From Chryseobacterium sp. SORGH_AS_0447 (lineage in GTDB: Bacteria > Bacteroidota > Bacteroidia > Flavobacteriales > Weeksellaceae): DNA of 64,000 nt. The position numbers and the translations under genes are program-made. The stretch covers positions 2,350,501 through 2,414,500 of the forward strand of contig NZ_JAUTAR010000001.1 in NCBI RefSeq assembly GCF_030818695.1, given 5' to 3'. Shown here one piece after another: positions 1 to 64,000 of the stretch (its first letter is position 1; each line of letters opens with the position of its first letter). The notes beneath the pieces were generated by a model. That model was not told where the DNA came from, did no database searches, and saw only the letters and a program-made list of their open reading frames with translations.

Positions 1-897
1 TTTTTAATGCACATTTTTAAAGTAAAATATCAAACTTATAATGATAATGGAAATGAAACAGAAATCCCATTAAATGAAAAAGACTTGATTAGAGTTTACG
101 AAGGTTTGAAAGATAGAATAGACGTGAAGGACTTTGTAAATGATTTACTTTATTACCGTACTGTTTTTGATAGGTTTATTGTAAAGGCTACAGATGAAGA
201 AGCAGATGAAGAAAAATATAAATGGACTTTACAAAAGCCTTGCAAATACGATTATTATAAAAGAAATACTTCTAGTCTGAAATATAAAAATACTTTTGAA
301 AATCAAGACAGATTAATCAAATCAATCTCACTCCTACAAGTTACATTCAGAAACAGAAAATATAAAAATTGGCTGCAGGAAATATTACTTTTCTTCTCGA
401 ATAAAGAAAGATTTAATATAAGTATTTTAGATTACCAAGATTTTATTGATGGGATAATTTTAAATCATTTTGATGTAAATATAGACTCTTCCAAGTTTGA
501 TGACGGTGTGAAAGTTCCACATTTTTTATTCAATTTTATTGATTATTTGTATTGGGTTCAAAGTCCTTCTGATTTTAAATTTACTTATCGTAATTCAGTT
601 GAACATCATCTTCCGCAATCCTATAAGAACGAAATTAACGAGGATTTGCTAGATAATCTTGGAAACCTTTGTTTGGTTAGTAAGAATTCAAATTCTAAAA
701 TGAATAATGAACATCCAACCGGAAAAGCGGCCATCGATGGAAAATATTATAGGCCAAATCTTCCTCCTAAACAGAAGACAATTTACAATATCACAAATAA
801 AGAAAAAAAGTGGGGCAATGAAGAAATATTGACTCATAGAATTGAAATAACAGATTTATTGGAAAAAAGGGAAGCAATTTTAAGAACTTCATATTAA
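1..897 (+). CDS. DUF262/DUF1524 (GmrSD-like) nuclease, 5' end cut by window
   Basis: The visible part looks like the C-terminal half of a DUF262-DUF1524 protein, the family of the modification-dependent restriction enzyme GmrSD. The HNH-like DUF1524 signature is present: VEHHLPQSY (from about nt 598) followed by LGNLCLVSKNSNSKMNN, matching the usual His-x-x-Pro and GNL...N pattern of the nuclease half. The frame is open to base 1, and typical family members carry an N-terminal DUF262 NTP-binding part that is not visible here, so the ATG at 7 is probably internal. The gap to the helicase gene is only 3 bases, so both are likely in one operon with the DUF4391 gene. Inferred role: cleavage of foreign or modified DNA. 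An independent HNH protein of 296 residues starting at 7 is possible but less likely. Confidence 0.75.
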   Translation, partial: FLMHIFKVKYQTYNDNGNETEIPLNEKDLIRVYEGLKDRIDVKDFVNDLLYYRTVFDRFIVKATDEEADEEKYKWTLQKPCKYDYYKRNTSSLKYKNTFENQDRLIKSISLLQVTFRNRKYKNWLQEILLFFSNKERFNISILDYQDFIDGIILNHFDVNIDSSKFDDGVKVPHFLFNFIDYLYWVQSPSDFKFTYRNSVEHHLPQSYKNEINEDLLDNLGNLCLVSKNSNSKMNNEHPTGKAAIDGKYYRPNLPPKQKTIYNITNKEKKWGNEEILTHRIEITDLLEKREAILRTSY

Positions 898-900
898 ATT

Positions 901-3900
901 ATGAAATTAATTAACAATATCAACAACCGCCTTATAGACGATCTCAAAGAGAACATCAAAAAGAAAAGCAAATTGGCCATTGCTGCTTCTTCCTTTTCCA
1001 TCTACGCTTTTGAAGCCTTGCGAAAAGAGTTGCAAAGTGTCGATGAGTTGCGTTTTATTTTTACATCTCCCAGTTTTCTGCAAGAGAATCTGAAGAAAGA
1101 AGTGCCTAAGTTTTTCATTCCACATCTTTTTAAGGAAGCGGATCTATGTGGTGGTGAGTTTGAGTTGCGTTTGAAAAATCAATTAACCCAAAGAGCAATA
1201 GCTCAGGAATGCAGCAAATGGGTTAAAGAGAAAGTTACTTTTAAATCTAATAAACAGACCAAATACCCAATGCAGGGGATGATTCATTCATCAGATAAAG
1301 AGGAGTCTTCGCTTGCCTGGAGTGGTATTAATAGTTTTACTTCTGCTGATTTGGGATTAACACCTAAAAAAGGATTTCCTACTTTAATTCAAAAAACTGA
1401 TTTCCCTACTAGCAAAGCTTATCTGGATTGGTTTAATCAGGTTTGGGAAGATGATGAAAATCTGGAAGAGGTGACTGAAAAAGTACAGCAATATTTTGAG
1501 AAGGCGTTTAAGGATAACAGTCCAGAGTTTATCTATTTTATTACATTATACAATATTTTCAACAATTTCCTTGATGATCTCAGTATAGATAATCTACCAG
1601 ATGACAGAGTAGGATTTAAAGATACTGTGGTTTGGAACAAGCTTTTTAATTTCCAGAAAGATGCCGTCATTGGAGCAATCAACAAACTCGAAAAATACAA
1701 AGGCTGTATTTTGGCAGACAGTGTGGGGTTAGGTAAAACATTTTCAGCTTTGGGAATTATTAAATATTACGAAATGCGTAATAAAGACGTTTTAGTGCTA
1801 TGTCCCAAAAAGCTGGAAGCCAACTGGAATACTTATCGTCATAATGATAAAACTAATATTTTAGCAAAAGACCGTTTCAATTATGATGTATTATTTCATA
1901 CCGATTTGTCTCGGGAATCCGGAATAAGCAACGGACGTAATCTTGCTAATGTGAACTGGGGAAATTACGGTTTAGTGGTGATCGATGAATCACATAACTT
2001 CAGAAATGCAGGCTTAACTTATTCCGAGAAAGAAAATCGTTATCAGGCTTTATTAAGAAAAGTAATGCAGGAGGGTATTGAAACAAAAGTATTGATGCTT
2101 TCCGCTACACCGGTAAATAATAAATTTAATGACCTTAAAAATCAGTTAGCATTAGCCTATGAAGGTGATTCACATATTATTGATGAAAAATTAGATACAG
2201 AATTAGGCATTGACAGTATTTTTAAAAGAACACAGAAAGCATTTAATGTCTGGACAAAATTAGATTTGTCTGATAGGACAACAGAAAAGCTTTTGGATAT
2301 GCTAGATTTTGATTTCTTCGAAGTATTAGATTCTCTGACCATCGCCCGTTCAAGAAAACATATTGCAACTTATTATGACACAAGTACTATTGGGAAATTC
2401 CCTAAACGCAATAGACCGTTCTCTATAGAAAGCCCATTAACGGAAGATCAGACTTTGACTTACGAAGAAGTTGCACAGCTGCTTAGTGAATTAAATCTTT
2501 CTGTTTACTCTCCATTGAAATATATTTTACCGAGCCAATTAGCTAAATATGCCGAACGTTATGATAAAAAAACAAAGAATGGTAAATTCAGGCAGGTTGA
2601 CAGAGAAAAAAGTTTAAAAGTTCTAATGCGCATCAATTTACTGAAAAGGATTGAAAGTTCCATCGACTCTTTCAGAATAACGACTAATGGCATTGTAGCA
2701 CAAATAGAAAACACTATAAAAGCCTTGTCTAAGGATGGTCTGGAAGATCTGGTGAGTCCTCAGTTTGATACGGAAAATGAAAACTTTGACTGGGATACGA
2801 ACTGGGGAGATGAAGAAAATGTATTTGGAAAAAAAGTAAAGGTTCATTTAGCCGATATAGATAGAAGACAATGGAAAGAAGATTTAGAGGAGGACTTAAG
2901 TACCCTGAATGAGCTTCTAAAGAAAGTTAATACAATTACCCCAATTGCAGATTACAAACTTCAAAAGTTGATTGCAAATATCAAAGAGAAAATAGAAAAT
3001 CCTTTGAACTCAAATAATAAAAAGGTTATCGTATTTACAGCATTTGCAGATACTGCTGGTTATCTTTATAACAATTTAGGTGAGATATTTAAAAATGAAT
3101 ATCAAATCAATACAGCTTTAATTACAGGATCGAAAAGAGTTACAACTGCTAAAAGTATTCCGACAGAACTCAATGCGTTATTAACCTGTTTTTCTCCACA
3201 ATCAAAAGATAAGGACTTAGTTTTTCCGACGATCACCGAAGATATTGATATTCTAATTGCTACAGATTGTATTTCTGAAGGTCAGAATCTACAGGATTGT
3301 GATTATTTGATTAATTATGATATTCACTGGAATCCCGTTCGTATAATCCAGCGTTTTGGCAGAATTGATAGGATTGGCTCAACCAATGAATCGATAACAT
3401 TGGTTAATTTTTGGCCGGATATCACATTGGATAATTACATCAATTTAAAACAAAGAGTTGAAGATAGGATGCTTATTTCGGATATGGCCAGTACGGCTGA
3501 TGACAATATTCTAAAAGAGAACCAAAAAGATCTTGAATACCGAAAAATTCAATTAAAAAAATTACAGGATGAAGTTACAGACTTAGAAGATTTACGGGAA
3601 GGAATTGATATAACAGATTTGGGACTAAATGATTTTAGAATCGATTTATCAAATTTCATCAAAGAATATGGAGAAATGGTTGATATTCCTGAAGGAATAC
3701 ACGCCGTATTTCCTTCTACAGAAATTCTAAAGCCGGGAGTTATTTATGTATTAAAAAATATTAATGAAAACATAAACATCAATAAACTAAACCGATTACA
3801 TCCTTTTTATCTTGTTTATATAAACAATGAAGGGGAATTAATATATAGCCATATTGATTCAAAAAAGATCCTGGATGCCATTCGAATGTTGAGTAAGGGA

Positions 3901-4131
3901 ATAAAAGAACCCATTGCTTCCTTATGCGAGCAACTCAATACTGAAACTCAAGAATATCATAATATGTATGTCTATTCGGAATTGCTTAAAAAATCAATTG
4001 CTACTATCCTGGAAACTGAAGATGAAAAAGATGTAATGAGTTTGTTCAAATCAGGAGGTACTCATGTGATGAAAGAAAAGTTCAAAGGTATTGAAGATTT
4101 TAAGCTAATCTCGTTTCTGATTATTAAATAA
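901..4131 (+). CDS. PLD-like/SNF2-family helicase, defence-associated
   Basis: A 1076-residue protein with an N-terminal phospholipase D-like region (about residues 1-170, beginning with a KSKLAIAASSFSIYAFEALR stretch) and a SNF2/superfamily 2 helicase core. Visible motifs are Walker A DSVGLGKT near residues 273-280, a DEAH-type box DESH near 362, motif III LSATPVNN near 400, and motif VI QRFGRIDRIGS near 817. The motif spacing fits HepA/RapA-like SNF2 translocases. The C-terminal 200 residues are not recognised. It sits 3 bases after the nuclease gene and 5 bases before a DUF4391 gene. From memory, PLD-SNF2 helicases paired with DUF4391 occur in restriction-like defence islands, often with a methyltransferase and a type III Res subunit; neither is seen downstream here. 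Function as an ATP-driven DNA translocase is inferred. Confidence 0.85.
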   Translation: MKLINNINNRLIDDLKENIKKKSKLAIAASSFSIYAFEALRKELQSVDELRFIFTSPSFLQENLKKEVPKFFIPHLFKEADLCGGEFELRLKNQLTQRAIAQECSKWVKEKVTFKSNKQTKYPMQGMIHSSDKEESSLAWSGINSFTSADLGLTPKKGFPTLIQKTDFPTSKAYLDWFNQVWEDDENLEEVTEKVQQYFEKAFKDNSPEFIYFITLYNIFNNFLDDLSIDNLPDDRVGFKDTVVWNKLFNFQKDAVIGAINKLEKYKGCILADSVGLGKTFSALGIIKYYEMRNKDVLVLCPKKLEANWNTYRHNDKTNILAKDRFNYDVLFHTDLSRESGISNGRNLANVNWGNYGLVVIDESHNFRNAGLTYSEKENRYQALLRKVMQEGIETKVLMLSATPVNNKFNDLKNQLALAYEGDSHIIDEKLDTELGIDSIFKRTQKAFNVWTKLDLSDRTTEKLLDMLDFDFFEVLDSLTIARSRKHIATYYDTSTIGKFPKRNRPFSIESPLTEDQTLTYEEVAQLLSELNLSVYSPLKYILPSQLAKYAERYDKKTKNGKFRQVDREKSLKVLMRINLLKRIESSIDSFRITTNGIVAQIENTIKALSKDGLEDLVSPQFDTENENFDWDTNWGDEENVFGKKVKVHLADIDRRQWKEDLEEDLSTLNELLKKVNTITPIADYKLQKLIANIKEKIENPLNSNNKKVIVFTAFADTAGYLYNNLGEIFKNEYQINTALITGSKRVTTAKSIPTELNALLTCFSPQSKDKDLVFPTITEDIDILIATDCISEGQNLQDCDYLINYDIHWNPVRIIQRFGRIDRIGSTNESITLVNFWPDITLDNYINLKQRVEDRMLISDMASTADDNILKENQKDLEYRKIQLKKLQDEVTDLEDLREGIDITDLGLNDFRIDLSNFIKEYGEMVDIPEGIHAVFPSTEILKPGVIYVLKNINENININKLNRLHPFYLVYINNEGELIYSHIDSKKILDAIRMLSKGIKEPIASLCEQLNTETQEYHNMYVYSELLKKSIATILETEDEKDVMSLFKSGGTHVMKEKFKGIEDFKLISFLIIK

Positions 4132-4136
4132 AAAAT

Positions 4137-4778
4137 ATGCAAATGTTTGAGCTACCAAAATCAACGATCGTAAAAAAAGTAATTCCAAAAAAAACTTTTG
4201 ACGCATATCTCAATACAAAGCAGAAAAAAGCATTTAGTGAAAAGATTTTAAAGATGACTTGGGCTAACAAATTATCTAAAGATACGATTAATCTTAGCGG
4301 AAAAGATGTTGAGGAAATACAATTTTTAGAGATTGATTTGAAAGAAAGAGTGCATATCAAGGATTTACTTATGATCATAGACAAAGCAATTCCGTATCAT
4401 ATCATTTTTAAAGTTAAGTTTAATGATGAACATTATGTATCAACATCTGTAAAACATATTCATCCAGCTAATGATGATAATGCAGTAGTCGACTATACTT
4501 TTTCAACTGATTGGATCAATGAAAACGAGGTTGCGCTTTCGATAGAACTAAAGAATAGTTTAGATTGGATTTATAAAAGATTTTGTTTACAATTTATTGA
4601 TGATACCAATAGCGCAGTTAGTCTCAAAGAAATTGTAGAAAATGAGAAAAAGACAGATACTATAAAGAAAGAGATTGAAAAGATTAAATCTGAAATTTCA
4701 AGAAGTAAGCAGTTTAATAAAAAAGTTGATTTAAATATAAGACTAAGTCATTTACAAAGCCTTCTTAAAAAATCCTGA
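4137..4778 (+). CDS. DUF4391 family protein
   Basis: A 213-residue protein whose start (FELPKSTIVKKVIPKKTF) and middle (VEEIQFLEIDLKER) match my recollection of DUF4391. Members are repeatedly found beside SNF2-type helicases in restriction or anti-phage clusters, but the biochemical role is not established. The last 50 residues are rich in Lys and Glu and probably form a coiled coil or helical tail. The gene follows the helicase stop by 5 bases, so it is almost certainly cotranscribed and probably works as an accessory or assembly subunit. Its stop codon lies inside a hairpin that also serves the convergent gene. Codon use is A+T-rich, like the two genes before it and unlike the typA-ychF region. 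Confidence 0.7.
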   Translation: MQMFELPKSTIVKKVIPKKTFDAYLNTKQKKAFSEKILKMTWANKLSKDTINLSGKDVEEIQFLEIDLKERVHIKDLLMIIDKAIPYHIIFKVKFNDEHYVSTSVKHIHPANDDNAVVDYTFSTDWINENEVALSIELKNSLDWIYKRFCLQFIDDTNSAVSLKEIVENEKKTDTIKKEIEKIKSEISRSKQFNKKVDLNIRLSHLQSLLKKS

Positions 4779-4793
4779 GACCAAGCTCAGGAT
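4772..4793. terminator. Hairpin terminator between convergent genes
   Basis: ATCCTGAG and CTCAGGAT form an 8-bp stem around ACCAAG. On the minus strand it is followed by a run of six T, so it should terminate the regulator gene at 4798; it may also stop the defence operon. Confidence 0.75.
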
Positions 4794-4797
4794 TCAT

Positions 4798-5202
4798 CTA
4801 TTTATCTTGTATCAACTTCTCCATCATCTTAATCTGCTCATCCTTAACCTTAATCAACTCTGCGTTCAGCCGCTTAATCTCCTCCAAAGCTTCAATCCAC
4901 TTTTCAATGGGGTTGATGTTTTGAATTTCAACTTTATTATTGAACATGGCATTATCTGAAAAATTACATGAGATCAGATTGATGGCAGCCTCCTCATCAA
5001 AATTCTGAAACGCCTCTACGGGAATGTTCAGCACTTCGGAGATCTTTTGCAGTAGGGCTTCTTCCACCACGCTTTTCTGTTCGAGGAGGGAGATTTTCTT
5101 CTGGTTCCAGTCTTCGCCGAGGTCGAAAGCCAGGGCGTCCTGCTTGATGCACAGCATTTCCCTAAATCGTTTAATGTTGCGTCCCTGGTGTATTTTCTGT
5201 TG
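4798..5202 (-). pseudogene. XRE/HTH regulator with lost start codon
   Basis: The largest ATG-started frame (4798-5157, 119 residues) begins inside the helix-turn-helix. The same frame stays open upstream and adds QQKIHQGRNIKRFRE, which completes the recognisable N-terminus of a small DNA-binding family common in Chryseobacterium (GRNIKRFREML.IKQDALA.DLG). At the codon where these proteins normally have their Met, just before QQK (5203-5205), the frame has TAG. No ATG, GTG or TTG lies between that stop and 5157. The C-terminal part, with WNQKKISLLEQK and a Glu/Lys-rich helix, is intact. Either translation begins at ATG 5157 with half the HTH missing, it uses a rare start such as ATA or ATT, or the gene is newly inactivated. 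Without the recognition helix region complete, repressor function is doubtful. Confidence 0.55.
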
Positions 5203-5389
5203 CTAAAATATTGTTTTTAAGTTGTATGAAAATTTGCGATAAGCGATGATGATCAGGATGCCGATTTTGTTTTCCGGGTATAGCCTTTGGGAATTGCACG
5301 GGATAAAATACCAACAAAACTAAAAATATCCGGGCATTAAGAATAAATTCTGTAGTACAGTTATCAGTCTGCTGGTCATTGCAGCTCAA

Positions 5390-6312
<923 letters not shown>

Positions 6313-6570
6313 ATGAAGTATTTTTTCATCATTTCAACGCTAATTACCTTTCTTACCTTCGGACTCGACAAACGCAGGGCCGAAAAGCACCAGCGAAGAA
6401 TCCCGGAATCCTTGCTCCTTTTCCTGACTTTTCTTGGCGGAACCGCCGGTGCTTTGCTCGGAATGATTTCCTTCAGGCATAAGACTTCCAAAATATCCTT
6501 TCTCTTTAAGACTGCAATGTTGATCCTTTTGCAGGGCCTGATCATTTACGCGGTGCTTTATCATTTCTGA
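6313..6570 (+). CDS. DUF1294 family small membrane protein
   Basis: An 85-residue protein with three likely membrane segments. The family pattern is visible: FGLDKRRAEKHQRRIPE followed by LLFLTFLGGTAGALLGM and an H-K-T motif (FRHKTSK), as in DUF1294 proteins, whose function is unknown. I chose the ATG at 6313 rather than the TTG at 6304 because 6304 overlaps the promoter element. No partner gene is close: the next one starts 300 bases on. Confidence 0.8.
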   Translation: MKYFFIISTLITFLTFGLDKRRAEKHQRRIPESLLLFLTFLGGTAGALLGMISFRHKTSKISFLFKTAMLILLQGLIIYAVLYHF

Positions 6571-6887
6571 AACTGAACCATCTACTTTGAGGAGGCTGGC
6601 CTATCGACGTTTTTATTCGCACGTAGATTTAGCAGATGACGCAGATTTTGAATTTTTGCTTACTATTGAAAGATTAATTAACCACAAAGATCATTAGCTG
6701 AACGAAGTGCCTTAGCGAACGAAAAATATGCAGGAAGAAAAGAAATCACTCTTTGCGATCGTCGCGTTTGAAATCTTGCAGATGGAAACAGGTCCCACAT
6801 CTTTTAACAAACATTTAGCATTTGTATTTTTCGCACGGCACCATTTTTTCTTCTTTCTATCCTGTAAACACCAAAAAATTTAATATT
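6571..6887. other. Intergenic stretch with repeat remnants
   Basis: No gene seen. A GTAGATTTAGCAGATGACGC-type repeat lies at about 6622-6645. The rest looks like eroded repeat sequence and the leader of the PfpI gene. Confidence 0.5.
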
Positions 6888-7436
6888 ATGTCTAAAAAAA
6901 TCGCCATTTTGGCAACACACGGATTTGAAGAAAGCGAACTGAAATCACCAAAAGAGCATTTGGAACAACAGGGGTGGACGGCCCATATCGTAAGTCCGGA
7001 ATCAGGTTCCATTAAAGCATGGGCAGAAAAAGACTGGGGTCAGGAATATCCGGTGGATAAAACATTAGACGAAGCATCGGCTTCCGATTATGACGCATTG
7101 GTATTGCCGGGCGGAGTAATCAATCCGGACCAGTTGAGAACCAATGAAAAGGCATTGTCTTTTGTAAAAGAGTTCTTTGAGCAGCACAAACCGGTAGCAT
7201 CGATCTGCCACGGACCGCAAATCCTGATTAACGCAGGAGTGGTGGAAGGAAGAAACTTAACTTCCGTAAAATCAATCAGCCAGGATTTAAAAAATGCAGG
7301 TGCCCAATGGGAAGACAGCGAAGTGGTAACCGATCATGGGTTGGTAACCAGCAGAACCCCTGAAGATTTGCCGGCTTTCAATAAGAAGATGGTAGAGGAA
7401 ATCAACGAAGGGAAACACGAAGAGCAAACAGTATAG
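6888..7436 (+). CDS. PfpI/DJ-1 family type 1 glutamine amidotransferase-like protein
   Basis: A 182-residue single-domain protein of the DJ-1/PfpI superfamily. The opening KKIAILATHGFEESEL is the classic PfpI start with the conserved Glu, and VASICHGPQILI carries the nucleophile-elbow Cys followed by His. Family members act as general stress proteins, glyoxalase or deglycase-like enzymes; the protease label is historical. The frame extends upstream to 6822, but that part (MYFSHGTIFSS) lacks family similarity, and ATG 6888 gives the canonical N-terminus. It is monocistronic: gene-free repeats upstream and a strong terminator 20 bases downstream. The exact substrate cannot be told from sequence. 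Confidence 0.9.
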   Translation: MSKKIAILATHGFEESELKSPKEHLEQQGWTAHIVSPESGSIKAWAEKDWGQEYPVDKTLDEASASDYDALVLPGGVINPDQLRTNEKALSFVKEFFEQHKPVASICHGPQILINAGVVEGRNLTSVKSISQDLKNAGAQWEDSEVVTDHGLVTSRTPEDLPAFNKKMVEEINEGKHEEQTV

Positions 7437-7458
7437 ATTATATACAAGCAATAAAGAG

Positions 7459-7487
7459 GCCCGGGTCATATGATCCGGGCTTTTTTT
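7459..7487 (+). terminator. Rho-independent terminator of the PfpI gene
   Basis: A 9-bp stem (GCCCGGGTC with GATCCGGGC, one G-T pair) around a 4-base loop, followed by seven T. Confidence 0.9.
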
Positions 7488-7512
7488 ATGGCCTTGTCGG
7501 AGAATTTACGGA

Positions 7513-7650
7513 TTTTTTAGGAGCTTATTCCTGCTATCCGCTATTACTCCTCGCGCCATTGCATTCCAACCCTTACCGCCGCTAAACCCCTGCACGCTCC
7601 AACCTCCAGCCCCGCTGTGGGGTAGCCGCTTCTATCAGGGCTAGGGCGGC
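7513..7650 (-). repeat. Extragenic repeat element with conserved ends (minus orientation)
   Basis: Read on the minus strand it starts GCCCTAGCCCTGATAGAAGC and ends with AGCGGATAGCAGGAATAAGC then TCCTAAAAAA. The same two ends, on the plus strand, enclose a shorter interior at 13998-14078. I recall many copies of this element in Flavobacterium and Chryseobacterium intergenic regions; its function is not known to me. Confidence 0.6.
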
Positions 7651-7789
7651 AGTCTTTTGTTTCTGTTTCAGCCGGAGTTTATACAGGATATTTTAAAGTC
7701 AATAGTGAATCCGGCTTTGCCGGTGAATGGTGAATTTCTTTAAATGGTCTGCAGAAAAATCTTAGATTATTAAAAATTTTGTATGCTTT

Positions 7790-8410
7790 CCTCACCATCA
7801 AGCATTCAGCTTTTATAAACAGCAAGAATATCTTTTGTAACTTTTGTGATAAAATTCAGCAGTTTGTAGTGAAAGAAGTAGCTTTGGCTCCGCTCAGCCA
7901 CCTGATGGTCATTTCATTCACAACAGCCTATAAAAATCTTTGATTTTTCTCTTATGTGCTTTAAAAATATGCGCAATACATTAAACTTAAAAAACTCCTG
8001 TGCTAAAAGCTTTTGCATCTTTTGTGGTTAAAATTTAGCATTTTTGCGTTGAAAGTGTTGCTTCGGCCCGTTCAGCCATCAGAAGGTCATTCATTCACAA
8101 CCATATAAAAATCTTTGATTTTTAATCTTCTGTGTTCTAATATATGCGCAATACAGTAAACTAAAAAACTAATATGACTTAGGGTTAAAAGCTTTTGTGA
8201 CTTTTGTAGTTAAAATTCAGAATTTTTGTGGTGAAAAATGAGTCTTCGGCCCGTTCAGTCATCAGAAGATCATTCATTCACGACCACATATAAAAATCTT
8301 TGATTTTTAATCTTCTGTGTTCTAATATATGCGCAATACAGTAAACTAAAAAAACTAATGTGACTTAAGTGTTAAAAGCTTTTGACACTTTTATGGTTAA
8401 TAAAAATCTA
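7790..8410. repeat. Imperfect tandem array of about 175-185-base units
   Basis: The palindrome AAAAATCTTTGATTTTT occurs at 7933-7949, 8107-8123 and 8292-8308, spaced 174 and 185 bases. Each is followed by a TATGCGCAATACA-type block, a TTAAAAGCTTTTG block and, between copies, GGCCCGTTCAGYCATCAGAAG-like sequence. Units two and three are nearly identical; the first is more diverged. Further single palindromes occur at 10649-10665 and 10783-10798 on the other side of typA. Confidence 0.8.
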
Positions 8411-8540
8411 ACAAAGCCTATTCTCCAAATCATCACTTTACGAAACCTTCATGTTTTCAAAACCTTGCCGGTTTGCACACCGCTTTTATGACGGTCTTAC
8501 TAAAGTTCTCATTATGAATTTGTTAAATTATTAGCCTTCA

Positions 8541-8573
8541 TTGATGGTATTTGATTTAAAATCACTATTTTTG
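8541..8573 (+). promoter_or_regulatory. typA promoter
   Basis: TTG at 8541-8543, 22 bases, then TATTTTTG at 8566-8573. A block of about 21 bases around the minus-7 (8556-8576) is repeated with a single difference at the ychF promoter. Confidence 0.7.
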
Positions 8574-8591
8574 CACCCGTAAAAATCATTC

Positions 8592-10400
8592 ATGCAAAAC
8601 ATTAGAAATATTGCGATCATCGCACACGTTGACCACGGGAAGACGACTCTGGTTGATAAAATCATTCATGCTACGAACATTTTCAGAGAAAATCAGGAAA
8701 GTGGAGAACTGATAATGGATAACAATGATCTTGAAAGAGAGAGAGGGATTACCATTTTATCAAAAAATATTTCTGTTACTTATAAAGACACAAAAATCAA
8801 CGTAATCGATACCCCTGGTCACGCCGACTTCGGTGGGGAAGTGGAAAGGGTATTGAAAATGGCAGACGGGGTAATCCTGTTGGTGGATGCCTTCGAAGGG
8901 CCGATGCCGCAGACCCGTTTCGTACTTCAGAAAGCATTGGAACTAGGATTAAGACCATTGGTGGTAATCAACAAAGTTGATAAGCCAAACTGTCGTCCTG
9001 ACGAGGTTCACGATCAGGTGTTCGACCTGTTCTTCAACCTGGAAGCTACCGAAGAACAATTGGATTTCCCTACGTTCTACGGATCTTCAAAACAGGGATG
9101 GTTCAACACATCGTTGGAGCAGACTGAAGATATCTTGCCATTATTAGATGGAATTTTACAATATGTTCCGGCTCCGAAAGTAACTGAAGGAAACCTTCAG
9201 ATGCAGATTACTTCCCTTGACTTTTCTTCTTTCTTAGGAAGAATCGCGATCGGAAAAGTAACGAGAGGCGAACTGAAAGAATCTCAGTGGATCGGTCTTG
9301 CCCAGGCAGACGGAAAAATTGTTAAAGGAAAAGTAAAAGAACTTTATGTTTTCGAAGGATTAGGAAAGAAGAAAGTAACCGAAGTTCAGGCAGGAGATAT
9401 CTGTGCCGTGGTAGGTTTTGATGCCTTCCAGATCGGTGACTCTTTCGTAGACCTTGAAAATCCTGAGCCGTTGGAAAGAACAGCCATCGACGAGCCGACG
9501 CTGAACATGACGTTCTCCATCAACAACTCTCCGTTCTTCGGAAAAGACGGTAAATATGTTACCTCTAACCACCTGAAGGAGAGATTAACCAAAGAATTGG
9601 AGAAAAACTTAGCCCTAAGAGTTCAGCAGACCGATGATGCCAATACATTCCTTGTATTTGGTAGAGGTATTCTTCACTTGTCAGTTCTTATTGAAACGAT
9701 GAGAAGAGAAGGGTATGAAATGACCATCGGTCAGCCGCAGGTAATCTTGAGAGAAGATGAAAACGGACAAAAATTGGAGCCTTATGAATCATTAGTAGTA
9801 GACGTTCCGGAAGAATATGCTTCAAGAGTAATCGATTTGGCTACCCAGAGAAAAGGTGACCTTCACATCATGGAAACAAAAGGCGAAATGCAGCACATGG
9901 AATTCGAAATTCCTTCAAGAGGTTTGATCGGATTGCGTTCTCAGATGCTTACTGCTACCGCGGGTGAAGCCATCATGGCTCACCGTTTCACAGAATATAA
10001 GCCTTTCAAAGGTGCGATTCCGGGAAGAAACAACGGGGTATTGATCAGCAAAACTCAAGGACCGGCTACGGAATATTCCATCGCTAAACTTCAGGACAGA
10101 GGTAAATTCTTCGTTGATCCGGGTGAGGAAATCTATGCAGGGATGATCATCGGGGAGCAGAATAAACCGGGAGACCTTGTGGTAAACATCGTGGAAGCAA
10201 AACAGCTGAACAACATGAGAGCCTCCGGAAAAGATAAAGATACCGGGGTAGCACCGAAAATCCTATTCTCTCTGGAAGAATGTATGGAATACATCCAGGG
10301 GGATGAAGCCATCGAGGTAACCCCGAACTTCATCCGTATGAGAAAGAAAATCCTTTCTGAAGAAGAAAGAAAAAGAGTAGAAAGATCTGCAAAAGCATAA
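8592..10400 (+). CDS. typA: Ribosome-associated GTPase TypA/BipA
   Basis: A 602-residue translational GTPase related to EF-G, acting on the ribosome in 50S assembly and stress or cold adaptation. G1 is HVDHGKTT (residues 12-19), the switch I region has RERGITI, G3 is [15 protein letters not shown] (near 74) and G4 is NKVD (near 128). These are followed by domain II, the EF-G-like domain III/V region ([22 protein letters not shown]) and the TypA-specific C-terminal domain ending in [11 protein letters not shown]. Length is normal for the family. The ATG lies 18 bases after a clear minus-7 element. The gene is monocistronic, bracketed by long repeat-rich gaps, with a strong terminator downstream. 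Confidence 0.97.
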
Positions 10401-10455
10401 TTTCAACATTCATCTGAGCATTGGCATTTTAGTCTTTGCTAAAGAACATCATACA

Positions 10456-10482
10456 GCCTCCCGCAAAACGGGAGGCTTTTTT
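10456..10482 (+). terminator. Rho-independent terminator of typA
   Basis: GCCTCCCG and CGGGAGGC form a perfect 8-bp stem around CAAAA, followed by six T. Confidence 0.95.
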
Positions 10483-10931
10483 ATTCTCCGCAAATCGTAC
10501 ACTCTTTACAAATATTTTCTAATATACACTCAATCCGATGAGCCTTGAAAGGGCATTACATCAACAGCACCGGGTGAAGCCCGGTGTCACAATTAAACAG
10601 CCATCCAAGCCCTGAAAGGGCGAAATCTTTACAGCCCATCCGATACATAAAAATCTTTGATTTTTAAAACTTTTGTGCACTTTAAGCATCTGCTATTAAG
10701 CTTTACTTAGCAGCATCTATATCTTTTGTACCTTTTGCGGTTTAAAAATCAACCGTTAACACAATTTAACGGTAGAGCCATTAAAAATCTTTGATTTTAA
10801 ATCTCCTATACTCTGAAATATGCGCAATCCATCAATCTAAAATCTCATGTGCCCAATGTGTTAAAAACTTTTCCGCCATATTAATATAACTATGCAAATC
10901 CCACGGCCAAGTTTTTGTATTTCCGTTTACC
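10483..10931. other. Repeat-rich intergenic stretch downstream of typA
   Basis: No gene. It contains short palindromic repeats such as CACCGGGTGAAGCCCGGTG (about 10569-10587) and GCCCTGAAAGGGC (about 10610-10622), then two copies of the AAAAATCTTTGATTTT palindrome at 10649 and 10783. The second is followed by an ATATGCGCAATCCATCAATC block like the units upstream of typA. Confidence 0.65.
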
Positions 10932-12041
10932 ATGTACATCATCAAACGAATATTTTTTACGTTAATAATAATCTTTACCGCAACCGCCTGTAAAGAACTG
11001 AAGATACCCGGCAAAATCTTCGAGTCTTCCGAAAGGTCAAAGTACGAACGCAGTTTTTCAGGTGCCGACAGTCTGATGGCACAGTGGAAAAGCAGCTTTT
11101 CTTCAGCTGTTGCCAATCGGCTTATGGTAGGGGAGAGCAATGCTTTCACCTTTTTTGCCAACCAGCCGCAACAGCATGCGGTCGGATATTCCCTCGAATT
11201 GAAGAAAGGGGATCAGCTGGTGATTGAAGCATCAGGAATGACTCCACCGGCTAAAATATTTGTAGATGTTTTCGAGCCTGGCACAGATACCGGAAAAGCC
11301 AAAAGTGAAATCCTGGAAAACGGAAAATTCACCCGGTTTACGGAAACCAGCGGTTTACATAAAGTCGTTATTCAGCCTGAAATCGGATACCGCAATAGTT
11401 TTGAAATGAAAATATACACTCAGCCATCCATCGCATTTCCTGTAGCGGGAAAGGGCAACCGGGATGTTCAGAGCTTTTGGGGAGCCAGCCGTGACGGAGG
11501 CGGAAGAAGCCATGAAGGCGTTGACATCTTTGCACCACGAGGAACGCCTATCGTAGCGGTAACCGACGGATTCATTACCCGTACCGGAAATCAGGGACTG
11601 GGCGGGAAACAGGTGTGGCTCCGTGACGGCATTCTGGGAAATTCCTATTATTACGCCCATCTCGACAGCATTCTGACGGAGGGCGGAAGGCAGGTAAAAA
11701 CAGGTGATACCTTAGGCCGGATTGGAAATACCGGTAATGCTGCCGGAGGCCCGACCCACTTACATTTCGGAATCTATACGACCGGAGGTGCGGTTGATCC
11801 TTATCCATACCTGCGAAAACGGTCTATTCAGGCTTCCGGAACTGCTGCAAAATTGCCGGAAGGAAAATGGATAAAATCCGGAACCAATCTCCGCTCGGGC
11901 CCGGGAACAAAATACGAAATACTTTCTACAATCAACACTAAAATGCCTGTTGAAATCCTTACGGCATTCGGTTCCTGGTATCATATAAAAACGGCAGACG
12001 GCAAGCAGGGGTTTGTACAAGGCGAAAGATTGCAGAAATAA
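10932..12041 (+). CDS. M23 peptidase lipoprotein with C-terminal SH3 domain
   Basis: A 369-residue predicted lipoprotein: a basic start, a hydrophobic stretch and the lipobox TATAC (Cys20), so it is probably anchored in a cell-envelope membrane. After a beta-rich region of about 150 residues comes a LytM/M23 zinc peptidase domain with HEGVDIFAPRGTPI (His and Asp ligands) and the THLHFGIY catalytic/ligand motif. The last 65 residues form a bacterial SH3 domain (NLRSGPGTKYEILSTI, GSWYHIKTADGKQGFV). Both metal-binding motifs are intact, so it should be an active endopeptidase cutting peptidoglycan cross-links; the SH3 domain probably binds the wall. It stands alone, with repeats upstream and the GHL10 lipoprotein gene 143 bases downstream. 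Confidence 0.9.
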   Translation: MYIIKRIFFTLIIIFTATACKELKIPGKIFESSERSKYERSFSGADSLMAQWKSSFSSAVANRLMVGESNAFTFFANQPQQHAVGYSLELKKGDQLVIEASGMTPPAKIFVDVFEPGTDTGKAKSEILENGKFTRFTETSGLHKVVIQPEIGYRNSFEMKIYTQPSIAFPVAGKGNRDVQSFWGASRDGGGRSHEGVDIFAPRGTPIVAVTDGFITRTGNQGLGGKQVWLRDGILGNSYYYAHLDSILTEGGRQVKTGDTLGRIGNTGNAAGGPTHLHFGIYTTGGAVDPYPYLRKRSIQASGTAAKLPEGKWIKSGTNLRSGPGTKYEILSTINTKMPVEILTAFGSWYHIKTADGKQGFVQGERLQK

Positions 12042-12172
12042 TAATATTTAATTTAATGAATTAACCATAAATACGGATAATGGTCCGGATCATAGATTAT
12101 CTCAAAACACCAATAATTTTTTGATGTTGTAAAACTTAACCCTTCCATGTTATTTAAAATAAAAGATTCCCT

Positions 12173-12180
12173 TATTTTTG
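12173..12180 (+). promoter_or_regulatory. Minus-7 element TATTTTTG of the GHL10 gene
   Basis: TATTTTTG ends 4 bases before the ATG at 12185; no good TTG is seen at the right distance. The transcript would begin near the start codon. Confidence 0.5.
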
Positions 12181-12184
12181 TGAA

Positions 12185-13762
12185 ATGAACATCCGAAATA
12201 TTAACTATACCCTCTTTTTCTTTTCAGCTATTACAATGGCTTCCTGTGCTTCACAGAAGGCAGCTACTCCCGTTAAACCTCCTATAAAATCTGAGAATCC
12301 TGCGCTTCCTCCAAAACCGGTAGCTGCTATTCCTCCTGATGAAACCTTCAGGACCATCCTTCCTGAAATCAAAAGGGAATTCCGGGGTGCCTGGATCGCG
12401 AGTGTAGCAAACATCAACTGGCCTTCAAGAAATAACTTATCAGTGGAACAGCAGAAAGCAGAAGCGATTGCCATGCTGGGTATGCTAAAAGACAATAATT
12501 TTAATGCGGTGATTTTCCAGGCGCGGCCATCGGCAGATGCTTTATATACAAGCAACCTGGAGCCGTGGTCCTACTTTTTAACAGGGCAGACCGGTGTAGC
12601 ACCTTATCCGAATTATGATCCTTTACAATTTTGGACTGAAGAAGCCCATAAAAGGGGACTTGAGCTCCATGTTTGGCTGAATCCTTACCGCGCTCATCAC
12701 TCCAACGGAGGTTCTCCGAACAGCCTGTCGATGGTCAATAAACTTTCCGATATTGTGATCCGGCTGAAAAACGGAATGTACTGGTTTGATCCTGCAGATC
12801 CGAAAACACAGGGACACGTTTCCAATGTGGTAAAAGACATTGTAAAGCGGTACGACATCGATGCCGTGCATTTTGATGATTATTTTTATCCGTACGCGAC
12901 GTATAACAAAGGTGCAGATTTTCCGGATAACAAAACCTGGAGCGCTTATGTGAGCAGCGGCGGAACCTTAAGCAGAGCAGACTGGAGGAGAGATAACGTA
13001 AATAAATTTGTGGAACGGATTTATAAAGAAATCCATGCAGAGAAAAATTATGTGAAATTCGGGATCAGTCCGTTCGGGATCTGGAAACCGGGTTATCCTG
13101 CAGGAATTACTGGTTCTTCGCAATACGACGAGTTGTACGCCGATGCCAAATTATGGCTGAACAAAGGCTGGGTCGATTATTTTTCGCCTCAGCTGTACTG
13201 GCCGATTGAATCCAAAGGTCAGCCGTTTGAAGCCTTGCTGCAATGGTGGAAATCTGAAAATACCCTGAACCGTCACCTCTGGCCGGGATTAAATACAGTG
13301 GAAATAAAATCTCCAGACCGCCCGGCGGAAATCAGGGATCAGATCGAAGTTTCAAGACAGGTGTTGGGCAACGACGCCGGGGAAATCCACTGGAGCATTG
13401 CCGGACTTACGAAAAATGCAAACATGCTGCCCGTGTTAAAAAACGGTCCATATAAAGAAAAAGCGCTTGTCCCAAAATCTCCGTGGATCAAAACAATGCC
13501 TTTGCAGACCCCGAGCCTTTTCATCAATAACACGGGAAGTTCCGTACAGGTAAGCTGGAGTACAAAAAATATAAAAGACGTCTTCCAATGGATCCTTTTT
13601 ACACAATACAATGGGGTATGGGAAACCGAAATCCTCACTCTCGATCAGCTTTCAAAAGAGATTCCCATGACAAAAGACGGAAAAATACTGAATGCCGCAG
13701 CCATTAAAGCCGTTGACCGACTGGGCAATGAAAGTGACTATACTGCGAAAAAAATACAATAA
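12185..13762 (+). CDS. GHL10 (DUF187) family glycosidase-like lipoprotein
   Basis: A 525-residue protein of the family-10-like glycosyl hydrolase group (GHL10, formerly DUF187, like YngK). It starts with a lipoprotein signal ending in MASCAS, so it is probably an envelope lipoprotein. The domain begins at REFRGAWIASVANINWPS (near residue 63) and contains FQARPSADALY, LELHVWLNPYRAH, the acidic motif DAVHFDDYFYPY and FGISPFGIW, all typical of the TIM-barrel family. A small C-terminal beta domain (residues about 430-525) resembles a fibronectin-like fold. The substrate is unknown; a peptidoglycan-related glycan is plausible. Its neighbour is the M23 lipoprotein, which also fits a cell-wall role. 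A terminator follows. Confidence 0.88.
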   Translation: MNIRNINYTLFFFSAITMASCASQKAATPVKPPIKSENPALPPKPVAAIPPDETFRTILPEIKREFRGAWIASVANINWPSRNNLSVEQQKAEAIAMLGMLKDNNFNAVIFQARPSADALYTSNLEPWSYFLTGQTGVAPYPNYDPLQFWTEEAHKRGLELHVWLNPYRAHHSNGGSPNSLSMVNKLSDIVIRLKNGMYWFDPADPKTQGHVSNVVKDIVKRYDIDAVHFDDYFYPYATYNKGADFPDNKTWSAYVSSGGTLSRADWRRDNVNKFVERIYKEIHAEKNYVKFGISPFGIWKPGYPAGITGSSQYDELYADAKLWLNKGWVDYFSPQLYWPIESKGQPFEALLQWWKSENTLNRHLWPGLNTVEIKSPDRPAEIRDQIEVSRQVLGNDAGEIHWSIAGLTKNANMLPVLKNGPYKEKALVPKSPWIKTMPLQTPSLFINNTGSSVQVSWSTKNIKDVFQWILFTQYNGVWETEILTLDQLSKEIPMTKDGKILNAAAIKAVDRLGNESDYTAKKIQ

Positions 13763-13781
13763 GCACACTTTTAAAAGAACT

Positions 13782-13815
13782 AAATTCCTGCAATCATTCT
13801 GCAGGAATTTTTTTT
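13782..13815 (+). terminator. Rho-independent terminator of the GHL10 gene
   Basis: AAATTCCTGCA and TGCAGGAATTT form an 11-bp stem around ATCATTC, followed by T residues. Confidence 0.9.
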
Positions 13816-14241
13816 GCTCTAAATATTGTTGTATGCAGGTGAATGGTGAATCGTCAATTTTGCTCCGCAAGTGAATGTTTATGACTAAAAACAGAATTAT
13901 ATCAAATTTTATCATTTAACTGGAAAGGCCGGATTCACCATTGATCATTACATTAAAATGCTAAATTGCTGGACTGAAGCAGAAGCAAAAGACCAATGCC
14001 CTAGCCCCGATTGCAGCGGAAATCCTTTTTTGAAAAAAAAGATTGCAGCGGAAAGCGGGAAAAAGCTCCTGAAAAAGACGCCAGACGGCAGGATGAAACA
14101 AAGGACGTAACTGGGTAAAATCCCAGTCTGGGCAATGGAAGAAGTTTAGAATAACTTTAAATTACTGCATAAAATATAGTATTTCAGTATTTTAGGGAGT
14201 GTATGAAATTGTCTCGTAAAACAGACAGAATTTCTCGGAAC
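13816..14241. other. Intergenic stretch with two repeat types
   Basis: It holds a GGTGAATGGTGAATCGTC repeat (about 13839-13874) and the extragenic element at 13998-14078. A 50-codon frame from ATG 13958 to TAA 14110 crosses the element. It has no family similarity that I recognise and its sequence is dictated by the repeat, so I do not call it a gene. Confidence 0.6.
13998..14078 (+). repeat. Extragenic repeat element with conserved ends (plus orientation)
   Basis: Starts GCCCTAGCCCCGATTGCAGC, has a hairpin-prone CCTTTTTTGAAAAAAAAG centre, and ends GCGGAAAGCGGGAAAAAGCT then CCTGAAAAA. It is the second, shorter copy of the element seen on the minus strand at 7513-7650. Confidence 0.6.
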
Positions 14242-14249
14242 TATTTTTG
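14242..14249 (+). promoter_or_regulatory. Minus-7 element of the ferritin gene
   Basis: TATTTTTG, 36 bases before the ATG. No iron-box palindrome was recognised next to it. Confidence 0.5.
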
Positions 14250-14285
14250 CATCGATAGCTACATAATCACTAAAAAATATGAATT

Positions 14286-14837
14286 ATGAATACGAACAGA
14301 CTTTCGGCTAAACTTGAACAGGCACTCAGTGATCAGATGAATACAGAAGATTTACAGTCAAGAACCTATTTCTCATACGGAATCTGGGCTGCTGATAAAG
14401 GGTATGCCGGAATCTCGAATTTTTTATTCCGTCACGCACAAGAAGAGAGGGATCATGCCGTAAAATTTATGCAGTATGTGCTGAACAGAGGCGGAAAGCC
14501 GAAAATTACAGAACTTGCCGCACCGGGAGAAGAACCGACAAGTCTTACGCATTGCTTCGACCTGGTATTCCAGCATGAAGTGAATAATACGACTGCTATT
14601 TATAAGCTTGTTGATATGGCCTTCGAAGAAAAAGATTGGGCTTCCTGGAATTTCCTTCAGTGGTTTGTAAAAGAACAGATTGAAGAAGAAACATTTGCCA
14701 TGAACCTGATCGATAAATTAAAAATTGCAGGAGGAGACAGAGCATCCGACGAATCGCTGTTTACTCTTGACAAAACCCTTGAAACATTACCGGATGACGC
14801 TGAGCAGGCACAGGATGCCACAGGCGCTAATCCATAA
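14286..14837 (+). CDS. Ferritin (non-heme)
   Basis: A 183-residue ferritin, forming the 24-subunit iron storage shell in the cytoplasm. The ferroxidase ligands align with E. coli FtnA: Glu21 in MNTEDLQS, Glu54 and His57 in AQEERDHA, the Glu of FQHEVNN, and the FVKEQIEEE helix. The last 20 residues are acidic and Gly/Ala-rich and extend slightly past the usual end. No Met-heme ligand pattern is seen, so FtnA-type rather than bacterioferritin. It has its own minus-7 element and its own terminator, and so is probably monocistronic. Confidence 0.95.
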   Translation: MNTNRLSAKLEQALSDQMNTEDLQSRTYFSYGIWAADKGYAGISNFLFRHAQEERDHAVKFMQYVLNRGGKPKITELAAPGEEPTSLTHCFDLVFQHEVNNTTAIYKLVDMAFEEKDWASWNFLQWFVKEQIEEETFAMNLIDKLKIAGGDRASDESLFTLDKTLETLPDDAEQAQDATGANP

Positions 14838-14873
14838 CATACAAAACACCCACTGAAAGAAAATTTATTTAAG

Positions 14874-14900
14874 ATCTGCCGAACTCCGGCAGATTTTTTT
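14874..14900 (+). terminator. Rho-independent terminator of the ferritin gene
   Basis: ATCTGCCG and CGGCAGAT form an 8-bp stem around AACTC, followed by a T run. Confidence 0.92.
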
Positions 14901-14915
14901 ATTATGAAACTCCCG

Positions 14916-14936
14916 TTAAAATCACTATCTTTGCAC
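14916..14936 (+). promoter_or_regulatory. ychF promoter, minus-7 TATCTTTG
   Basis: TATCTTTG at 14926-14933 inside a block of 21 bases that is 20/21 identical to the typA minus-7 region (8556-8576). The start codon is about 70 bases downstream, so the leader is fairly long. Confidence 0.65.
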
Positions 14937-15004
14937 GCTGAAAGTTCAGGGTTTTCATAACATCAAATTCTGAACGGTAAACATTAAACTTTGAATCTTA
15001 CGTT

Positions 15005-16096
15005 ATGAAATGTGGAATCGTAGGCTTACCGAATGTAGGTAAATCAACTCTTTTTAACTGTCTGAGCAACGCCAAAGCCCAGTCGGCCAACTATCCTTTC
15101 TGTACCATCGAGCCGAATCTCGGAACGGTTTCCGTACCGGATCACCGGTTGTTTGAACTGGAGAAAATAGTAAAACCTGAAAGAGTTCTGCCAGCGGTAG
15201 TGGAAATCGTAGACATTGCAGGTCTTGTAAAAGGGGCCAGCAAAGGAGAAGGTTTGGGAAATCAGTTCCTTGCCAATATCCGGGAGTGTGAGGCAATCAT
15301 CCACGTTTTAAGATGTTTTGATAATGGAAATATCGTTCACGTAGAAGGTTCGGTAGATCCTTTGAGAGATAAGGAGATTATTGATATCGAGCTTCAGCTG
15401 AAAGACCTTGAAACGGTTGGGAAAGCTGTAGAAAAGGCTAAGAAATTCATCAAATCAGGAAAGAAAGATGATATCCTGGTGTATGAAACCCTTCAAAGTC
15501 TTGAAAAATTCTTGGAAGACGGTAAAAATGCAAGGGAATTCGCTACTGACGATGCTACGAAATCAATCATCAGCGATGTTCAGTTATTGACGAATAAGCC
15601 GGTGTTATATGTTTGTAATGTTGATGAAAATTCCATTAAAAACGGTAACGAATGGATTGCTAAAATCGAAGAAATGGCTAAAAATGAAGGAGCTGAAGTC
15701 GTTGTGCTTGCCGCTCAGATTGAAGCTGATATCAACGAACTGGAAACTTTCGAAGAAAGAGAAATTTTCCTTGATGAACTGGGACTTACTGAACCGGGTG
15801 TCAACCGTCTGATCAGAAAAGCATACGATCTTCTGAAACTTCAGACGTATTTTACTGCCGGAGTGAAAGAAGTAAGAGCATGGACGATCGGCCAGGGATG
15901 GACGGCTCCTCAGGCTGCCGGTGTTATCCATACCGATTTTGAGAAAGGTTTTATCCGTGCAGAAGTTATCAAGTATGACGATTATGTAAACTACGGTTCT
16001 GAAGTAAAAGTAAAAGAAGCCGGAAAACTTTCGGTAGAAGGAAAAGAATATATCGTGAAGGACGGCGATATCATGCACTTCAGATTCAACGTATAA
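15005..16096 (+). CDS. ychF: Redox-regulated ATPase/GTPase YchF
   Basis: A 363-residue Obg-family P-loop protein, the bacterial OLA1 homologue, which binds ribosomes and prefers ATP in studied members. G1 is GLPNVGKST (residues 7-15), with NYPFCTIEPNLG as switch I and DIAGLVKGASKGEGLGNQFL as G3/switch II. The usual G4 NKxD is replaced by YVCNVDE, which is the family norm and fits ATP preference. The C-terminal TGS domain (from about residue 280) contains FTAGVKEVRAWTI and ends KDGDIMHFRFNV. Length and all motifs are canonical. It lies alone between the ferritin terminator and its own terminator. Confidence 0.97.
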   Translation: MKCGIVGLPNVGKSTLFNCLSNAKAQSANYPFCTIEPNLGTVSVPDHRLFELEKIVKPERVLPAVVEIVDIAGLVKGASKGEGLGNQFLANIRECEAIIHVLRCFDNGNIVHVEGSVDPLRDKEIIDIELQLKDLETVGKAVEKAKKFIKSGKKDDILVYETLQSLEKFLEDGKNAREFATDDATKSIISDVQLLTNKPVLYVCNVDENSIKNGNEWIAKIEEMAKNEGAEVVVLAAQIEADINELETFEEREIFLDELGLTEPGVNRLIRKAYDLLKLQTYFTAGVKEVRAWTIGQGWTAPQAAGVIHTDFEKGFIRAEVIKYDDYVNYGSEVKVKEAGKLSVEGKEYIVKDGDIMHFRFNV

Positions 16097-16123
16097 GAAG
16101 TATTAAAGTTAGTTATATAAAAA

Positions 16124-16157
16124 AACGCTTCGGAATTTGATTTCCGGAGCGTTTTTT
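16124..16157 (+). terminator. Rho-independent terminator of ychF
   Basis: AACGCTTCGGAA pairs with TTTCCGGAGCGTT with minor mismatch, followed by T residues. Confidence 0.88.
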
Positions 16158-16205
16158 GTCTAAAATTCATCGATTGATGATTTAAGTATTTATTATATGA
16201 ATATA

Positions 16206-16391
16206 TTATTGAGGTCTACACTGTCTTTGTGCACAGGCGTTTGAAATTGTAATACAGCCATATTCATTTAATGGCGGGCATCCATCTACCGTAGGACAGC
16301 TTCCTCCCAGACAATCTGCTAATCCGCCTGTAATAGAGCGTAATTGTTTTTTGTTCAGTTTCTTTCCGTTGATTAAGTTTTGATTTTTCAT
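16206..16391 (-). CDS. Cysteine-rich GG-leader peptide (bacteriocin-like), copy 2
   Basis: A 61-residue peptide: a 23-residue leader ending ITGG and a 38-residue core with six Cys. The leader (NLINGKKLNKKQLRSITGG) is the double-glycine type I associate with Chryseobacterium bacteriocin-like or RiPP precursors. Cys spacing is C-x4-C-x5-C-x7-C-x6-C-x4-C, identical in the neighbouring copy, while many residues between differ. Inferred fate: cleavage after GG by a C39-type exporter, then three disulfides or enzymatic modification. No exporter, peptidase or modifying enzyme is seen within the window. It lies 35 bases after copy 1 on the same strand, so the pair is probably cotranscribed. A toxin role is not shown; a signalling or metal-binding peptide is possible. 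Confidence 0.78.
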   Translation of the reverse strand: MKNQNLINGKKLNKKQLRSITGGLADCLGGSCPTVDGCPPLNEYGCITISNACAQRQCRPQ

Positions 16392-16426
16392 GTGGTAAAT
16401 TTTAATTAGTAAAATACTGTAATTAA

Positions 16427-16612
16427 CTATTGTGGTTTACATTCCTTTTGTGCACAGACATTTGAAATCGTGATGCAACCATATTCGTTTAATATCGGGC
16501 ATCCACCTGGTGTAGGGCAATTACTTTCTAAACAGTTTAAAAGCCCGCCTGTAATAAAGCGCAATTGTTTTTTGTTCAGTTTCTTCCCATTGATTAGATT
16601 TTGATTTTTCAT
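16427..16612 (-). CDS. Cysteine-rich GG-leader peptide (bacteriocin-like), copy 1
   Basis: A 61-residue paralogue of the peptide at 16206: the leader differs at one residue of 23 (LRFITGG instead of LRSITGG). The core begins LLNCLESNCPTPGGC and shares the central CPxLNEYGCITISNxCAQ block and the six-Cys spacing. Substitutions concentrate in the first third of the core and at the C-terminus (KECKPQ versus RQCRPQ), as expected for two related mature products. It is the promoter-proximal gene of the pair and diverges from the AraC-type regulator gene whose promoter lies about 125 bases away. No terminator or clear TAnnTTTG was identified for it. Confidence 0.78.
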   Translation of the reverse strand: MKNQNLINGKKLNKKQLRFITGGLLNCLESNCPTPGGCPILNEYGCITISNVCAQKECKPQ

Positions 16613-16736
16613 AATGAATACTGTTTTAATTTGATTGTCACTAATTTATGAAATAAACAGATATTATATCACTTTGCTTTGAAAAAAAATAAAAAATTTT
16701 TATTTCAGAATGTTTATCGTGAAAATTTTTATTTCT

Positions 16737-16744
16737 TACATTTG
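16737..16744 (+). promoter_or_regulatory. Minus-7 element of the AraC-family gene
   Basis: TACATTTG, 15 bases before the ATG at 16760, in the space shared with the divergent peptide genes. Confidence 0.55.
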
Positions 16745-16759
16745 AATTTTACAAATCCC

Positions 16760-17710
16760 ATGATGCAAAAGACAGCCCATACAACCTACACTTCATTAGA
16801 TGATTTTTACCGCGAAATGACCGCTAAGCTCGGTATGGATATAGAATCTGTTTTTCCGAAAGGACTGCATAAAGATATAGGGCATTTTAATGTCTTTGAT
16901 ATAGCACAAACAATTGAGAAAGTAAAAGCCACGGCAGAAATGCCCTACAACAGAAGGAAATATTACAAGATTAGCCTGATCCGTGGAAGAAACAGGGCTG
17001 AATACGCCGATAAGGTCATTCAGATAAAGAAGAATGCTTTGTTATTTGCCACACCAAGGGTTCCCTATCATTGGATCCCGGAAGATCCCGACCAATCGGG
17101 GAGTTTCTGCGTTTTTACCGAAGATTTTTTCATTAAAGATAAATCGCATACCACTCTGGAAGACCTTCCGATTTTTCAGCCGGGAAATATTCCCCTGTTT
17201 GAAATAGATGATGAACTGGCAGACGAAATTGAACTTTTATACGGTAAGATAAAAAACGAGATCAATTCGGATTATATTTTTAAGTATGACCTGATCCGTA
17301 ATTATGTGCTGGAATTGATCCATTACGGACAGAAACTACAGCCGGCTTCGAAGTTATCAACCTCCCAGGATGCCTCAATGAGGGTAGTGTCTTTATTTAT
17401 AGAATTGCTGGAAAGGCAGTTTCCTATCGAATCGTCCAACCAGAGGCTGCAATTGAAAACAGCAAAAGATTATGCCGACAGGCTTGCCGTTCATGTAAAT
17501 TACCTGAATAAAAAACTCAAGGAAAGTACCGGAAAGACGACCACTGAGATTATTGCTGAAAGAATGATCCAGGAAGCGAAGATCCTGCTGAAACAGACAA
17601 AATGGAATGTTTCGGAGATCGCTTATGCTTTAGGCTTTGAGGAGATTGCCCATTTTTCTAATTTTTTTAAAAAGAAAACGTCGATGGCGCCTCTGGAATT
17701 TCGTTCGTGA
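16760..17710 (+). CDS. AraC-family transcriptional regulator
   Basis: A 316-residue regulator: an N-terminal cupin-like sensor region (residues about 1-180) and a C-terminal AraC/XylS double helix-turn-helix (last 100 residues). The signature is visible in LAVHVNYLNKKLKESTGKTTTEII, ILLKQTKWNVSEIAYALGFE and FSNFFKKKTSMAPLEFR. The start at 16760 (or ATG 16763) follows a minus-7 element; the frame extends to 16679 but the extra 27 residues overlap the promoter. The next gene, an SDR oxidoreductase 77 bases downstream on the same strand, is the usual kind of AraC target. The divergent peptide genes are a second possible target. Confidence 0.88.
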   Translation: MMQKTAHTTYTSLDDFYREMTAKLGMDIESVFPKGLHKDIGHFNVFDIAQTIEKVKATAEMPYNRRKYYKISLIRGRNRAEYADKVIQIKKNALLFATPRVPYHWIPEDPDQSGSFCVFTEDFFIKDKSHTTLEDLPIFQPGNIPLFEIDDELADEIELLYGKIKNEINSDYIFKYDLIRNYVLELIHYGQKLQPASKLSTSQDASMRVVSLFIELLERQFPIESSNQRLQLKTAKDYADRLAVHVNYLNKKLKESTGKTTTEIIAERMIQEAKILLKQTKWNVSEIAYALGFEEIAHFSNFFKKKTSMAPLEFRS

Positions 17711-17787
17711 TTTGAATTTTGCAAATTTACGTTTGAATCAGACAAACGCAATGCCCTTTAATTATCCCAACTTTGTACCATCAAAAA

Positions 17788-18564
17788 ATGAAATCTATAA
17801 TGGAAACAAGAACAAAAATTGCATTGATCACAGGCGGAAGCCGGGGCTTAGGAAAAAATTCAGCCTTAAAAATCGCCCAGAAAGGACTGGATGTCATCAT
17901 TACGTATAAAAGCAATAAAGAAGAAGCCGACAAGGTAGTGGCTGAAATCCAGGCATTGGGCAGAAAAGCAATTGCTTACCAGCTGGACACCAAAGACGTT
18001 AGCAGTTTTGATGCATTGGTAAAAACGGTTGGCGATCATCTTGAAGAAAACACAGGAAGCAGAAACATCGATTTCCTGGTAAACAATGCCGGAACCGCTC
18101 TTTACGCTCCGATTACCGAAGTAACGGAAGAACAGCTGGATGATGTAGTGGATATCCACTTCAAAGGGGTATTTTTCTTAACCCAGAAGTTTTTACCTTT
18201 TATCAATGAGGGCGGCGGAATCATCAATGTTTCTTCAGGGCTGGCACGGTTTGCTCTTCCGGGATCATCCGTGTACGGTTCTATTAAGGCTGCTGTTGAC
18301 ATGCTAACGAAATACCAGGCGAAAGAACTTGGAGCAAGAAGAATCAAATCCAATGTGGTGGCTCCGGGCGCAATAGAAACGGATTTTGGCGGCGGAAGAA
18401 CGAGAGACGATGAGCATGTAAATGCTATGGTAGCCGGTGCGACTGCTTTGGGCAGAGCAGGGCTTCCTGATGACATCGGTGGAGTAGTAGCTTTCCTTTG
18501 TACGGAAGATGCCGGCTGGATCAACGGCCAGAGAATTGAAGCATCCGGCGGGATGTTTTTATAG
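17788..18564 (+). CDS. Short-chain dehydrogenase/reductase (SDR)
   Basis: A 258-residue classical SDR. The Rossmann NAD(P) motif is TGGSRGLG (residues 15-22), followed by VNNAGTA, the catalytic Ser in INVSSGLARFA, Tyr and Lys in VYGSIKAAVD, and the PGAIETDF segment after the active site. ENTGSRNIDF is an insertion often seen in this FabG-like subgroup. A basic residue in the Gly-rich loop (Arg19) points to NADPH. It lies downstream of an AraC regulator and is probably induced by it; the substrate cannot be told. Start chosen at ATG 17788; ATG 17800 is also possible. Ends at a strong bidirectional terminator. Confidence 0.9.
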   Translation: MKSIMETRTKIALITGGSRGLGKNSALKIAQKGLDVIITYKSNKEEADKVVAEIQALGRKAIAYQLDTKDVSSFDALVKTVGDHLEENTGSRNIDFLVNNAGTALYAPITEVTEEQLDDVVDIHFKGVFFLTQKFLPFINEGGGIINVSSGLARFALPGSSVYGSIKAAVDMLTKYQAKELGARRIKSNVVAPGAIETDFGGGRTRDDEHVNAMVAGATALGRAGLPDDIGGVVAFLCTEDAGWINGQRIEASGGMFL

Positions 18565-18576
18565 TTGGAAATGATG

Positions 18577-18620
18577 AAAAAAGTCCGGTGATTTCGAAAG
18601 TCTCAATCACCGGACTTTTT
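18577..18620. terminator. Bidirectional terminator between SDR and aminotransferase genes
   Basis: AAAAAGTCCGGTGATT and AATCACCGGACTTTTT form a perfect 16-bp stem around an 11-base loop, with T runs on both strands. Confidence 0.95.
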
Positions 18621-18621
18621 A

Positions 18622-19770
18622 TTACAGCTTCGATAAGTTTTCCAAAGCTTTTTCCAGGGTCTCCTGCTTTTTAGCAAAGCATAAACGGATCACTTTATCA
18701 TCGCGCTTATTCTGGTAAAACGATGAAAAAGGTACACTTGCTACTTTATGGGTAATGGTCAGTTCACTGGCGAAATCAAAATCATTTTTATCCGAAATAT
18801 CGTCATATTGCAATGCCTGGAAATAAGTTCCTTCGCAATCCAATACTTTAAACGGAGTATTGGACAGTCCCTCCCTTAAAAAATCTCTTTTTTCCTGGAA
18901 GAACTGATTGAGATAAAGGTAATGTTCAGGATTTTTCATGTATTCCGCCAAAGCTAGCTGCATCGGTGTGTTTACGGAGAATACATTGAACTGATGCACT
19001 TTCCGGAATTCATCCATCAAATATTTTGGCGCAGCACAATACCCGGTTTTCCAGCCAGTGACATGGAACAGTTTTCCGAAAGAAGCGACCATCAGGCTCC
19101 GGTTTTCAAGTTCGGGATATCGGCAGATGCTGAGATGCTGTTTCCCGTCGAAAACAATATTTTCATATACTTCATCACTGAGAATAAGGATCGAAGTGTT
19201 TTCAACTATTTTTATTAATTCCTGAAGATCACGTTCTTTAAAAATCTTTCCTGCCGGATTATTCGGGTTGTTCAGGATAATCATTTTTGTTTTTTCGGAA
19301 ACCAGGTTCTTCACGGAATTCCAGTCGATCTCATAATCCGGGGCCTTCATTTCAAATCTTTTTACGATACCGCCGAAAAGTTCTACCGTCGGCTCATAAC
19401 AATCATAAGCAGGTTCAAAAATAATAACCTCATCGTCCTTTTTTATAAACGCAGCAATGGTGGTAAAGATGGCCTGAGTTCCGCCGGCCGTTATCGTAAT
19501 TTCGGAATCGGGATGATAAACGGCTTTGTGGCTGTTTTCGATCTTTTTTGCAATTTCTTCCTTTAGCCCGATCATTCCGCCCATAGGCGCATATTGGTTA
19601 AAACCCTGTTTAATAAAGTTGCTTACGCAATCCAGCAGTTCAGGATCTGCCATAAAATCCGGGAAACCCTGCGAGAGATTGATGGCCTCGTTTTCATTCG
19701 CAAGCTGCGTCATCGTACTGAAAATGGTGGTTCCTACATTGGAAAGCTTCGATAAAGGAAGTTGTATCAT
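18622..19770 (-). CDS. Methionine aminotransferase (YbdL/KAT-like, PLP class I)
   Basis: A 382-residue fold-type I PLP enzyme close to YbdL, which transaminates methionine and aromatic amino acids with 2-oxo acids, and to kynurenine aminotransferases. Visible: AINLSQGFPDF near the N-terminus, YAPMGGMIGLKEEIA, the PLP-stacking region TAGGTQAIF, NNPNNPAGKIF, the Asp of LSDEVYENIVFDG and the Schiff-base Lys in VASFGKLFHVTGWK. Likely role: last step of methionine salvage or amino acid interconversion. The frame opens at 19875, but ATG 19770 (IQLPLSKL) gives the normal N-terminus. No operon partner. Confidence 0.88.
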   Translation of the reverse strand: MIQLPLSKLSNVGTTIFSTMTQLANENEAINLSQGFPDFMADPELLDCVSNFIKQGFNQYAPMGGMIGLKEEIAKKIENSHKAVYHPDSEITITAGGTQAIFTTIAAFIKKDDEVIIFEPAYDCYEPTVELFGGIVKRFEMKAPDYEIDWNSVKNLVSEKTKMIILNNPNNPAGKIFKERDLQELIKIVENTSILILSDEVYENIVFDGKQHLSICRYPELENRSLMVASFGKLFHVTGWKTGYCAAPKYLMDEFRKVHQFNVFSVNTPMQLALAEYMKNPEHYLYLNQFFQEKRDFLREGLSNTPFKVLDCEGTYFQALQYDDISDKNDFDFASELTITHKVASVPFSSFYQNKRDDKVIRLCFAKKQETLEKALENLSKL

Positions 19771-19947
19771 GAAAGGTGATTTTTTATATTTTCGAATGTA
19801 AGGAAAAATCGGGGATTGGTGGTAAAATCGAGTGAATAAAATATTAGATAAATGATTAGAAAATAACATGAACATTCGGAAGGTGATTAAACTTTTTTAA
19901 TTAATTTAAATCATTACGTTTGCTATTAATCGGATTTGGAAAATATA

Positions 19948-19972
19948 AAAGGCCGTCCGAAGACAGCCTTGT
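19948..19972 (-). terminator. Probable terminator of the YadA-head-like gene
   Basis: On the minus strand AAGGCTGTC, TTCG-type loop and GACGGCCTT form a stem with a G-T pair, followed by TTATA. Confidence 0.55.
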
Positions 19973-20010
19973 AGCATAAAGAAATATAAGTTTTGAAAAT
20001 AAATCTATCG

Positions 20011-21177
20011 CTAATCCTGGATCATCATTTTTTTTGTATCGATATTTCTGCCATCTACCGAAAGGGTATATACATAAGATCCTCCTCGAATTCCGTTAAG
20101 AATAACGCTTCCGTTTCCTTTTTCCTTAAGCGGAATATTTTTGATCAGCTGTCCTGAAGTATTGTAGATCCCAATGGATGCATTATTTACTTCTTTTGGA
20201 AGATAATATTTAACTACGGTTTCACCTTTTCCAGGATTTGGGGCATTCTGGTATAGTTTCGGCTCGTTGGAAAGAGTGTTCATATCAACGTTAATTTTGC
20301 TTTGTTTCAGCAGTTCTTTAAGTTCCTGAACTTCTCTTTTAAGTTCGTCGATCTGGGTCTGATAATCCGCAGTCTGATCTTCGGCAGATTTATTAATATA
20401 ACTGTTGGCTACCATTACATTTCCGTTCGGATCAACGACCAATGCTCTTCCGGATCCGTTTGGAAGATTTTCCATTCGTACTTTGCCGTTGGTATGCAGC
20501 ATTGCAGTAGGAGCGGTAGTACCTATTCCCACCCGCTGATCCTGAATCAGCATGGTTGGCGTCGAAGAAACACCGAACATCAGCGACGAAGGAATCGTAT
20601 TGGTAAGTTTCGATCCTCCTCCGGTTCCTGAACCGAATACGAACGATCGGTTTCCTGTTGCGATCAGGTCGATCCCAAAACCTCCCGAATATTCAGATGA
20701 CAGGTCAACACCTACTCCGATAGCAAACTGGTTGGAAGCTGCAATCCTGTTGACCCATCCCAAAGCGACGGATTTGCTTGCCTGTTTAAAGACACGGTTT
20801 CCCTGTCCTGCTACAATATTGGCACCGCCGCCATCCGAGAGATCATTCTGCCATCCACTGACCATCGAACTGTTGGCATTGCTTCCCAGAACATTGCTTG
20901 AACCAACGATAATACTTCCTTTGGTTTTTGAAGTATTAGAATTATTCACACTTTCTACTAAAAATGACCCCTCTTCATTTAAAAGGGCCTGGCCGGGATT
21001 ATTACTTTGTCCGTCTACCCGCAGATACAAGGCGTTATTGTCTATGGTTCCTACATAGTTTGTATTATTAATACCACCGTTGCCGTTGACATCCCATAAC
21101 TGGGCATTCACTGTTAATGATGAAAAAATCAAAGCGGTTACTGCCAGACCTTTCAAAGATAATACGTGTGTTTTCAT
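20011..21177 (-). CDS. T9SS type A cargo protein with YadA-head-like repeats and coiled coil
   Basis: A 388-residue secreted protein. Residues 1-25 are a Sec signal ending VNA-Q. Residues about 80-210 carry GxxN/SxxxGxxN-type repeats (GSSNVLGSNANSSMVSGWQN, VAGQGNRVFKQASKSVALGW, NQFAIGVGV), resembling the left-handed beta-roll of trimeric autotransporter heads. VGIGTTAP-LHTNGKVRMENLP is the usual Bacteroidota tail of such stalks. A short coiled coil (about 265-290, QIDELKREVQELKELLKQ) follows. The end, from LYQNAPNPGKGETVVKYYL to DTKKMMIQD, is a type A sorting domain recognised by the type IX system. Probable role: a surface or secreted oligomeric adhesin-like protein. A TACTTTTG element reads toward it at 21207-21214. 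Confidence 0.85.
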   Translation of the reverse strand: MKTHVLSLKGLAVTALIFSSLTVNAQLWDVNGNGGINNTNYVGTIDNNALYLRVDGQSNNPGQALLNEEGSFLVESVNNSNTSKTKGSIIVGSSNVLGSNANSSMVSGWQNDLSDGGGANIVAGQGNRVFKQASKSVALGWVNRIAASNQFAIGVGVDLSSEYSGGFGIDLIATGNRSFVFGSGTGGGSKLTNTIPSSLMFGVSSTPTMLIQDQRVGIGTTAPTAMLHTNGKVRMENLPNGSGRALVVDPNGNVMVANSYINKSAEDQTADYQTQIDELKREVQELKELLKQSKINVDMNTLSNEPKLYQNAPNPGKGETVVKYYLPKEVNNASIGIYNTSGQLIKNIPLKEKGNGSVILNGIRGGSYVYTLSVDGRNIDTKKMMIQD

Positions 21178-21303
21178 GATACATTTGTTCTTGGTTGTTT
21201 GTTTTTCAAAAGTATCAAAGCATTACCAGTCATCCCATTACGAGTGATCAGGTGAAAACAGAAAGTGAGTAAATGGATACAATTGTCAAATAAGTGTGAA
21301 TTG

Positions 21304-22020
21304 TTAAACCATTTTATGCAGAAATTCGTTTTTACGACGTACCGAGACATCCAGTACGGAATTATCGGCCATCACGACCTGTCCGCCTTTGCCTTTGATG
21401 TATTCTTTCAAATGTTCGAGGTTGATCAGGTGTTTGTGGTGGATTCTGAAAAAATTGTAGCGGGAAAGATTCTTTTCAAAATCACAAAGCGTTTTGGAAA
21501 CCATCACTTTGGTTTTATCAAGTAGATAAATGAAAGTATAATTTGAATCTGCTTCACAACGGATAATTTCGTCGATATTGACTCTTTTAAAGCCCTGTAG
21601 AGTTGGTAAATTGATTTTATTTTGAATTTGAGAAGACTGTGTGATTTTATTCTTTCTAAAATCTTCAATGGCTTTATTTACCATAAGTACAAAATCAAGA
21701 TTCGTCACAGGCTTCAATAGATAATCAGAAAAACCTCTCTTCACAGCCCGAATAGCTGAGTTTTCGGAATCTGTAATGAAAATAACGGGAGAGGGAGTTT
21801 CTTTTAATCTTGACAAAATTTCGAAAGCAGTTTCATCATTGAGCTGAATGTCGACGAATAGAAGATCAGGAGAATTTTTGCGGAGGTAATCGGATGCACA
21901 GGGGATGCTTTTGGTACAGAGAGCAATCTCAAATTCAGGGAATTCTTTTTTCAGAAGTTGGGAGATGGATTCGCCGTTATCCTTGTCATCAATGATGCAG
22001 GCGTGCAATTTGTTTTTCAT
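21304..22020 (-). CDS. LytTR-family response regulator
   Basis: A 238-residue two-domain regulator. The receiver (residues 1-125) has the acidic pair in CIIDDKDNGE, the phospho-acceptor Asp in LLFVDIQLN and the Lys in LLKPVTNLDF. The LytTR DNA-binding domain (about 140-238) shows RVNIDEIIRCEADSNYTFIYL, KTLCDFEKNL and FFRIHHKHLINLEHL. Such regulators normally pair with a 5TM-5TMR or LytS-like histidine kinase, but none is next to it here, so it is an orphan in this window. It is 126 bases upstream of the divergently distant T9SS gene on the same strand; cotranscription is not certain because that gene has its own minus-7 element. Confidence 0.92.
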   Translation of the reverse strand: MKNKLHACIIDDKDNGESISQLLKKEFPEFEIALCTKSIPCASDYLRKNSPDLLFVDIQLNDETAFEILSRLKETPSPVIFITDSENSAIRAVKRGFSDYLLKPVTNLDFVLMVNKAIEDFRKNKITQSSQIQNKINLPTLQGFKRVNIDEIIRCEADSNYTFIYLLDKTKVMVSKTLCDFEKNLSRYNFFRIHHKHLINLEHLKEYIKGKGGQVVMADNSVLDVSVRRKNEFLHKMV

Positions 22021-22273
22021 GGTTTAGTGTGGTTTTGAGGGTTAGTTTTTTAAAATGTAATGATTTAATACATGCGGTTAATTTTTAGCGTTAGACATGA
22101 AATTGTTACTAATTACAAGGTTTATTTTAATATTAATTAAAAATAAACACAAATTCTTTTCACATTATATTGAATAATGTAAATATAGCGTTTCATTGAC
22201 AATAATCCAATATTTTTTAATAAATATTCATAAAAAATAGACCGAAATATTCGGATATTTTTGGGCAAATTCG

Positions 22274-22281
22274 TACTTTTG
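22274..22281 (+). promoter_or_regulatory. Minus-7 element of the parE operon
   Basis: TACTTTTG, 20 bases before the ATG at 22302. Confidence 0.6.
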
Positions 22282-22301
22282 TATGTTTGCTGAAATTACA
22301 T

Positions 22302-24191
22302 ATGTCACAAGAAATAAATCCAATCTATTCCGAAGATAATATCAGAACCCTCGATTGGCAGGAGCATATCCGTCTACGTCCCGGGATGTACATCGGGAAG
22401 CTGGGAGATGGCTCGTCCGCCGACGATGGTATCTACATTTTGCTGAAAGAAATTCTGGATAACTCGATCGACGAGTTCAGAATGAAATCCGGTAAAAGAA
22501 TTGAAATAAAATTAGACGACGGTAAAGTTACGATTCGTGATTTTGGCCGTGGAATTCCGCTGGGAAAGGTAGTGGATGCCGTATCCAAAATGAATACCGG
22601 AGGAAAATACGACAGCAAGGCTTTTAAAAAATCCGTAGGATTGAACGGGGTCGGTACGAAAGCGGTAAATGCTCTTTCCGATTATTTCCGGGTACGTTCT
22701 TTCCGTGACGGCCGAATGAAAGCCGCAGAATTCTCACGGGGAATAATTAAAGAGAATTTTGAAGAAAAAGATTCTTCGGACCGTAACGGTACCGAGATTT
22801 CCTTTATCCCTGATGCGGATATCTTCCTGCATTTCAAATTCCGGAAAGAGTATATCGAAAGAATGCTCCGTAATTACGCTTACCTGAATCCGGGACTGAA
22901 AATTCTCTTCAACGGCGAAACGTTTTATTCCGAGAACGGGCTGAAAGATTTGTTGGATGAAGAGCTGGAAAATGAAACGCTCTATCCGATCGTTCACCTG
23001 AAAGATAACGATATCGAAGTAGCGATTACGCATACGGATAAATCCCAGACGGAAACTTATTTTTCATTTGTTAACGGGCAGAATACAACGCAGGGAGGAA
23101 CCCACCTGAATGCGTTTCGTGAAGCCTATGTAAAAACTATCCGTGAGTTCTTTAATAAAAACTTTGATGCTTCGGACGTGAGAAAATCAATCGTGGCAGC
23201 GGTTTCCATCAACGTGGAAGAGCCTGTTTTCGAATCCCAGACCAAAACCAAACTGGGATCCAACGACATCGGTCCGAATGGTCCGACAGTACGTACCTTC
23301 ATCATCGACTTTCTGAAAAGCAAGCTGGATAATTTCCTTCATAAGAATCCTGAAGTAGCCGAAGCCATTCAAAGGAAAATCCTGATCTCCGAAAGGGAAA
23401 GAAAAGAACTTTCCGGGATCCAGAAACTGGCCAGGGAAAGAGCGAAAAAAGTATCGCTTCACAATAAAAAGCTGCGCGACTGCAGGCAGCATTATAACGA
23501 TCAGAAAAATGAGAGAAAAGGGGAAACCCAGATCTTCATCACCGAAGGAGATTCCGCGTCCGGATCGATTACAAAATCGAGAGATGTAGAAACCCAGGCC
23601 GTATTTTCTCTGAAAGGTAAACCGCTAAACTGCTATGGACTCACGAAAAAAGTCGTGTATGAGAACGAGGAATTCAACCTTCTGCAGGCAGCCTTAAATA
23701 TCGAGGAAAGTCTGGAAGATCTTCGTTACAACCAGGTGATTATTGCAACCGACGCCGATGTCGACGGGATGCATATTCGTCTGCTGATGATTACTTTCTT
23801 TTTACAGTTCTTCCCGGACCTGATCAAAAACGGACATCTTTACATTCTTCAGACGCCATTGTTCAGGGTAAGAAATAAGAAAGAAACGAGATACTGCTAT
23901 TCCGAACAGGAGCGGATCAAAGCGCTGAACGAGCTGGGTAAAAATCCGGAGATCACACGATTCAAAGGATTAGGAGAAATTTCTCCGGATGAGTTCAAGC
24001 ATTTCATCGGAAAAGATATCCGCCTGGAGCCTGTGGTGGCAGGAAAAGATCAGACCATCGAGCAGCTTCTCGAATTTTATATGGGAAAAAATACTCCCGA
24101 CCGGCAGACTTTTATTCTTGAAAACCTTGTGGTAGAAGATCCGGATATCGATAAAAAAGAACTATTGACCGAAGCCATCGATGAAAATTAG
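22302..24191 (+). CDS. parE: DNA topoisomerase IV subunit B
   Basis: A 629-residue type IIA topoisomerase ATPase subunit. The GHKL fold shows ILDNSIDEF (Asn/Glu catalytic pair), the G1 box [13 protein letters not shown], and [14 protein letters not shown]. The transducer Lys lies in QTKTKLGS. The TOPRIM domain has [10 protein letters not shown], the PLNCYGL segment and the metal-binding [11 protein letters not shown]. The end is the short form typical of ParE. I call ParE rather than GyrB from length, the N-terminal [16 protein letters not shown] and the parC gene two genes downstream. The frame starts at TTG 22287, but ATG 22302 is preferred. Together with ParC it decatenates daughter chromosomes. 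Confidence 0.93.
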
Positions 24192-24232
24192 CCCGGTAAT
24201 AAAACTGCAAACCAAAAACCTAAATTACGATA

Positions 24233-24709
24233 ATGAGACTGAGCAACCGTAACAAAACTTCGGTATACAGCTTTGTAAACAGCCTTCTGATCATGTTTTT
24301 GCTCGGAGGCGTTGGAGCTTATCTTTTAGAAGAGTACAAATTCAACATTTTAGGAAAAGAAAGCCTGCTTTTGATTATAATCCCGGTATTTGTAATCGTA
24401 CTGTTTTATATCAGCGGAAGGCAGATTTTTGAATATGACAGCGATGGAGAAGCGCTTCATTTCAGAAACAGAAATATTATCCCTTTCCTGCAAAAGCCGT
24501 TAAGTGATGAATTTCCGAAATACAAGCTGCTGAAATTTGAGATCATCAATCTTTTCATTGTGAAAAGACTTTATATTACCATCTCAAGCAAAAATAACGG
24601 CTCGACCATTCTGAAATATGAAATTTCATATCTCACAAGAAAAGAAGTAAACGATTTAAGATTCTCCTTACATAAAGTGGTGAAAACCAACAACGAGAAA
24701 AAGAGTTAA
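24233..24709 (+). CDS. Small two-TM membrane protein inside the topoisomerase IV operon
   Basis: A 158-residue protein with two predicted membrane helices (about residues 14-31 and 43-62) and a C-terminal soluble part that alternates beta stretches (EALHFRNRNIIPF, KYKLLKFEIINL, KRLYITISSK, ILKYEISYL) and ends in a basic helix. This looks like a small PH-like or GRAM-like membrane-associated domain; I know no named family. It lies 41 bases after parE and 6 bases before parC, so it is cotranscribed and probably translationally linked to parC. Its role in chromosome segregation is only suggested by position. Confidence 0.7.
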   Translation: MRLSNRNKTSVYSFVNSLLIMFLLGGVGAYLLEEYKFNILGKESLLLIIIPVFVIVLFYISGRQIFEYDSDGEALHFRNRNIIPFLQKPLSDEFPKYKLLKFEIINLFIVKRLYITISSKNNGSTILKYEISYLTRKEVNDLRFSLHKVVKTNNEKKS

Positions 24710-24715
24710 TAGTAA

Positions 24716-27298
24716 ATGATGACAGAAGAATATTCGCACGAAGGCGAAAGCTTAAAAAAGGTTTCCGGGCTTTACAGAGACTGGTTCCTGGATTATGCTT
24801 CTTATGTAATTTTAGACCGGGCGATTCCGTCGATTTATGACGGTTTTAAGCCGGTTCAGCGAAGAATCATGCATTCCATGCGGGAGCTGGAAGACGGGCG
24901 TTACAATAAAGTGGCCAACATTGTAGGGAATACGATGAAGTATCACCCTCACGGTGATGCTTCCATTACCGACGCCATGGTGGGGATCGGCCAGAAGGAG
25001 CTTCTGATCGATACACAGGGAAACTGGGGAAATATCTACACGGGAGACTCTGCGGCGGCGGCGAGGTATATCGAAGCCCGACTGACCCCATTTGCACTGG
25101 AGGTGGTCTTCAATCCGAAAACAACGGAATGGGCAAAATCTTATGACGGCAGAAACAATGAACCGATCGACCTTCCCGTAAAATTCCCGCTGCTTTTGGC
25201 TCAGGGTGTTGAAGGGATCGGAGTAGGGCTTTCCACGAAAATTCTTCCGCATAATTTCAATGAACTGATCAGTGCTTCCGTAGCTTATCTTAAAGGGAAA
25301 AAGTTTGAAATATATCCGGACTTTTTAACGGCGGGGTATCTTGATGTTTCCGAATACAATGACGGGCACCGAGGGGGGAAAGTAAGAGCGAGAGCCAAAA
25401 TTTCCCCGCTGGATAAACACACCCTGATCATTACGGAACTTCCATATTCCAAAACCACCAGCGACCTGATCGATTCGATCTTAAAAGCCAATGAAAAAGG
25501 AAAGATTAAGATCAAGAAAATTGAAGACAACACTTCGGATAAAGTTGAGATCCTGATTCATCTTCACAACGATGTTTCACCAGATAAAACAATTGACGCT
25601 TTGTATGCCTTCACCGATTGCCAGGTTACGATTTCACCGAATGCCTGTGTGATCGTTGGTGATAAGCCGATGTTTATGAATGTATCCGAAATTCTGAAAA
25701 TGAATACGGACCATACGGTTTCCCTCCTGAAAAAAGAATTGGAAATCGAGCTTCATGAGCTACAGGAAAGCTGGCATTTTTCTTCCCTGGAAAGAATCTT
25801 TATTGAAAACAGGATCTATCATGATATTGAAGAAGTAAAAACCTGGGAGGATGTTCTGAAAACCATAGCTAAAGGTCTTAAGCCACATACCGGGCATTTG
25901 CTGAGAGCGGTAACGGAAGAAGATATCTTAAGACTGACGGAAATCAGGATCAAAAGGATCTCCAGATTCGACCTGAATAAATTCAAGGAAAATATTGCGG
26001 CACTCGAAGGCAAGATCGAACAGGTGAAACATCATCTGGCAAACCTGGTTCAGTACGCAATCGATTATTATTTAAATATTCAGAAAAAATACGGAAAGGA
26101 CAGGCAGCGAAAAACCGAGCTCCGGATTTTCGATACCATCGATGCCACAAAAGTAGCGGTGGCCAACGAGAAATTCTACGCGAATTTTGAAGAAGGCTTT
26201 ATCGGGACTTCCCTGAAAAAAGACCAGTATCTTTTCGACTGTTCGGATATCGATGATATCATCACTTTCCGGAAAGACGGAAGGATGAAAGTGGTAAAGG
26301 TGGAAGCCAAAACATTTATCGGAAAGGACATCGTGCATGTCGCCATCTGGAAAAAGAATGACAAAAGAACAGTGTATAATATGATCTACCGGGAAGGACG
26401 CGAAGGGCCTTATTATATGAAGCGTTTTTCGGTGACGGGTGTAACGCGGAATACCGATTATCCATTGGCTTCTGATAAAAAAGGTTCGGAAATGCTCTAT
26501 TTTTCGGCTAATCCGAACGGGGAAGCGGAAACCGTGACGGTTTTATTAAAACCCAATCCGAGAATCCGAAAAAATAAAATGGACCTTGATTTCTCCGAGC
26601 TTGCCATCAAAGGACGGGATTCCAAAGGAAACCTTGTAACCAAATATTCAGTGAAAAAAGTTGACCTGAAAGAAGAGGGTGTTTCTACACTCGCACCAAG
26701 AAAGATCTGGTTTGATGATACCGTACGAAGACTGAATGCAGACGGAAGAGGAACCCTGCTGGGAAATTTTAAAGGGGACGATAAGATTCTGACGATCAAT
26801 ACCAATGGAGAAGCGAAGCTTGTTTCTTTCGATCTGGGCAACCGGTTTGATGATCAGTATCTGGTTCTGGAAAAATGGCGGCCGAATCAGCCGGTAACCT
26901 GCATTTATTATGACGGGGAAAAGGATATTTATTTTATCAAAAGATTCCTGTTTGAAAATACGCCGAACATTCAGACTTTTATGCCGTCGGAACATCCGAA
27001 GTCGTTCATCGAAAATGTAATTGTAGCCAACGGGGCAACCGCTGAAATTATCTTTGCCAAAGACAAAGGAAAAGAGCGTGAGCCCGAAACGGTAACGATT
27101 GATGAATTTATAGCTGTAAAAGGAATCAAGGCGATTGGCAACCAGTTTACCAAATTTAAAGTGAAAACCATCAACATCACTATTCCGGAAGCTCCGGAAG
27201 AAGAACCGGAAGTGTATGAAGAGCCGGAACTGGCTGCTGGATTTGATGAGGACGGAACCATCGGGGATCTATTCCAGGGTGAAGAAAGCAACGAGTAA
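24716..27298 (+). CDS. parC: DNA topoisomerase IV subunit A
   Basis: An 860-residue breakage-reunion subunit. It contains the winged-helix DNA-gate region (VQRRIMHSMRELEDGRYNKV), the catalytic Tyr in SAAAARYIEARL preceded by NIYTGDSA, and GVEGIGVGLSTKILPHN. The C-terminal beta-pinwheel from about residue 500 lacks the strict GyrA box, as expected for ParC, and ends in an acidic tail (EAPEEEPEVYEEPELA). In the quinolone region, YHPHGDASITDAMVG has Ala and Asp where E. coli ParC has Ser80 and Glu84; I believe this is normal for flavobacteria. It may start at ATG 24716 or the adjacent ATG 24719. It forms the topoisomerase IV tetramer with ParE. Confidence 0.93.
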   Translation: MMTEEYSHEGESLKKVSGLYRDWFLDYASYVILDRAIPSIYDGFKPVQRRIMHSMRELEDGRYNKVANIVGNTMKYHPHGDASITDAMVGIGQKELLIDTQGNWGNIYTGDSAAAARYIEARLTPFALEVVFNPKTTEWAKSYDGRNNEPIDLPVKFPLLLAQGVEGIGVGLSTKILPHNFNELISASVAYLKGKKFEIYPDFLTAGYLDVSEYNDGHRGGKVRARAKISPLDKHTLIITELPYSKTTSDLIDSILKANEKGKIKIKKIEDNTSDKVEILIHLHNDVSPDKTIDALYAFTDCQVTISPNACVIVGDKPMFMNVSEILKMNTDHTVSLLKKELEIELHELQESWHFSSLERIFIENRIYHDIEEVKTWEDVLKTIAKGLKPHTGHLLRAVTEEDILRLTEIRIKRISRFDLNKFKENIAALEGKIEQVKHHLANLVQYAIDYYLNIQKKYGKDRQRKTELRIFDTIDATKVAVANEKFYANFEEGFIGTSLKKDQYLFDCSDIDDIITFRKDGRMKVVKVEAKTFIGKDIVHVAIWKKNDKRTVYNMIYREGREGPYYMKRFSVTGVTRNTDYPLASDKKGSEMLYFSANPNGEAETVTVLLKPNPRIRKNKMDLDFSELAIKGRDSKGNLVTKYSVKKVDLKEEGVSTLAPRKIWFDDTVRRLNADGRGTLLGNFKGDDKILTINTNGEAKLVSFDLGNRFDDQYLVLEKWRPNQPVTCIYYDGEKDIYFIKRFLFENTPNIQTFMPSEHPKSFIENVIVANGATAEIIFAKDKGKEREPETVTIDEFIAVKGIKAIGNQFTKFKVKTINITIPEAPEEEPEVYEEPELAAGFDEDGTIGDLFQGEESNE

Positions 27299-27329
27299 GT
27301 GTTTTACAGAAATACATTACAATAAAGAA

Positions 27330-27359
27330 ATACCAGCTATTGATGTAGCTGGTATTTTT
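27330..27359 (+). terminator. Rho-independent terminator of the parE-parC operon
   Basis: ATACCAGCTA and TAGCTGGTAT form a 10-bp stem around TTGATG, followed by TTTTATTTT. Confidence 0.92.
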
Positions 27360-27384
27360 ATTTTAAAATTTATCATCTCTAGGC

Positions 27385-27768
27385 TTATCGGCACTTCGGA
27401 CAAACTCCGCTGATTACCAGGTTATAGCTGCTGATGCTGAAGTTTTCAGGCAAGCTGATGACCGGGACAACATTCTCAATGCAGATCACGGTATGGCATT
27501 TCTCACAGTTGAAATGAATATGATCATGGGTATGTTCTTCGGTATGACAGGCGTGGCTGCATTTTGCAAAATTAACAACGCCGTCAACATTCGTTATTTT
27601 ATGGATATTGCCTTCTTTCTCAAGTCGTTCAAGTACGCGGTATATCGTTACCCGGTTGCAAAGATCGCCGACCTGTTTCTGGATATCGGCGTGCGACAGG
27701 GCAACTTCTGAGTTATTGATAATATTCAGTATCTCCGTCTTGGCCTGGGTATTCCTGATCTGCTTCAT
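27385..27768 (-). CDS. Fur-family metalloregulator
   Basis: A 127-residue Fur-family repressor. The winged helix has LSHADIQKQVGDLCNRVTIYRVLERLEKEG (recognition helix VTIYR). The dimerisation domain has the His-rich metal site (HTEEHTHDHIHF), the first zinc pair CEKCHTV and the second CPKC at the very C-terminus. The extra Cys/His cluster CSHACHTEEHTHDH is more like Zur or a peroxide/zinc sensor than classical iron Fur, but the metal cannot be assigned by eye. An ATTTACGTAAAT palindrome lies 3 bases upstream of its start codon, with more TTTACG half sites beyond, suggesting autoregulation. It stands alone, convergent with parC. Confidence 0.9.
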   Translation of the reverse strand: MKQIRNTQAKTEILNIINNSEVALSHADIQKQVGDLCNRVTIYRVLERLEKEGNIHKITNVDGVVNFAKCSHACHTEEHTHDHIHFNCEKCHTVICIENVVPVISLPENFSISSYNLVISGVCPKCR

Positions 27769-27771
27769 ATA

Positions 27772-27828
27772 ATTTACGTAAATACAGCAATGTTAACAGT
27801 TATTTACGAATACAAATTTACGTATAAT
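27772..27828 (-). promoter_or_regulatory. Probable operator of the Fur-family gene
   Basis: A perfect palindrome ATTTACGTAAAT at 27772-27783, plus TTTACG again at 27803-27808 and 27817-27822, all within 60 bases upstream of the start codon at 27768. Repeated palindromic half sites here suggest binding of the regulator to its own promoter; this is inferred from pattern only. Confidence 0.5.
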
Positions 27829-27967
27829 TTCAAAATTTAAGTAATCTGAAAAAACCGTAGAATTTTTATGTGATTATTGTTGATTATCAATTTATTAATT
27901 ATTTAAAAGTATAAACATAGACAGTACCCTAATCAGAAGGCATATTAATTTAATTTATTAATGCAAC

Positions 27968-27998
27968 TTTGTTTCAATAAATGTTTTTTGTAATTTTG
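27968..27998 (+). promoter_or_regulatory. Classic Bacteroidota promoter of the GEVED gene
   Basis: TTTG at 27968-27971, exactly 19 bases, TAATTTTG at 27991-27998, 16 bases before the ATG. This is the best match to the consensus in the window. Confidence 0.85.
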
Positions 27999-28014
27999 CC
28001 ACTTAAAATTTTAT

Positions 28015-28779
28015 ATGAAAACAATTTTATTGACCGGTATTTTTACGGCGTGTCTTTTTCATGCCCAATCCACTCAAAGTCCATGCACATCAAATTTAGG
28101 CGGCGACGTAGATCCTTCTTTTATTGAGATACGCATCAATTCGACTTCCCTCAATCATCAGACCTTTGCTTCGCAAACTGTTTTTTACCATGAGTATCCT
28201 GCCTCGGGAAATACAACCGCAACGCTTACAGCCGGACAATCGTACCAGATGTATACTTCAACATCATCGGAAGCGGTTATCGGAATCTGGCTCGATGTCA
28301 ATCAGAACAATGTTTTTGAACCGCAGGAATATACGCAGCTGGTGAATTCCATGAGCACTCAAAATACGACTTCCTTTACCATACCCGCCACTGCAGCCAA
28401 TGGAAATACAAGGATGAGAATACGGTCCAGGGCTTATGGAAGCTCCATCGGTTCAAACAATGCCTGCACGACATTCGGCTCAGGAGAGACAAGGGATTAT
28501 ACTGTTAATATTACCGGTAATCAGCTTGCAACAAAAGAGATCAACCCGGAAAGCAGCCTTATCGTTTATCCTAATCCAACAGCAGACTTTTTGTATGTTG
28601 AAGGGAAAGTTGTTATTCTTTCCGCTGAAATCTATACTTTGGAAGGAAGAAAAATCGGAAGCCAGATGATCAATAGCACCCGTGCATCTGTTAATCTCTC
28701 AGGATATGCGCCGGGAGAATACCTGGTGAAAGCTATTACCCGTTCGGATAGCAGGATGTTTAAGATTTCTAAAAAATAA
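28015..28779 (+). CDS. GEVED-domain T9SS type A secreted protein
   Basis: A 254-residue secreted protein: a Sec signal (residues 1-17, ending FHAQ), then a GEVED-type beta-sandwich of about 140 residues. That domain shows TATLTAGQSYQMYTS, IGIWLDVNQNNVFEPQEY (a Ca-binding-like Asp-rich loop), TRMRIRSR and GETRDYTVNI. It ends in a type A sorting domain from LIVYPNPTADFLYVEG to the basic end MFKISKK. GEVED domains usually accompany secreted peptidases or adhesins; here the domain is alone, with no catalytic part, so a small surface or carbohydrate-binding protein is the best guess. It is monocistronic with a strong consensus promoter. Confidence 0.85.
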   Translation: MKTILLTGIFTACLFHAQSTQSPCTSNLGGDVDPSFIEIRINSTSLNHQTFASQTVFYHEYPASGNTTATLTAGQSYQMYTSTSSEAVIGIWLDVNQNNVFEPQEYTQLVNSMSTQNTTSFTIPATAANGNTRMRIRSRAYGSSIGSNNACTTFGSGETRDYTVNITGNQLATKEINPESSLIVYPNPTADFLYVEGKVVILSAEIYTLEGRKIGSQMINSTRASVNLSGYAPGEYLVKAITRSDSRMFKISKK

Positions 28780-28962
28780 GTATTAGGTTATTTTAAGAGA
28801 CGGAATTTTTGTACTTTTATATCTTCTGAAACCTTAAATCGCCTAATAAATGGCATTATGGATAAAATGAATTAAAAAAATATGACATCCATTTATTTTA
28901 CAGGGCAGAATTGCACAAAACTTGTGTAAAGAAATAGTAAAATTAAAGAAGTAGATAAAATT

Positions 28963-29604
28963 ATGAATACGATTGTTATAGCGATCATAGCCGTTACCTG
29001 CATCGTCAGTTATATGGGACTGAATGATATGAGAATGTTTGAAAAATATAAGTTTAATGTTGCTGCCATCAACAACAGAAAAGAATATTTCAGACTGATA
29101 AGTTCGGCATTTCTTCACGCCGATTTTATGCATCTGTTTTTTAATATGCTTTCTTTATATCTTTTCCAAGAAGCAGTAACTGCTTTTTTCGGAAACATAG
29201 GCTTTCTGATTATCTATTTCGGATCTTTAATCCTTGGAAATTTATTCAGTCTGATGATTTATAAAAACCATCCTTGGTACTCAGCAATTGGTGCCTCAGG
29301 AGCTGTTTCCGGGATTATTTTTGCATCTATAGCGATGGCTCCCAACGAAATCAGTGTTAATTTTTTACCGGGATGGCTTTTTGGAACCTTATATTTCGGA
29401 TATTCTGTATATATGATGTTGAATCCTAAACAATGGGATAATCTCGGGCATTCGGCACATTTAGGCGGTGCTTTTTTCGGATTGGTATATTCGATTGTTA
29501 TGCATCCGCAGCTGGCGCTCAGCAATATTTTGTTTTTAGGAATCATGTCGCTTCCTCTGGCCTACCTGGCTTATCAGATTTTTATAAATAAAAAGATAAG
29601 ATAA
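28963..29604 (+). CDS. Rhomboid-family intramembrane serine protease
   Basis: A 213-residue integral membrane protein with about six helices. The catalytic Ser is in AIGASGAVSGI (GxSG motif) and the catalytic His in GHSAHLGGAFFG; the HxDFMHLFFNM motif of helix 2 is also present. Length is that of the compact bacterial rhomboid core, without cytoplasmic extra domains. It should cleave membrane-spanning substrates within the inner membrane; the target is unknown. It stands alone and ends at a strong bidirectional terminator shared with prmC. Confidence 0.92.
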   Translation: MNTIVIAIIAVTCIVSYMGLNDMRMFEKYKFNVAAINNRKEYFRLISSAFLHADFMHLFFNMLSLYLFQEAVTAFFGNIGFLIIYFGSLILGNLFSLMIYKNHPWYSAIGASGAVSGIIFASIAMAPNEISVNFLPGWLFGTLYFGYSVYMMLNPKQWDNLGHSAHLGGAFFGLVYSIVMHPQLALSNILFLGIMSLPLAYLAYQIFINKKIR

Positions 29605-29624
29605 TTTACTGTTCCTTAAAATTA

Positions 29625-29663
29625 TAAAAAAAGCAATGAACTCACAGTTCATTGCTTTTTTTA
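29625..29663. terminator. Bidirectional terminator between rhomboid and prmC genes
   Basis: A long stem AAAAAAGCAATGAACT / AGTTCATTGCTTTTTT around CAC, with A and T runs on both sides. The prmC stop codon overlaps its right edge. Confidence 0.92.
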
Positions 29664-30515
29664 TTTCCTTCCAAAAACAAAGCGGTCATTCTCCGAAAGA
29701 TCTTTAATCAGTTCGGCTTCGGAAAAATGAGGAAGGTATAATTCGAGTGTTTCCGGTCCCAGTTTCTGATTGATTTCCAGAAACAACAATCCATTGTTCT
29801 GCAGATGTTTTTTAGCATCTTCTGCAATCTTCCGGTAGAAAATCAGGGCATCGGAAGTAGGGGAGAAAAGGGCCATCATCGGTTCAAATCCTTTTACTGA
29901 ATTTTCGATTTCATGTTCTTCATCAATGCCGATGTAAGGCGGATTTGAGATGATGATATCAAATCGGTCATCCGGTTTGAAATTCAGGTAATCAGCATGA
30001 ATAAAATTGACATTTAGACGGTGTAGATCTGCATTTCTTTTTGCAGTTTCCAGTGCTTTTTCAGAAAAATCGATGGAAAAAACCTGGGCATGCGGAAAAT
30101 ATTTTTTCAGCACCAACGGGATTACCCCGCTACCGGTTCCGATATCAAGGATTTTTAAATTTTCGCTGTCATACAATTCTGATTGTTGGATCTTTTTGAT
30201 CGCGAATTCCAGCAGTTCTTCCGTTTCCGGACGCGGGATCAGGACGTGTTCATTAACGAAAAAAGACATTCCGTAAAACTCAGTTTCCCCCAGGACCTGC
30301 TGGTAAGGCCTGCCGGTTTTTAATGCTGAAACAGCGTGTAAAAGTTTCTCCTCATCATCAATCAGCAGTTCCTGTCCGGAAAACCGCCGCTGATAGAAAG
30401 CATTAAACCCTACGATTTTTTCTACAAAAATGCTGCTGAGAAAGCGGTTTTCCGAATCGGTATAACAGCCGGAAAGTTCTTTTTTAAAATAGGTCTTAAA
30501 TTCTGAAATGGTCAT
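29661..30515 (-). CDS. prmC: Peptide chain release factor N5-glutamine methyltransferase
   Basis: A 284-residue PrmC (HemK) enzyme that methylates the Gln of the GGQ motif of release factors with SAM. The N-terminal helical domain (about 1-75) includes GRPYQQVLGETEFYG. The SAM motif is ILDIGTGSGVIPL, and the substrate-binding NPPY is in IIISNPPYIG. Length is normal. It is the last gene of a leftward group (tsaC/sua5, CPBP, yaaA, prmC); yaaA ends at 30516, directly adjacent, so translation is probably coupled. The neighbourhood of a tRNA-modifying enzyme fits a translation-quality theme. Confidence 0.95.
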   Translation of the reverse strand: MTISEFKTYFKKELSGCYTDSENRFLSSIFVEKIVGFNAFYQRRFSGQELLIDDEEKLLHAVSALKTGRPYQQVLGETEFYGMSFFVNEHVLIPRPETEELLEFAIKKIQQSELYDSENLKILDIGTGSGVIPLVLKKYFPHAQVFSIDFSEKALETAKRNADLHRLNVNFIHADYLNFKPDDRFDIIISNPPYIGIDEEHEIENSVKGFEPMMALFSPTSDALIFYRKIAEDAKKHLQNNGLLFLEINQKLGPETLELYLPHFSEAELIKDLSENDRFVFGRK

Positions 30516-31274
30516 TTATCTTACGAAAACAAGTTTGGTATCGGTTGATTTTTCCTCGTCAATTAAATAGCCTTCATAATTGAAAGCCTTCACATCATCC
30601 AGCGTCTGCGCGTTAGTCTGCGCACAGAACCTCGCCACCATCCCTCTTGCATGCTTGGTGTACACCACAATGGTTTTCAGCTTGCCTTCTTTCAATTCAT
30701 AAAAATCAAAATCAACCACCGGATGATTAAGCTTTTTACGGTCAATTGCTTTGAAGTATTCGTTGCTGGCCAGATTCAGCAGGATTTCGTTCTTTTTCAT
30801 GTCCGAATTCAACTGTTCTGTGATCCGGTCTCTCCAGAACTCGTAAAGGTTTTTGTAGTCGTCGAACCCGAACGGTCTTCCCATTTCCAGGCGGTACAGC
30901 ATCACTTTATCCGAAGGCTTCAGAAGTCCGTACAATCCGGAAAGGATCCTCTGGTTTTTCTGCAGATAATCAACAGCATTTTTATCGAGTGTCTTGGCAT
31001 CCAGGCCGCGGTACACTTCACCCGTAAAGGCGAATAATGCGGGAGCAGATTCCTTTGCGGTAGGTTTTGCTTTCCATTTCTGGTTTCTTTCCCAGTTTTC
31101 ATCTGCCAGCTTGGCTGAAATCTCCATCAGCTCGGAAAGGTATTTCGGAGATTTGGTTTTTAAAAAAGAATGGATGAATTCTGCCTGTTCGATGAATCGT
31201 GGAGTCGTGGTTTTCAACAGGTCGGTTGAATTTTCCACGTTCATCAGTTTGGCAGGAGAGGTTACTATTTTCAT
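30516..31274 (-). CDS. yaaA: Peroxide stress protein YaaA
   Basis: A 252-residue YaaA/DUF328 protein, which in E. coli lowers intracellular iron and protects DNA under peroxide stress. The family start KIVTSPAKLM and the motifs ALFAFTGEVYRGLDA, ILSGLYGLLKPSD, YRLEMG and the C-terminal KHARGMVARF are all present. The frame opens at 31307, but ATG 31274 gives the canonical start and avoids overlap with the upstream CPBP gene (ending 31279). The gap to that gene is 4 bases, and to prmC zero. Confidence 0.93.
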   Translation of the reverse strand: MKIVTSPAKLMNVENSTDLLKTTTPRFIEQAEFIHSFLKTKSPKYLSELMEISAKLADENWERNQKWKAKPTAKESAPALFAFTGEVYRGLDAKTLDKNAVDYLQKNQRILSGLYGLLKPSDKVMLYRLEMGRPFGFDDYKNLYEFWRDRITEQLNSDMKKNEILLNLASNEYFKAIDRKKLNHPVVDFDFYELKEGKLKTIVVYTKHARGMVARFCAQTNAQTLDDVKAFNYEGYLIDEEKSTDTKLVFVR

Positions 31275-31278
31275 AAGG

Positions 31279-31983
31279 TTAAAATACAGATAAATGTTTG
31301 ACATCAATAAGATTCATGATCATCAGCGATACAAAATCGTATATAAAATGACAGGTAATCAGGATCTTGATGTTGGAATAAATTTTATAAAACACGGCAA
31401 AAACAATCCCGATAAAACAGGGCACCAGCACCTGGGCTATTGTTCCGTACGTGCTGTGGAGAATTCCGAAAAGAACGGCGGAAACCATAATGCCGGCATA
31501 CCGGCTGTTATATATTTTTTCAATTCTCGGCTGCAGATAGCCCCGCATCAGAAACTCTTCCACCACACCCGCCGTTAAGCAGGTAAAAATAATCAATGCC
31601 TCATTGTTTCTGAAAATATGGGAAAGCTTTACCAGTTTTCCGCTCACGTTTTCATGGGTGGAGATCTTAATTAAAAAGTTTAAAAAAGTTCCTCCAATGG
31701 CACAGATCAGGTAAAGAATCAGGATATTTTTCAGATAAAAAGCAAGCGGATGTTTTTTCTCTTTCCAGATCAGGAACGGCTGTTTTTCGATTAGTAAACT
31801 GTATAAGAAAACCACCAGCAGAACAACCCATAAGATGATTCTCGAATACAAAAACGTTTCTGCCGGACTGCTCTTCTCACCGGAAATCTGATGAATAAAC
31901 GGAAAAACGTATAGCATCACACTGCCCAGCAGTATAAAAGTGAGAAGAATCCCCAATGCATGTTTCCCGTTCAGACTCATCAA
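31279..31983 (-). CDS. CPBP-family intramembrane metalloprotease
   Basis: A 234-residue membrane protein with about six to seven helices, family Abi/CAAX-like (CPBP, related to Rce1). The three conserved motifs are present: EEFLMRGYLQ (motif 1, EExxxR), FGILHSTYG (motif 2, FxxxH) and CHFIYDFVSL (motif 3, HxxxD). Family members process prenylated proteins or act as bacteriocin immunity or self-protection factors; which applies is not evident. It lies between sua5 and yaaA, in the same operon with a 16-base gap from sua5. Confidence 0.9.
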   Translation of the reverse strand: MMSLNGKHALGILLTFILLGSVMLYVFPFIHQISGEKSSPAETFLYSRIILWVVLLVVFLYSLLIEKQPFLIWKEKKHPLAFYLKNILILYLICAIGGTFLNFLIKISTHENVSGKLVKLSHIFRNNEALIIFTCLTAGVVEEFLMRGYLQPRIEKIYNSRYAGIMVSAVLFGILHSTYGTIAQVLVPCFIGIVFAVFYKIYSNIKILITCHFIYDFVSLMIMNLIDVKHLSVF

Positions 31984-31999
31984 AACCGAAACTTACAAT

Positions 32000-32611
32000 T
32001 TAAATATCACCTTTTCCTTGACGAATGATCTCAGGTTCTCCGGAAGTAAGGTCCACAATGGTAGAAGCGACGTTGTCTCCGTATCCCGAATCGATAACAA
32101 TATCGACCAAATGGTCATATTTTTCTGCAATCAGTTCCGGATCAGTAGAATACTCAATAATCTCATCATCATCCTTAATGGAAGTAGAGGCGATCGGATG
32201 TCCCAGTTTTTCTACGATCAGCTGCGGAATCGGATGGTCCGGAACCCGGATACCGATGGTTTTATGGTTTTTATAGGCCAGTGGAAGGCTTTTGTTGGCG
32301 TCCAGGATAAAAGTAAACGGACCGGGAAGGTGGCTTTTCAAAAACCTGAATGTTGAGGTATCGATCGGTCTTGTAAAATCCGAAAGATGGCTCAGATCGT
32401 TACAGATAATCGAGAACTGCGCCTTTTCCAGCTTTATTTTTTTGATCTGGGCGAGCTTTTCCATCGCCTTAATGTCAAAAATATTGCATCCCAGCGCATA
32501 TACGGTATCCGACGGATAAATGATCAGTCCACCGTTATTTAATGTTTTAATAACTTCATTGATAAGGTTTTCCTGAGGATTGTTCGGATAAATTTTTAAT
32601 ATTTTTGCCAT
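32000..32611 (-). CDS. L-threonylcarbamoyladenylate synthase (TsaC/Sua5/YrdC)
   Basis: A 203-residue YrdC-domain enzyme that makes threonylcarbamoyl-AMP from Thr, bicarbonate and ATP, the first step of t6A37 tRNA modification. Visible are GGLIIYPSDTVYALGCN, the KxR-type segment around KIKLEKAQFSIIC, LPGPFTFIL, IGIRVPDHP and STSIKDDDE. It lacks the second Sua5 domain, so it is the short TsaC2 form. It heads the leftward operon with CPBP, yaaA and prmC. A TATCTTTG element ends only 4 bases upstream of the ATG. Confidence 0.92.
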   Translation of the reverse strand: MAKILKIYPNNPQENLINEVIKTLNNGGLIIYPSDTVYALGCNIFDIKAMEKLAQIKKIKLEKAQFSIICNDLSHLSDFTRPIDTSTFRFLKSHLPGPFTFILDANKSLPLAYKNHKTIGIRVPDHPIPQLIVEKLGHPIASTSIKDDDEIIEYSTDPELIAEKYDHLVDIVIDSGYGDNVASTIVDLTSGEPEIIRQGKGDI

Positions 32612-32615
32612 ACTT

Positions 32616-32623
32616 CAAAGATA
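32616..32623 (-). promoter_or_regulatory. Minus-7 element of the sua5 operon
   Basis: TATCTTTG on the minus strand, followed by AAGT and then the ATG. The start site should fall at or next to the start codon, a nearly leaderless mRNA. Confidence 0.6.
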
Positions 32624-32693
32624 CGAATATTAAAATAATTTTCATAAATAGCCTTTATTTACAGGAAAAATTAGGAGTTTTAAAAAATTGTCG

Positions 32694-32701
32694 TATATTT
32701 G
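32694..32701 (+). promoter_or_regulatory. Minus-7 element of the tRNA array
   Basis: TATATTTG, 11 bases before the first tRNA gene; drives the four-gene array. Confidence 0.6.
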
Positions 32702-32712
32702 CAGTCCAATAT

Positions 32713-32785
<73 letters not shown>

Positions 32786-32822
32786 CTAAGGTAACGCATA
32801 CGGTGGCGTTCAGAAAATACAC

Positions 32823-32895
<73 letters not shown>

Positions 32896-32933
32896 CTAAG
32901 TAAACGTTGTCGGTAACGTCTTAAAAAATATAC

Positions 32934-33006
<73 letters not shown>

Positions 33007-33044
33007 CTAAGGTAACGCATACGGTGGCGTTCTGAAAAATACAC

Positions 33045-33117
<73 letters not shown>

Positions 33118-33122
33118 CTAGA

Positions 33123-33157
33123 AAGAGTATCGCAATGTTGTGATACTCTTTTTTATT
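33123..33157 (+). terminator. Terminator of the tRNA array
   Basis: AAGAGTATCGCAA and TTGTGATACTCTT form a long stem around TG, followed by TTTT. Confidence 0.9.
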
Positions 33158-33230
33158 TCCGGGTATCTCATAAATTTCCGTCTGGCTCAATTTATGCAAT
33201 TCATTAAAAACACCATTAAATCTAAAGAAT

Positions 33231-33641
33231 ATGTATAAGAAAATTATCGCAGGTTTAGGCGGAGCGATTGCCCTGAGTCTTCTGCACGAAGCTATTCGTA
33301 AAAATTTCGACAACGTACCGGAAATCAATAAAGTAGGGGAAGAAGCCTTGAACAAGGCACTGGATAAAGCCGATATGAAAATTACCAATCACGATCAGCT
33401 TTACGCAGCCACACTGGCAGGTGATGTTATCGGGAACGGAATGTATTATGCAACAACAGCCACCAGCGGTTTCAATATTGCTTCAGGATTAGCGATGGGA
33501 TTAGGTGCTCTGGCACTTCCTGAAAAAATAGGATTGGATGAAAAACCCGTTGCGGAAAATACCCAGAAAAAAGTAATGACGGTGGCGTATTATCTGTTCG
33601 GAGCTATTGTTACGAAGTTTATTTATGACAAGATAAAATAA
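33231..33641 (+). CDS. Hypothetical small membrane-associated protein
   Basis: A 136-residue protein with a hydrophobic N-terminus (IIAGLGGAIALSLLHEAI), a central Gly/Ala-rich hydrophobic stretch (GFNIASGLAMGLGALALP) and a hydrophobic C-terminal helix (VAYYLFGAIVTKFIYDKI). It is probably an integral membrane protein with two or three short helices. I recognise no family, though similar short proteins are common in Chryseobacterium. It lies after the tRNA terminator and has no operon partner. Function unknown. Confidence 0.7.
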   Translation: MYKKIIAGLGGAIALSLLHEAIRKNFDNVPEINKVGEEALNKALDKADMKITNHDQLYAATLAGDVIGNGMYYATTATSGFNIASGLAMGLGALALPEKIGLDEKPVAENTQKKVMTVAYYLFGAIVTKFIYDKIK

Positions 33642-33849
33642 AAGAACTGATTTAATATTTTAAATCTAAACATAAATAAGTGTTTAATAAAGTTAGATTA
33701 AAGGGTTTTAAATTATTTGGAAGACAGTTAAAGTCCTCAAAATAAAGCCAAAGTTAAATACCTTCTGTACCTTTGAGGTTAAGCAAATAAACAGTTTAAA
33801 GTACACATATTATCAAAGAAAATTGCCACAGATTACTGTGGCAATTCTT

Positions 33850-34056
33850 TTACATTTTTTTCAATGCTGAACCTTTGTGGACGGCTGATTTTCCTGTTTT
33901 CTCACTCATTACCTCGTATTGAGGTTCGTCTTCCGAAGCGCGACGCTGCTTATCCATAAAAGTAAAATCCTTAGTATGTACTTTGGTTATTTTTCCGTGG
34001 GTTTGTCCGTTACTCGAATCCCATCTTACCATGTCTCCTTTTTTTAATGTGCTCAT
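33850..34056 (-). CDS. DUF2945 (Tudor-like) small protein
   Basis: A 68-residue protein matching the DUF2945 family, sometimes named hypervirulence-associated TUDOR domain: KKGDMVRWDSSNGQTHGKI with a conserved VHTKDFTF and a C-terminal YEVMSEKTGKSAVHKGSAL. It folds as a small beta barrel; function in bacteria is unestablished. It stands alone. A TATCTTTC sequence near 34078 reads toward it and may be a weak minus-7. Confidence 0.8.
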   Translation of the reverse strand: MSTLKKGDMVRWDSSNGQTHGKITKVHTKDFTFMDKQRRASEDEPQYEVMSEKTGKSAVHKGSALKKM

Positions 34057-34281
34057 TTTGTTGATTTTGGTTGGAAAGATAAAATCATTTATTGTGCCAG
34101 AGTAAACTTTAAATAGGATTATCTAAACCACGATTATTAACCTATTAGCAGAAGAACTTCCGGCATCCGGCTTCACTCTTCCTGCTTTTTACCAGGCTTC
34201 CGTTTCGGCTTCCCGTTAAATAGTAAACAAAAAATCCCGCTCATCGAAGCAGGATTTATATCATTTAATTAAAAAAATACC

Positions 34282-34866
34282 TTACTGGGCAGCCAGCTGG
34301 TTGAAAGGTGTCAAAGCATTGTCATCTGCCATCGTCTGGCCGATAAATTCCTTCTTCTGAGTTCCTTTCATTCTATTGGCGGCATCGTTCCCGTTAAAGA
34401 AAGACTCGCTTAGCTTTGTGGTTACTTCGGAAGGATTGAAATTTAATTTTGTATCACCCTCTACACCCAGGTATCCGTTCTTTCTGGTAAGGTTGGTGAT
34501 GTAGTTGTTATAATTAATCAGAGTACCTCTGAACATATCATTATGATACTGCATGCATTTTTTTGCTTTTTTGGAAGAATTGTTCAGGATGCAGTTGTTC
34601 ATATTCCCTCGGTACAGTCTCCATTCAAGTTCAACTTTTCCGTATTCTTTTGCCAGGGCAGCGGTGCCGTTGGAAAGAATGCTGGGATCGTTTTCTTTTT
34701 CACTCACTTCTTTCAAATGCTTGATCACCAACGGAACTGTACCTTCAATTTTAGATTTAGCTTCACCTACCGCACTGAAATCTGCTGCCGGAGAGCCTTT
34801 TTTCTGGGCTGTAGTAAGGTTAAAAATAAGTAATAATAGTACAATTAATAAATTATATCTTTTCAT
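34282..34866 (-). CDS. Secreted hypothetical protein
   Basis: A 194-residue protein with a clear Sec signal (LLIVLLLLIFNLTTAQ), hence periplasmic or exported. The mature part is mostly helical, with two Cys about 11 residues apart (NNCILNN and KKCMQYHND) that may form a disulfide. It has no lipobox and no T9SS sorting domain. I recognise no family. The coding strand ends 17 bases before a hairpin-like region, and no neighbour is close enough for an operon. Confidence 0.7.
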   Translation of the reverse strand: MKRYNLLIVLLLLIFNLTTAQKKGSPAADFSAVGEAKSKIEGTVPLVIKHLKEVSEKENDPSILSNGTAALAKEYGKVELEWRLYRGNMNNCILNNSSKKAKKCMQYHNDMFRGTLINYNNYITNLTRKNGYLGVEGDTKLNFNPSEVTTKLSESFFNGNDAANRMKGTQKKEFIGQTMADDNALTPFNQLAAQ

Positions 34867-35088
34867 GAGAAATTTTTAAAGCACTAAAATAAATATAATT
34901 TCCCGGTTTAAACAAATAGATTTTAATTTTATTTAATGAATTTTAACAAGTTTTAAGAATTCTGATTGTAATTCCGGGATCTAATAATGATTATTCACGC
35001 TATAATTTACAGTAATTAAAAATTTAACAAATTTTAATAAAATTTATTTTACTGATTATCAGTGTTTTATAATGTCTGATATTTTATC

Positions 35089-35102
35089 ACTAAAAAAATA
35101 GT
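35089..35102 (+). promoter_or_regulatory. Putative BlaI-type operator 1
   Basis: ACTA, six A, TAGT: a 14-base dyad that overlaps the minus-33 TTG (35102-35104). Confidence 0.55.
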
Positions 35103-35131
35103 TGTTTGGATGGATTTTATTTCTACATTTG
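35102..35131 (+). promoter_or_regulatory. Promoter of the blaI-M56 operon
   Basis: TTG at 35102-35104, 19 bases, TACATTTG at 35124-35131. Confidence 0.7.
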
Positions 35132-35135
35132 TATA

Positions 35136-35149
35136 ACTAATTTCTTAGT
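35136..35149 (+). promoter_or_regulatory. Putative BlaI-type operator 2
   Basis: ACTAATTTCTTAGT, the same ACTA-N6-TAGT architecture, just after the minus-7, around the expected transcription start. Centre-to-centre distance to operator 1 is 47 bases. Confidence 0.6.
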
Positions 35150-35189
35150 GATATAGAGTGATCACATTTAAATGATAAATGAAAAGGAT

Positions 35190-35555
35190 ATGAAAAACCA
35201 GACATTAACGAAGGCAGAAGAGCAGGTAATGCAGTATTTATGGAAACTGGAAAAAGGATTTCTGAAAGATATTCTCGATCTTTTTCCTGAACCGAAGCCG
35301 CATACCAATACCGTTTCTACCATTCTTAAAGTGCTGAAAGAAAAAGAATTTGTGGATTACAGCGTGTACGGAAGGCAGCATGAATATTTTCCGCTGGTTT
35401 CCAAGGAGCAGTATTCCGGAAAGACAATGAAAAGCCTGGTAAAAAATTATTTCAAAGGGTCGTATAAAAGTGCTGTTTCTTTTCTGGTAGAGAAAAACGA
35501 AATGACGGTGGAGGACCTTGAAATGCTATTGAACGAACTTAAAAAGAAAAACTAA
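35190..35555 (+). CDS. BlaI/MecI/CopY-family repressor
   Basis: A 121-residue winged-helix repressor: LTKAEEQVMQYLWKLEKGFLKDI (helices 1-2), TNTVSTILKVLKEKEFVDY (recognition helix) and a helical dimerisation tail (SAVSFLVEKNEMTVEDLEMLLNELKKK). In BlaI systems a membrane M56 protease inactivates the repressor; the next gene (35561, 5 bases on) encodes such a protease, so this is a standard pair. The frame starts at ATG 35172, but AAAAGGA precedes ATG 35190, which I prefer. Two symmetric sites flank its own promoter, suggesting autoregulation. Confidence 0.93.
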   Translation: MKNQTLTKAEEQVMQYLWKLEKGFLKDILDLFPEPKPHTNTVSTILKVLKEKEFVDYSVYGRQHEYFPLVSKEQYSGKTMKSLVKNYFKGSYKSAVSFLVEKNEMTVEDLEMLLNELKKKN

Positions 35556-35560
35556 ATCCC

Positions 35561-37459
35561 ATGGAAACTGTACTTCTCTATTTCGGCAAAGTTATTTTAT
35601 GTTCCGGTGTAACGTTTTTGTATTATCAGTTGTCTTTAAAAGACAGGACGTTTCATCACTACAACAGGTTTTATCTTTTGTCTGCAATGCTCCTCTCACT
35701 TTTGCTTCCTTTAATAAAGGTCGAGGACTTTACGATTGAAGTAAACAGTGATATATATAAGTTGATCGATCAGGTACAGCATTTTAATACCATCAGAAAC
35801 TCAAATTATGACGACATTTATTTTAGAATTATTTTTTCAGCTCTGGGACTGGTTTCTTTCTATTTTTTAGGAAGACTCGTTTATGGGATCTTTAGGATCC
35901 GCCAGCTGAAGAGCAGTTTCCCTAAAGAAACTTTCGACGGTATCAATTTTTACCGTACCAACCTTTCGGAAGCTCCGTTTTCCTACTTTAAGAATCTTTT
36001 CTGGAAGAATTCCATTATGCTGAATTCCGACATCGGGAAACAGATTCTGAAGCACGAAATGGTCCATATTGAGCAGAAACACTCTTTCGATAAAATTTTT
36101 ATTGAGATCATTACTTCTGTATTCTGGTTCAATCCTTTCTTTCACATCATCAAAAAAGAAATCAGTTTAATTCACGAATATCTGGCCGATAAAAAGGCCG
36201 TCAAACAATCGGATACCCAAGCATTTGCGCAGATGCTTTTGGCAAGCCACTTTTCCGGAACCCCGTTGCCTGCCACCAGTCCGTTTCTCAGTTCAAATCT
36301 AAAAAAACGATTAAAAATGTTACAGAAACCTCAAACCAAATTCGGTTATGCGCGTAGAATTTTAGCATTGCCGGTAGTATTTACAGTGGCGTTTGCTTAT
36401 CTGGTAAATGCCAAAAACCAGGAAATTAAAGCGACCAATAAGGAAATAGAAAAAGCCGTTGCACAGATCGGAAAAGAAGATAAAATCATGACCAAGAAAG
36501 ACACCGTCGTTATTGGAAAAGATACCATCGTTCCCGATTCCAAAAGAAGTATGGCTGCTCCGAAAATCTACAGCAAGATCGATGATAATAAGAAAATTAC
36601 AGATTTAAGCCAGAAACTTCAAAAGAAAACAGAGATTCTCCTAAAGCTTAAACCTGAAACGGATGAATATTTTAAAAATCTCGAAGAAATCCGAAACCTT
36701 TCCGGTGAAATTGCAAAAATAAGTGTTTCTAAAGATTTCCTTAACTCGGCCATGGTCATTAAGATGAATGGAAATGATTTGAATATCAATGATGGAGATT
36801 TCAAAATTAATAATAAACCTAAAAGGACGGTAGATTGGGAAATTATTCAGGAAGGCGAACGCAGGCCGGTTGAAATGTTAGATTTTAATTTTAATTATCC
36901 TGAACCTTCGCAGCCGGCTGAAGCACCTAATGCGCCTGAAGTACCCAGAGTAAAATTCTATACCTTCAAAAATACAAAAGATATAAAATGGTCACCGGAT
37001 ATGGATAAGACGATCAGAGTATCGGCATTCGGGAAAAAAGAATCACCTGCTATAGCCAGAAAAAGAGCCAAGCTTGAAAAAGAGAGAGCCAGACTTGATG
37101 AAAAGAGAGCCAAGTTGGAAGGCGAAAGGGTAAAACTGGAAGTAGAGAGAAGAGCATTGAATGATGACCGAAAAGTATATCTATTCAGCAATGTTTCCAA
37201 AAAATTACCAACTGACAGGAATTTTAAAGTGAATGCTGATAACATCAGAATTAATCTGAAAGATCAGTCTCTGGTAGGCTCAGGCATTAAAAATATGAGT
37301 GGGAATACTGAAAATACCAAAATCTATATTAACGGAAAAGAATCGACCAACGAACAGATGCAGACGCTGGATCCCAAAAAGATTAAAACGGTTAACATTA
37401 ATAAAACATCAACTGACGGATCGAAAACCACCGGTGAAATAAGGATTGAAACAAAATAA
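35561..37459 (+). CDS. M56-family (BlaR1-like) membrane metallopeptidase
   Basis: A 632-residue protein with an N-terminal four-helix membrane and zinc protease domain: hydrophobic segments at about residues 5-23, 33-50, 86-107 and 265-285, the HEMVHIEQKHS zinc motif and the third ligand in HEYLADKKAV. Beyond residue 290 it has no penicillin-binding domain. Instead comes a long periplasmic region with a proline-rich hinge (PEPSQPAEAPNAPEVP), a strongly charged heptad stretch (AKLEKERARLDEKRAKLEGE, about 505-545) and a final Thr/Asn/Lys-rich part. It probably cleaves the BlaI-type repressor on a signal unrelated to beta-lactams. It is cotranscribed with blaI. Confidence 0.88.
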   Translation: METVLLYFGKVILCSGVTFLYYQLSLKDRTFHHYNRFYLLSAMLLSLLLPLIKVEDFTIEVNSDIYKLIDQVQHFNTIRNSNYDDIYFRIIFSALGLVSFYFLGRLVYGIFRIRQLKSSFPKETFDGINFYRTNLSEAPFSYFKNLFWKNSIMLNSDIGKQILKHEMVHIEQKHSFDKIFIEIITSVFWFNPFFHIIKKEISLIHEYLADKKAVKQSDTQAFAQMLLASHFSGTPLPATSPFLSSNLKKRLKMLQKPQTKFGYARRILALPVVFTVAFAYLVNAKNQEIKATNKEIEKAVAQIGKEDKIMTKKDTVVIGKDTIVPDSKRSMAAPKIYSKIDDNKKITDLSQKLQKKTEILLKLKPETDEYFKNLEEIRNLSGEIAKISVSKDFLNSAMVIKMNGNDLNINDGDFKINNKPKRTVDWEIIQEGERRPVEMLDFNFNYPEPSQPAEAPNAPEVPRVKFYTFKNTKDIKWSPDMDKTIRVSAFGKKESPAIARKRAKLEKERARLDEKRAKLEGERVKLEVERRALNDDRKVYLFSNVSKKLPTDRNFKVNADNIRINLKDQSLVGSGIKNMSGNTENTKIYINGKESTNEQMQTLDPKKIKTVNINKTSTDGSKTTGEIRIETK

Positions 37460-37474
37460 AAACAGCAGGCTCTG

Positions 37475-37505
37475 ATGATGACGGATTTGGAATCAGAGCC
37501 TTTGT
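37475..37505 (+). terminator. Hairpin after the M56 gene
   Basis: GGCTCTGAT and ATCAGAGCC form a 9-bp stem with a long loop, followed by only a short T run; may attenuate rather than fully stop. Confidence 0.55.
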
Positions 37506-37585
37506 AACATGTTTTCAAAAGTGTACTGGCCGGTTTCACATCGGTCTTGTACAAAAGACGAAAATTATAACCAATTAAATTAATC

Positions 37586-38488
37586 ATGAAGAAATTTTTA
37601 GCTTTCGGATGTCTTGTCTTAGGCATTCTTACCCAGGCACAGATCAACAGATTTTTCTACGAATACAAATTCATTCCGGATTCCAACAATAAGGAAGACG
37701 TAAAAAATGAAATGATGTACCTTGATATAGACCAGAAAGGTTCCACCTACTACAGCCGTGATAAATTCGTTTCCGATTCCATCACCAATGTCGAAATTCA
37801 GAAACAGATGAAGTCTAATTCCGGAAATATGAATATTAACCGGAAAGAAAAACAGGGGCAGGTATCCTATAAAGTGACCAAAGCATATCCCGATTTTACC
37901 ACCTACCTTTTCAGAAGTATTTCCTCGGACCGTTATAAAATAAAAGAAGGTGAAAAGCCGGAGTGGAAAATTCTGTCGGATAAGCAGAAAATAGGAGAGT
38001 ACAATACCCAAAAAGCAACCACCAGTTTTGGAGGGAGAGAATGGATAGCCTGGTTTTCAACAGATATTCCGTTTCAGGATGGACCTTATAAATTCTATGG
38101 ATTGCCGGGATTAATTGTAAAAATTGAAGATACCACAGGATCACATATCATGACTTTGGTGGGAAACAAAAAAATTGCTGAAGTTTCATCATCGGACAAG
38201 GAACCCGAACTGCCTCAGAACATCAGGGTTTTCGGAATGGGAGGAAAGGAACTCGAAGTTACGGAGAACCAGTTTAGAAAAGTCTGGAAAGATTATGTAA
38301 ACGATCCTACTAAAAACATGAGGCAGATGATGGGAGGTAGTGGTGATGTTAAAGTGTCATTTAAATTCAAGGATCCTAGTGGTAAAGAAGTTTCTGATCC
38401 CAACGAGGTGCTGCGGGCCATGGAGAAAAATACCAAAGAGAGGCTGGCCAAAGATAACAATCCTATCGAACCGGATCTGGTGAAGTAA
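37586..38488 (+). CDS. GLPGLI family secreted protein
   Basis: A 300-residue exported protein with a Sec signal (MKKFLAFGCLVLGILTQAQ) and the diagnostic FYGLPGLIVKIEDTTGSH motif near residue 180, plus the family start RFFYEYKFIPDS and the conserved W-x-AWFSTDIPFQDGPY. GLPGLI proteins are found only in Bacteroidota; their function is unknown, but they often sit next to M56 or TonB-dependent receptor genes. Here the M56 gene ends 126 bases upstream on the same strand. The C-terminus is highly charged. No sorting domain. Confidence 0.9.
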   Translation: MKKFLAFGCLVLGILTQAQINRFFYEYKFIPDSNNKEDVKNEMMYLDIDQKGSTYYSRDKFVSDSITNVEIQKQMKSNSGNMNINRKEKQGQVSYKVTKAYPDFTTYLFRSISSDRYKIKEGEKPEWKILSDKQKIGEYNTQKATTSFGGREWIAWFSTDIPFQDGPYKFYGLPGLIVKIEDTTGSHIMTLVGNKKIAEVSSSDKEPELPQNIRVFGMGGKELEVTENQFRKVWKDYVNDPTKNMRQMMGGSGDVKVSFKFKDPSGKEVSDPNEVLRAMEKNTKERLAKDNNPIEPDLVK

Positions 38489-38511
38489 GACAACACGTAA
38501 TATTCATATTC

Positions 38512-38552
38512 AGCAGGGTGAAAAATCATTTTTCATCCTGTTTTCTTTTTAT
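38512..38552 (+). terminator. Terminator of the GLPGLI gene
   Basis: CAGGGTGAAAAAT and ATTTTTCATCCTG pair with one G-T mismatch, then TTTTCTTTTTATT. Confidence 0.8.
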
Positions 38553-38599
38553 TATCTTTAATCATCAACCAGCAAATCATAAATCATAAATAAAGAAAT

Positions 38600-39172
38600 A
38601 TGACAGAAAAAGAAAAATGCGAGCAGGGACTGCTGTATAATGCAAATTATGACCGGGAGCTCATCAGTGAAAGGATTATTGCCAAAGATCTTTGCCAGGA
38701 ATACAATAACCTCAAAAACTCGGATTCTAAGGGACGGACTTCACTGCTGAAGAAAATTTTAGGCAAAAGAGGTGAAAATATGTGTATCGAGCCCGCTTTC
38801 TGGTGTGATTACGGATATAATATTGAGATAGGAGAAAACTTTTACTCCAATCACAACCTGGTAATTTTAGATTGTGCAAAGGTCAGCTTTGGAGATAATG
38901 TGTTTATCGGTCCGAACTGCAGCTTTTACACCGCAAGTCATCCAATCGATGTTAGACAACGGAATGAAGGATTGGAATCTGCACATCCGATAACCGTAGG
39001 CGACAATGTGTGGTTCGGCGGAAACGTGGTGGTGCTCCCAGGAATTACCATCGGCAACAATTCGGTGATCGGAGCGGGAAGTGTCGTGACAAAAGATATT
39101 CCGGACAACGTCGTGGCGGTCGGCAATCCCTGTAAAGTGATCAAAACCATTACAGAAAATAATCAGCCATAA
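38600..39172 (+). CDS. Sugar O-acetyltransferase (maltose acetyltransferase-like)
   Basis: A 190-residue left-handed beta-helix acetyltransferase. The N-terminal MAC domain (KEKCEQGLLYNANYDRELI) is typical of maltose/galactoside acetyltransferases, followed by hexapeptide repeats (FWCDYGYNIEIGENFYSN, FIGPNCSFYTASHPI with the catalytic His, GDNVWFGGNVVVLPGITIGN, GAGSVVTKDIPDNVVAVGNP). Acetyl-CoA is the donor; the sugar acceptor is not known. It is the only gene in its unit; a minus-7-like TATCTTTA lies 40 bases upstream and a strong terminator follows. Confidence 0.93.
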   Translation: MTEKEKCEQGLLYNANYDRELISERIIAKDLCQEYNNLKNSDSKGRTSLLKKILGKRGENMCIEPAFWCDYGYNIEIGENFYSNHNLVILDCAKVSFGDNVFIGPNCSFYTASHPIDVRQRNEGLESAHPITVGDNVWFGGNVVVLPGITIGNNSVIGAGSVVTKDIPDNVVAVGNPCKVIKTITENNQP

Positions 39173-39214
39173 TAAATCGGCTCGGAAACAAAGTTTCCGA
39201 GCCGATTTATTTAT
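39173..39214. terminator. Bidirectional terminator between acetyltransferase and aldolase genes
   Basis: ATAAATCGGCTCGGAAAC and GTTTCCGAGCCGATTTAT form an 18-bp stem around AAA, with A+T flanks on both strands. Confidence 0.92.
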
Positions 39215-39228
39215 ATTGTCATCAGTGA

Positions 39229-39882
39229 CTATGCCAATTTCTGAGAATCTGCAATGAACTGAGCCAGTCCGTTATCCGTTAAAGGGTGTTTCAGCAAGCT
39301 CAAGATCGGAGGAAGCGGTGAAGTAATTACATCAGCACCAATCTTCGCACAGTCGATAATGTGCATCGCATGACGGATGGAAGCCGCTAAAATCTCTGTT
39401 TCATACATATAATTGTCGAAAATCAGTCTAATTTCCTGGATCAGGTTTAATCCGTCTGTTGAAATGTCATCTAACCTTCCTAAGAAAGGAGAAACATAAG
39501 TAGCTCCCGCTTTCGCAGCAAGTAAAGCCTGCCCCGGAGAGAAAATTAGTGTACAGTTGGTTTTAATTCCTTTATCTGAAAAATATTTTAACGCTTTAAT
39601 TCCGTCCTTGATCATCGGGATTTTTACCACGATATTTGGGTGGATCGCTGCCAGTTCATCTCCTTCTTTGATCATTTCTTCATACGTCGTAGACAATACT
39701 TCCGCTGAAATATCACCATCTACGATCTCACAGATTGCCTTATAGTGATTTTTGATCGCTTCTGCACCCTGGATTCCTTCTTTCGCCATTAACGAAGGGT
39801 TTGTGGTAACCCCATCCAGGATTCCAAGATCTTTCGCTTCTTTTATTTGCTCTAAATTAGCCGTGTCAATAAAAAATTTCAT
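39229..39882 (-). CDS. Fructose-6-phosphate aldolase / short transaldolase
   Basis: A 217-residue single-domain transaldolase of the FSA/TalC subgroup. It has [16 protein letters not shown] at the start, [13 protein letters not shown], the Schiff-base Lys in [29 protein letters not shown] and [11 protein letters not shown]. Small transaldolases of this type either cleave fructose 6-phosphate or act as true transaldolases; in Bacteroidota, which often lack a long transaldolase, the second is likely. A TATCTTTG element reads toward it at 39905-39912. Monocistronic. Confidence 0.92.
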
Positions 39883-39904
39883 TTGTTTTGAGATTTATTT
39901 ACTA

Positions 39905-39912
39905 CAAAGATA
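39905..39912 (-). promoter_or_regulatory. Minus-7 element of the aldolase gene
   Basis: TATCTTTG on the minus strand, 22 bases before the ATG. Confidence 0.6.
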
Positions 39913-40243
39913 GGCATTCCGTTTTTGAGGGAAAAATTAATTTTGGTTAAGGTTTTTAAAATTCAAAGTTCAAAATTCAAGATTCAAAATTGGGGTTGCA
40001 GAATCCAATTTCAGTACATTATGTAGTAACAGTATTAAAATTCCCTTCCTCTGGAGGGGTGGCGAAAATTCAGAGAATTTTTGACTACGTGCTCGTCTTT
40101 CTAAGAGTGAATGGTGAATGGTCAATCCGCTTCGCTTGTCAGTTTAAAAATTCACCATTCACTTGCGCAGCAAAATTGACTATTGACATCAACAAATGGT
40201 AAACGAAAAAGATCCGAAAACTTTCGGATCTTTTCTGATTTAA
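39913..40243. repeat. Intergenic stretch with direct and inverted repeats
   Basis: Short direct repeats of AAAATTCAA-type units at about 39958-39992. Then come GAATGGTGAATGGTCAATCC (about 40110-40129) and, in reverse sense, AAAATTCACCATTCACTTGC (about 40147-40166), so the two can pair into a long hairpin. At 40207-40234 AAAAGATCCGAAA and TTTCGGATCTTTT form the terminator of the leftward TPR gene. Confidence 0.7.
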
Positions 40244-40795
40244 CTATGAATTTAAAGCTTTGCTTAATTTTACCGCATCCTGATTGGTCGGGTCATACTG
40301 CAGGGATTTGGCAATATGCTCTTTTGCTTTGTCCGGATTGCTCTGCTGCTCCGAGAAAGCTACATAAAAATAGGCATAAGCCAGATTCTTTTTATTCTGT
40401 TCCACCTCTTCCGGTTTTACGGTAGCGATGTATTTCTCATAAGCCAATCGGGCATTCGCATCATCCTTCGCAGACTGATAAGCATACGCCTGGCTATAAT
40501 AGGATGGGGCCCAATCCGGTAGTAAAGCTGATATTTTCTTCCATGTATCCACGGCATTAGTCCAGTCGGACGCTTCCTGATAAGCTCCGGCTAATTTAGC
40601 CAGTGCTTCCGTATCTTTAGGATTGGTCTCAATCTGTTTTTTCAGTGCGTCAATCGTCGGATTTCCTGTTGCCTGCACAGTTGCAGTGGCTGTTGCCGTA
40701 GTATCCGTTTGGGTAGTTTGTGCATTGGCAAAACTTACGGTTCCTGTCAGTATCAAACCTAATAAAAGGTTTCTGTTCATTTTTGTCATTTTCAT
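40244..40795 (-). CDS. Exported TPR protein
   Basis: A 183-residue protein with a Sec signal (LLLGLILTGTVSFANAQ) then a low-complexity Thr/Ala segment (TTQTDTTATATATVQATG) and about three tetratricopeptide repeats (NPKDTEALAKLAGAYQEASD, LPDWAPSYYSQAYAYQSAKD, NKKNLAYAYFYVAFSEQQSN). TPRs mediate protein-protein contacts, so it is likely a periplasmic scaffold. No catalytic domain. Standing alone, with its own terminator; partner unknown. Confidence 0.85.
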   Translation of the reverse strand: MKMTKMNRNLLLGLILTGTVSFANAQTTQTDTTATATATVQATGNPTIDALKKQIETNPKDTEALAKLAGAYQEASDWTNAVDTWKKISALLPDWAPSYYSQAYAYQSAKDDANARLAYEKYIATVKPEEVEQNKKNLAYAYFYVAFSEQQSNPDKAKEHIAKSLQYDPTNQDAVKLSKALNS

Positions 40796-40940
40796 AATTC
40801 CTACATTTTAAACGTGTTATAAAGGTAGAAAATTAAAATTCCGCACAAAAATTAAATTCGGAAGCTTTAAGGTTTTTTAGAAAACATTAACGTGATTATA
40901 TGTTTTTTTACCATAATTTTAGATTCGCAGTGGTTTAGAT

Positions 40941-40948
40941 TATCTTTG
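40941..40948 (+). promoter_or_regulatory. Minus-7 element of the pepE gene
   Basis: TATCTTTG, 25 bases before the ATG. Confidence 0.55.
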
Positions 40949-40973
40949 TCATGGACAATTAAGCTTAAAATTT

Positions 40974-41666
40974 ATGAACATCATACTCGCATCTACTTCT
41001 ACGCTTTTTGGCGGACAATATCTGGAATACCTGAAAGAGGAAATCATTATATTATACGAAGGAATTGATGAAATCATCTTCATCCCTTTCGCAAGACCCG
41101 GTGGAATTTCTCACGCTGAGTATACGGAAAAGGCGAAGTCTTTCTTTGGCTCAATACCTATTAAAGTAAAAGGCCTGCACGAATTTGAAAATAAAACAGA
41201 AGCCATAAATAATGCCAAAGGATTTTTTACCGGTGGGGGAAATACTTTTCTGCTGGTAAAAACGTTGCATGAAGAAGGATTGATGAATGTGCTGAAGAAA
41301 AATGTAGAAAGCGGAAAACCCTATTTAGGCTGCAGTGCCGGAAGCAATATCGGAGGGCAGAATATGAAAACCACGAACGATATGCCGATTGTTTATCCGC
41401 CTAGTTTCGATTGTATGGGATTGGTTCCGTTCAACATCAACCCGCATTACCTTGATCCGAATCCGGATTTAAAGCATAACGGGGAAACCAGAGAGACGAG
41501 AATCAAAGAATTTTTAACGCAGAATGATCTTAAGGTCGTAGGCCTTCGCGAAGGAAACTGGATCCGTAGAAAAGAGGACCGAATTACGGTAGAAGGTACC
41601 GAACTGACCAGGATTTTTGAGAAAAATAAAGAGCCGTACGAGATTGAGGCGCGTTCCGAGCTGTAA
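40974..41666 (+). CDS. pepE: Dipeptidase E (alpha-aspartyl dipeptidase, family S51)
   Basis: A 230-residue S51 serine peptidase that cleaves Asp-Xaa dipeptides in the cytoplasm. Visible: FTGGGNTFLLVKTL, the nucleophile elbow GCSAGSNIGG (catalytic Ser), NDMPIVYPPSFDCMGLVPF, the catalytic-His segment INPHYLDPNP, and GLREGNWIR. Length is normal. It may form a unit with the PBP4 gene 35 bases downstream and the histidine kinase after that; three genes on the same strand with short gaps. Confidence 0.92.
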   Translation: MNIILASTSTLFGGQYLEYLKEEIIILYEGIDEIIFIPFARPGGISHAEYTEKAKSFFGSIPIKVKGLHEFENKTEAINNAKGFFTGGGNTFLLVKTLHEEGLMNVLKKNVESGKPYLGCSAGSNIGGQNMKTTNDMPIVYPPSFDCMGLVPFNINPHYLDPNPDLKHNGETRETRIKEFLTQNDLKVVGLREGNWIRRKEDRITVEGTELTRIFEKNKEPYEIEARSEL

Positions 41667-41701
41667 TTTTTATTTAATTATATTTGAATAAACAATCCTT
41701 C

Positions 41702-43072
41702 ATGAAAAACGTTTTCCCTATATTTCTTCTTTCAACCCAAATGGTTTTGGCGCAGAATATTGCCCAGAAACTGGATGCTGCAACCAAGAACCTGATGGAC
41801 TCTCCCGGTGCAGTTTCCTCCAACCTATCTTTTTATGTTTCCGATGAAAGCGGGAATCCGGTTTATGATTATCAGGGAAATAAAGGGCTTTCCACCGCTT
41901 CGACACAGAAGATCTTTACGGCAGCTGCGGCATTGGAAGTATTGGGTAAAAACTATACCTATAAAACAACATCCGCATACTCGGGAACCGTTTCCAACGG
42001 AAATCTGAACGGAAATCTGTTCATCAGCTCAAACGGGGATCCTACGTTGGGAAGCTGGAGATACGAGTCTTATAAACCGGAAAACTTTAAACGGAAATTA
42101 ATCGAAGCCGTAAAAAAATCGGGCATTCAGAAAATTTCGGGAGACTTGGTTGTCGATGATTCTTATTTCGACCATCAGACGGTTCCGGGAGGATGGCCGT
42201 GGGATGACCTGGGAAACTATTACGGGGCAGGCGTTTGGGGAATCAACTGGCGCGAGAACCAGTTCGATATCAACATCAATGGAACGGAATTCAAAAGTTT
42301 TTCCTATCCTCTGGAAGGTGTAAAATGGCTGAATGACCTGAAAGCCGGGGGAAGTTCCGATCAGAGCCTGATTTTTACGGCACCTCATTCGGATGTTGCT
42401 TTAATTAACGGAACACTGCCTGCTAAATTGGTAACGGTTTCCGGTGCTACGCCCAATCCACCTTTACAGTTAGGTGCAGAAGTAAAGCAATGGCTAAAGG
42501 AATCGGGAATTGATTTTACAGGAAAAGTCATTACCAGTTCACAGCTTGAAATCGAAGGTAAAAAGCCGCAAGCAATGCCTAAAAGCAACATCATTCTTAC
42601 TTATGAATCGCCGACATTGGATAAAATCATCTACTGGTTTTTAAGAAAAAGTATTAATCTGTACGGAGAAACGCTTATCAAGACCTTAGGAAAAGAGAAA
42701 AAAGGAGATCCGTCCTTTAAAAGCGGAGTGGCTTACCTGAAAGAATTCTGGAAATCCAGAGGAATCAATCCGGGGATGATTAATTTCGCTGACGGCAGCG
42801 GGCTTTCTCCCCAGAATTATGTGGCGGCAAAAGCGGAAGTGCAGGCTTTGCTCTATGCTAAAAAACAGTCTTGGTTCGATGCTTATTACGATGGCTTTCC
42901 AACGCAGGACAACGGCCTGAAAATGAAAAGCGGAACCATGCGGGATACCAAATCGTATGCGGGTTATCATATTTCCAAAGACGGGAAAAAATATGTATTT
43001 TCAATCATTATCAACAATTATCAGGGAAGCGGCGGTGCAGAGCTGCAGAAGATCCTGAATGTTTTAAAATAA
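41702..43072 (+). CDS. dacB: D-alanyl-D-alanine carboxypeptidase/endopeptidase (PBP4, S13)
   Basis: A 456-residue family S13 penicillin-binding protein with signal peptide (MKNVFPIFLLSTQMVLAQ). The three active-site motifs are present: SxxK as STQK in GLSTASTQKIF, SxN as SIN in FLRKSINLYGE, and KTG-like KSG in GLKMKSGTMRD. A long inserted domain lies between the first two, as in DacB. It trims pentapeptides and cuts 4-3 cross-links in the periplasm. The ATG at 41702 is preferred over the frame opening at 41684. Same-strand neighbours are pepE (35 bases) and a histidine kinase (9 bases). Confidence 0.92.
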   Translation: MKNVFPIFLLSTQMVLAQNIAQKLDAATKNLMDSPGAVSSNLSFYVSDESGNPVYDYQGNKGLSTASTQKIFTAAAALEVLGKNYTYKTTSAYSGTVSNGNLNGNLFISSNGDPTLGSWRYESYKPENFKRKLIEAVKKSGIQKISGDLVVDDSYFDHQTVPGGWPWDDLGNYYGAGVWGINWRENQFDININGTEFKSFSYPLEGVKWLNDLKAGGSSDQSLIFTAPHSDVALINGTLPAKLVTVSGATPNPPLQLGAEVKQWLKESGIDFTGKVITSSQLEIEGKKPQAMPKSNIILTYESPTLDKIIYWFLRKSINLYGETLIKTLGKEKKGDPSFKSGVAYLKEFWKSRGINPGMINFADGSGLSPQNYVAAKAEVQALLYAKKQSWFDAYYDGFPTQDNGLKMKSGTMRDTKSYAGYHISKDGKKYVFSIIINNYQGSGGAELQKILNVLK

Positions 43073-43081
43073 ACTATTGCT

Positions 43082-44236
43082 TTGAAGAAATCCTTATTTG
43101 CGAGACTGAACAACTGGATTATTTTTACCCTTATGACCATTGTTGTGCTTACGACGGTGGTGGCTTCGACGATTCTAATCAATTTTCTACGGAAGGAAGA
43201 AGTAAGGCGGGTAGATATTCTGGTGAGTGCCTTAAAATTCCAGCAGGAAGTAGAAAATCCCAATCTGGAAATCCAGGCTTTGCTCTTGCAGATCTACAGC
43301 TCCAACACAACGATTCCGCTGATTATTTTGGATAAGAACAATCAGATCATGGAGCATAAAAATATTCCTCGGGATATCGAAAATAACCCGCAAAAAATCG
43401 TAGCACTGGCCAAAAAAATGGCGAAAAGCTACACGCCGATCGAAATCGATATTGTAAAAGGAAACAAACAGTTTGTCTATTACGATAATTCGCGGCTGTT
43501 AAATAACCTTCAGTATTCACCGTATATTTTAGGACTTTTTATCCTTTCTTACTTCGGATTTTCTTTTTGGTTTTTCCGCACCATTAAAAAGACGGACGAA
43601 GGCTATCTTTGGGCCGGATTGGCTAAAGAAACAGCACACCAGATCGGAACACCTTTATCTTCGATGATCGGCTGGATGGAAATCATGAAGCTGGATACCC
43701 CCGATTCGGAAGGCGTTCATGAAATCGAAAAAGACATCGAACGGCTACGGACCATTTCCGAAAGATTTTCAAAGATCGGTTCCATTCCTGAACTAAATGA
43801 CAAGGATTTTAATACTACCATTCAGGAAAATTATGATTATTTAAAAACAAGAATTTCCAAAAAGATTAATTTCGGGTTACATCTGCCTAACCATAAAATC
43901 TTGGTTCCCCACAACAAGATCCTGATGAGCTGGGTAATTGAAAATCTGGTAAAGAATGCTGTCGATGCCATGAAAGGTGAAGGCTCGATATCCATGACGG
44001 TTATTGAAAGAAACAAGAGTATCGTTATGCAGGTACAGGATACCGGAAGCGGAATGACAAAACAGCAGGCTGCCAATGCATTCAAACCCGGATATTCAAC
44101 CAAAAAGCGAGGCTGGGGATTGGGCCTTTCTCTGGCAAAAAGGGTGATTCAGGAATACCACAACGGTGACATTAAAATTTCACAGACGGAAGTAGGAAAA
44201 GGAACGACCTTCAGGATCACCATCCGGAAAGTATAG
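43082..44236 (+). CDS. Sensor histidine kinase
   Basis: A 384-residue kinase with two membrane segments (about residues 13-33 and 145-165) bracketing a short periplasmic sensor. The H box is AKETAHQIGTPLSSMIGWME, with N box NLVKNAVDAM, G1 QDTGSGMT and G2 RGWGLGLSLAKRVI. The His is followed by QIGTP rather than ELRTP, a variant common in Bacteroidota. No ATG is available before the first membrane helix, so the start is TTG 43082, nine bases after the dacB stop. No response regulator gene is adjacent; the LytTR regulator at 21304 is too far to assign. Confidence 0.88.
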   Translation: MKKSLFARLNNWIIFTLMTIVVLTTVVASTILINFLRKEEVRRVDILVSALKFQQEVENPNLEIQALLLQIYSSNTTIPLIILDKNNQIMEHKNIPRDIENNPQKIVALAKKMAKSYTPIEIDIVKGNKQFVYYDNSRLLNNLQYSPYILGLFILSYFGFSFWFFRTIKKTDEGYLWAGLAKETAHQIGTPLSSMIGWMEIMKLDTPDSEGVHEIEKDIERLRTISERFSKIGSIPELNDKDFNTTIQENYDYLKTRISKKINFGLHLPNHKILVPHNKILMSWVIENLVKNAVDAMKGEGSISMTVIERNKSIVMQVQDTGSGMTKQQAANAFKPGYSTKKRGWGLGLSLAKRVIQEYHNGDIKISQTEVGKGTTFRITIRKV

Positions 44237-44660
44237 TATTTTTTCTCCCACGGATCGCACAGATTTTCACGGATGCTTGGCCCAATATTCATGTTTAAGA
44301 TTGCATTTTAATGCTAACAGTAATCTATCTTACACCCTGAAGAAGCGAAACAACAATAGCGTTGGGCAAAACCTAGTATTACAGGAAATACGGATATTAA
44401 GTTCTGAAAAGATAATATATCGGCTTTTAATTAATCATTAACACCTGAAAATATCGTATTTTAACCACTCGGTTTGTCCATCCCGTAGGGATCTAAACAT
44501 CGTATTAGAGAATTGTTTGGAAAGATTCGTACATAAACTACTTTTAAAATTAAAGAAATACTCAAACTGAAACAATTCAGAATCTTTGTTTTTTTAATCT
44601 TATGGACTAAAATATTTTCAAGGTTTTTAATGTTTCTTATGAGTCCATGCTTTTTGGCAA
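44237..44660. other. Intergenic stretch with degenerate repeats
   Basis: No gene. CCACGGATCGCACAGATTTT (about 44248-44267) belongs to the CGCAGATT-type repeats seen at 5835 and 6622. ATCCCGTAGGGAT (about 44480-44492) is a perfect palindrome of a sort I associate with Chryseobacterium intergenic DNA. The rest shows no structure that I can see. Confidence 0.55.
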
Positions 44661-44665
44661 ATAAA

Positions 44666-44690
44666 AAAGCGGAGAAAATTTCCCCGCTTT
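44666..44690 (-). terminator. Terminator of the M61 peptidase gene
   Basis: On the minus strand AAAGCGGGGAAATTTTCTCC and GCTTTTTTAT form a stem (AAGCGG with CCGCTT) followed by T residues. Confidence 0.75.
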
Positions 44691-44713
44691 GTATAATTCG
44701 TTTTTATTTAAAA

Positions 44714-46570
44714 CTATTTCTTTCCGGTCAGCCACTGATCCTGCAGTTTCTTTTCGGCAGGAGTAGGGTTGGCTTTAAACTGAAGGGTTTCAACTGTCAT
44801 CTTGTCGAGAACTGCTTTTCCTTTCAGGTCGATCTTTTCGTTTTTATCGCCGTTCTTTCTTAAAACGGTTACCGTCACATTCTGTCCTTCCTTGATCGTT
44901 CTTGAATATTCGATGAACGACTGGATGTTCTGGATGTTAATGGTTTTTCCGTCAAGAGCAACGATCTTATCCGTGATTTTCAGGCTGATGCTTTTTGCAA
45001 AAGGGGATAAGGCAGAGCTTTCATCAAATACGAATGCATTATCTTTCTCGTCATAGCCCGTCTGTTGCGGATCTTTGATAAACCAGAAAATCGGCGGTGT
45101 TTCCTGCTTTTTCGCTTCTACGCCTACCATATTCAGATATTGGGCGTACGGAGTTGGCTGATCTCCGGCAATATATTTATTGTAGAAATCTTTGATCTGA
45201 GGATAACCTGTAACCGCTACAAGCTCATCAATTAACTTATCATCCTTAAACGGCTTGTTTTCACCGAATCGCTGGGACAGTTTGCGGATCATATCGCGGT
45301 AACCCATTTCGCCGTTAGACAGTTTTCTCAGCTCAATATCCAGGCACATTGCCAGAAGCGTACCTTTTTCGTATACGTTTCTGTATTGGTCTTTGTACTC
45401 ATCTTTCAGGACATTTTTACTCATTACCGTGAAAGGCATCGTGTCATTGTAATTCTTGGAATTGGCGATCTTTTCGCTCATTCTTTGAAGGAACTCGTCT
45501 TTGGTAATCAGCCCTTCTTGGATCTGGAATAAATTAGCGAAATATTCCGTTCCCCCTTCATACATCCACAGATGCTGCGACATTTTAGGATCGGCATAAT
45601 CGAAATAGTGGATTTCTTCGGAATGCGTTTTCAAAGGGTTTACCGTATGGAAAAACTCGTGGGAAACCACATCGGTAAGGGTTTTGTCGATCGCTTCTTT
45701 CGGCATCATTTCCGGCAGCACCACACTGGTGGATTCATGGTGTTCCAGCGCACCGAAACCTTTGATATGCGGTTCTTCATTTCCTGCAAGATACAGCATG
45801 ATCGCATATTTTTTATTGGTGTTCATATCCCCCAGGAATTTCTTCTGGGCAACAACCATCTTTTCAAGATTCTCTTTAAAATCGGCTGCCTTGTATTTAC
45901 CGGTCGGCGAATAGACTCCGAGTACCAGATCCATTCCTCCTGCGTTGAAAGTAATGTAATCCGGTTTGGTATACATCAGTGGGGAATCGGTTACTTTCGC
46001 ATAATTTGCCAGTGTATAGGTATCTGTAGATTCGGATTTATCCTGGTCTACCAATGCTGTTGTTCCATAGAAATCTGTTGGTTTTTTAACCACCAGCTGG
46101 TAGGGAACGTCCTGCATATTGTCGATGTAGCCTATAAATCCGTGCGTATTGATGAGATATACTTTTCCGGCTTCAATATCCGTTCCGGATGGAGAGAATA
46201 CGGCTTTGTGCTTCGATTCATCCATTTCATCATCAAAGCTGTCGTTCACCAGGTAGGTAACTTTGCTTAAATTCTGCGCATTTTTCAGGGAATATGTATT
46301 GTCATTCACTTTCGTAAAAGGAATTTCTTTTCCTTTATTATCCAAAAACTTAATGCCTTCCACAAATCTCCCGTAATCATCCACAGAATACGTTCCGGGA
46401 ACCGTTTTCGGGAAATGGAACTTTACATCGCCGGACTTCATTTTAGGAAATTCCATCGTAACGGGAACTTTATCGTCTTTTACCCCGACAAGATCGATGG
46501 TAGTTTTTACAGATTGTGCATTAACCAGGAAAGCGGTTAAAATACCCAAGCTTAAAGCTGTTTTTTTCAT
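44714..46570 (-). CDS. M61-family metallopeptidase with PDZ domain
   Basis: A 618-residue exported peptidase of the M61 glycyl-aminopeptidase family. Signal peptide KKTALSLGILTAFLVNAQ; N-terminal beta domain (KFHFPKTVPGTYSVDDYGRF); thermolysin-like zinc site VSHEFFHTVNPL with the third ligand in WMYEGGTEYFANL; and a C-terminal PDZ domain (about 500-590, LKITDKIVALDGKTIN). Likely periplasmic, cutting peptides with N-terminal Gly or Ala. The ATG at 46570 is chosen over the frame opening at 46579. The next gene leftward in the same orientation is separated by a terminator; the M1 peptidase gene lies 203 bases upstream. Confidence 0.9.
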   Translation of the reverse strand: MKKTALSLGILTAFLVNAQSVKTTIDLVGVKDDKVPVTMEFPKMKSGDVKFHFPKTVPGTYSVDDYGRFVEGIKFLDNKGKEIPFTKVNDNTYSLKNAQNLSKVTYLVNDSFDDEMDESKHKAVFSPSGTDIEAGKVYLINTHGFIGYIDNMQDVPYQLVVKKPTDFYGTTALVDQDKSESTDTYTLANYAKVTDSPLMYTKPDYITFNAGGMDLVLGVYSPTGKYKAADFKENLEKMVVAQKKFLGDMNTNKKYAIMLYLAGNEEPHIKGFGALEHHESTSVVLPEMMPKEAIDKTLTDVVSHEFFHTVNPLKTHSEEIHYFDYADPKMSQHLWMYEGGTEYFANLFQIQEGLITKDEFLQRMSEKIANSKNYNDTMPFTVMSKNVLKDEYKDQYRNVYEKGTLLAMCLDIELRKLSNGEMGYRDMIRKLSQRFGENKPFKDDKLIDELVAVTGYPQIKDFYNKYIAGDQPTPYAQYLNMVGVEAKKQETPPIFWFIKDPQQTGYDEKDNAFVFDESSALSPFAKSISLKITDKIVALDGKTINIQNIQSFIEYSRTIKEGQNVTVTVLRKNGDKNEKIDLKGKAVLDKMTVETLQFKANPTPAEKKLQDQWLTGKK

Positions 46571-46773
46571 TGAGTTCAATTTATAGTTAAATAGTTGCTG
46601 ATTGACTGATTTTGTTACGGGGATTTATATTAAACTTTGTTAAATTAAATTTAGGGTTAAATAAATAATTGATTATCAGTGTTTAATATTTTAAAAGATA
46701 TTGATTGTATTCTTTTCAGGCTTTAAAAAAAATAAAAGGCAACACTATTGTTCACAATCTTGCCTGTATACTT
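46571..46773. other. Intergenic region between two peptidase genes
   Basis: Contains TGATTATCAGTGTTT at 46670-46684, the same 15 bases found upstream of blaI at 35053-35067, and a hairpin-prone AAAAGGCAACACTATTGTTC segment before the M1 gene's end. Confidence 0.45.
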
Positions 46774-48402
46774 TTACTGAACTTTTTTATAGTTGATATA
46801 ATAATTCTTGTTGAATTCCACCGGAGTTTCTTTTTTAAGCTTCACGGTCTGCCATTGTTCGGTAGGATTAATGGTTACACCTTCGACAATAACAGGAAGT
46901 TTGAAATTCTTAACCGTATTCGTATACCGGAATTTCAGCTCTGCTCCTTTCTGCGAGTATTCCAAAACCGGAACTTTGGTAGTCCTGAGATATTGGCTGA
47001 ATACACCGGAAAAATCAATTCCCGATTTTTTCGAAATGTAATTTTCGATCTGTTGCGTAGTTACGGTCTGATGGTAAAAATCTTTATTGATGCCTCTGAG
47101 GATCTGCCTGAACTTGTCATCGTTATTGATCACCTGACGGATCGTATGGATCATGCTGGCACCCTTCGGATACATATCGCCGCTGCCTTCGTTTCTTATC
47201 CCGTATTTTCCGATAATAGGCGTATCGTTCTGAATAATATTCCGGATTCCCTGAGCATATATTTCCGCCGATTTTTTATCCATATACCTTTCGGTGAACA
47301 GCACTTCGGAATAATTGGTAAAACTCTCGTGAATCCACATATCCGCCTGGTCTTTTGCCGTAACATTATTGGCAAACCATTCATGGCCGCTTTCATGGAT
47401 GATAATGAAATCCCAGTTCTTCCCAATACCGGTTCCGGAAAGATCTCTTCCCCGATAGCCGTTTTCGTAGCCGTTTCCGTAAGCTACGCTGCTCTGGTGT
47501 TCCATTCCCAGATAAGGCGATTCTACAAGCTTGTAGGAATCTTCATAAAAAGGATATGGGCCAAACCAGTATTCAAAGGCTGAAAGCATCGGCTTTACCT
47601 GCTGAAACTGTTTTTTGGCTTTATCGAGGTTATAATCGATTACCCAGTAATCTAAATCAAGATTTCCTTTTTCACCTTTGAAGGTATCTTTAAAATTTAC
47701 ATATTTACCGATGTTAGGAATAATAGAGTAAGCATTGATCGGATTTTTAACTTCCCAGGTATAGGCCATTTTATCGCCTTCCGGTTTTTTACTGATCAGC
47801 CTTCCGTTTCCGACGCCTACAAGATCTTTTGGTGTTACGATTTTCATCACGATTCCGTTGTCGGGCTCATCGCTCCAGATGTCTTTGGTAGGAAGCCAGA
47901 TCGAAGCGCCGATACCTTCGTCGGCCACGCTTATCCAGGGGTTTCCTTTTTCATCTTTGGTAAACACCCAGCCTCCGTCCCAGGGTGCATTTTTAGCAAT
48001 CGTAGGATTTCCGGAATACGTTACTGTAATGGTATATTTTTCGCCTTTCTTAAAGCTTTTATTGGTTTTGATCCAGATAAAATCCCCATCCTGCTTGTAT
48101 TCTGCCACGGGAAAACCTGCTTCCACTTTATCGGCTTTCATAGGCTGCTGAAGATCGACCTGAAACATAGGATTGGTAATATCTTTCGTAATCTCGAAAC
48201 TGATAATGTTGCTTCCTTTAATACTTTTCATCGCAAAATCAGGCTCTACGGAAAGATCATATTTTTTTACATCCCAGAAATTACGGAACTGGTTGTCGGA
48301 ACCTTTTAAAGTATCCTGTTTGGTAAAAACTTTATCCTTTTCAAAGAATTGCCCGAAAGCCAGTCCTGAAGCAAATAAAAGCGTATATGAAAGTTTTTTC
48401 AT
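46774..48402 (-). CDS. M1-family metallopeptidase (catalytic module only)
   Basis: A 542-residue exported aminopeptidase. Signal MKKLSYTLLFASGLAFGQ; saddle-shaped N-terminal beta domain; the zinc motif HESGHEWFANN with the third ligand in WIHESFTNYSE; and a helical domain ending near residue 470. The usual GAMEN exopeptidase motif appears as GMEHQ (ESPYLGMEHQSSVAYG). The long C-terminal HEAT-like domain of larger M1 enzymes is missing, as in other Bacteroidota members of about 540-620 residues. Role: periplasmic peptide turnover. It lies just upstream of the M61 gene, in the same orientation. Confidence 0.9.
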   Translation of the reverse strand: MKKLSYTLLFASGLAFGQFFEKDKVFTKQDTLKGSDNQFRNFWDVKKYDLSVEPDFAMKSIKGSNIISFEITKDITNPMFQVDLQQPMKADKVEAGFPVAEYKQDGDFIWIKTNKSFKKGEKYTITVTYSGNPTIAKNAPWDGGWVFTKDEKGNPWISVADEGIGASIWLPTKDIWSDEPDNGIVMKIVTPKDLVGVGNGRLISKKPEGDKMAYTWEVKNPINAYSIIPNIGKYVNFKDTFKGEKGNLDLDYWVIDYNLDKAKKQFQQVKPMLSAFEYWFGPYPFYEDSYKLVESPYLGMEHQSSVAYGNGYENGYRGRDLSGTGIGKNWDFIIIHESGHEWFANNVTAKDQADMWIHESFTNYSEVLFTERYMDKKSAEIYAQGIRNIIQNDTPIIGKYGIRNEGSGDMYPKGASMIHTIRQVINNDDKFRQILRGINKDFYHQTVTTQQIENYISKKSGIDFSGVFSQYLRTTKVPVLEYSQKGAELKFRYTNTVKNFKLPVIVEGVTINPTEQWQTVKLKKETPVEFNKNYYINYKKVQ

Positions 48403-48603
48403 CTGAAATAAAAATTAATAGACTAAAATAAAGAATTAATCGATGCCAATATCAATTAACATCATAAATCTATGGTAATAAGACGGGAAATCTAAGGTTT
48501 TGTTACAGTACGGAACGTAAAAGCGGAATGGTCAATTCGCTTCGCTTGTTAAGTCCCAAATGATTGGCATCTAGAAACGAACTTTTTTTTGATGAATAAA
48601 AAA
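48403..48603. repeat. Short dispersed repeat before tatC terminator
   Basis: GCGGAATGGTCAATTCGCTTC (about 48522-48541, one base longer than shown elsewhere) belongs to the GAATGGTCAATNCGCTTCGC family seen at about 40117. Confidence 0.55.
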
Positions 48604-48634
48604 ATCCCGCAGAAAATCTGCGGGAATCTTTTTT
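48604..48634. terminator. Terminator of tatC (bidirectional)
   Basis: ATTCCCGCAGA and TCTGCGGGAAT-type arms around AAA, with T runs on both strands. Confidence 0.9.
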
Positions 48635-48646
48635 ATGTAGTAGAAA

Positions 48647-49474
48647 TTACTTCTGAACAACCGGTAAATTGGCCGCTGCTTTCTGTACTTTTTTATAGGT
48701 ATATGCACACATGATGATACTGAATTCATACAACAACAGTAAAGGCAATGCTGCCATCAGCATACTCAGAACATCCGCCGGGGTAATGATCGCTGCAACT
48801 ACCATAATCAGGACAATGGCATGACGGCGGTAGGTTCTCATAAATACCGGTGTAAGGATCCCGATCGTGGTAAGGAAATAAATCAGTACCGGGAAAAGGA
48901 AAATAACGCCCATTCCCAAAACTACCTGTAAGAACAGGGTGGTATAATCACTCAAGTCATACAGCGGGATAATTATATCGGAAATTTTAAAAATAACCCC
49001 GAAATTAACTGCAAAAGGAAGGATCAGATAATATCCGCACAACACGCCGGTCATAAATAAGATCCACACCGAATTAATCACAAAAAGCGAATTCTTTCTT
49101 TCGTTAGGATGCAGGGCCGGACTGATGAAACGCCACAATTCCCAAACGATATACGGAAAGGCAAGCACAATTCCGCCGAAAATGGAAACGGCCATCATCA
49201 CGTTGAACTGCTGGTAAAGCTTACTCGCCCGTACCGGGAAATCTTTCGGAAGATGGATGCTGTCTTCGCCCAGGATCATTTTTGAAAAATGGTTGACGAT
49301 TTCAAAAGTCGCAAAATCATTCCGGGTAGGACCGAAGAAAACGTGATCCATAATCCAGTTGATATTGAAACCGATAATGATCGCAGCAACTACTATTGCA
49401 AGAATCGAACGGATGAGATGTCCTCTCAGTTCGCCAATATGTCCCCAAAAAGACATGTCTTTAGCATCACTCAC
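48647..49474 (-). CDS. tatC: Twin-arginine translocase subunit TatC
   Basis: A 275-residue polytopic subunit with six membrane segments that binds twin-arginine signal peptides. FWGHIGELRGHLIRSI carries the conserved cytoplasmic N-terminus with Glu, FVFFGPTRNDF-type loop, and later FPYIVWELWRFISPALHPNERK, the conserved Pro-rich segment, are clear. The reading frame opens 204 bases upstream at 49678, but that extension lies in intergenic repeat sequence. I prefer the GTG at 49474, giving SDAKDMSFWGH; ATG 49456 is the alternative. kdsD lies upstream in the same orientation. TatA/TatB genes are not in the window. Confidence 0.9.
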   Translation of the reverse strand: MSDAKDMSFWGHIGELRGHLIRSILAIVVAAIIIGFNINWIMDHVFFGPTRNDFATFEIVNHFSKMILGEDSIHLPKDFPVRASKLYQQFNVMMAVSIFGGIVLAFPYIVWELWRFISPALHPNERKNSLFVINSVWILFMTGVLCGYYLILPFAVNFGVIFKISDIIIPLYDLSDYTTLFLQVVLGMGVIFLFPVLIYFLTTIGILTPVFMRTYRRHAIVLIMVVAAIITPADVLSMLMAALPLLLLYEFSIIMCAYTYKKVQKAAANLPVVQK

Positions 49475-49688
49475 AGAATAATATTTTTTTAAGATTTCAA
49501 ATTTATGAAAAAAGTTTTTACTAAAGTGGGATGTAAAAGCAGGAAGAGGAAAGTTTATTTGCCAAACCTGAAAAAATATAAATAATGCACCAAGACCATT
49601 TAATAGGTAAAGACTGTTAGCCGTAATAGGAACATAGGAAACTTCCAGCTTCGCCTCCTTCTTCCAGCCTGTCAACATTAAGCTTTTT
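49475..49688. repeat. Repeat-bearing stretch between kdsD and tatC
   Basis: Contains AATAGGTAAAGACTGTTAGC (about 49600-49620) and CTTCCAGCTTCGCCTCCTTC with TTCCAGCC (about 49640-49670). The same two blocks, in the same order, flank the IS256 insertion at 57296 and 58704, so this is a second copy of that repeat without an insertion. Confidence 0.7.
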
Positions 49689-50648
49689 TTAATTGATTCC
49701 TTCGTCCAACAGCTTATGCAGATCGATAATTCCGAAATATTTTCCCTTTTCCGTAACTACAAGCTGTCCGATATTGTTGTCCTTTAAAATCTGCATGGCT
49801 TCTTTTGCCAACGCTGTTTTTTCAATGGTTTTCGGGTTGGCAGACATGATATCTTTTGCCAGAACTTTAGAGATGTCATCTCCTTTTAACAGCATTCTCC
49901 TTAAATCCCCATCGGTAATTACCCCGATGATTTCATCTTTCTCTGTCACTACAGTAATCCCGTGCCTGGAACTGCTGATCGAGATAATAACGTCTTTCAC
50001 GGTGTCATTTTCCGTCACCTGAGGTTTTTGGGATGAAACAAAATCGTCAACTTTTGAAATTAAATTTTTCCCAAGGCTTCCTCCCGGATGAAATTTTGCA
50101 AAATCATTGGCCTTAAAATCATTCATTTCCATCAGAGCAATAGCCAGTGCATCACCCAGTGCCATCTGAAGTGTCGTTGAACTGGTCGGAGCCAACTTGT
50201 TCGGACAGGCTTCCGTATCGACATGGGTATCTAAAATAAGATCAGAAAATTCGGCAAGCCTGCTGGATCTGTTGCCCGTCATACCGATAAGCGCAGCAGA
50301 ATAATCTTTCAGATAAGGCACCAGATTTACAATTTCGGGGGAGTTCCCGGAATTGGAAATACAAAGCACCACATCCTGCTTCTGGATAACACCAAGATCC
50401 CCATGGATTGCCTCTGAAGCATGCAGAAACTGCGAAGGGGTTCCGGTAGAATTCAACGTCGCAACGATTTTGTTTCCTACGTGTGCCGATTTTCCGATTC
50501 CCACCACGATTACTTTACCTTTTGCCGAATGAATGATTTCAACGGCTTTTACAAACTCGTCATCCAGACGGGCGGTAAGTTTCTCAAGTTCGGCAATTTC
50601 TATTTCCAGGGTGGTTTTTGCTATTGAAATAATATCGGCGTTTTCCAT
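49689..50648 (-). CDS. kdsD: D-arabinose 5-phosphate isomerase (KdsD/KpsF)
   Basis: A 319-residue SIS-CBS enzyme making arabinose 5-phosphate from ribulose 5-phosphate, the first step of Kdo synthesis for LPS. The SIS domain (about 1-190) has GIGKSAHVGNKIVATLNSTG, EAIHGDLGVI and SNSGNSPEIVNL; two CBS domains follow (HGITVVTEKDEIIGVITDGD and LAKEAMQILKDNNIGQLVV). All residues typical of KdsD are present, and length is normal. It is divergent from recQ with a 158-base gap. Confidence 0.94.
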   Translation of the reverse strand: MENADIISIAKTTLEIEIAELEKLTARLDDEFVKAVEIIHSAKGKVIVVGIGKSAHVGNKIVATLNSTGTPSQFLHASEAIHGDLGVIQKQDVVLCISNSGNSPEIVNLVPYLKDYSAALIGMTGNRSSRLAEFSDLILDTHVDTEACPNKLAPTSSTTLQMALGDALAIALMEMNDFKANDFAKFHPGGSLGKNLISKVDDFVSSQKPQVTENDTVKDVIISISSSRHGITVVTEKDEIIGVITDGDLRRMLLKGDDISKVLAKDIMSANPKTIEKTALAKEAMQILKDNNIGQLVVTEKGKYFGIIDLHKLLDEGIN

Positions 50649-50766
50649 TATACTGTTATCAGGTATATAAAAATTCTCTTAAAAAACGTTATAATTTTAA
50701 AAGGATATTTAATATGAATTTTAATTTTTATAAATTCGTTCGCTTTTATTTTAAGCGAAAAATTCA

Positions 50767-50774
50767 TAACTTTG
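50767..50774 (+). promoter_or_regulatory. Minus-7 element of recQ
   Basis: TAACTTTG, 32 bases before the ATG. Confidence 0.55.
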
Positions 50775-50806
50775 GATTAGATGCAAATTTAGCAATAGAA
50801 AATTAG

Positions 50807-53011
50807 ATGAGCGCAAAAAAAGCCAATTTATCAGGCGAATTGAAAAAATACTTTGGGTTTTCCACTTTCAAGGGCCAGCAGGAACAGATCATAGAAAACC
50901 TTATGAACGGTAAGGATATCTTTGTTCTGATGCCCACGGGCGGTGGTAAATCCTTATGCTACCAGCTTCCGGCACTTATTTCGGAAGGCACGGCCATCGT
51001 GGTTTCACCGCTGATCGCATTGATGAAAAACCAGGTAGACGCCGTGAACGGTCTTTCTTCCGAAGACGGTGTTGCCCATGTTTTGAATTCATCATTAAAC
51101 AAAACACAGACCAAACAGGTTTTCGACGATATAAAAAGTGGTAAAACCAAACTTTTGTACGTGGCTCCGGAATCATTAATTAAAGAAGAATACCTGGAGT
51201 TCCTGAAAGATGTAAAAATATCGTTCTGTGCCATTGATGAAGCGCACTGTATTTCAGAATGGGGACATGATTTCAGGCCCGAATACAGGAATCTTAAATC
51301 CATTATCGATAAAATAGCGGATGTTCCCGTGATTGCGTTAACCGCAACCGCAACCCCAAAAGTACAGGATGATATCCAGAAAACATTGGGAATGAACAAT
51401 GCTTTGGTTTTTAAGGAAAGCTTCAACCGGCCAAACCTGTATTACGAGGTACAGCCGAAAATCAATATAGATAAGGAGATTGTAAAATTTATCAGTCAGA
51501 ATAAAGGAAAATCAGGAATTGTTTACTGCCTGAGCCGAAGGAAAGTAGAGGAGTTTGCCCAGCTTTTACAGGTAAACGGAATCAATGCCCTGCCGTATCA
51601 TGCCGGACTGGACCAGAAAATAAGAGTTGCCAATCAGGATAAATTTTTGATGGAAGAAGTAGACGTTATTGTAGCGACGATTGCCTTTGGAATGGGGATC
51701 GACAAACCGGATGTACGTTTTGTAATTCATTACGATTTTCCGAAATCCCTGGAAAGCTATTACCAGGAAACCGGGCGTGCAGGACGGGACGGAGGAGAAG
51801 GACACTGTGTGGCCTATTACGACCCGAAAGACATTGAAAAACTGGAAAAATTCCTTGCGCAGAAACCTGTTTCCGAAAGAGAAATCGGGTTACAGCTGCT
51901 GAACGAAGTGGTAGGCTATGCCGAAACTTCCATGAGCCGTAGACAATATATCCTGTATTATTTTGGTGAAAATTTTGATCCCGTAAACGGAGACGGTGCC
52001 AAAATGTGCGATAACTCATCCCATCCTCCAAAGCTGAAAGATGCAACGGACGATTTGAAGAAAGTGCTGGAACTTATCCGGGATACCGGAGAAAAATTCA
52101 AGTCTAAAGATCTCATTACCGTCATCGCTGGAAAGGAAACAGCCGTTACCAAGTCTTACAAGCTGGAACAAAGCCCTTATTTCGGTTTTGGAAAAGAGGA
52201 AAAAGACAACCATTGGAAAACGATCCTGAGACAGGCAACGGTTCAGAATTTCTTGCTGAAAGACATTGAAACCTACGGCGTACTGAAAATTTCCGAAAAA
52301 GGAAGACTGGTGCTGGACGGAAAACTGGAACATTCTTTCTTGATTGCCGAGGACCGGGAATTTGATCTGACGCAGGCAAAAGCAGAAAGCGATCAGGTGC
52401 AGATGCAATCCGGTGGAGGTTTAGACCAGAACTTATTTAATCAGCTGAAAGAATTAAGAAAAAAAGTAGCTAAAAAACATGGGATTCCGCCTTATACTGT
52501 GTTCATGGATCCGAGTCTGGAAGATATGACGGTCCAATATCCGATCAAAGTGGAGGAAATCGCCAAAATATACGGTGTCGGTGAAGGAAAGGCAAAAAAA
52601 TACGGTAAAGAATTCGCCGATTTTATCAGCAAATACGTCGAAGACAACAACATCGAACGTACCCAGGATATGGTGCTGAAACAGGTTGCCAACAAATCCA
52701 GCCATAAGGTTTTCATCATTCAGAGTACCGATAAGAAAATCGATCTGGAAGATATTGCCCGGGCTAAAAACCTTTCCATGGATGAATTGCTGAAAGAAAT
52801 GGAGCGTATCGTCTACCAGGGAACTAAACTGAATATCGATTACTACATCGAGGATAATTTTGACGAAGATATCGTAGATGGTTTTATGGAATTCATGAAC
52901 GAATCGGAAAGCGACAGCATGAAGGTTCTTCTGGATGAATTCGGAGACGAACTTTCCGATGAAGAAGTAAGAATGCTGAGAATAAAATTCATCAGTGATG
53001 TTGCCAACTAA
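50807..53011 (+). CDS. recQ: ATP-dependent DNA helicase RecQ
   Basis: A 734-residue RecQ. The helicase core has motif 0 FSTFKGQQEQII, Walker A LMPTGGGKSLCYQLP, DEAH box IDEAHCISEWGHDF, motif III LTATATPKV, and motif VI QETGRAGRDGG. The RQC region begins near residue 370 with Cys residues that are only partly conserved (MCDNS), and a C-terminal HRDC-like domain follows (about 530-610: YTVFMDPSLEDMTVQYP, IAKIYGVGEGKAKKYGKEF). About 100 extra C-terminal residues, mainly acidic, are unassigned. It unwinds DNA at recombination intermediates and stalled forks. It probably shares a transcript with the next gene, one base downstream. Confidence 0.95.
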   Translation: MSAKKANLSGELKKYFGFSTFKGQQEQIIENLMNGKDIFVLMPTGGGKSLCYQLPALISEGTAIVVSPLIALMKNQVDAVNGLSSEDGVAHVLNSSLNKTQTKQVFDDIKSGKTKLLYVAPESLIKEEYLEFLKDVKISFCAIDEAHCISEWGHDFRPEYRNLKSIIDKIADVPVIALTATATPKVQDDIQKTLGMNNALVFKESFNRPNLYYEVQPKINIDKEIVKFISQNKGKSGIVYCLSRRKVEEFAQLLQVNGINALPYHAGLDQKIRVANQDKFLMEEVDVIVATIAFGMGIDKPDVRFVIHYDFPKSLESYYQETGRAGRDGGEGHCVAYYDPKDIEKLEKFLAQKPVSEREIGLQLLNEVVGYAETSMSRRQYILYYFGENFDPVNGDGAKMCDNSSHPPKLKDATDDLKKVLELIRDTGEKFKSKDLITVIAGKETAVTKSYKLEQSPYFGFGKEEKDNHWKTILRQATVQNFLLKDIETYGVLKISEKGRLVLDGKLEHSFLIAEDREFDLTQAKAESDQVQMQSGGGLDQNLFNQLKELRKKVAKKHGIPPYTVFMDPSLEDMTVQYPIKVEEIAKIYGVGEGKAKKYGKEFADFISKYVEDNNIERTQDMVLKQVANKSSHKVFIIQSTDKKIDLEDIARAKNLSMDELLKEMERIVYQGTKLNIDYYIEDNFDEDIVDGFMEFMNESESDSMKVLLDEFGDELSDEEVRMLRIKFISDVAN

Positions 53012-53012
53012 A

Positions 53013-53567
53013 ATGATTCTTAACAACAACGAAATAATTTTAAAAGAAATTCTTCCCCGGAAGAGTTTCTTTTTTAATACTACGGAGAAGATCAGAATTG
53101 TTTTTTCCTTCTTTTATCTGGCCGGATCGGTTTTTCTTTTGATGAATAGTGACAATTTAGATTTCTTCCTGTTTCAGTTAATGGCGATATTAATATTTTT
53201 TACCGCTCTATATATCACTGTTTTCAGATGGCTTTTTAAATATTTGAAATTAATAAATAATTGTTATTTGATTACCAACCAAAGAATTGTTGTTTCTGAT
53301 AAAGCCAAAATAAAGATACTTAAATATAAAGAACTAAATAAAATTCATTGCATCAACGCGGAAATGAACGGTAGTTTTTTTGGCAATATCATTTTTGGAG
53401 AACCTGAGGGTATTTTTGGAAGAAGTGATGAGCCGTTTTCTTTTTTTAACAGATCGGGAATGAGTTTCAAAGAAGACGAGTATGCTTTTATCAGTGTAGA
53501 AAATATTAATGAAGTTATTCCTGTTTTTGAGGGGCTTGGTTTAAAGGTTACCAAAACTTTTTACTAA
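53013..53567 (+). CDS. PH-like membrane protein downstream of recQ
   Basis: A 184-residue protein with two membrane helices (about residues 25-45 and 50-75) followed by a bacterial PH-like domain. The typical bPH motif NNCYLITNQRIVVSD is present, and the remaining part alternates short strands (INKIHCINAEMN, EDEYAFISVENINEVI). Similar architecture is seen in YdbS/YdbT-type proteins of unknown function. ATG 53013 follows the recQ stop by one base, so translation is probably coupled; the glycosyltransferase gene begins 10 bases after its end. The three genes may form an operon. Confidence 0.75.
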   Translation: MILNNNEIILKEILPRKSFFFNTTEKIRIVFSFFYLAGSVFLLMNSDNLDFFLFQLMAILIFFTALYITVFRWLFKYLKLINNCYLITNQRIVVSDKAKIKILKYKELNKIHCINAEMNGSFFGNIIFGEPEGIFGRSDEPFSFFNRSGMSFKEDEYAFISVENINEVIPVFEGLGLKVTKTFY

Positions 53568-53577
53568 TTTTACAGGG

Positions 53578-54660
53578 ATGAAAAAGATTTCTGTCATATT
53601 TATCCTACCGGATCTTGAAACCGGAGGCGCGGAAAGGATCGTTACCACCATTGCGAACCATCTCTCTCGGGACCGGTTTGAACCTAAGATTTTGCTCCTG
53701 CGCAAGCAGGGCGGTTACCTTAATTTCCTGAGAGAAGACGTAGAAATCATCGACATCAATACCGAAAGAATCAGGCATTCGTTAAAGCCTATTTTAGCGG
53801 AAATCTACCGCAGAAAACCGGATATTGTGTTTTCAGGATTCGGTGAAGTCAACGCCTATCTTTCTGTGTTCATCAAACTTTTTCCTAAAACGAAATTTAT
53901 CGCCCGGGAAACCAATGTGGTCACGCAGCATGTAACGCGGAAAGAAATCAAATTCTTCTACAATTTTTACAACAATTACCACAGAATCATTGCCCAGAGC
54001 GATGATATGCTGAAGGATCTTACCGCAAATTTCAGGATTAAACCGAAAAAAGTCATCAAGATCAACAATCCGGTAGATTTTGATTTTATCGGAGAAAAAC
54101 TTAAACATTCCCAAAAGCCTGAAAGTTTTAAATACAATTATAAAAACATCGTAGCCATCGGAAACTTGTCTTCCAGAAAAGGTTTTGACAATCTTCTGAA
54201 AGTTTTTTCCAGGCTCAAAAACGAAAATGTCATGCTCCATATTTTGGGCGACGGACAGGATCGGGATCTTTTGCACCAGATGAAAGATTTTTTGGGATTG
54301 GAACATGTTATTTTTCACGGACGGCAGGAGAATCCGTATAAGTTTCTGAAATATGCAGACCTTTTTATCCTCTCCTCAAGATATGAAGGCTTTCCGAATG
54401 TATTGCTGGAAGCCGGCGCCTGTGGAACCTATGCCCTTGCTAACAATTGCCCGGGTGGCATCAACGAAATTATTCAGGATAACATCAACGGGGAAATTTC
54501 CGATATTGAAAATCATGAAGACTTTGCGCAGAAAATTATGAGTATCCTTCATGAAAGCCATGATCCGGAAGCTATTGAAAGCTGTATCCGATCGCGGTTT
54601 TCAAAGAACATTATTTTAGACCGGTACGAAAAAGTTTTGCTGGATCTGGTGAAACAATAA
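53578..54660 (+). CDS. Family 4 glycosyltransferase
   Basis: A 360-residue GT-B enzyme of the GT4 type. The N-terminal domain opens with ILPDLETGGAERIVTTIANHL (the GGAER acceptor-side motif). The C-terminal domain has VAIGNLSSRKGFDNLLKVFS, the nucleotide-sugar pocket motif LHILGDGQDRDLL, and EX7E-type residues in SRYEGFPNVLLEAGACG. Cytoplasmic, using an NDP- or UDP-sugar. The acceptor and sugar cannot be read from sequence. It follows the PH-like gene by 10 bases, but no LPS or capsule cluster is seen nearby. Confidence 0.9.
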   Translation: MKKISVIFILPDLETGGAERIVTTIANHLSRDRFEPKILLLRKQGGYLNFLREDVEIIDINTERIRHSLKPILAEIYRRKPDIVFSGFGEVNAYLSVFIKLFPKTKFIARETNVVTQHVTRKEIKFFYNFYNNYHRIIAQSDDMLKDLTANFRIKPKKVIKINNPVDFDFIGEKLKHSQKPESFKYNYKNIVAIGNLSSRKGFDNLLKVFSRLKNENVMLHILGDGQDRDLLHQMKDFLGLEHVIFHGRQENPYKFLKYADLFILSSRYEGFPNVLLEAGACGTYALANNCPGGINEIIQDNINGEISDIENHEDFAQKIMSILHESHDPEAIESCIRSRFSKNIILDRYEKVLLDLVKQ

Positions 54661-54738
54661 CATTCACCCGTTTGCCTGGTAGAACCTTATTTTCTTATTT
54701 TTGGCCCGCTTAATTTATTTAAAAATCAATTTTCATTC

Positions 54739-55086
54739 ATGATTAAAATCCAGAAATTAGGATGTGCCTGCGAAAAACCGACCTCATCTTATACGGAATT
54801 CAGAACTTCAGAATTAGGAACCGATCAAACCCCTGGCATACATGCGGAAGTAAGTATCCAGCAGTGCAAGCTTTGCCAGAGAATATGGATCTGCTATGCT
54901 GTGAATCCTGAAGAAAATGCCCCGGCAGTAAGATGGTACAAAGGAATCGTTTCTAAAAAAAACCGCCCGCAGATTACATCTGAAAATGCATTGGCATATC
55001 TGGAAAGCGTGGAATGGTATGTCTATGGAGGCGAAGCCTTTGAAAATACGACAGCATTTGGCGCAGGGAAGATTAGCTTCGGCTGA
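54739..55086 (+). CDS. Hypothetical protein with four Cys (zinc-finger-like)
   Basis: A 115-residue soluble protein. Cys9 and Cys11 (LGCACEKP) and a later CKLCQRIWICY form two Cys pairs that could bind zinc. The rest is beta-rich, with aromatic residues near the end (VEWYVYGGEAF). I recognise no family and no neighbour explains it. The gene is preceded by 78 bases after the glycosyltransferase stop, without a clear promoter. Function unknown. Confidence 0.65.
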   Translation: MIKIQKLGCACEKPTSSYTEFRTSELGTDQTPGIHAEVSIQQCKLCQRIWICYAVNPEENAPAVRWYKGIVSKKNRPQITSENALAYLESVEWYVYGGEAFENTTAFGAGKISFG

Positions 55087-55220
55087 TTTGTCCTGCAACA
55101 TAAGGTTGAAAAAATTGGCTGGAAGAAGGAGGCTGGATGCTGGAAGTTTTATGACAATACTATTCCAGAATCTTGAATATCAGATAATATTGGAGTCAAA
55201 CTTTATAATACCAAAATTTG
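55087..55220. repeat. Intergenic segment with CTGGAAG-type repeat
   Basis: GGCTGGAAGAAGGAGGCTGG followed by ATGCTGGAAGTTT (about 55118-55151) is the reverse of the CTTCCAGC blocks at 49640 and 58704. Confidence 0.6.
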
Positions 55221-55576
55221 ATGAATAAATTTGACGAATTAAAATGTAACCGGTTTATAAAGAAATTACGATCAAATGCAATTGCCATTGTTACCAATCA
55301 GATTGAAATCCACTCGGGATATTTTAGATGAATTATCTTCTGGGCAGAATCGGCGACATTAAAAGGTTGGAAGAAATTGATCTAAGTATTTTCAAAACCT
55401 ACTACAATGAGATCCAGTCTCATCCGATCGGGGATGAAAGAAAACTCTACAGCAAAGAATTCTTAGACAGGCTTGATTCAAAGTTAAAACGGGTCAATGA
55501 AAAATATATGGATGCTCTTACTGAAAAATGCGGTGAGATCATTGAAAAATTTAAAGAAATCAAAGATTTTTGCTGA
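55221..55576 (+). pseudogene. Small gene apparently split by a one-base deletion
   Basis: ATG 55221 opens a 36-codon frame (MNKFDELKCNRFIKKLRSNA, ending HSGYFR) that stops at TGA 55329-55331. The next frame, from ATG 55328 to 55576 (82 residues, MNYLLGRIGDIKRLEEIDLS), overlaps it by 4 bases. The two pieces together read like one protein of about 119 residues; one extra A between AGA and TGA at 55327-55328 would join them. Alternatively they are two genes with an ATGA overlap. I recall similar N-terminal and C-terminal segments in a single hypothetical protein of this group, but cannot check it. Function unknown. Confidence 0.5.
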
Positions 55577-55623
55577 TTCTTTTAAGCAGAGGTATAACGT
55601 TTTCAAAACTTGACAAAACTCAC

Positions 55624-55654
55624 TTGGGGGTGTGGCAATTAATCGTTAAATTTG
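55624..55654 (+). promoter_or_regulatory. lpdA promoter
   Basis: TTG at 55624-55626, 20 bases, TAAATTTG at 55647-55654, 42 bases before the ATG. Confidence 0.7.
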
Positions 55655-55696
55655 TAAGAACTAAAGAGATAATAAATAAACAAATTCATAAATAAC

Positions 55697-57100
55697 ATGA
55701 GTCAATTCGATGTTACCGTAATCGGTTCCGGTCCTGGTGGTTATGTTGCTGCAATCCGTGCCGCGCAATTAGGTTTCACAACAGCAATTATTGAAAAATA
55801 CCCGACTTTGGGCGGAACTTGTCTTAACGTGGGATGCATCCCGTCGAAAGCACTTTTAGACAGCTCTGAACATTTCGAGAATGCCAAGCACAATTTTGCA
55901 GGCCACGGAATCATTATCAACGAGCCTCAGGCAGACATTGCAAGAATGATCGAGCGTAAAAATGAGGTCATCAAACAAAATACAGACGGGATCAGCTACC
56001 TGATGAACAAAAACAAAATCACTGTTTTTGAAGGGGTGGGAAGCTTCGAATCTGCAAACCAGATTAAAGTAACGAAAAACGACGGTTCTACGGAAACGAT
56101 CGAATCCAAATATACCATCATCGCTACCGGTTCCAAACCGTCTTCTTTACCTTTCATTACGATTGATAAAGAAAGAGTAATCACTTCTACGGAAGCTTTG
56201 AACCTTAAAGAAATTCCTAAGCATCTGGTGGTAATTGGAGGAGGCGTAATCGGTCTTGAGCTAGGTTCTGTCTATTTAAGACTGGGTGCTCAGGTTACGG
56301 TTGTTGAATTTATGGATAAGATTATCCCGGGGATGGACGGTGCTTTAAGCAAGGAACTTACGAAGGTTCTTAAAAAGCAGGGTATGAAGTTCATGTTATC
56401 GACAGCCGTTTCAGCCGTTGAAAGAAACGGAGATACCGTTAAAATTACAGCTAAAGACAAAAAAGGAGAAGAAGTCGTTGTAGAAGGCGATTACTGTTTG
56501 GTTTCTGTTGGAAGGAGACCTTTCACAGACGGACTTGCCCTTGAGAAAGCAGGGGTGGAGCTTGACGAAAGAGGAAGAGTAAAAGTAAACGACCACTTAC
56601 AGACGAATGTAGCGAATATCTACGCGATCGGAGATGTGATCAAAGGTGCAATGCTGGCTCACAAAGCGGAAGAAGAAGGGGTTTTCGTTGCTGAAACATT
56701 GGCGGGACAGAAACCTCATATCAATTATAATTTGATCCCAGGCGTTGTTTACACATGGCCGGAAGTTGCCGGAGTAGGTAAAACCGAAGAGCAGTTGAAA
56801 GAAGAAGGCGTAGCTTACAAAGTAGGTTCTTTCCCGATGAGAGCTTTGGGAAGAAGCCGTGCGAGTGGTGATGTGGATGGTTTGGTAAAAATCATTGCCG
56901 ACGAAAAAACTGATGAAGTATTGGGAATGCACATCGTAGGTGCGAGAGCAGCCGACCTTATCGCAGAAGGAGTGATTGCTATGGAATTCCGTGCCAGTGC
57001 GGAAGACATTGCCAGAAGCTCCCACGCGCACCCGACCTATGCGGAAGCGATCAAAGAAGCGGCATTAGATGCTACGGCAAAAAGACCGATTCACATGTAA
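55697..57100 (+). CDS. lpdA: Dihydrolipoyl dehydrogenase (E3)
   Basis: A 467-residue flavoprotein disulfide reductase, the E3 component of 2-oxo acid dehydrogenase complexes and the glycine cleavage system. FAD motif GSGPGGYVAAIRAAQLG; redox pair GGTCLNVGCIPSK; NAD motif VVIGGGVIGLELGS; second FAD contact VANIYAIGDVIKGAMLAH; and the interface His-Glu of SHAHPTYAEAIKEA. Length is normal and every catalytic residue is present. It stands alone; genes for the E1 and E2 subunits are not in the window. A terminator-like stem follows at 57139-57169. Confidence 0.97.
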   Translation: MSQFDVTVIGSGPGGYVAAIRAAQLGFTTAIIEKYPTLGGTCLNVGCIPSKALLDSSEHFENAKHNFAGHGIIINEPQADIARMIERKNEVIKQNTDGISYLMNKNKITVFEGVGSFESANQIKVTKNDGSTETIESKYTIIATGSKPSSLPFITIDKERVITSTEALNLKEIPKHLVVIGGGVIGLELGSVYLRLGAQVTVVEFMDKIIPGMDGALSKELTKVLKKQGMKFMLSTAVSAVERNGDTVKITAKDKKGEEVVVEGDYCLVSVGRRPFTDGLALEKAGVELDERGRVKVNDHLQTNVANIYAIGDVIKGAMLAHKAEEEGVFVAETLAGQKPHINYNLIPGVVYTWPEVAGVGKTEEQLKEEGVAYKVGSFPMRALGRSRASGDVDGLVKIIADEKTDEVLGMHIVGARAADLIAEGVIAMEFRASAEDIARSSHAHPTYAEAIKEAALDATAKRPIHM

Positions 57101-57138
57101 CAATTGATTTAAGATTAAATCATTTAAAATAAGAAATT

Positions 57139-57169
57139 AAGACTGTCATTCATCGTTGGCAGTCTTTTT
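57139..57169 (+). terminator. Terminator of lpdA
   Basis: AAGACTGTCA and TTGGCAGTCTT pair (one G-T) around TTCATCG, followed by TTTTTG. Confidence 0.85.
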
Positions 57170-57321
57170 TGTTTATAAAACTGATGTTAATTCGATGGTA
57201 TTTAATGTGTTTTCAGTGATTTAAAATAAAAATTAGGAAAACGATTGGAATTTTGAATAAAGTTCGTTTTAAAAGAATGCAAATAAAATCATTGAATAGT
57301 AAAGGCTGTTAGCAGTATTCT

Positions 57322-57329
57322 GACAAGAT
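57322..57329 (+). repeat. Left target site duplication GACAAGAT
   Basis: Exact 8-base match to 58696-58703, immediately outside the IS256 left end. Confidence 0.9.
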
Positions 57330-58695
57330 GACACTCTCCCATAAAGTGTGTAAGTTAAAAAGTCAGGGCTTAGATTTTATAATCTGAGCCTTTCTTCAAA
57401 AATAAGCATAAATTGGTTTAGAACAATCCCCCAATTCTGGATTGGCATCGACCATTTTTTTGTGGCTTCTTTTAAAGCAAGGTAAACAGATTTCAAGACT
57501 GCATCATCCGTAGGGAAAGACATTTTGTTTTTGGTGTATTTTCGGATTTTACCGTTTAGATTCTCGATTAAATTGGTTGTATAAATGATTTTACGAATCT
57601 CTAAAGGAAATTCAAAAAATACGGTCAGTTCATCCCAATTATCCTTCCAGGATTTGATGGCATAGGAATATTTGGATTCCCATTTTTCTGCAAAATCATT
57701 TAAAGCGGCTTCAGCGGCTTGTTTTGTTGGAGCGGTGTAAATATGCTTCATATCGGCAGAGAATTCTTTTCTGTCCTTCCAAACCACATATTTGCAGGCA
57801 TTTCTGATCTGATGAACCACACAGATCTGGGTTTGAGATTCAGGAAAAACGGAACGGATGGTCTGGGTAAATCCGTTTAAGTTATCGGTAGCAGTAATCA
57901 GAATATCTTCCACGCCACGGGCTTTGAGTTCTGTGAGAACCCCCATCCAGAAGCTCGAACTTTCATTCTTACCGAGCCACATTCCCAGCACTTCTTTTTT
58001 CCCTTCACGATTCAATCCTACTGCCAAATAGATGGTCTTGTTGATCACTTTAGAGTTCTCACGAACCTTGAATACGATTCCGTCCATCCAGACAATCAAA
58101 TACAAATCTTCTAAGGGGCGGTTTTGCCAGCTCACCACTTCAGAGGCAACGGCATTGGTAATTCTGGAAATGGCAGAGGAAGATATTTCAAAATCGTACA
58201 GTTCTTTGACCTGTTCTTCGATATCGCTCACACTCATGCCTTTGGCGTAGAATGAGATAATGATATTCTCCAAACCTTCGATGATGTTGTGCCTTTTTGG
58301 TACCAAAGCAGGCTCGAAACTTCCAGCTCTGTCTCTGGGAACTTTGATTTCACTCTCTCCAAAAGATGATTTTATTTTCTTGGTTCCATGTCCGTTGCGA
58401 TAGTTCCCTTCTTTGGTTTTTTCATGTTTTTCATTATCCAGATGAGCATCAAGCTCTGCTTCCAGCATGTGTTCAACGGCACGTTTGTGCATCTGTTTGA
58501 AGAAAGAGGTTAAATCTTCTCCATTTTTAAAGGACTTGTAGAAATCCTTATTGTTTAATAATTCTTCTTTGTCGATCATAACTATATAGGTTAAAAATAA
58601 TAAAAAGTTATTTCCGAAAATTATTTTTGAGCTTTAGAGGGCTCAAAAATTTTTCAGAATAACTTTTTAACTTACACAGTTAGTGAGACACTACC
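57330..58695. mobile_element. IS256-family insertion sequence, complete (about 1366 bases)
   Basis: The transposase gene lies between imperfect terminal inverted repeats. The left end begins GACACTCTCCCATAAAGTGT and the right end, read inward on the minus strand, begins GGTAGTGTCTCACTAACTGT; both continue into an identical GTGTAAGTTAAAAAGT, 26 of 34 positions matching overall. The element is flanked by GACAAGAT on both sides (57322-57329 and 58696-58703), an 8-bp target duplication typical of IS256 elements. Only one copy is in the window; ends and gene are intact, so it is probably recent and active. Confidence 0.93.
57377..58579 (-). CDS. IS256-family (mutator-type) transposase
   Basis: A 400-residue DDE transposase. 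The N-terminal part has the conserved [18 protein letters not shown] and [14 protein letters not shown] motifs and a helix-turn-helix in [20 protein letters not shown]. The catalytic residues lie in [10 protein letters not shown] (Asp), [14 protein letters not shown] (Asp) and [17 protein letters not shown] (Glu); the [13 protein letters not shown] segment of mutator transposases is intact. Full length, without frameshift. It is transcribed leftward and fills nearly the whole element. Confidence 0.95.
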
Positions 58696-58703
58696 GACAA
58701 GAT
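58696..58703 (+). repeat. Right target site duplication GACAAGAT
   Basis: Exact 8-base match to 57322-57329, immediately outside the IS256 right end. Confidence 0.9.
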
Positions 58704-58819
58704 CAACTTCCAGCATTCAGCTTCCCTCTTCCAGCCTTTCAAACTGGTTTCTGCTTTAAAACCAGGGTTACTTCAAAACGCATAAATACTCCAACTTTTA
58801 AACTTGCAATTATTTTCTG
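58704..58819. repeat. Right half of the repeat interrupted by IS256
   Basis: CAACTTCCAGCATTCAGCTTC followed by a CTCTTCCAGCCTTTCAAAC-type end (58704-58743) continues the repeat whose left half, AATAGTAAAGGCTGTTAGC, lies at about 57296-57314. The intact relative is at about 49600-49678. Confidence 0.65.
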
Positions 58820-58827
58820 TACCTTTG
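58820..58827 (+). promoter_or_regulatory. Minus-7 element of the cvfB-like gene
   Basis: TACCTTTG, 19 bases before the ATG. Confidence 0.55.
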
Positions 58828-58846
58828 TCGACTAATTTTATCATCC

Positions 58847-59671
58847 ATGCAAATCGGAAAAACCCAGACTTTAAAAATTTCAGATAAAAACAACTCAGGA
58901 TGGATCCTTACGGACGAATCCGGTGAAAAGGCCTTTCTGCCAAAGATTTTTACCCACGACGATAAGGAAATTGATGAGGAAATTGAAGTTTTTGTATACC
59001 AGGATGATGGAAAGTTAAAGGCCACCACAGAAATTCCGTTGGCGGAAGTGGATGAGTTTGCGGTAATGAGCTGTGTTCAGAGCCTGCCGAGCGGTGCTTT
59101 TATGGATTGGGGAATCATCAAGGATCTTTTTATCCCGTACAAGCAGCAGAAAACAAAAATCGTCGAAGGCAAAAGATATCTGGTGCATATTTATATCGAT
59201 GACGACTTGGGGCTGATTACCGGAACCACGAAATTTAAAAGAAACCCGCAATACGAGGATCTTCCTTTTCAGAAAGGCGATAAAGTAGAGCTGATCATGA
59301 TGAATGAAAGCGAACTGGGCTGGAATGTGGTAATCAATAAAAAGTATATCGGACTGATCTACAGTTCGGATGTTTTCAAAAAGTTATACCCTTTGTCCGA
59401 AGAAACCGGATACATCAAAGCCATCCGGGAAGACGGGAAAATCGATGTTTCCCTACAGCCTGAAGGATTTGAGAATATTGATGAATTCAAAAAGAAAATC
59501 CTGGACAAGCTGGAAGAAAACTATGGACTGCTTCACTTATCAGACAAATCTTCACCGGAAGAAATTAAAGATGAAGTCCAGATGAGTAAAAAGAATTTCA
59601 AAAAAGCCATCGGAGGACTTTATAAAGATAAAATCATCGATATTTTGGAAGATAAAATACGATTGCTATAA
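58847..59671 (+). CDS. CvfB-like S1 RNA-binding protein
   Basis: A 274-residue protein of the CvfB/YitL family: three OB or S1-like domains followed by a winged helix. The start MQIGKTQTLKISDKNNSG, ESELGWNVVINKKYIGLIY and EETGYIKAIREDGKIDVSLQ are typical S1 segments; the C-terminal winged-helix part is KKNFKKAIGGLYKDKIIDI. Such proteins bind RNA and influence gene expression and virulence in Firmicutes; in Bacteroidota the role is unexplored. It is a single-gene unit; a short convergent terminator follows. Confidence 0.88.
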   Translation: MQIGKTQTLKISDKNNSGWILTDESGEKAFLPKIFTHDDKEIDEEIEVFVYQDDGKLKATTEIPLAEVDEFAVMSCVQSLPSGAFMDWGIIKDLFIPYKQQKTKIVEGKRYLVHIYIDDDLGLITGTTKFKRNPQYEDLPFQKGDKVELIMMNESELGWNVVINKKYIGLIYSSDVFKKLYPLSEETGYIKAIREDGKIDVSLQPEGFENIDEFKKKILDKLEENYGLLHLSDKSSPEEIKDEVQMSKKNFKKAIGGLYKDKIIDILEDKIRLL

Positions 59672-59676
59672 AACAA

Positions 59677-59704
59677 AACCGAGCGGAATTTTCCGCTCGT
59701 TTTA
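59677..59704. terminator. Bidirectional terminator (GAGCGGAA / TTCCGCTC)
   Basis: GAGCGGAA and TTCCGCTC form an 8-bp stem around TT, with A and T runs on either side; serves the cvfB-like gene and the convergent T9SS gene. Confidence 0.85.
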
Positions 59705-59711
59705 CTTTATA

Positions 59712-62700
59712 CTATTCTCTGTTTTTGATCAGCAGCCAGCCGGTGTATACCCTGCCGTCGGATACTTTTATCGTATACCAGTAGTTTCCTGTCGGGATCT
59801 GGCTTCCGTTCAGTTTGCCATCCCATACCAGTGGTTTTTTAGAAATGACCTCTTTGAAAACCGGAAGACCTCTCCGGTCATATACATTCACCTCAGTTCC
59901 CGGATAATTTTCCAGTCCGGCAATTTTCCACTGGTCATTAAAGCCGTCTCCGTTCGGAGTAAATGTATTTGGGATATTGAAAATAGAGAACGGTTTCTGA
60001 CCGATAATACAGCCGCCTTTTGTTCTAACATAAACCATATATTCACCGATCTTTAAATTTGTGAAAATGTTGGAATCCTGCCAGGTGAAATTATCCAGTG
60101 AATATTCAAAGTTTCCTGTTGCGGAAAGAATGACCGTTGCGGAATTATTGCTTACATTCACCGATATGATTTCCGGTAAAACGGTGTAGCTTACCTGAAT
60201 ATTATCGGTGCTCTGGCATCCGAAGCTGTTCGTTACCGTTACGGAATAATTTCCCTGAGCGGAAACCGTAATCGTTTGTGTCGTTGCGCCGTTGCTCCAC
60301 AAATAAGAAGCATAGCCGCTTCCGGCATCAAGTGTTATAGTCTTTCCTTTACAGAAATCTATTTTTTCGGGAAGATTGAATTCCGGCTTCGGATTCAATG
60401 CGATATCTAGTCTTATAACTTTAAAACATCCGTCTGGTGTGGAAACCTTTACGTAAATTACCGTTGATCCTACATTCAGCAGATAGTTTGAAGGATTGGA
60501 AATTGGGTTTCCTAAATTATCCGTATAGGTAAATGAATAACTTCCCGGGCTAACAATAATATTAGACTGATAGGTAGTTAAATTTACATTCATTGAATTT
60601 CCGGTCGTGCTGTTACATAAAGTCACGGAATAATCATTGGCCGGGACATTATTCGTTGAAAGGGTTGCCGTAACGGCCAGCTTTTCGGATTCGCAGCTGT
60701 TCAGGGTCTGTGTCACAAAATAAGTCGTTCCATTGGCCAGCGGTGTGGTGATCGGTAGAATATTCCCTGCCGCGTCGTAAAATTTCAGCGAAGCCCCGGT
60801 AATAACAAGGCTGGCCAGCGTAGGAGCTGCAGAAGCACAGAAATCCTGAACTGAATTTCCTGTTGGTTTTGGCGTGTTATTTACTGTCACCTGAATGGCA
60901 ACCTTATTACTTTCACAGCCATTGATGGTTTGTGAAGCAAAGTATGTCTGGCCGTTTACTAAAGGTATTGTTGCTGCTAAAAGAGTTCCTGCCGCATCAT
61001 ACCATTTGATATTCTGCCCGGTAATCTGGATATCGGCAAGGGTAGGATGAAGGCTTGCGCAGAAGGTTTGCTGGGTGTTCACGGCTGTTGGAAGCACAGG
61101 AGCGGTTACCGTTACGTTCTGGTTCTGCGTCGAAATATTTCCATTACCGTCAGTATAGATCCAGTGGATAATGTATGTTCCCGGTGAAGAATATGAGAGC
61201 GGATCGGTTGTCGTTCCCGTTATCGTTCCCGCACAGTTATCCGTTGCTGTCGGAATGTTCGAAATTATGGTGTGGCAGTCTCCGGTGATATCGGGAAGGG
61301 TTGGTAAAGTCGGTATGGGTGCTACAGTATCACCCACCGTTACATTTACCGTAAAACTTCCGTCGCAGCTTCCGGTTCCCGATACCTGGCAGGTATAAAT
61401 TCCGGAATTGACGGCCGTTGCATTAGGAATCGACGGATTTTGGAGCGTTGAAGTGAATCCGTTAGGTCCGGTCCAGTTGTAGGAAGTTCCTCCTGAGGCG
61501 TTCATTTGAATGTTGGAGCCTATACAAACGGGAGAATTCGAAGTTACTGAAATTCCTGATGTACAATCATAAAACTTTGCGAAATTATTATTAAGAGCAA
61601 CACCACCCAAAGTATATATATTATTGCTTTTTGCATAAATAGAGTGTATTGTGCGATAAAAATAGCTTCCCCAGATCTGGTTTCCCATAGTATTAAACTT
61701 TGTAAAAAAACCATAATAGTAACCTCCTCCATCATTAGGAAGAAAACCATTTGGTGTGGCTATCTGGATATCATTAGATGTAGATCCTGAAAATATGGGA
61801 TTATTATTGTCATCCACGGAAAGTGCGTATGCCATATCATCATCTACATTCACACTGGTAGTTGCTCCATAATAGGTTCCCCAGATCTGATGTCCTGTAG
61901 GACTAAATTTAGTTAAAAAAATATCATTACCAAGATTCGATGTACGCGTTGTCTGATGGGTTCCCGGTGTTGAAATCTTCTCATGAGAGTCCGTATTACC
62001 AAGAAGAATGATGTTGTTATTTTTATCTATTTTAAAATCTCTGATATTCGTTTTTCCTTCATCTGAATTATATTGTATTCCATATCCATTTTTACCTCCA
62101 AAATAAGTTCCCCATTGAAATTGAAAATTACTATTTAGTTTTGCAAGGTATGCATTTCCATATCCTATCATATTTGGCTGATGAACTCCAGGTGTTGTTT
62201 CGGGATGAATCAAATACTGTTTATAATCGTCACTGGCAACATAAATATTTCCAAAACTATCAAGATTAATTTTTTTTACACCTTCCAATATTTTAAAATA
62301 CGAACCATATAGTTGTTGTCCATTTGGTGAAAATTTTACAATAATACCGTTCGACCCTGGTATGTAAGTTGGAATTTGGGCATTGGGTGTCGTAATTCCA
62401 GTATTTCCACCAAATCCTCCTAAAATAATATTTTCATTGCTATCCAGTGCTATACAGTCAAAACTATCTGCAGAATTATCACTCCCAAAGTATGTTCCCC
62501 ATAGTCTAACGCCGCTATCATTAAATTTAACTAAGAAAGCATCATAATCATATCCAACCCATTGTCCTTGGTATACAGTATGTTCTTTATGAGCTCCTGG
62601 CGTAGTAATGTTATTAGTCCCTCCCTGAGAATCTCTTGCTCGGCCGATAGCGTAGATCTCATTATTACTTGTAATTGCAATATCTTTAAGCAGATTAGAC

Positions 62701-63725
62701 TCGTCAACGGTATAGTTAAATTGGTGATTCCCTAAAAAAATACCCCAAATTTTGTTTCCTGACGGATCAAATTTTGAAATGTAGCCATAGTTTTGTGAAT
62801 AAGAGTCAAATAATGTATAAGTACTTGTTGCTACGTTGTATCTGGCTATAGTCGTAAAACTCGTATAAACCTCTTGGTTATTATTTGCCAAAACCCGATA
62901 ATAGGTATTGGAATTCCACATCAAGTTCGGGAGGTTTTTAATCCATAACAATGTTGGTACAGGATCAATAACTAAAATTTTATTATATGAATCTTGTTTA
63001 CTTATAAATCCATAAACATTTTCTTTTAATTGTCTGAAGCTGATCAATGATGCTTCTTTGGACTTTCCGTCTGTGATCCAGGAATAGGGTATATTTTCGT
63101 GCACTTCCCCAAAACGGGTCTGCATTATAATTTTATTGTTTTTTAATGATGTCTTTGCACCGTTAAATTTCATCTTAATGTCTGAAACCTTTCCTCCCGG
63201 TTTTACAATGAAATTATATTCAATGGGTTTTAAAGTATCGTTTGGTTTAAAAAATACAAGATCAATTTTATTATAGATATTTTTATAAGTCACTTTTTTA
63301 AATCGATGAACATTTAAAATTCCGTTTGGCTCATTAGGAATATTATAAAAATTATCATAATCGGGTGATTTCCCTTCAGATATAATTTCTGTGTTTGGAT
63401 TAGAATTAATTAAATCTATATCCACTCTATGATACTTGTATTTAAATTTTTCTGATCTCTGCGAGGAATCCTTCTCTTTTACTGTATTTTTTTCATCGAT
63501 CTTTTCCGCTTGATATATATCATAGGAAAATCCTGAAGATCTTAGCTGTACATTCAGACCTGCTGAGTGAAAAAGATACTTTACATCCGGATTTGCCTTT
63601 CCGTCCTGATCTACAATCTGGCCTTTATTTTCATAAAAGAAATAATCATTGTTTTCGGGAGTTTTTTTCTGTGACAAGATAGAAATACAATAGAAAATTG
63701 TCAATAGAAATAAAAGTTTTCGCAT
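59712..63725 (-). CDS. Large T9SS type B secreted protein with repeat-rich ectodomain
   Basis: A 1337-residue secreted protein. Signal peptide RKLLFLLTIFYCISILSQ. Residues about 25-250 form the DUF7948-type start (FFYENKGQIVDQDGK, LNVQLRSSGFSYDIY). About 300-720 hold SBBP-like repeats (IYAIGRARDSQGGTN, NIILGGFGGNTGI), a likely beta-propeller. Then come Ig-like and HYR-like domains (CIGSNIQMNASGGTSYNWTG, PDITGDCHTIISNIPTATDN), each about 80-90 residues, two near-identical PTLAxxxITGxxxKxYDAAG blocks, and the C-terminal type B sorting domain (FTPNGDGFNDQWKI, VYDRRGLPVFKE, WDGKLNGSQIPTGNYWY). Type B cargo is exported by T9SS and linked or released at the surface. No enzymatic motif seen. TATCTTTG at 63744-63751 reads toward it. 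Confidence 0.9.
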   Translation of the reverse strand: MRKLLFLLTIFYCISILSQKKTPENNDYFFYENKGQIVDQDGKANPDVKYLFHSAGLNVQLRSSGFSYDIYQAEKIDEKNTVKEKDSSQRSEKFKYKYHRVDIDLINSNPNTEIISEGKSPDYDNFYNIPNEPNGILNVHRFKKVTYKNIYNKIDLVFFKPNDTLKPIEYNFIVKPGGKVSDIKMKFNGAKTSLKNNKIIMQTRFGEVHENIPYSWITDGKSKEASLISFRQLKENVYGFISKQDSYNKILVIDPVPTLLWIKNLPNLMWNSNTYYRVLANNNQEVYTSFTTIARYNVATSTYTLFDSYSQNYGYISKFDPSGNKIWGIFLGNHQFNYTVDESNLLKDIAITSNNEIYAIGRARDSQGGTNNITTPGAHKEHTVYQGQWVGYDYDAFLVKFNDSGVRLWGTYFGSDNSADSFDCIALDSNENIILGGFGGNTGITTPNAQIPTYIPGSNGIIVKFSPNGQQLYGSYFKILEGVKKINLDSFGNIYVASDDYKQYLIHPETTPGVHQPNMIGYGNAYLAKLNSNFQFQWGTYFGGKNGYGIQYNSDEGKTNIRDFKIDKNNNIILLGNTDSHEKISTPGTHQTTRTSNLGNDIFLTKFSPTGHQIWGTYYGATTSVNVDDDMAYALSVDDNNNPIFSGSTSNDIQIATPNGFLPNDGGGYYYGFFTKFNTMGNQIWGSYFYRTIHSIYAKSNNIYTLGGVALNNNFAKFYDCTSGISVTSNSPVCIGSNIQMNASGGTSYNWTGPNGFTSTLQNPSIPNATAVNSGIYTCQVSGTGSCDGSFTVNVTVGDTVAPIPTLPTLPDITGDCHTIISNIPTATDNCAGTITGTTTDPLSYSSPGTYIIHWIYTDGNGNISTQNQNVTVTAPVLPTAVNTQQTFCASLHPTLADIQITGQNIKWYDAAGTLLAATIPLVNGQTYFASQTINGCESNKVAIQVTVNNTPKPTGNSVQDFCASAAPTLASLVITGASLKFYDAAGNILPITTPLANGTTYFVTQTLNSCESEKLAVTATLSTNNVPANDYSVTLCNSTTGNSMNVNLTTYQSNIIVSPGSYSFTYTDNLGNPISNPSNYLLNVGSTVIYVKVSTPDGCFKVIRLDIALNPKPEFNLPEKIDFCKGKTITLDAGSGYASYLWSNGATTQTITVSAQGNYSVTVTNSFGCQSTDNIQVSYTVLPEIISVNVSNNSATVILSATGNFEYSLDNFTWQDSNIFTNLKIGEYMVYVRTKGGCIIGQKPFSIFNIPNTFTPNGDGFNDQWKIAGLENYPGTEVNVYDRRGLPVFKEVISKKPLVWDGKLNGSQIPTGNYWYTIKVSDGRVYTGWLLIKNRE

Positions 63726-63743
63726 CGGTTACTAATTTTCCGG

Positions 63744-63751
63744 CAAAGATA
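63744..63751 (-). promoter_or_regulatory. Minus-7 element of the T9SS type B gene
   Basis: TATCTTTG on the minus strand, 18 bases before the start codon. Confidence 0.6.
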
Positions 63752-63785
63752 ATAAAACAGGAAGGTTTCGGAAATGAATTTAAAA

Positions 63786-64000
63786 TTAATATTTTTGATG
63801 AGGCAAATGAAGGGCAATCCAGCGATGAAATTCTTCTAAAAACCCATTCAGAAAGTCTTCTGTGGATTTCACTAAAATCATCCCGTCTGCGTTAAAAAGT
63901 TTCTCACTTTCTCCGATATAGGCTTCTGGCTGCTGCATGACGGGCATATTGAGAAATACGAGGGACTGCCGCAAATGGTGATTAGCTCCGAAAGCGCCCA
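63786..64000 (-). CDS. NAD(P)H-dependent FMN reductase-like protein, 5' end cut by window
   Basis: The visible 70 C-terminal residues read GAFGANHHLRQSLVFLNMPV, then MQQPEAYIGE and LFNADGMILVKSTEDFLNGF, ending LHLPHQKY. GxxGxxxxLRxSL followed by a short strand is characteristic of NADPH-dependent FMN reductases of the flavodoxin fold (SsuE/YLR011w-like). The start codon lies beyond base 64000. It precedes the T9SS gene on the same strand, 60 bases away. Substrate unknown. Confidence 0.7.
   Translation of the reverse strand, partial: GAFGANHHLRQSLVFLNMPVMQQPEAYIGESEKLFNADGMILVKSTEDFLNGFLEEFHRWIALHLPHQKY

Follow-up and report, generated by a model that had tools for sequence, protein, structure and literature searches.

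Where, if anywhere, does the machinery reside that would mature a pair of small cysteine-rich precursors with double-glycine (GG) leaders whose neighborhood offers no exporter or modifying enzyme, and does the regulator gene beside them belong to the same functional unit? These questions arise from two short genes of Chryseobacterium sp. SORGH_AS_0447 that lie in a stretch of 64,000 nucleotides (hereafter the window; G000:C1:2350501-2414500) of a 4,374,394-base genome assembled as a single contig. The features of the locus are as follows:

16427..16612, minus strand: first peptide gene of the pair, 61 aa; leader 16544-16612
16206..16391, minus strand: second peptide gene, 61 aa; leader 16323-16391
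16760..17710, plus strand: AraC-type regulator, the divergent neighbor (Pfam HTH_18, E 1.5e-18)
15005..16096, plus strand: ychF, a redox-regulated ATPase, on the other flank (TIGR00092, above cut-off)
16641..16672, minus strand: promoter-like element, GTGATATA then TAnnTTnG, 29-60 nt before the first ATG
16120..16158, unstranded: terminator-like inverted repeat that includes a T-run, in the interval from ychF to the peptides

Both 61-residue frames are as the original prediction described them, namely two tandem minus-strand genes, each specifying a 23-residue GG leader followed by a 38-residue core with six cysteines. They are separated by only 35 nt on one strand, and for that reason are likely to be co-transcribed. 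The predicted leader identity at 22 of 23 residues is exact, the sole difference across residues 1-23 being S19F (7 of 69 bases differ), and the cores differ at 12 of 38 residues and 33 of 114 bases. Across the nine 61-residue members of the subtype with the cysteine spacing x4,x5,x7,x6,x4 (the two window peptides and seven from other loci), pN/pS is 0.06 for the leader and 0.23 for the core, with pS near saturation. The core value indicates that the cores are constrained by purifying rather than diversifying selection; hence, the claimed core divergence stands as a description of the pair but not as a sign of diversification. Relatives of the second gene reach 95% identity in a scan of genome contigs, and we regard it as virtually certain that the two are real genes under selection. 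The opposite reading, that they are decayed or silent and yield no product, is scarcely credible against the low pN/pS, the frames that stay open in relatives and the conservation of the promoter-like element described below. As for structure, AlphaFold2 gave no usable fold (mean pLDDT 51.5 for the full length and 55.9 for the core), and a profile search of solved structures recovered no relative, the best of three matches having an E-value of 1.2. The calculated average masses of the window cores with three disulfides are about 3949.4 and 4048.6 Da.

The contig scan recovered related peptides at 46 loci in other records, 45 from Chryseobacterium, including two uncultured ones, and one from a Weeksellaceae MAG; a protein search with the peptide gave 19 matches with E no higher than 1. 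These loci carry between one and nine family peptides each, 140 in all, of which 74 have four cysteines, 54 six and 12 eight, with no odd number among them. The collection was made with a search expression that needed at least three cysteines per peptide and fixed the leader positions -12 and -7, so that leader counts over the 140 are not independent; four peptides of another leader type, each with four cysteines by reading, were omitted. Within the cores, the element C-x6-C-x4-C recurs in 140 of 140. The full x4,x5,x7,x6,x4 spacing is shared by both window peptides, as claimed, but is fixed only in the one subtype (9 of the 54 six-cysteine relatives) and not family-wide. Ten of the 12 eight-cysteine members (L064:6651-6902, L075:6648-6905, L085:6192-6446 and similar) resemble two tandem four-cysteine units in one precursor, and the remaining two cores have an extra C-x4-C-x2-C tail. 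Together with about 30 leader peptides in the source genome itself, these relatives bear out the view that the pair belongs to a larger set of GG-leader cysteine peptides.

The predicted dearth of export genes near the pair extends to its relatives: C39-ABC, HlyD and VKOR-fusion genes are found at none of the 46 family loci (mostly about 12 kb in extent, with 3.5 kb for L044 and 8.8 kb for L054), and the one C39 match of the source genome falls outside the window. This match, the only one for PF03412 in the whole genome at E up to 0.01 (G000:C1:830340-830705), lies about 1.54 Mb from the pair and belongs to a 730-aa exporter in which a C39 domain is joined to ABC membrane and ATPase domains. 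Its locus (L089), hereafter the hub, also encodes a 432-aa HlyD protein, a 514-aa VKOR-thioredoxin fusion and a 363-aa redoxin-like protein, alongside seven GG-type leader cysteine peptides at 828-832 kb, with one more at 834.9 kb. The clustering of the genome's single C39 match with such peptides and with a probable disulfide-forming fusion is what the earlier suggestion of a shared remote machinery would lead one to expect. The fusion (L089:11886-13430, minus strand; G000:C1:831888-833429) begins with 121 residues that score 15.9 bits against PF03412 (cut-off 22; E 0.012), and a profile comparison of this N-terminal domain with the exporter C39 domain gave an E-value of 1.7e-4, with a probability of only 50 over 73 columns of shallow profiles. 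Cysteine is found in none of 21 aligned N-terminal domains of the fusion, as against a DCGPTC motif in 15 of 15 exporter C39 domains. The N-terminal domain may be a leader-binding module that resembles C39 without its cysteine, a more tenuous assignment than that of the exporter.

Both window leaders have leucine at -12 and -7, isoleucine at -4 and GG at -2/-1. According to a study of a C39 protease, the leader residues at -4, -7 and -12 fit a hydrophobic groove of the C39 domain, and the protease accepts diverse cores (PMC6363468). The search for further leader copies that had been proposed as a check was productive: the model leader_Chryseo (NF047798) has 37 matches genome-wide at E up to 1, 25 of them over the cut-off, although some of the weakest sit in long frames and are chance matches. 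Reading of 30 leader loci, the second window gene among them, gave 20 peptides with six cysteines, seven with four, two with eight and one with five. This lone odd-numbered peptide (L024, G000:C1:290030-290083) has GA as its cleavage site. Setting the window gene aside, 24 of the 29 other leaders are hydrophobic at -12, -7 and -4, and five have no hydrophobic residue at -7; 20 or 21 of the 29 end in GG (21 have G at -1, one of these after A), and the others end in GA, GS or GQ. The window leaders themselves stand at the margin of this model, the second gene (16206-16391) scoring 15.5-16.8 bits against a cut-off of 23.5 and the first (16427-16612) giving no match. When leader_Chryseo was compared with the six-cysteine family alignment, 46 of 48 members matched at E up to 1, the best at 1.7e-4.

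The relationship between family and hub was then considered across 246 genomes drawn from the same bacterial family, 99 of them of the genus. At an E-value limit of 1e-4, 84 of the 246 have peptide-family hits, namely 80 of the 99 genus genomes and four of another genus (E 3.1e-10 to 4.2e-9). All 84 have a C39 match (E up to 1e-10), and all 84 have the VKOR fusion (E up to 1e-30). C39 is found in 149 of the 246 genomes and is hence common without the family too. The fusion is present in 12 of the 19 genus genomes without family hits (Fisher p 3.4e-6, phylogeny ignored), so that the hub is not specific to this peptide family; all seven genus genomes without the fusion fall among these 19. In ten of the 80 genus hit genomes every hit is weak (5.6e-7 to 4.7e-5); counting these ten as no-hit genomes puts the fusion in 70 of 70 hit genomes and 22 of 29 no-hit genomes (p 1.0e-4, again with phylogeny ignored). 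C39 and fusion lie less than 5 kb apart in at least 82 of 92 genus genomes. Among the 70 genus genomes whose family hits are strong, a count by eye gave exactly one C39 match in 16, and thus no second C39 exporter was found in those 16.

Upstream of the peptides, the promoter-like element at 16641..16672 has what we take to be a Bacteroidetes-type -33/-7 arrangement. The pattern GTGA...TAnnTTnG recurs about 60 nt before the ATG in 25 of 37 regions between araC and the first peptide, the window included, whereas 100 shuffles gave 0.03 on average and never more than 1 of 37; the 37 exclude 10 of the 47 regions, those with lengths of 260 nt or more. Since the pattern was derived from the same alignment and the sequences are related, its recurrence speaks for conservation rather than function. 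A sigma-70 promoter scan showed no excess (three found, shuffle mean 4.0). On the araC strand, all 37 regions have TAnnTTTG no more than 60 nt from araC (16737-16744, plus strand, in the window). At the other end, the terminator-like repeat includes one minus-strand stem (16131-16146; shuffle mean 0.3).

Taken together, sequence, conservation, synteny and co-occurrence within one genus suggest that the pair probably encodes precursors of secreted, disulfide-bonded mini-peptides that are handled by the remote hub. In the mechanism we propose, a promoter in the gap between araC and the peptides would drive both genes as one transcript, and the 23-residue leader would carry the C39 recognition register, which the only C39-ABC exporter of the genome would recognize in trans. 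The exporter would cut after GG and export the 38-residue core with its HlyD partner, and the neighboring VKOR-thioredoxin fusion would close the cysteines into three disulfides; its N-terminal domain might, more conjecturally, hold the same leaders for oxidation. In this way, about 30 scattered peptides, with even cysteine numbers, would share one hub. Among the parts of this proposal, processing and export of the pair by the remote C39 hub is very likely, and the presence of three disulfides in the mature peptides is likely.

The original prediction had drawn attention to the AraC gene diverging from the pair, and one could suppose that AraC controls the peptides and forms with them an inducible defense or signaling cassette. 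In its favor, araC lies divergently about 150 nt from the pair and is present at all 46 family loci, where the matched peptide is invariably flanked by AraC plus SDR at one end and by YchF at the opposite end (in L043, from Chryseobacterium sp. SN22, AraC and SDR are 95% identical to the window proteins and YchF 99%). The ychF and SDR flanks are, however, just as constant. Moreover, araC stays by ychF, adjacent or nearly so, at 13 of 13 sites without a family peptide; ten of these sites belong to genus genomes that gave no family hit, and three to genus genomes that gave weak hits alone (G043, G098 and G187). In the other direction, G197 has a four-cysteine family peptide (L147:4979-5140, plus strand) between aminotransferase and ychF genes, an interval in which araC and SDR were not found. 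Because the junction occurs without peptides and a peptide without araC, we view the peptides as an island that a fixed junction may or may not contain, and AraC as a neighbor; the AraC link is thus unsupported, and control of the pair by AraC improbable. By eye count, 109 of 118 genus genomes, ten without family hits among them, have an almost full-length AraC match at 76% identity or higher. Most peptides (130 of 140) lie on the ychF side of araC; the other 10, spread over eight loci that include L056 (L056:2483-3188), lie beyond it. The junction, with or without peptides, also accommodates a gene for a probable lipoprotein of 355 aa with DxDxDG-like repeats (L141:1062-2129, minus strand), which is found in the araC-ychF gap at 8 of the 13 peptide-free sites, one match being partial.

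Two further alternatives concern the product. One holds that the precursors are modified by a remote enzyme (an MNIO, lanthipeptide synthetase, radical SAM or ATP-grasp protein), with any disulfides being incidental. It draws on a weak resemblance of the leader to PF14406 (16.2 bits, cut-off 25), a family discussed together with ATP-grasp loci having SPASM enzymes (PMC8939145), and on the MNIO ChrH being known from Chryseobacterium (PMC12636315). Yet the search for MNIO-type enzymes proposed at the outset came back empty, this genome yielding nothing for PF05114 with E up to 0.001 while the same search matched 2 of 14 control genomes. SPASM radical SAM enzymes also have no match in this genome, whereas a LanB-type dehydratase (PF04738) matched neither this genome nor any control genome, a result that hence does not argue for its absence. 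The even cysteine numbers and the probable disulfide-forming fusion at the hub instead favor disulfides, and modification by a remote enzyme is quite improbable. The other alternative accepts the same secretion and differs on purpose, making the product a signal or a public good, such as a protease inhibitor, metal binder or surface peptide, instead of an antibacterial. In line with it are the purifying selection on the cores, their neutral to acidic character, the retention of the peptides at one chromosomal site and the want of an immunity-type gene recognized on reading the genes beside the pair. This last point is weakened in that bacteroidetocin regions reportedly have no obvious immunity genes either (PMC6671954). 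Further, some 30 differing cores in one genome and one to nine copies per locus suit competition better than a single signal, and no receptor gene is seen at the locus. We consider a signal, public-good or other extracellular role possible; antibacterial, bacteriocin-like activity is plausible, if somewhat short of an even call. The mean net charge of the 140 cores is -0.97, which makes a simple cationic membrane-lytic peptide unlikely. Two specific candidates found no support: a cationic antimicrobial, as the cores are neutral to acidic, and a class IIa bacteriocin, as the YGNGVxC motif is absent from both window cores by direct reading.

Returning to secretion through the remote hub, the nearest published analogs appear to be the bacteroidetocins, the proposed class IIf bacteriocins, for which PMC6671954 describes small GG-leader cysteine peptides in Bacteroidetes with an ABC transporter bearing a double-glycine peptidase domain, a thiol oxidoreductase thought to form the disulfides and a five-TM protein encoded in their regions. 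They differ from the window peptides in having leaders of 15-16 aa rather than 23, in the 42-aa mature forms with four cysteines of bacteroidetocins A and B as against 38-aa cores with six, and in a net charge of +2 for the Bo/Bt bacteroidetocin versus the negative mean of the family cores. Furthermore, their exporter, and mostly the oxidoreductase too, adjoins the peptide gene, unlike the exporter-free loci reported here. Many graspetide precursors have GG leaders too, and chryseoviridins are found in Chryseobacterium; what defines graspetides is a locus-encoded ATP-grasp ligase, of which none is seen beside the window pair, and C39 processing in trans is already published for them (PMC8939145). 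PF14406 Bacteroid_pep is weakly similar over the leader of the window peptides, at 16.2 and 12 bits against a gathering cut-off of 25, and this genome has no SPASM match to go with it.

The prochlorosins offer a parallel of organization, with many scattered precursors that combine a conserved leader with a diverse core and share one promiscuous enzyme. The shared step there is a lanthipeptide synthetase, whereas the one proposed here is C39 export and disulfide formation. The window peptides are of an ordinary precursor kind, the GG-leader cysteine peptide, in an unusual arrangement of conserved orphan islands and one hub; in the literature, no description of the peptide family, the remote hub or a VKOR-C39 export fusion was seen among the matches listed, with most subscription journals outside coverage. 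More speculatively, the pair could exemplify a general Chryseobacterium secretion route for disulfide mini-peptides, in which one C39-ABC exporter and a VKOR-thioredoxin oxidase with a dead-C39 leader reader would couple recognition to disulfide formation for about 30 largely unlinked clients per genome, defined only by leader and even cysteine number. If so, searches that require an exporter beside the precursor would overlook many such Chryseobacterium peptides, and the even-cysteine rule combined with the leader register would find them. A dead-C39 domain on an oxidase would further represent a way for a Gram-negative bacterium to direct disulfide formation to chosen secreted peptides.

Among curated models, NF047798 leader_Chryseo, annotated as a 'bacteriocin-like protein', comes closest in kind, with a GG leader and the same hydrophobic register as the window leaders; the latter have a longer N-terminal part and stay below its curated cut-off of 23.5 bits. 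A peptide with a different GG-type leader, six cysteines and GA as its cleavage site is also encoded near the junction in G116, across ychF from it (L138:2319-2510, plus strand).
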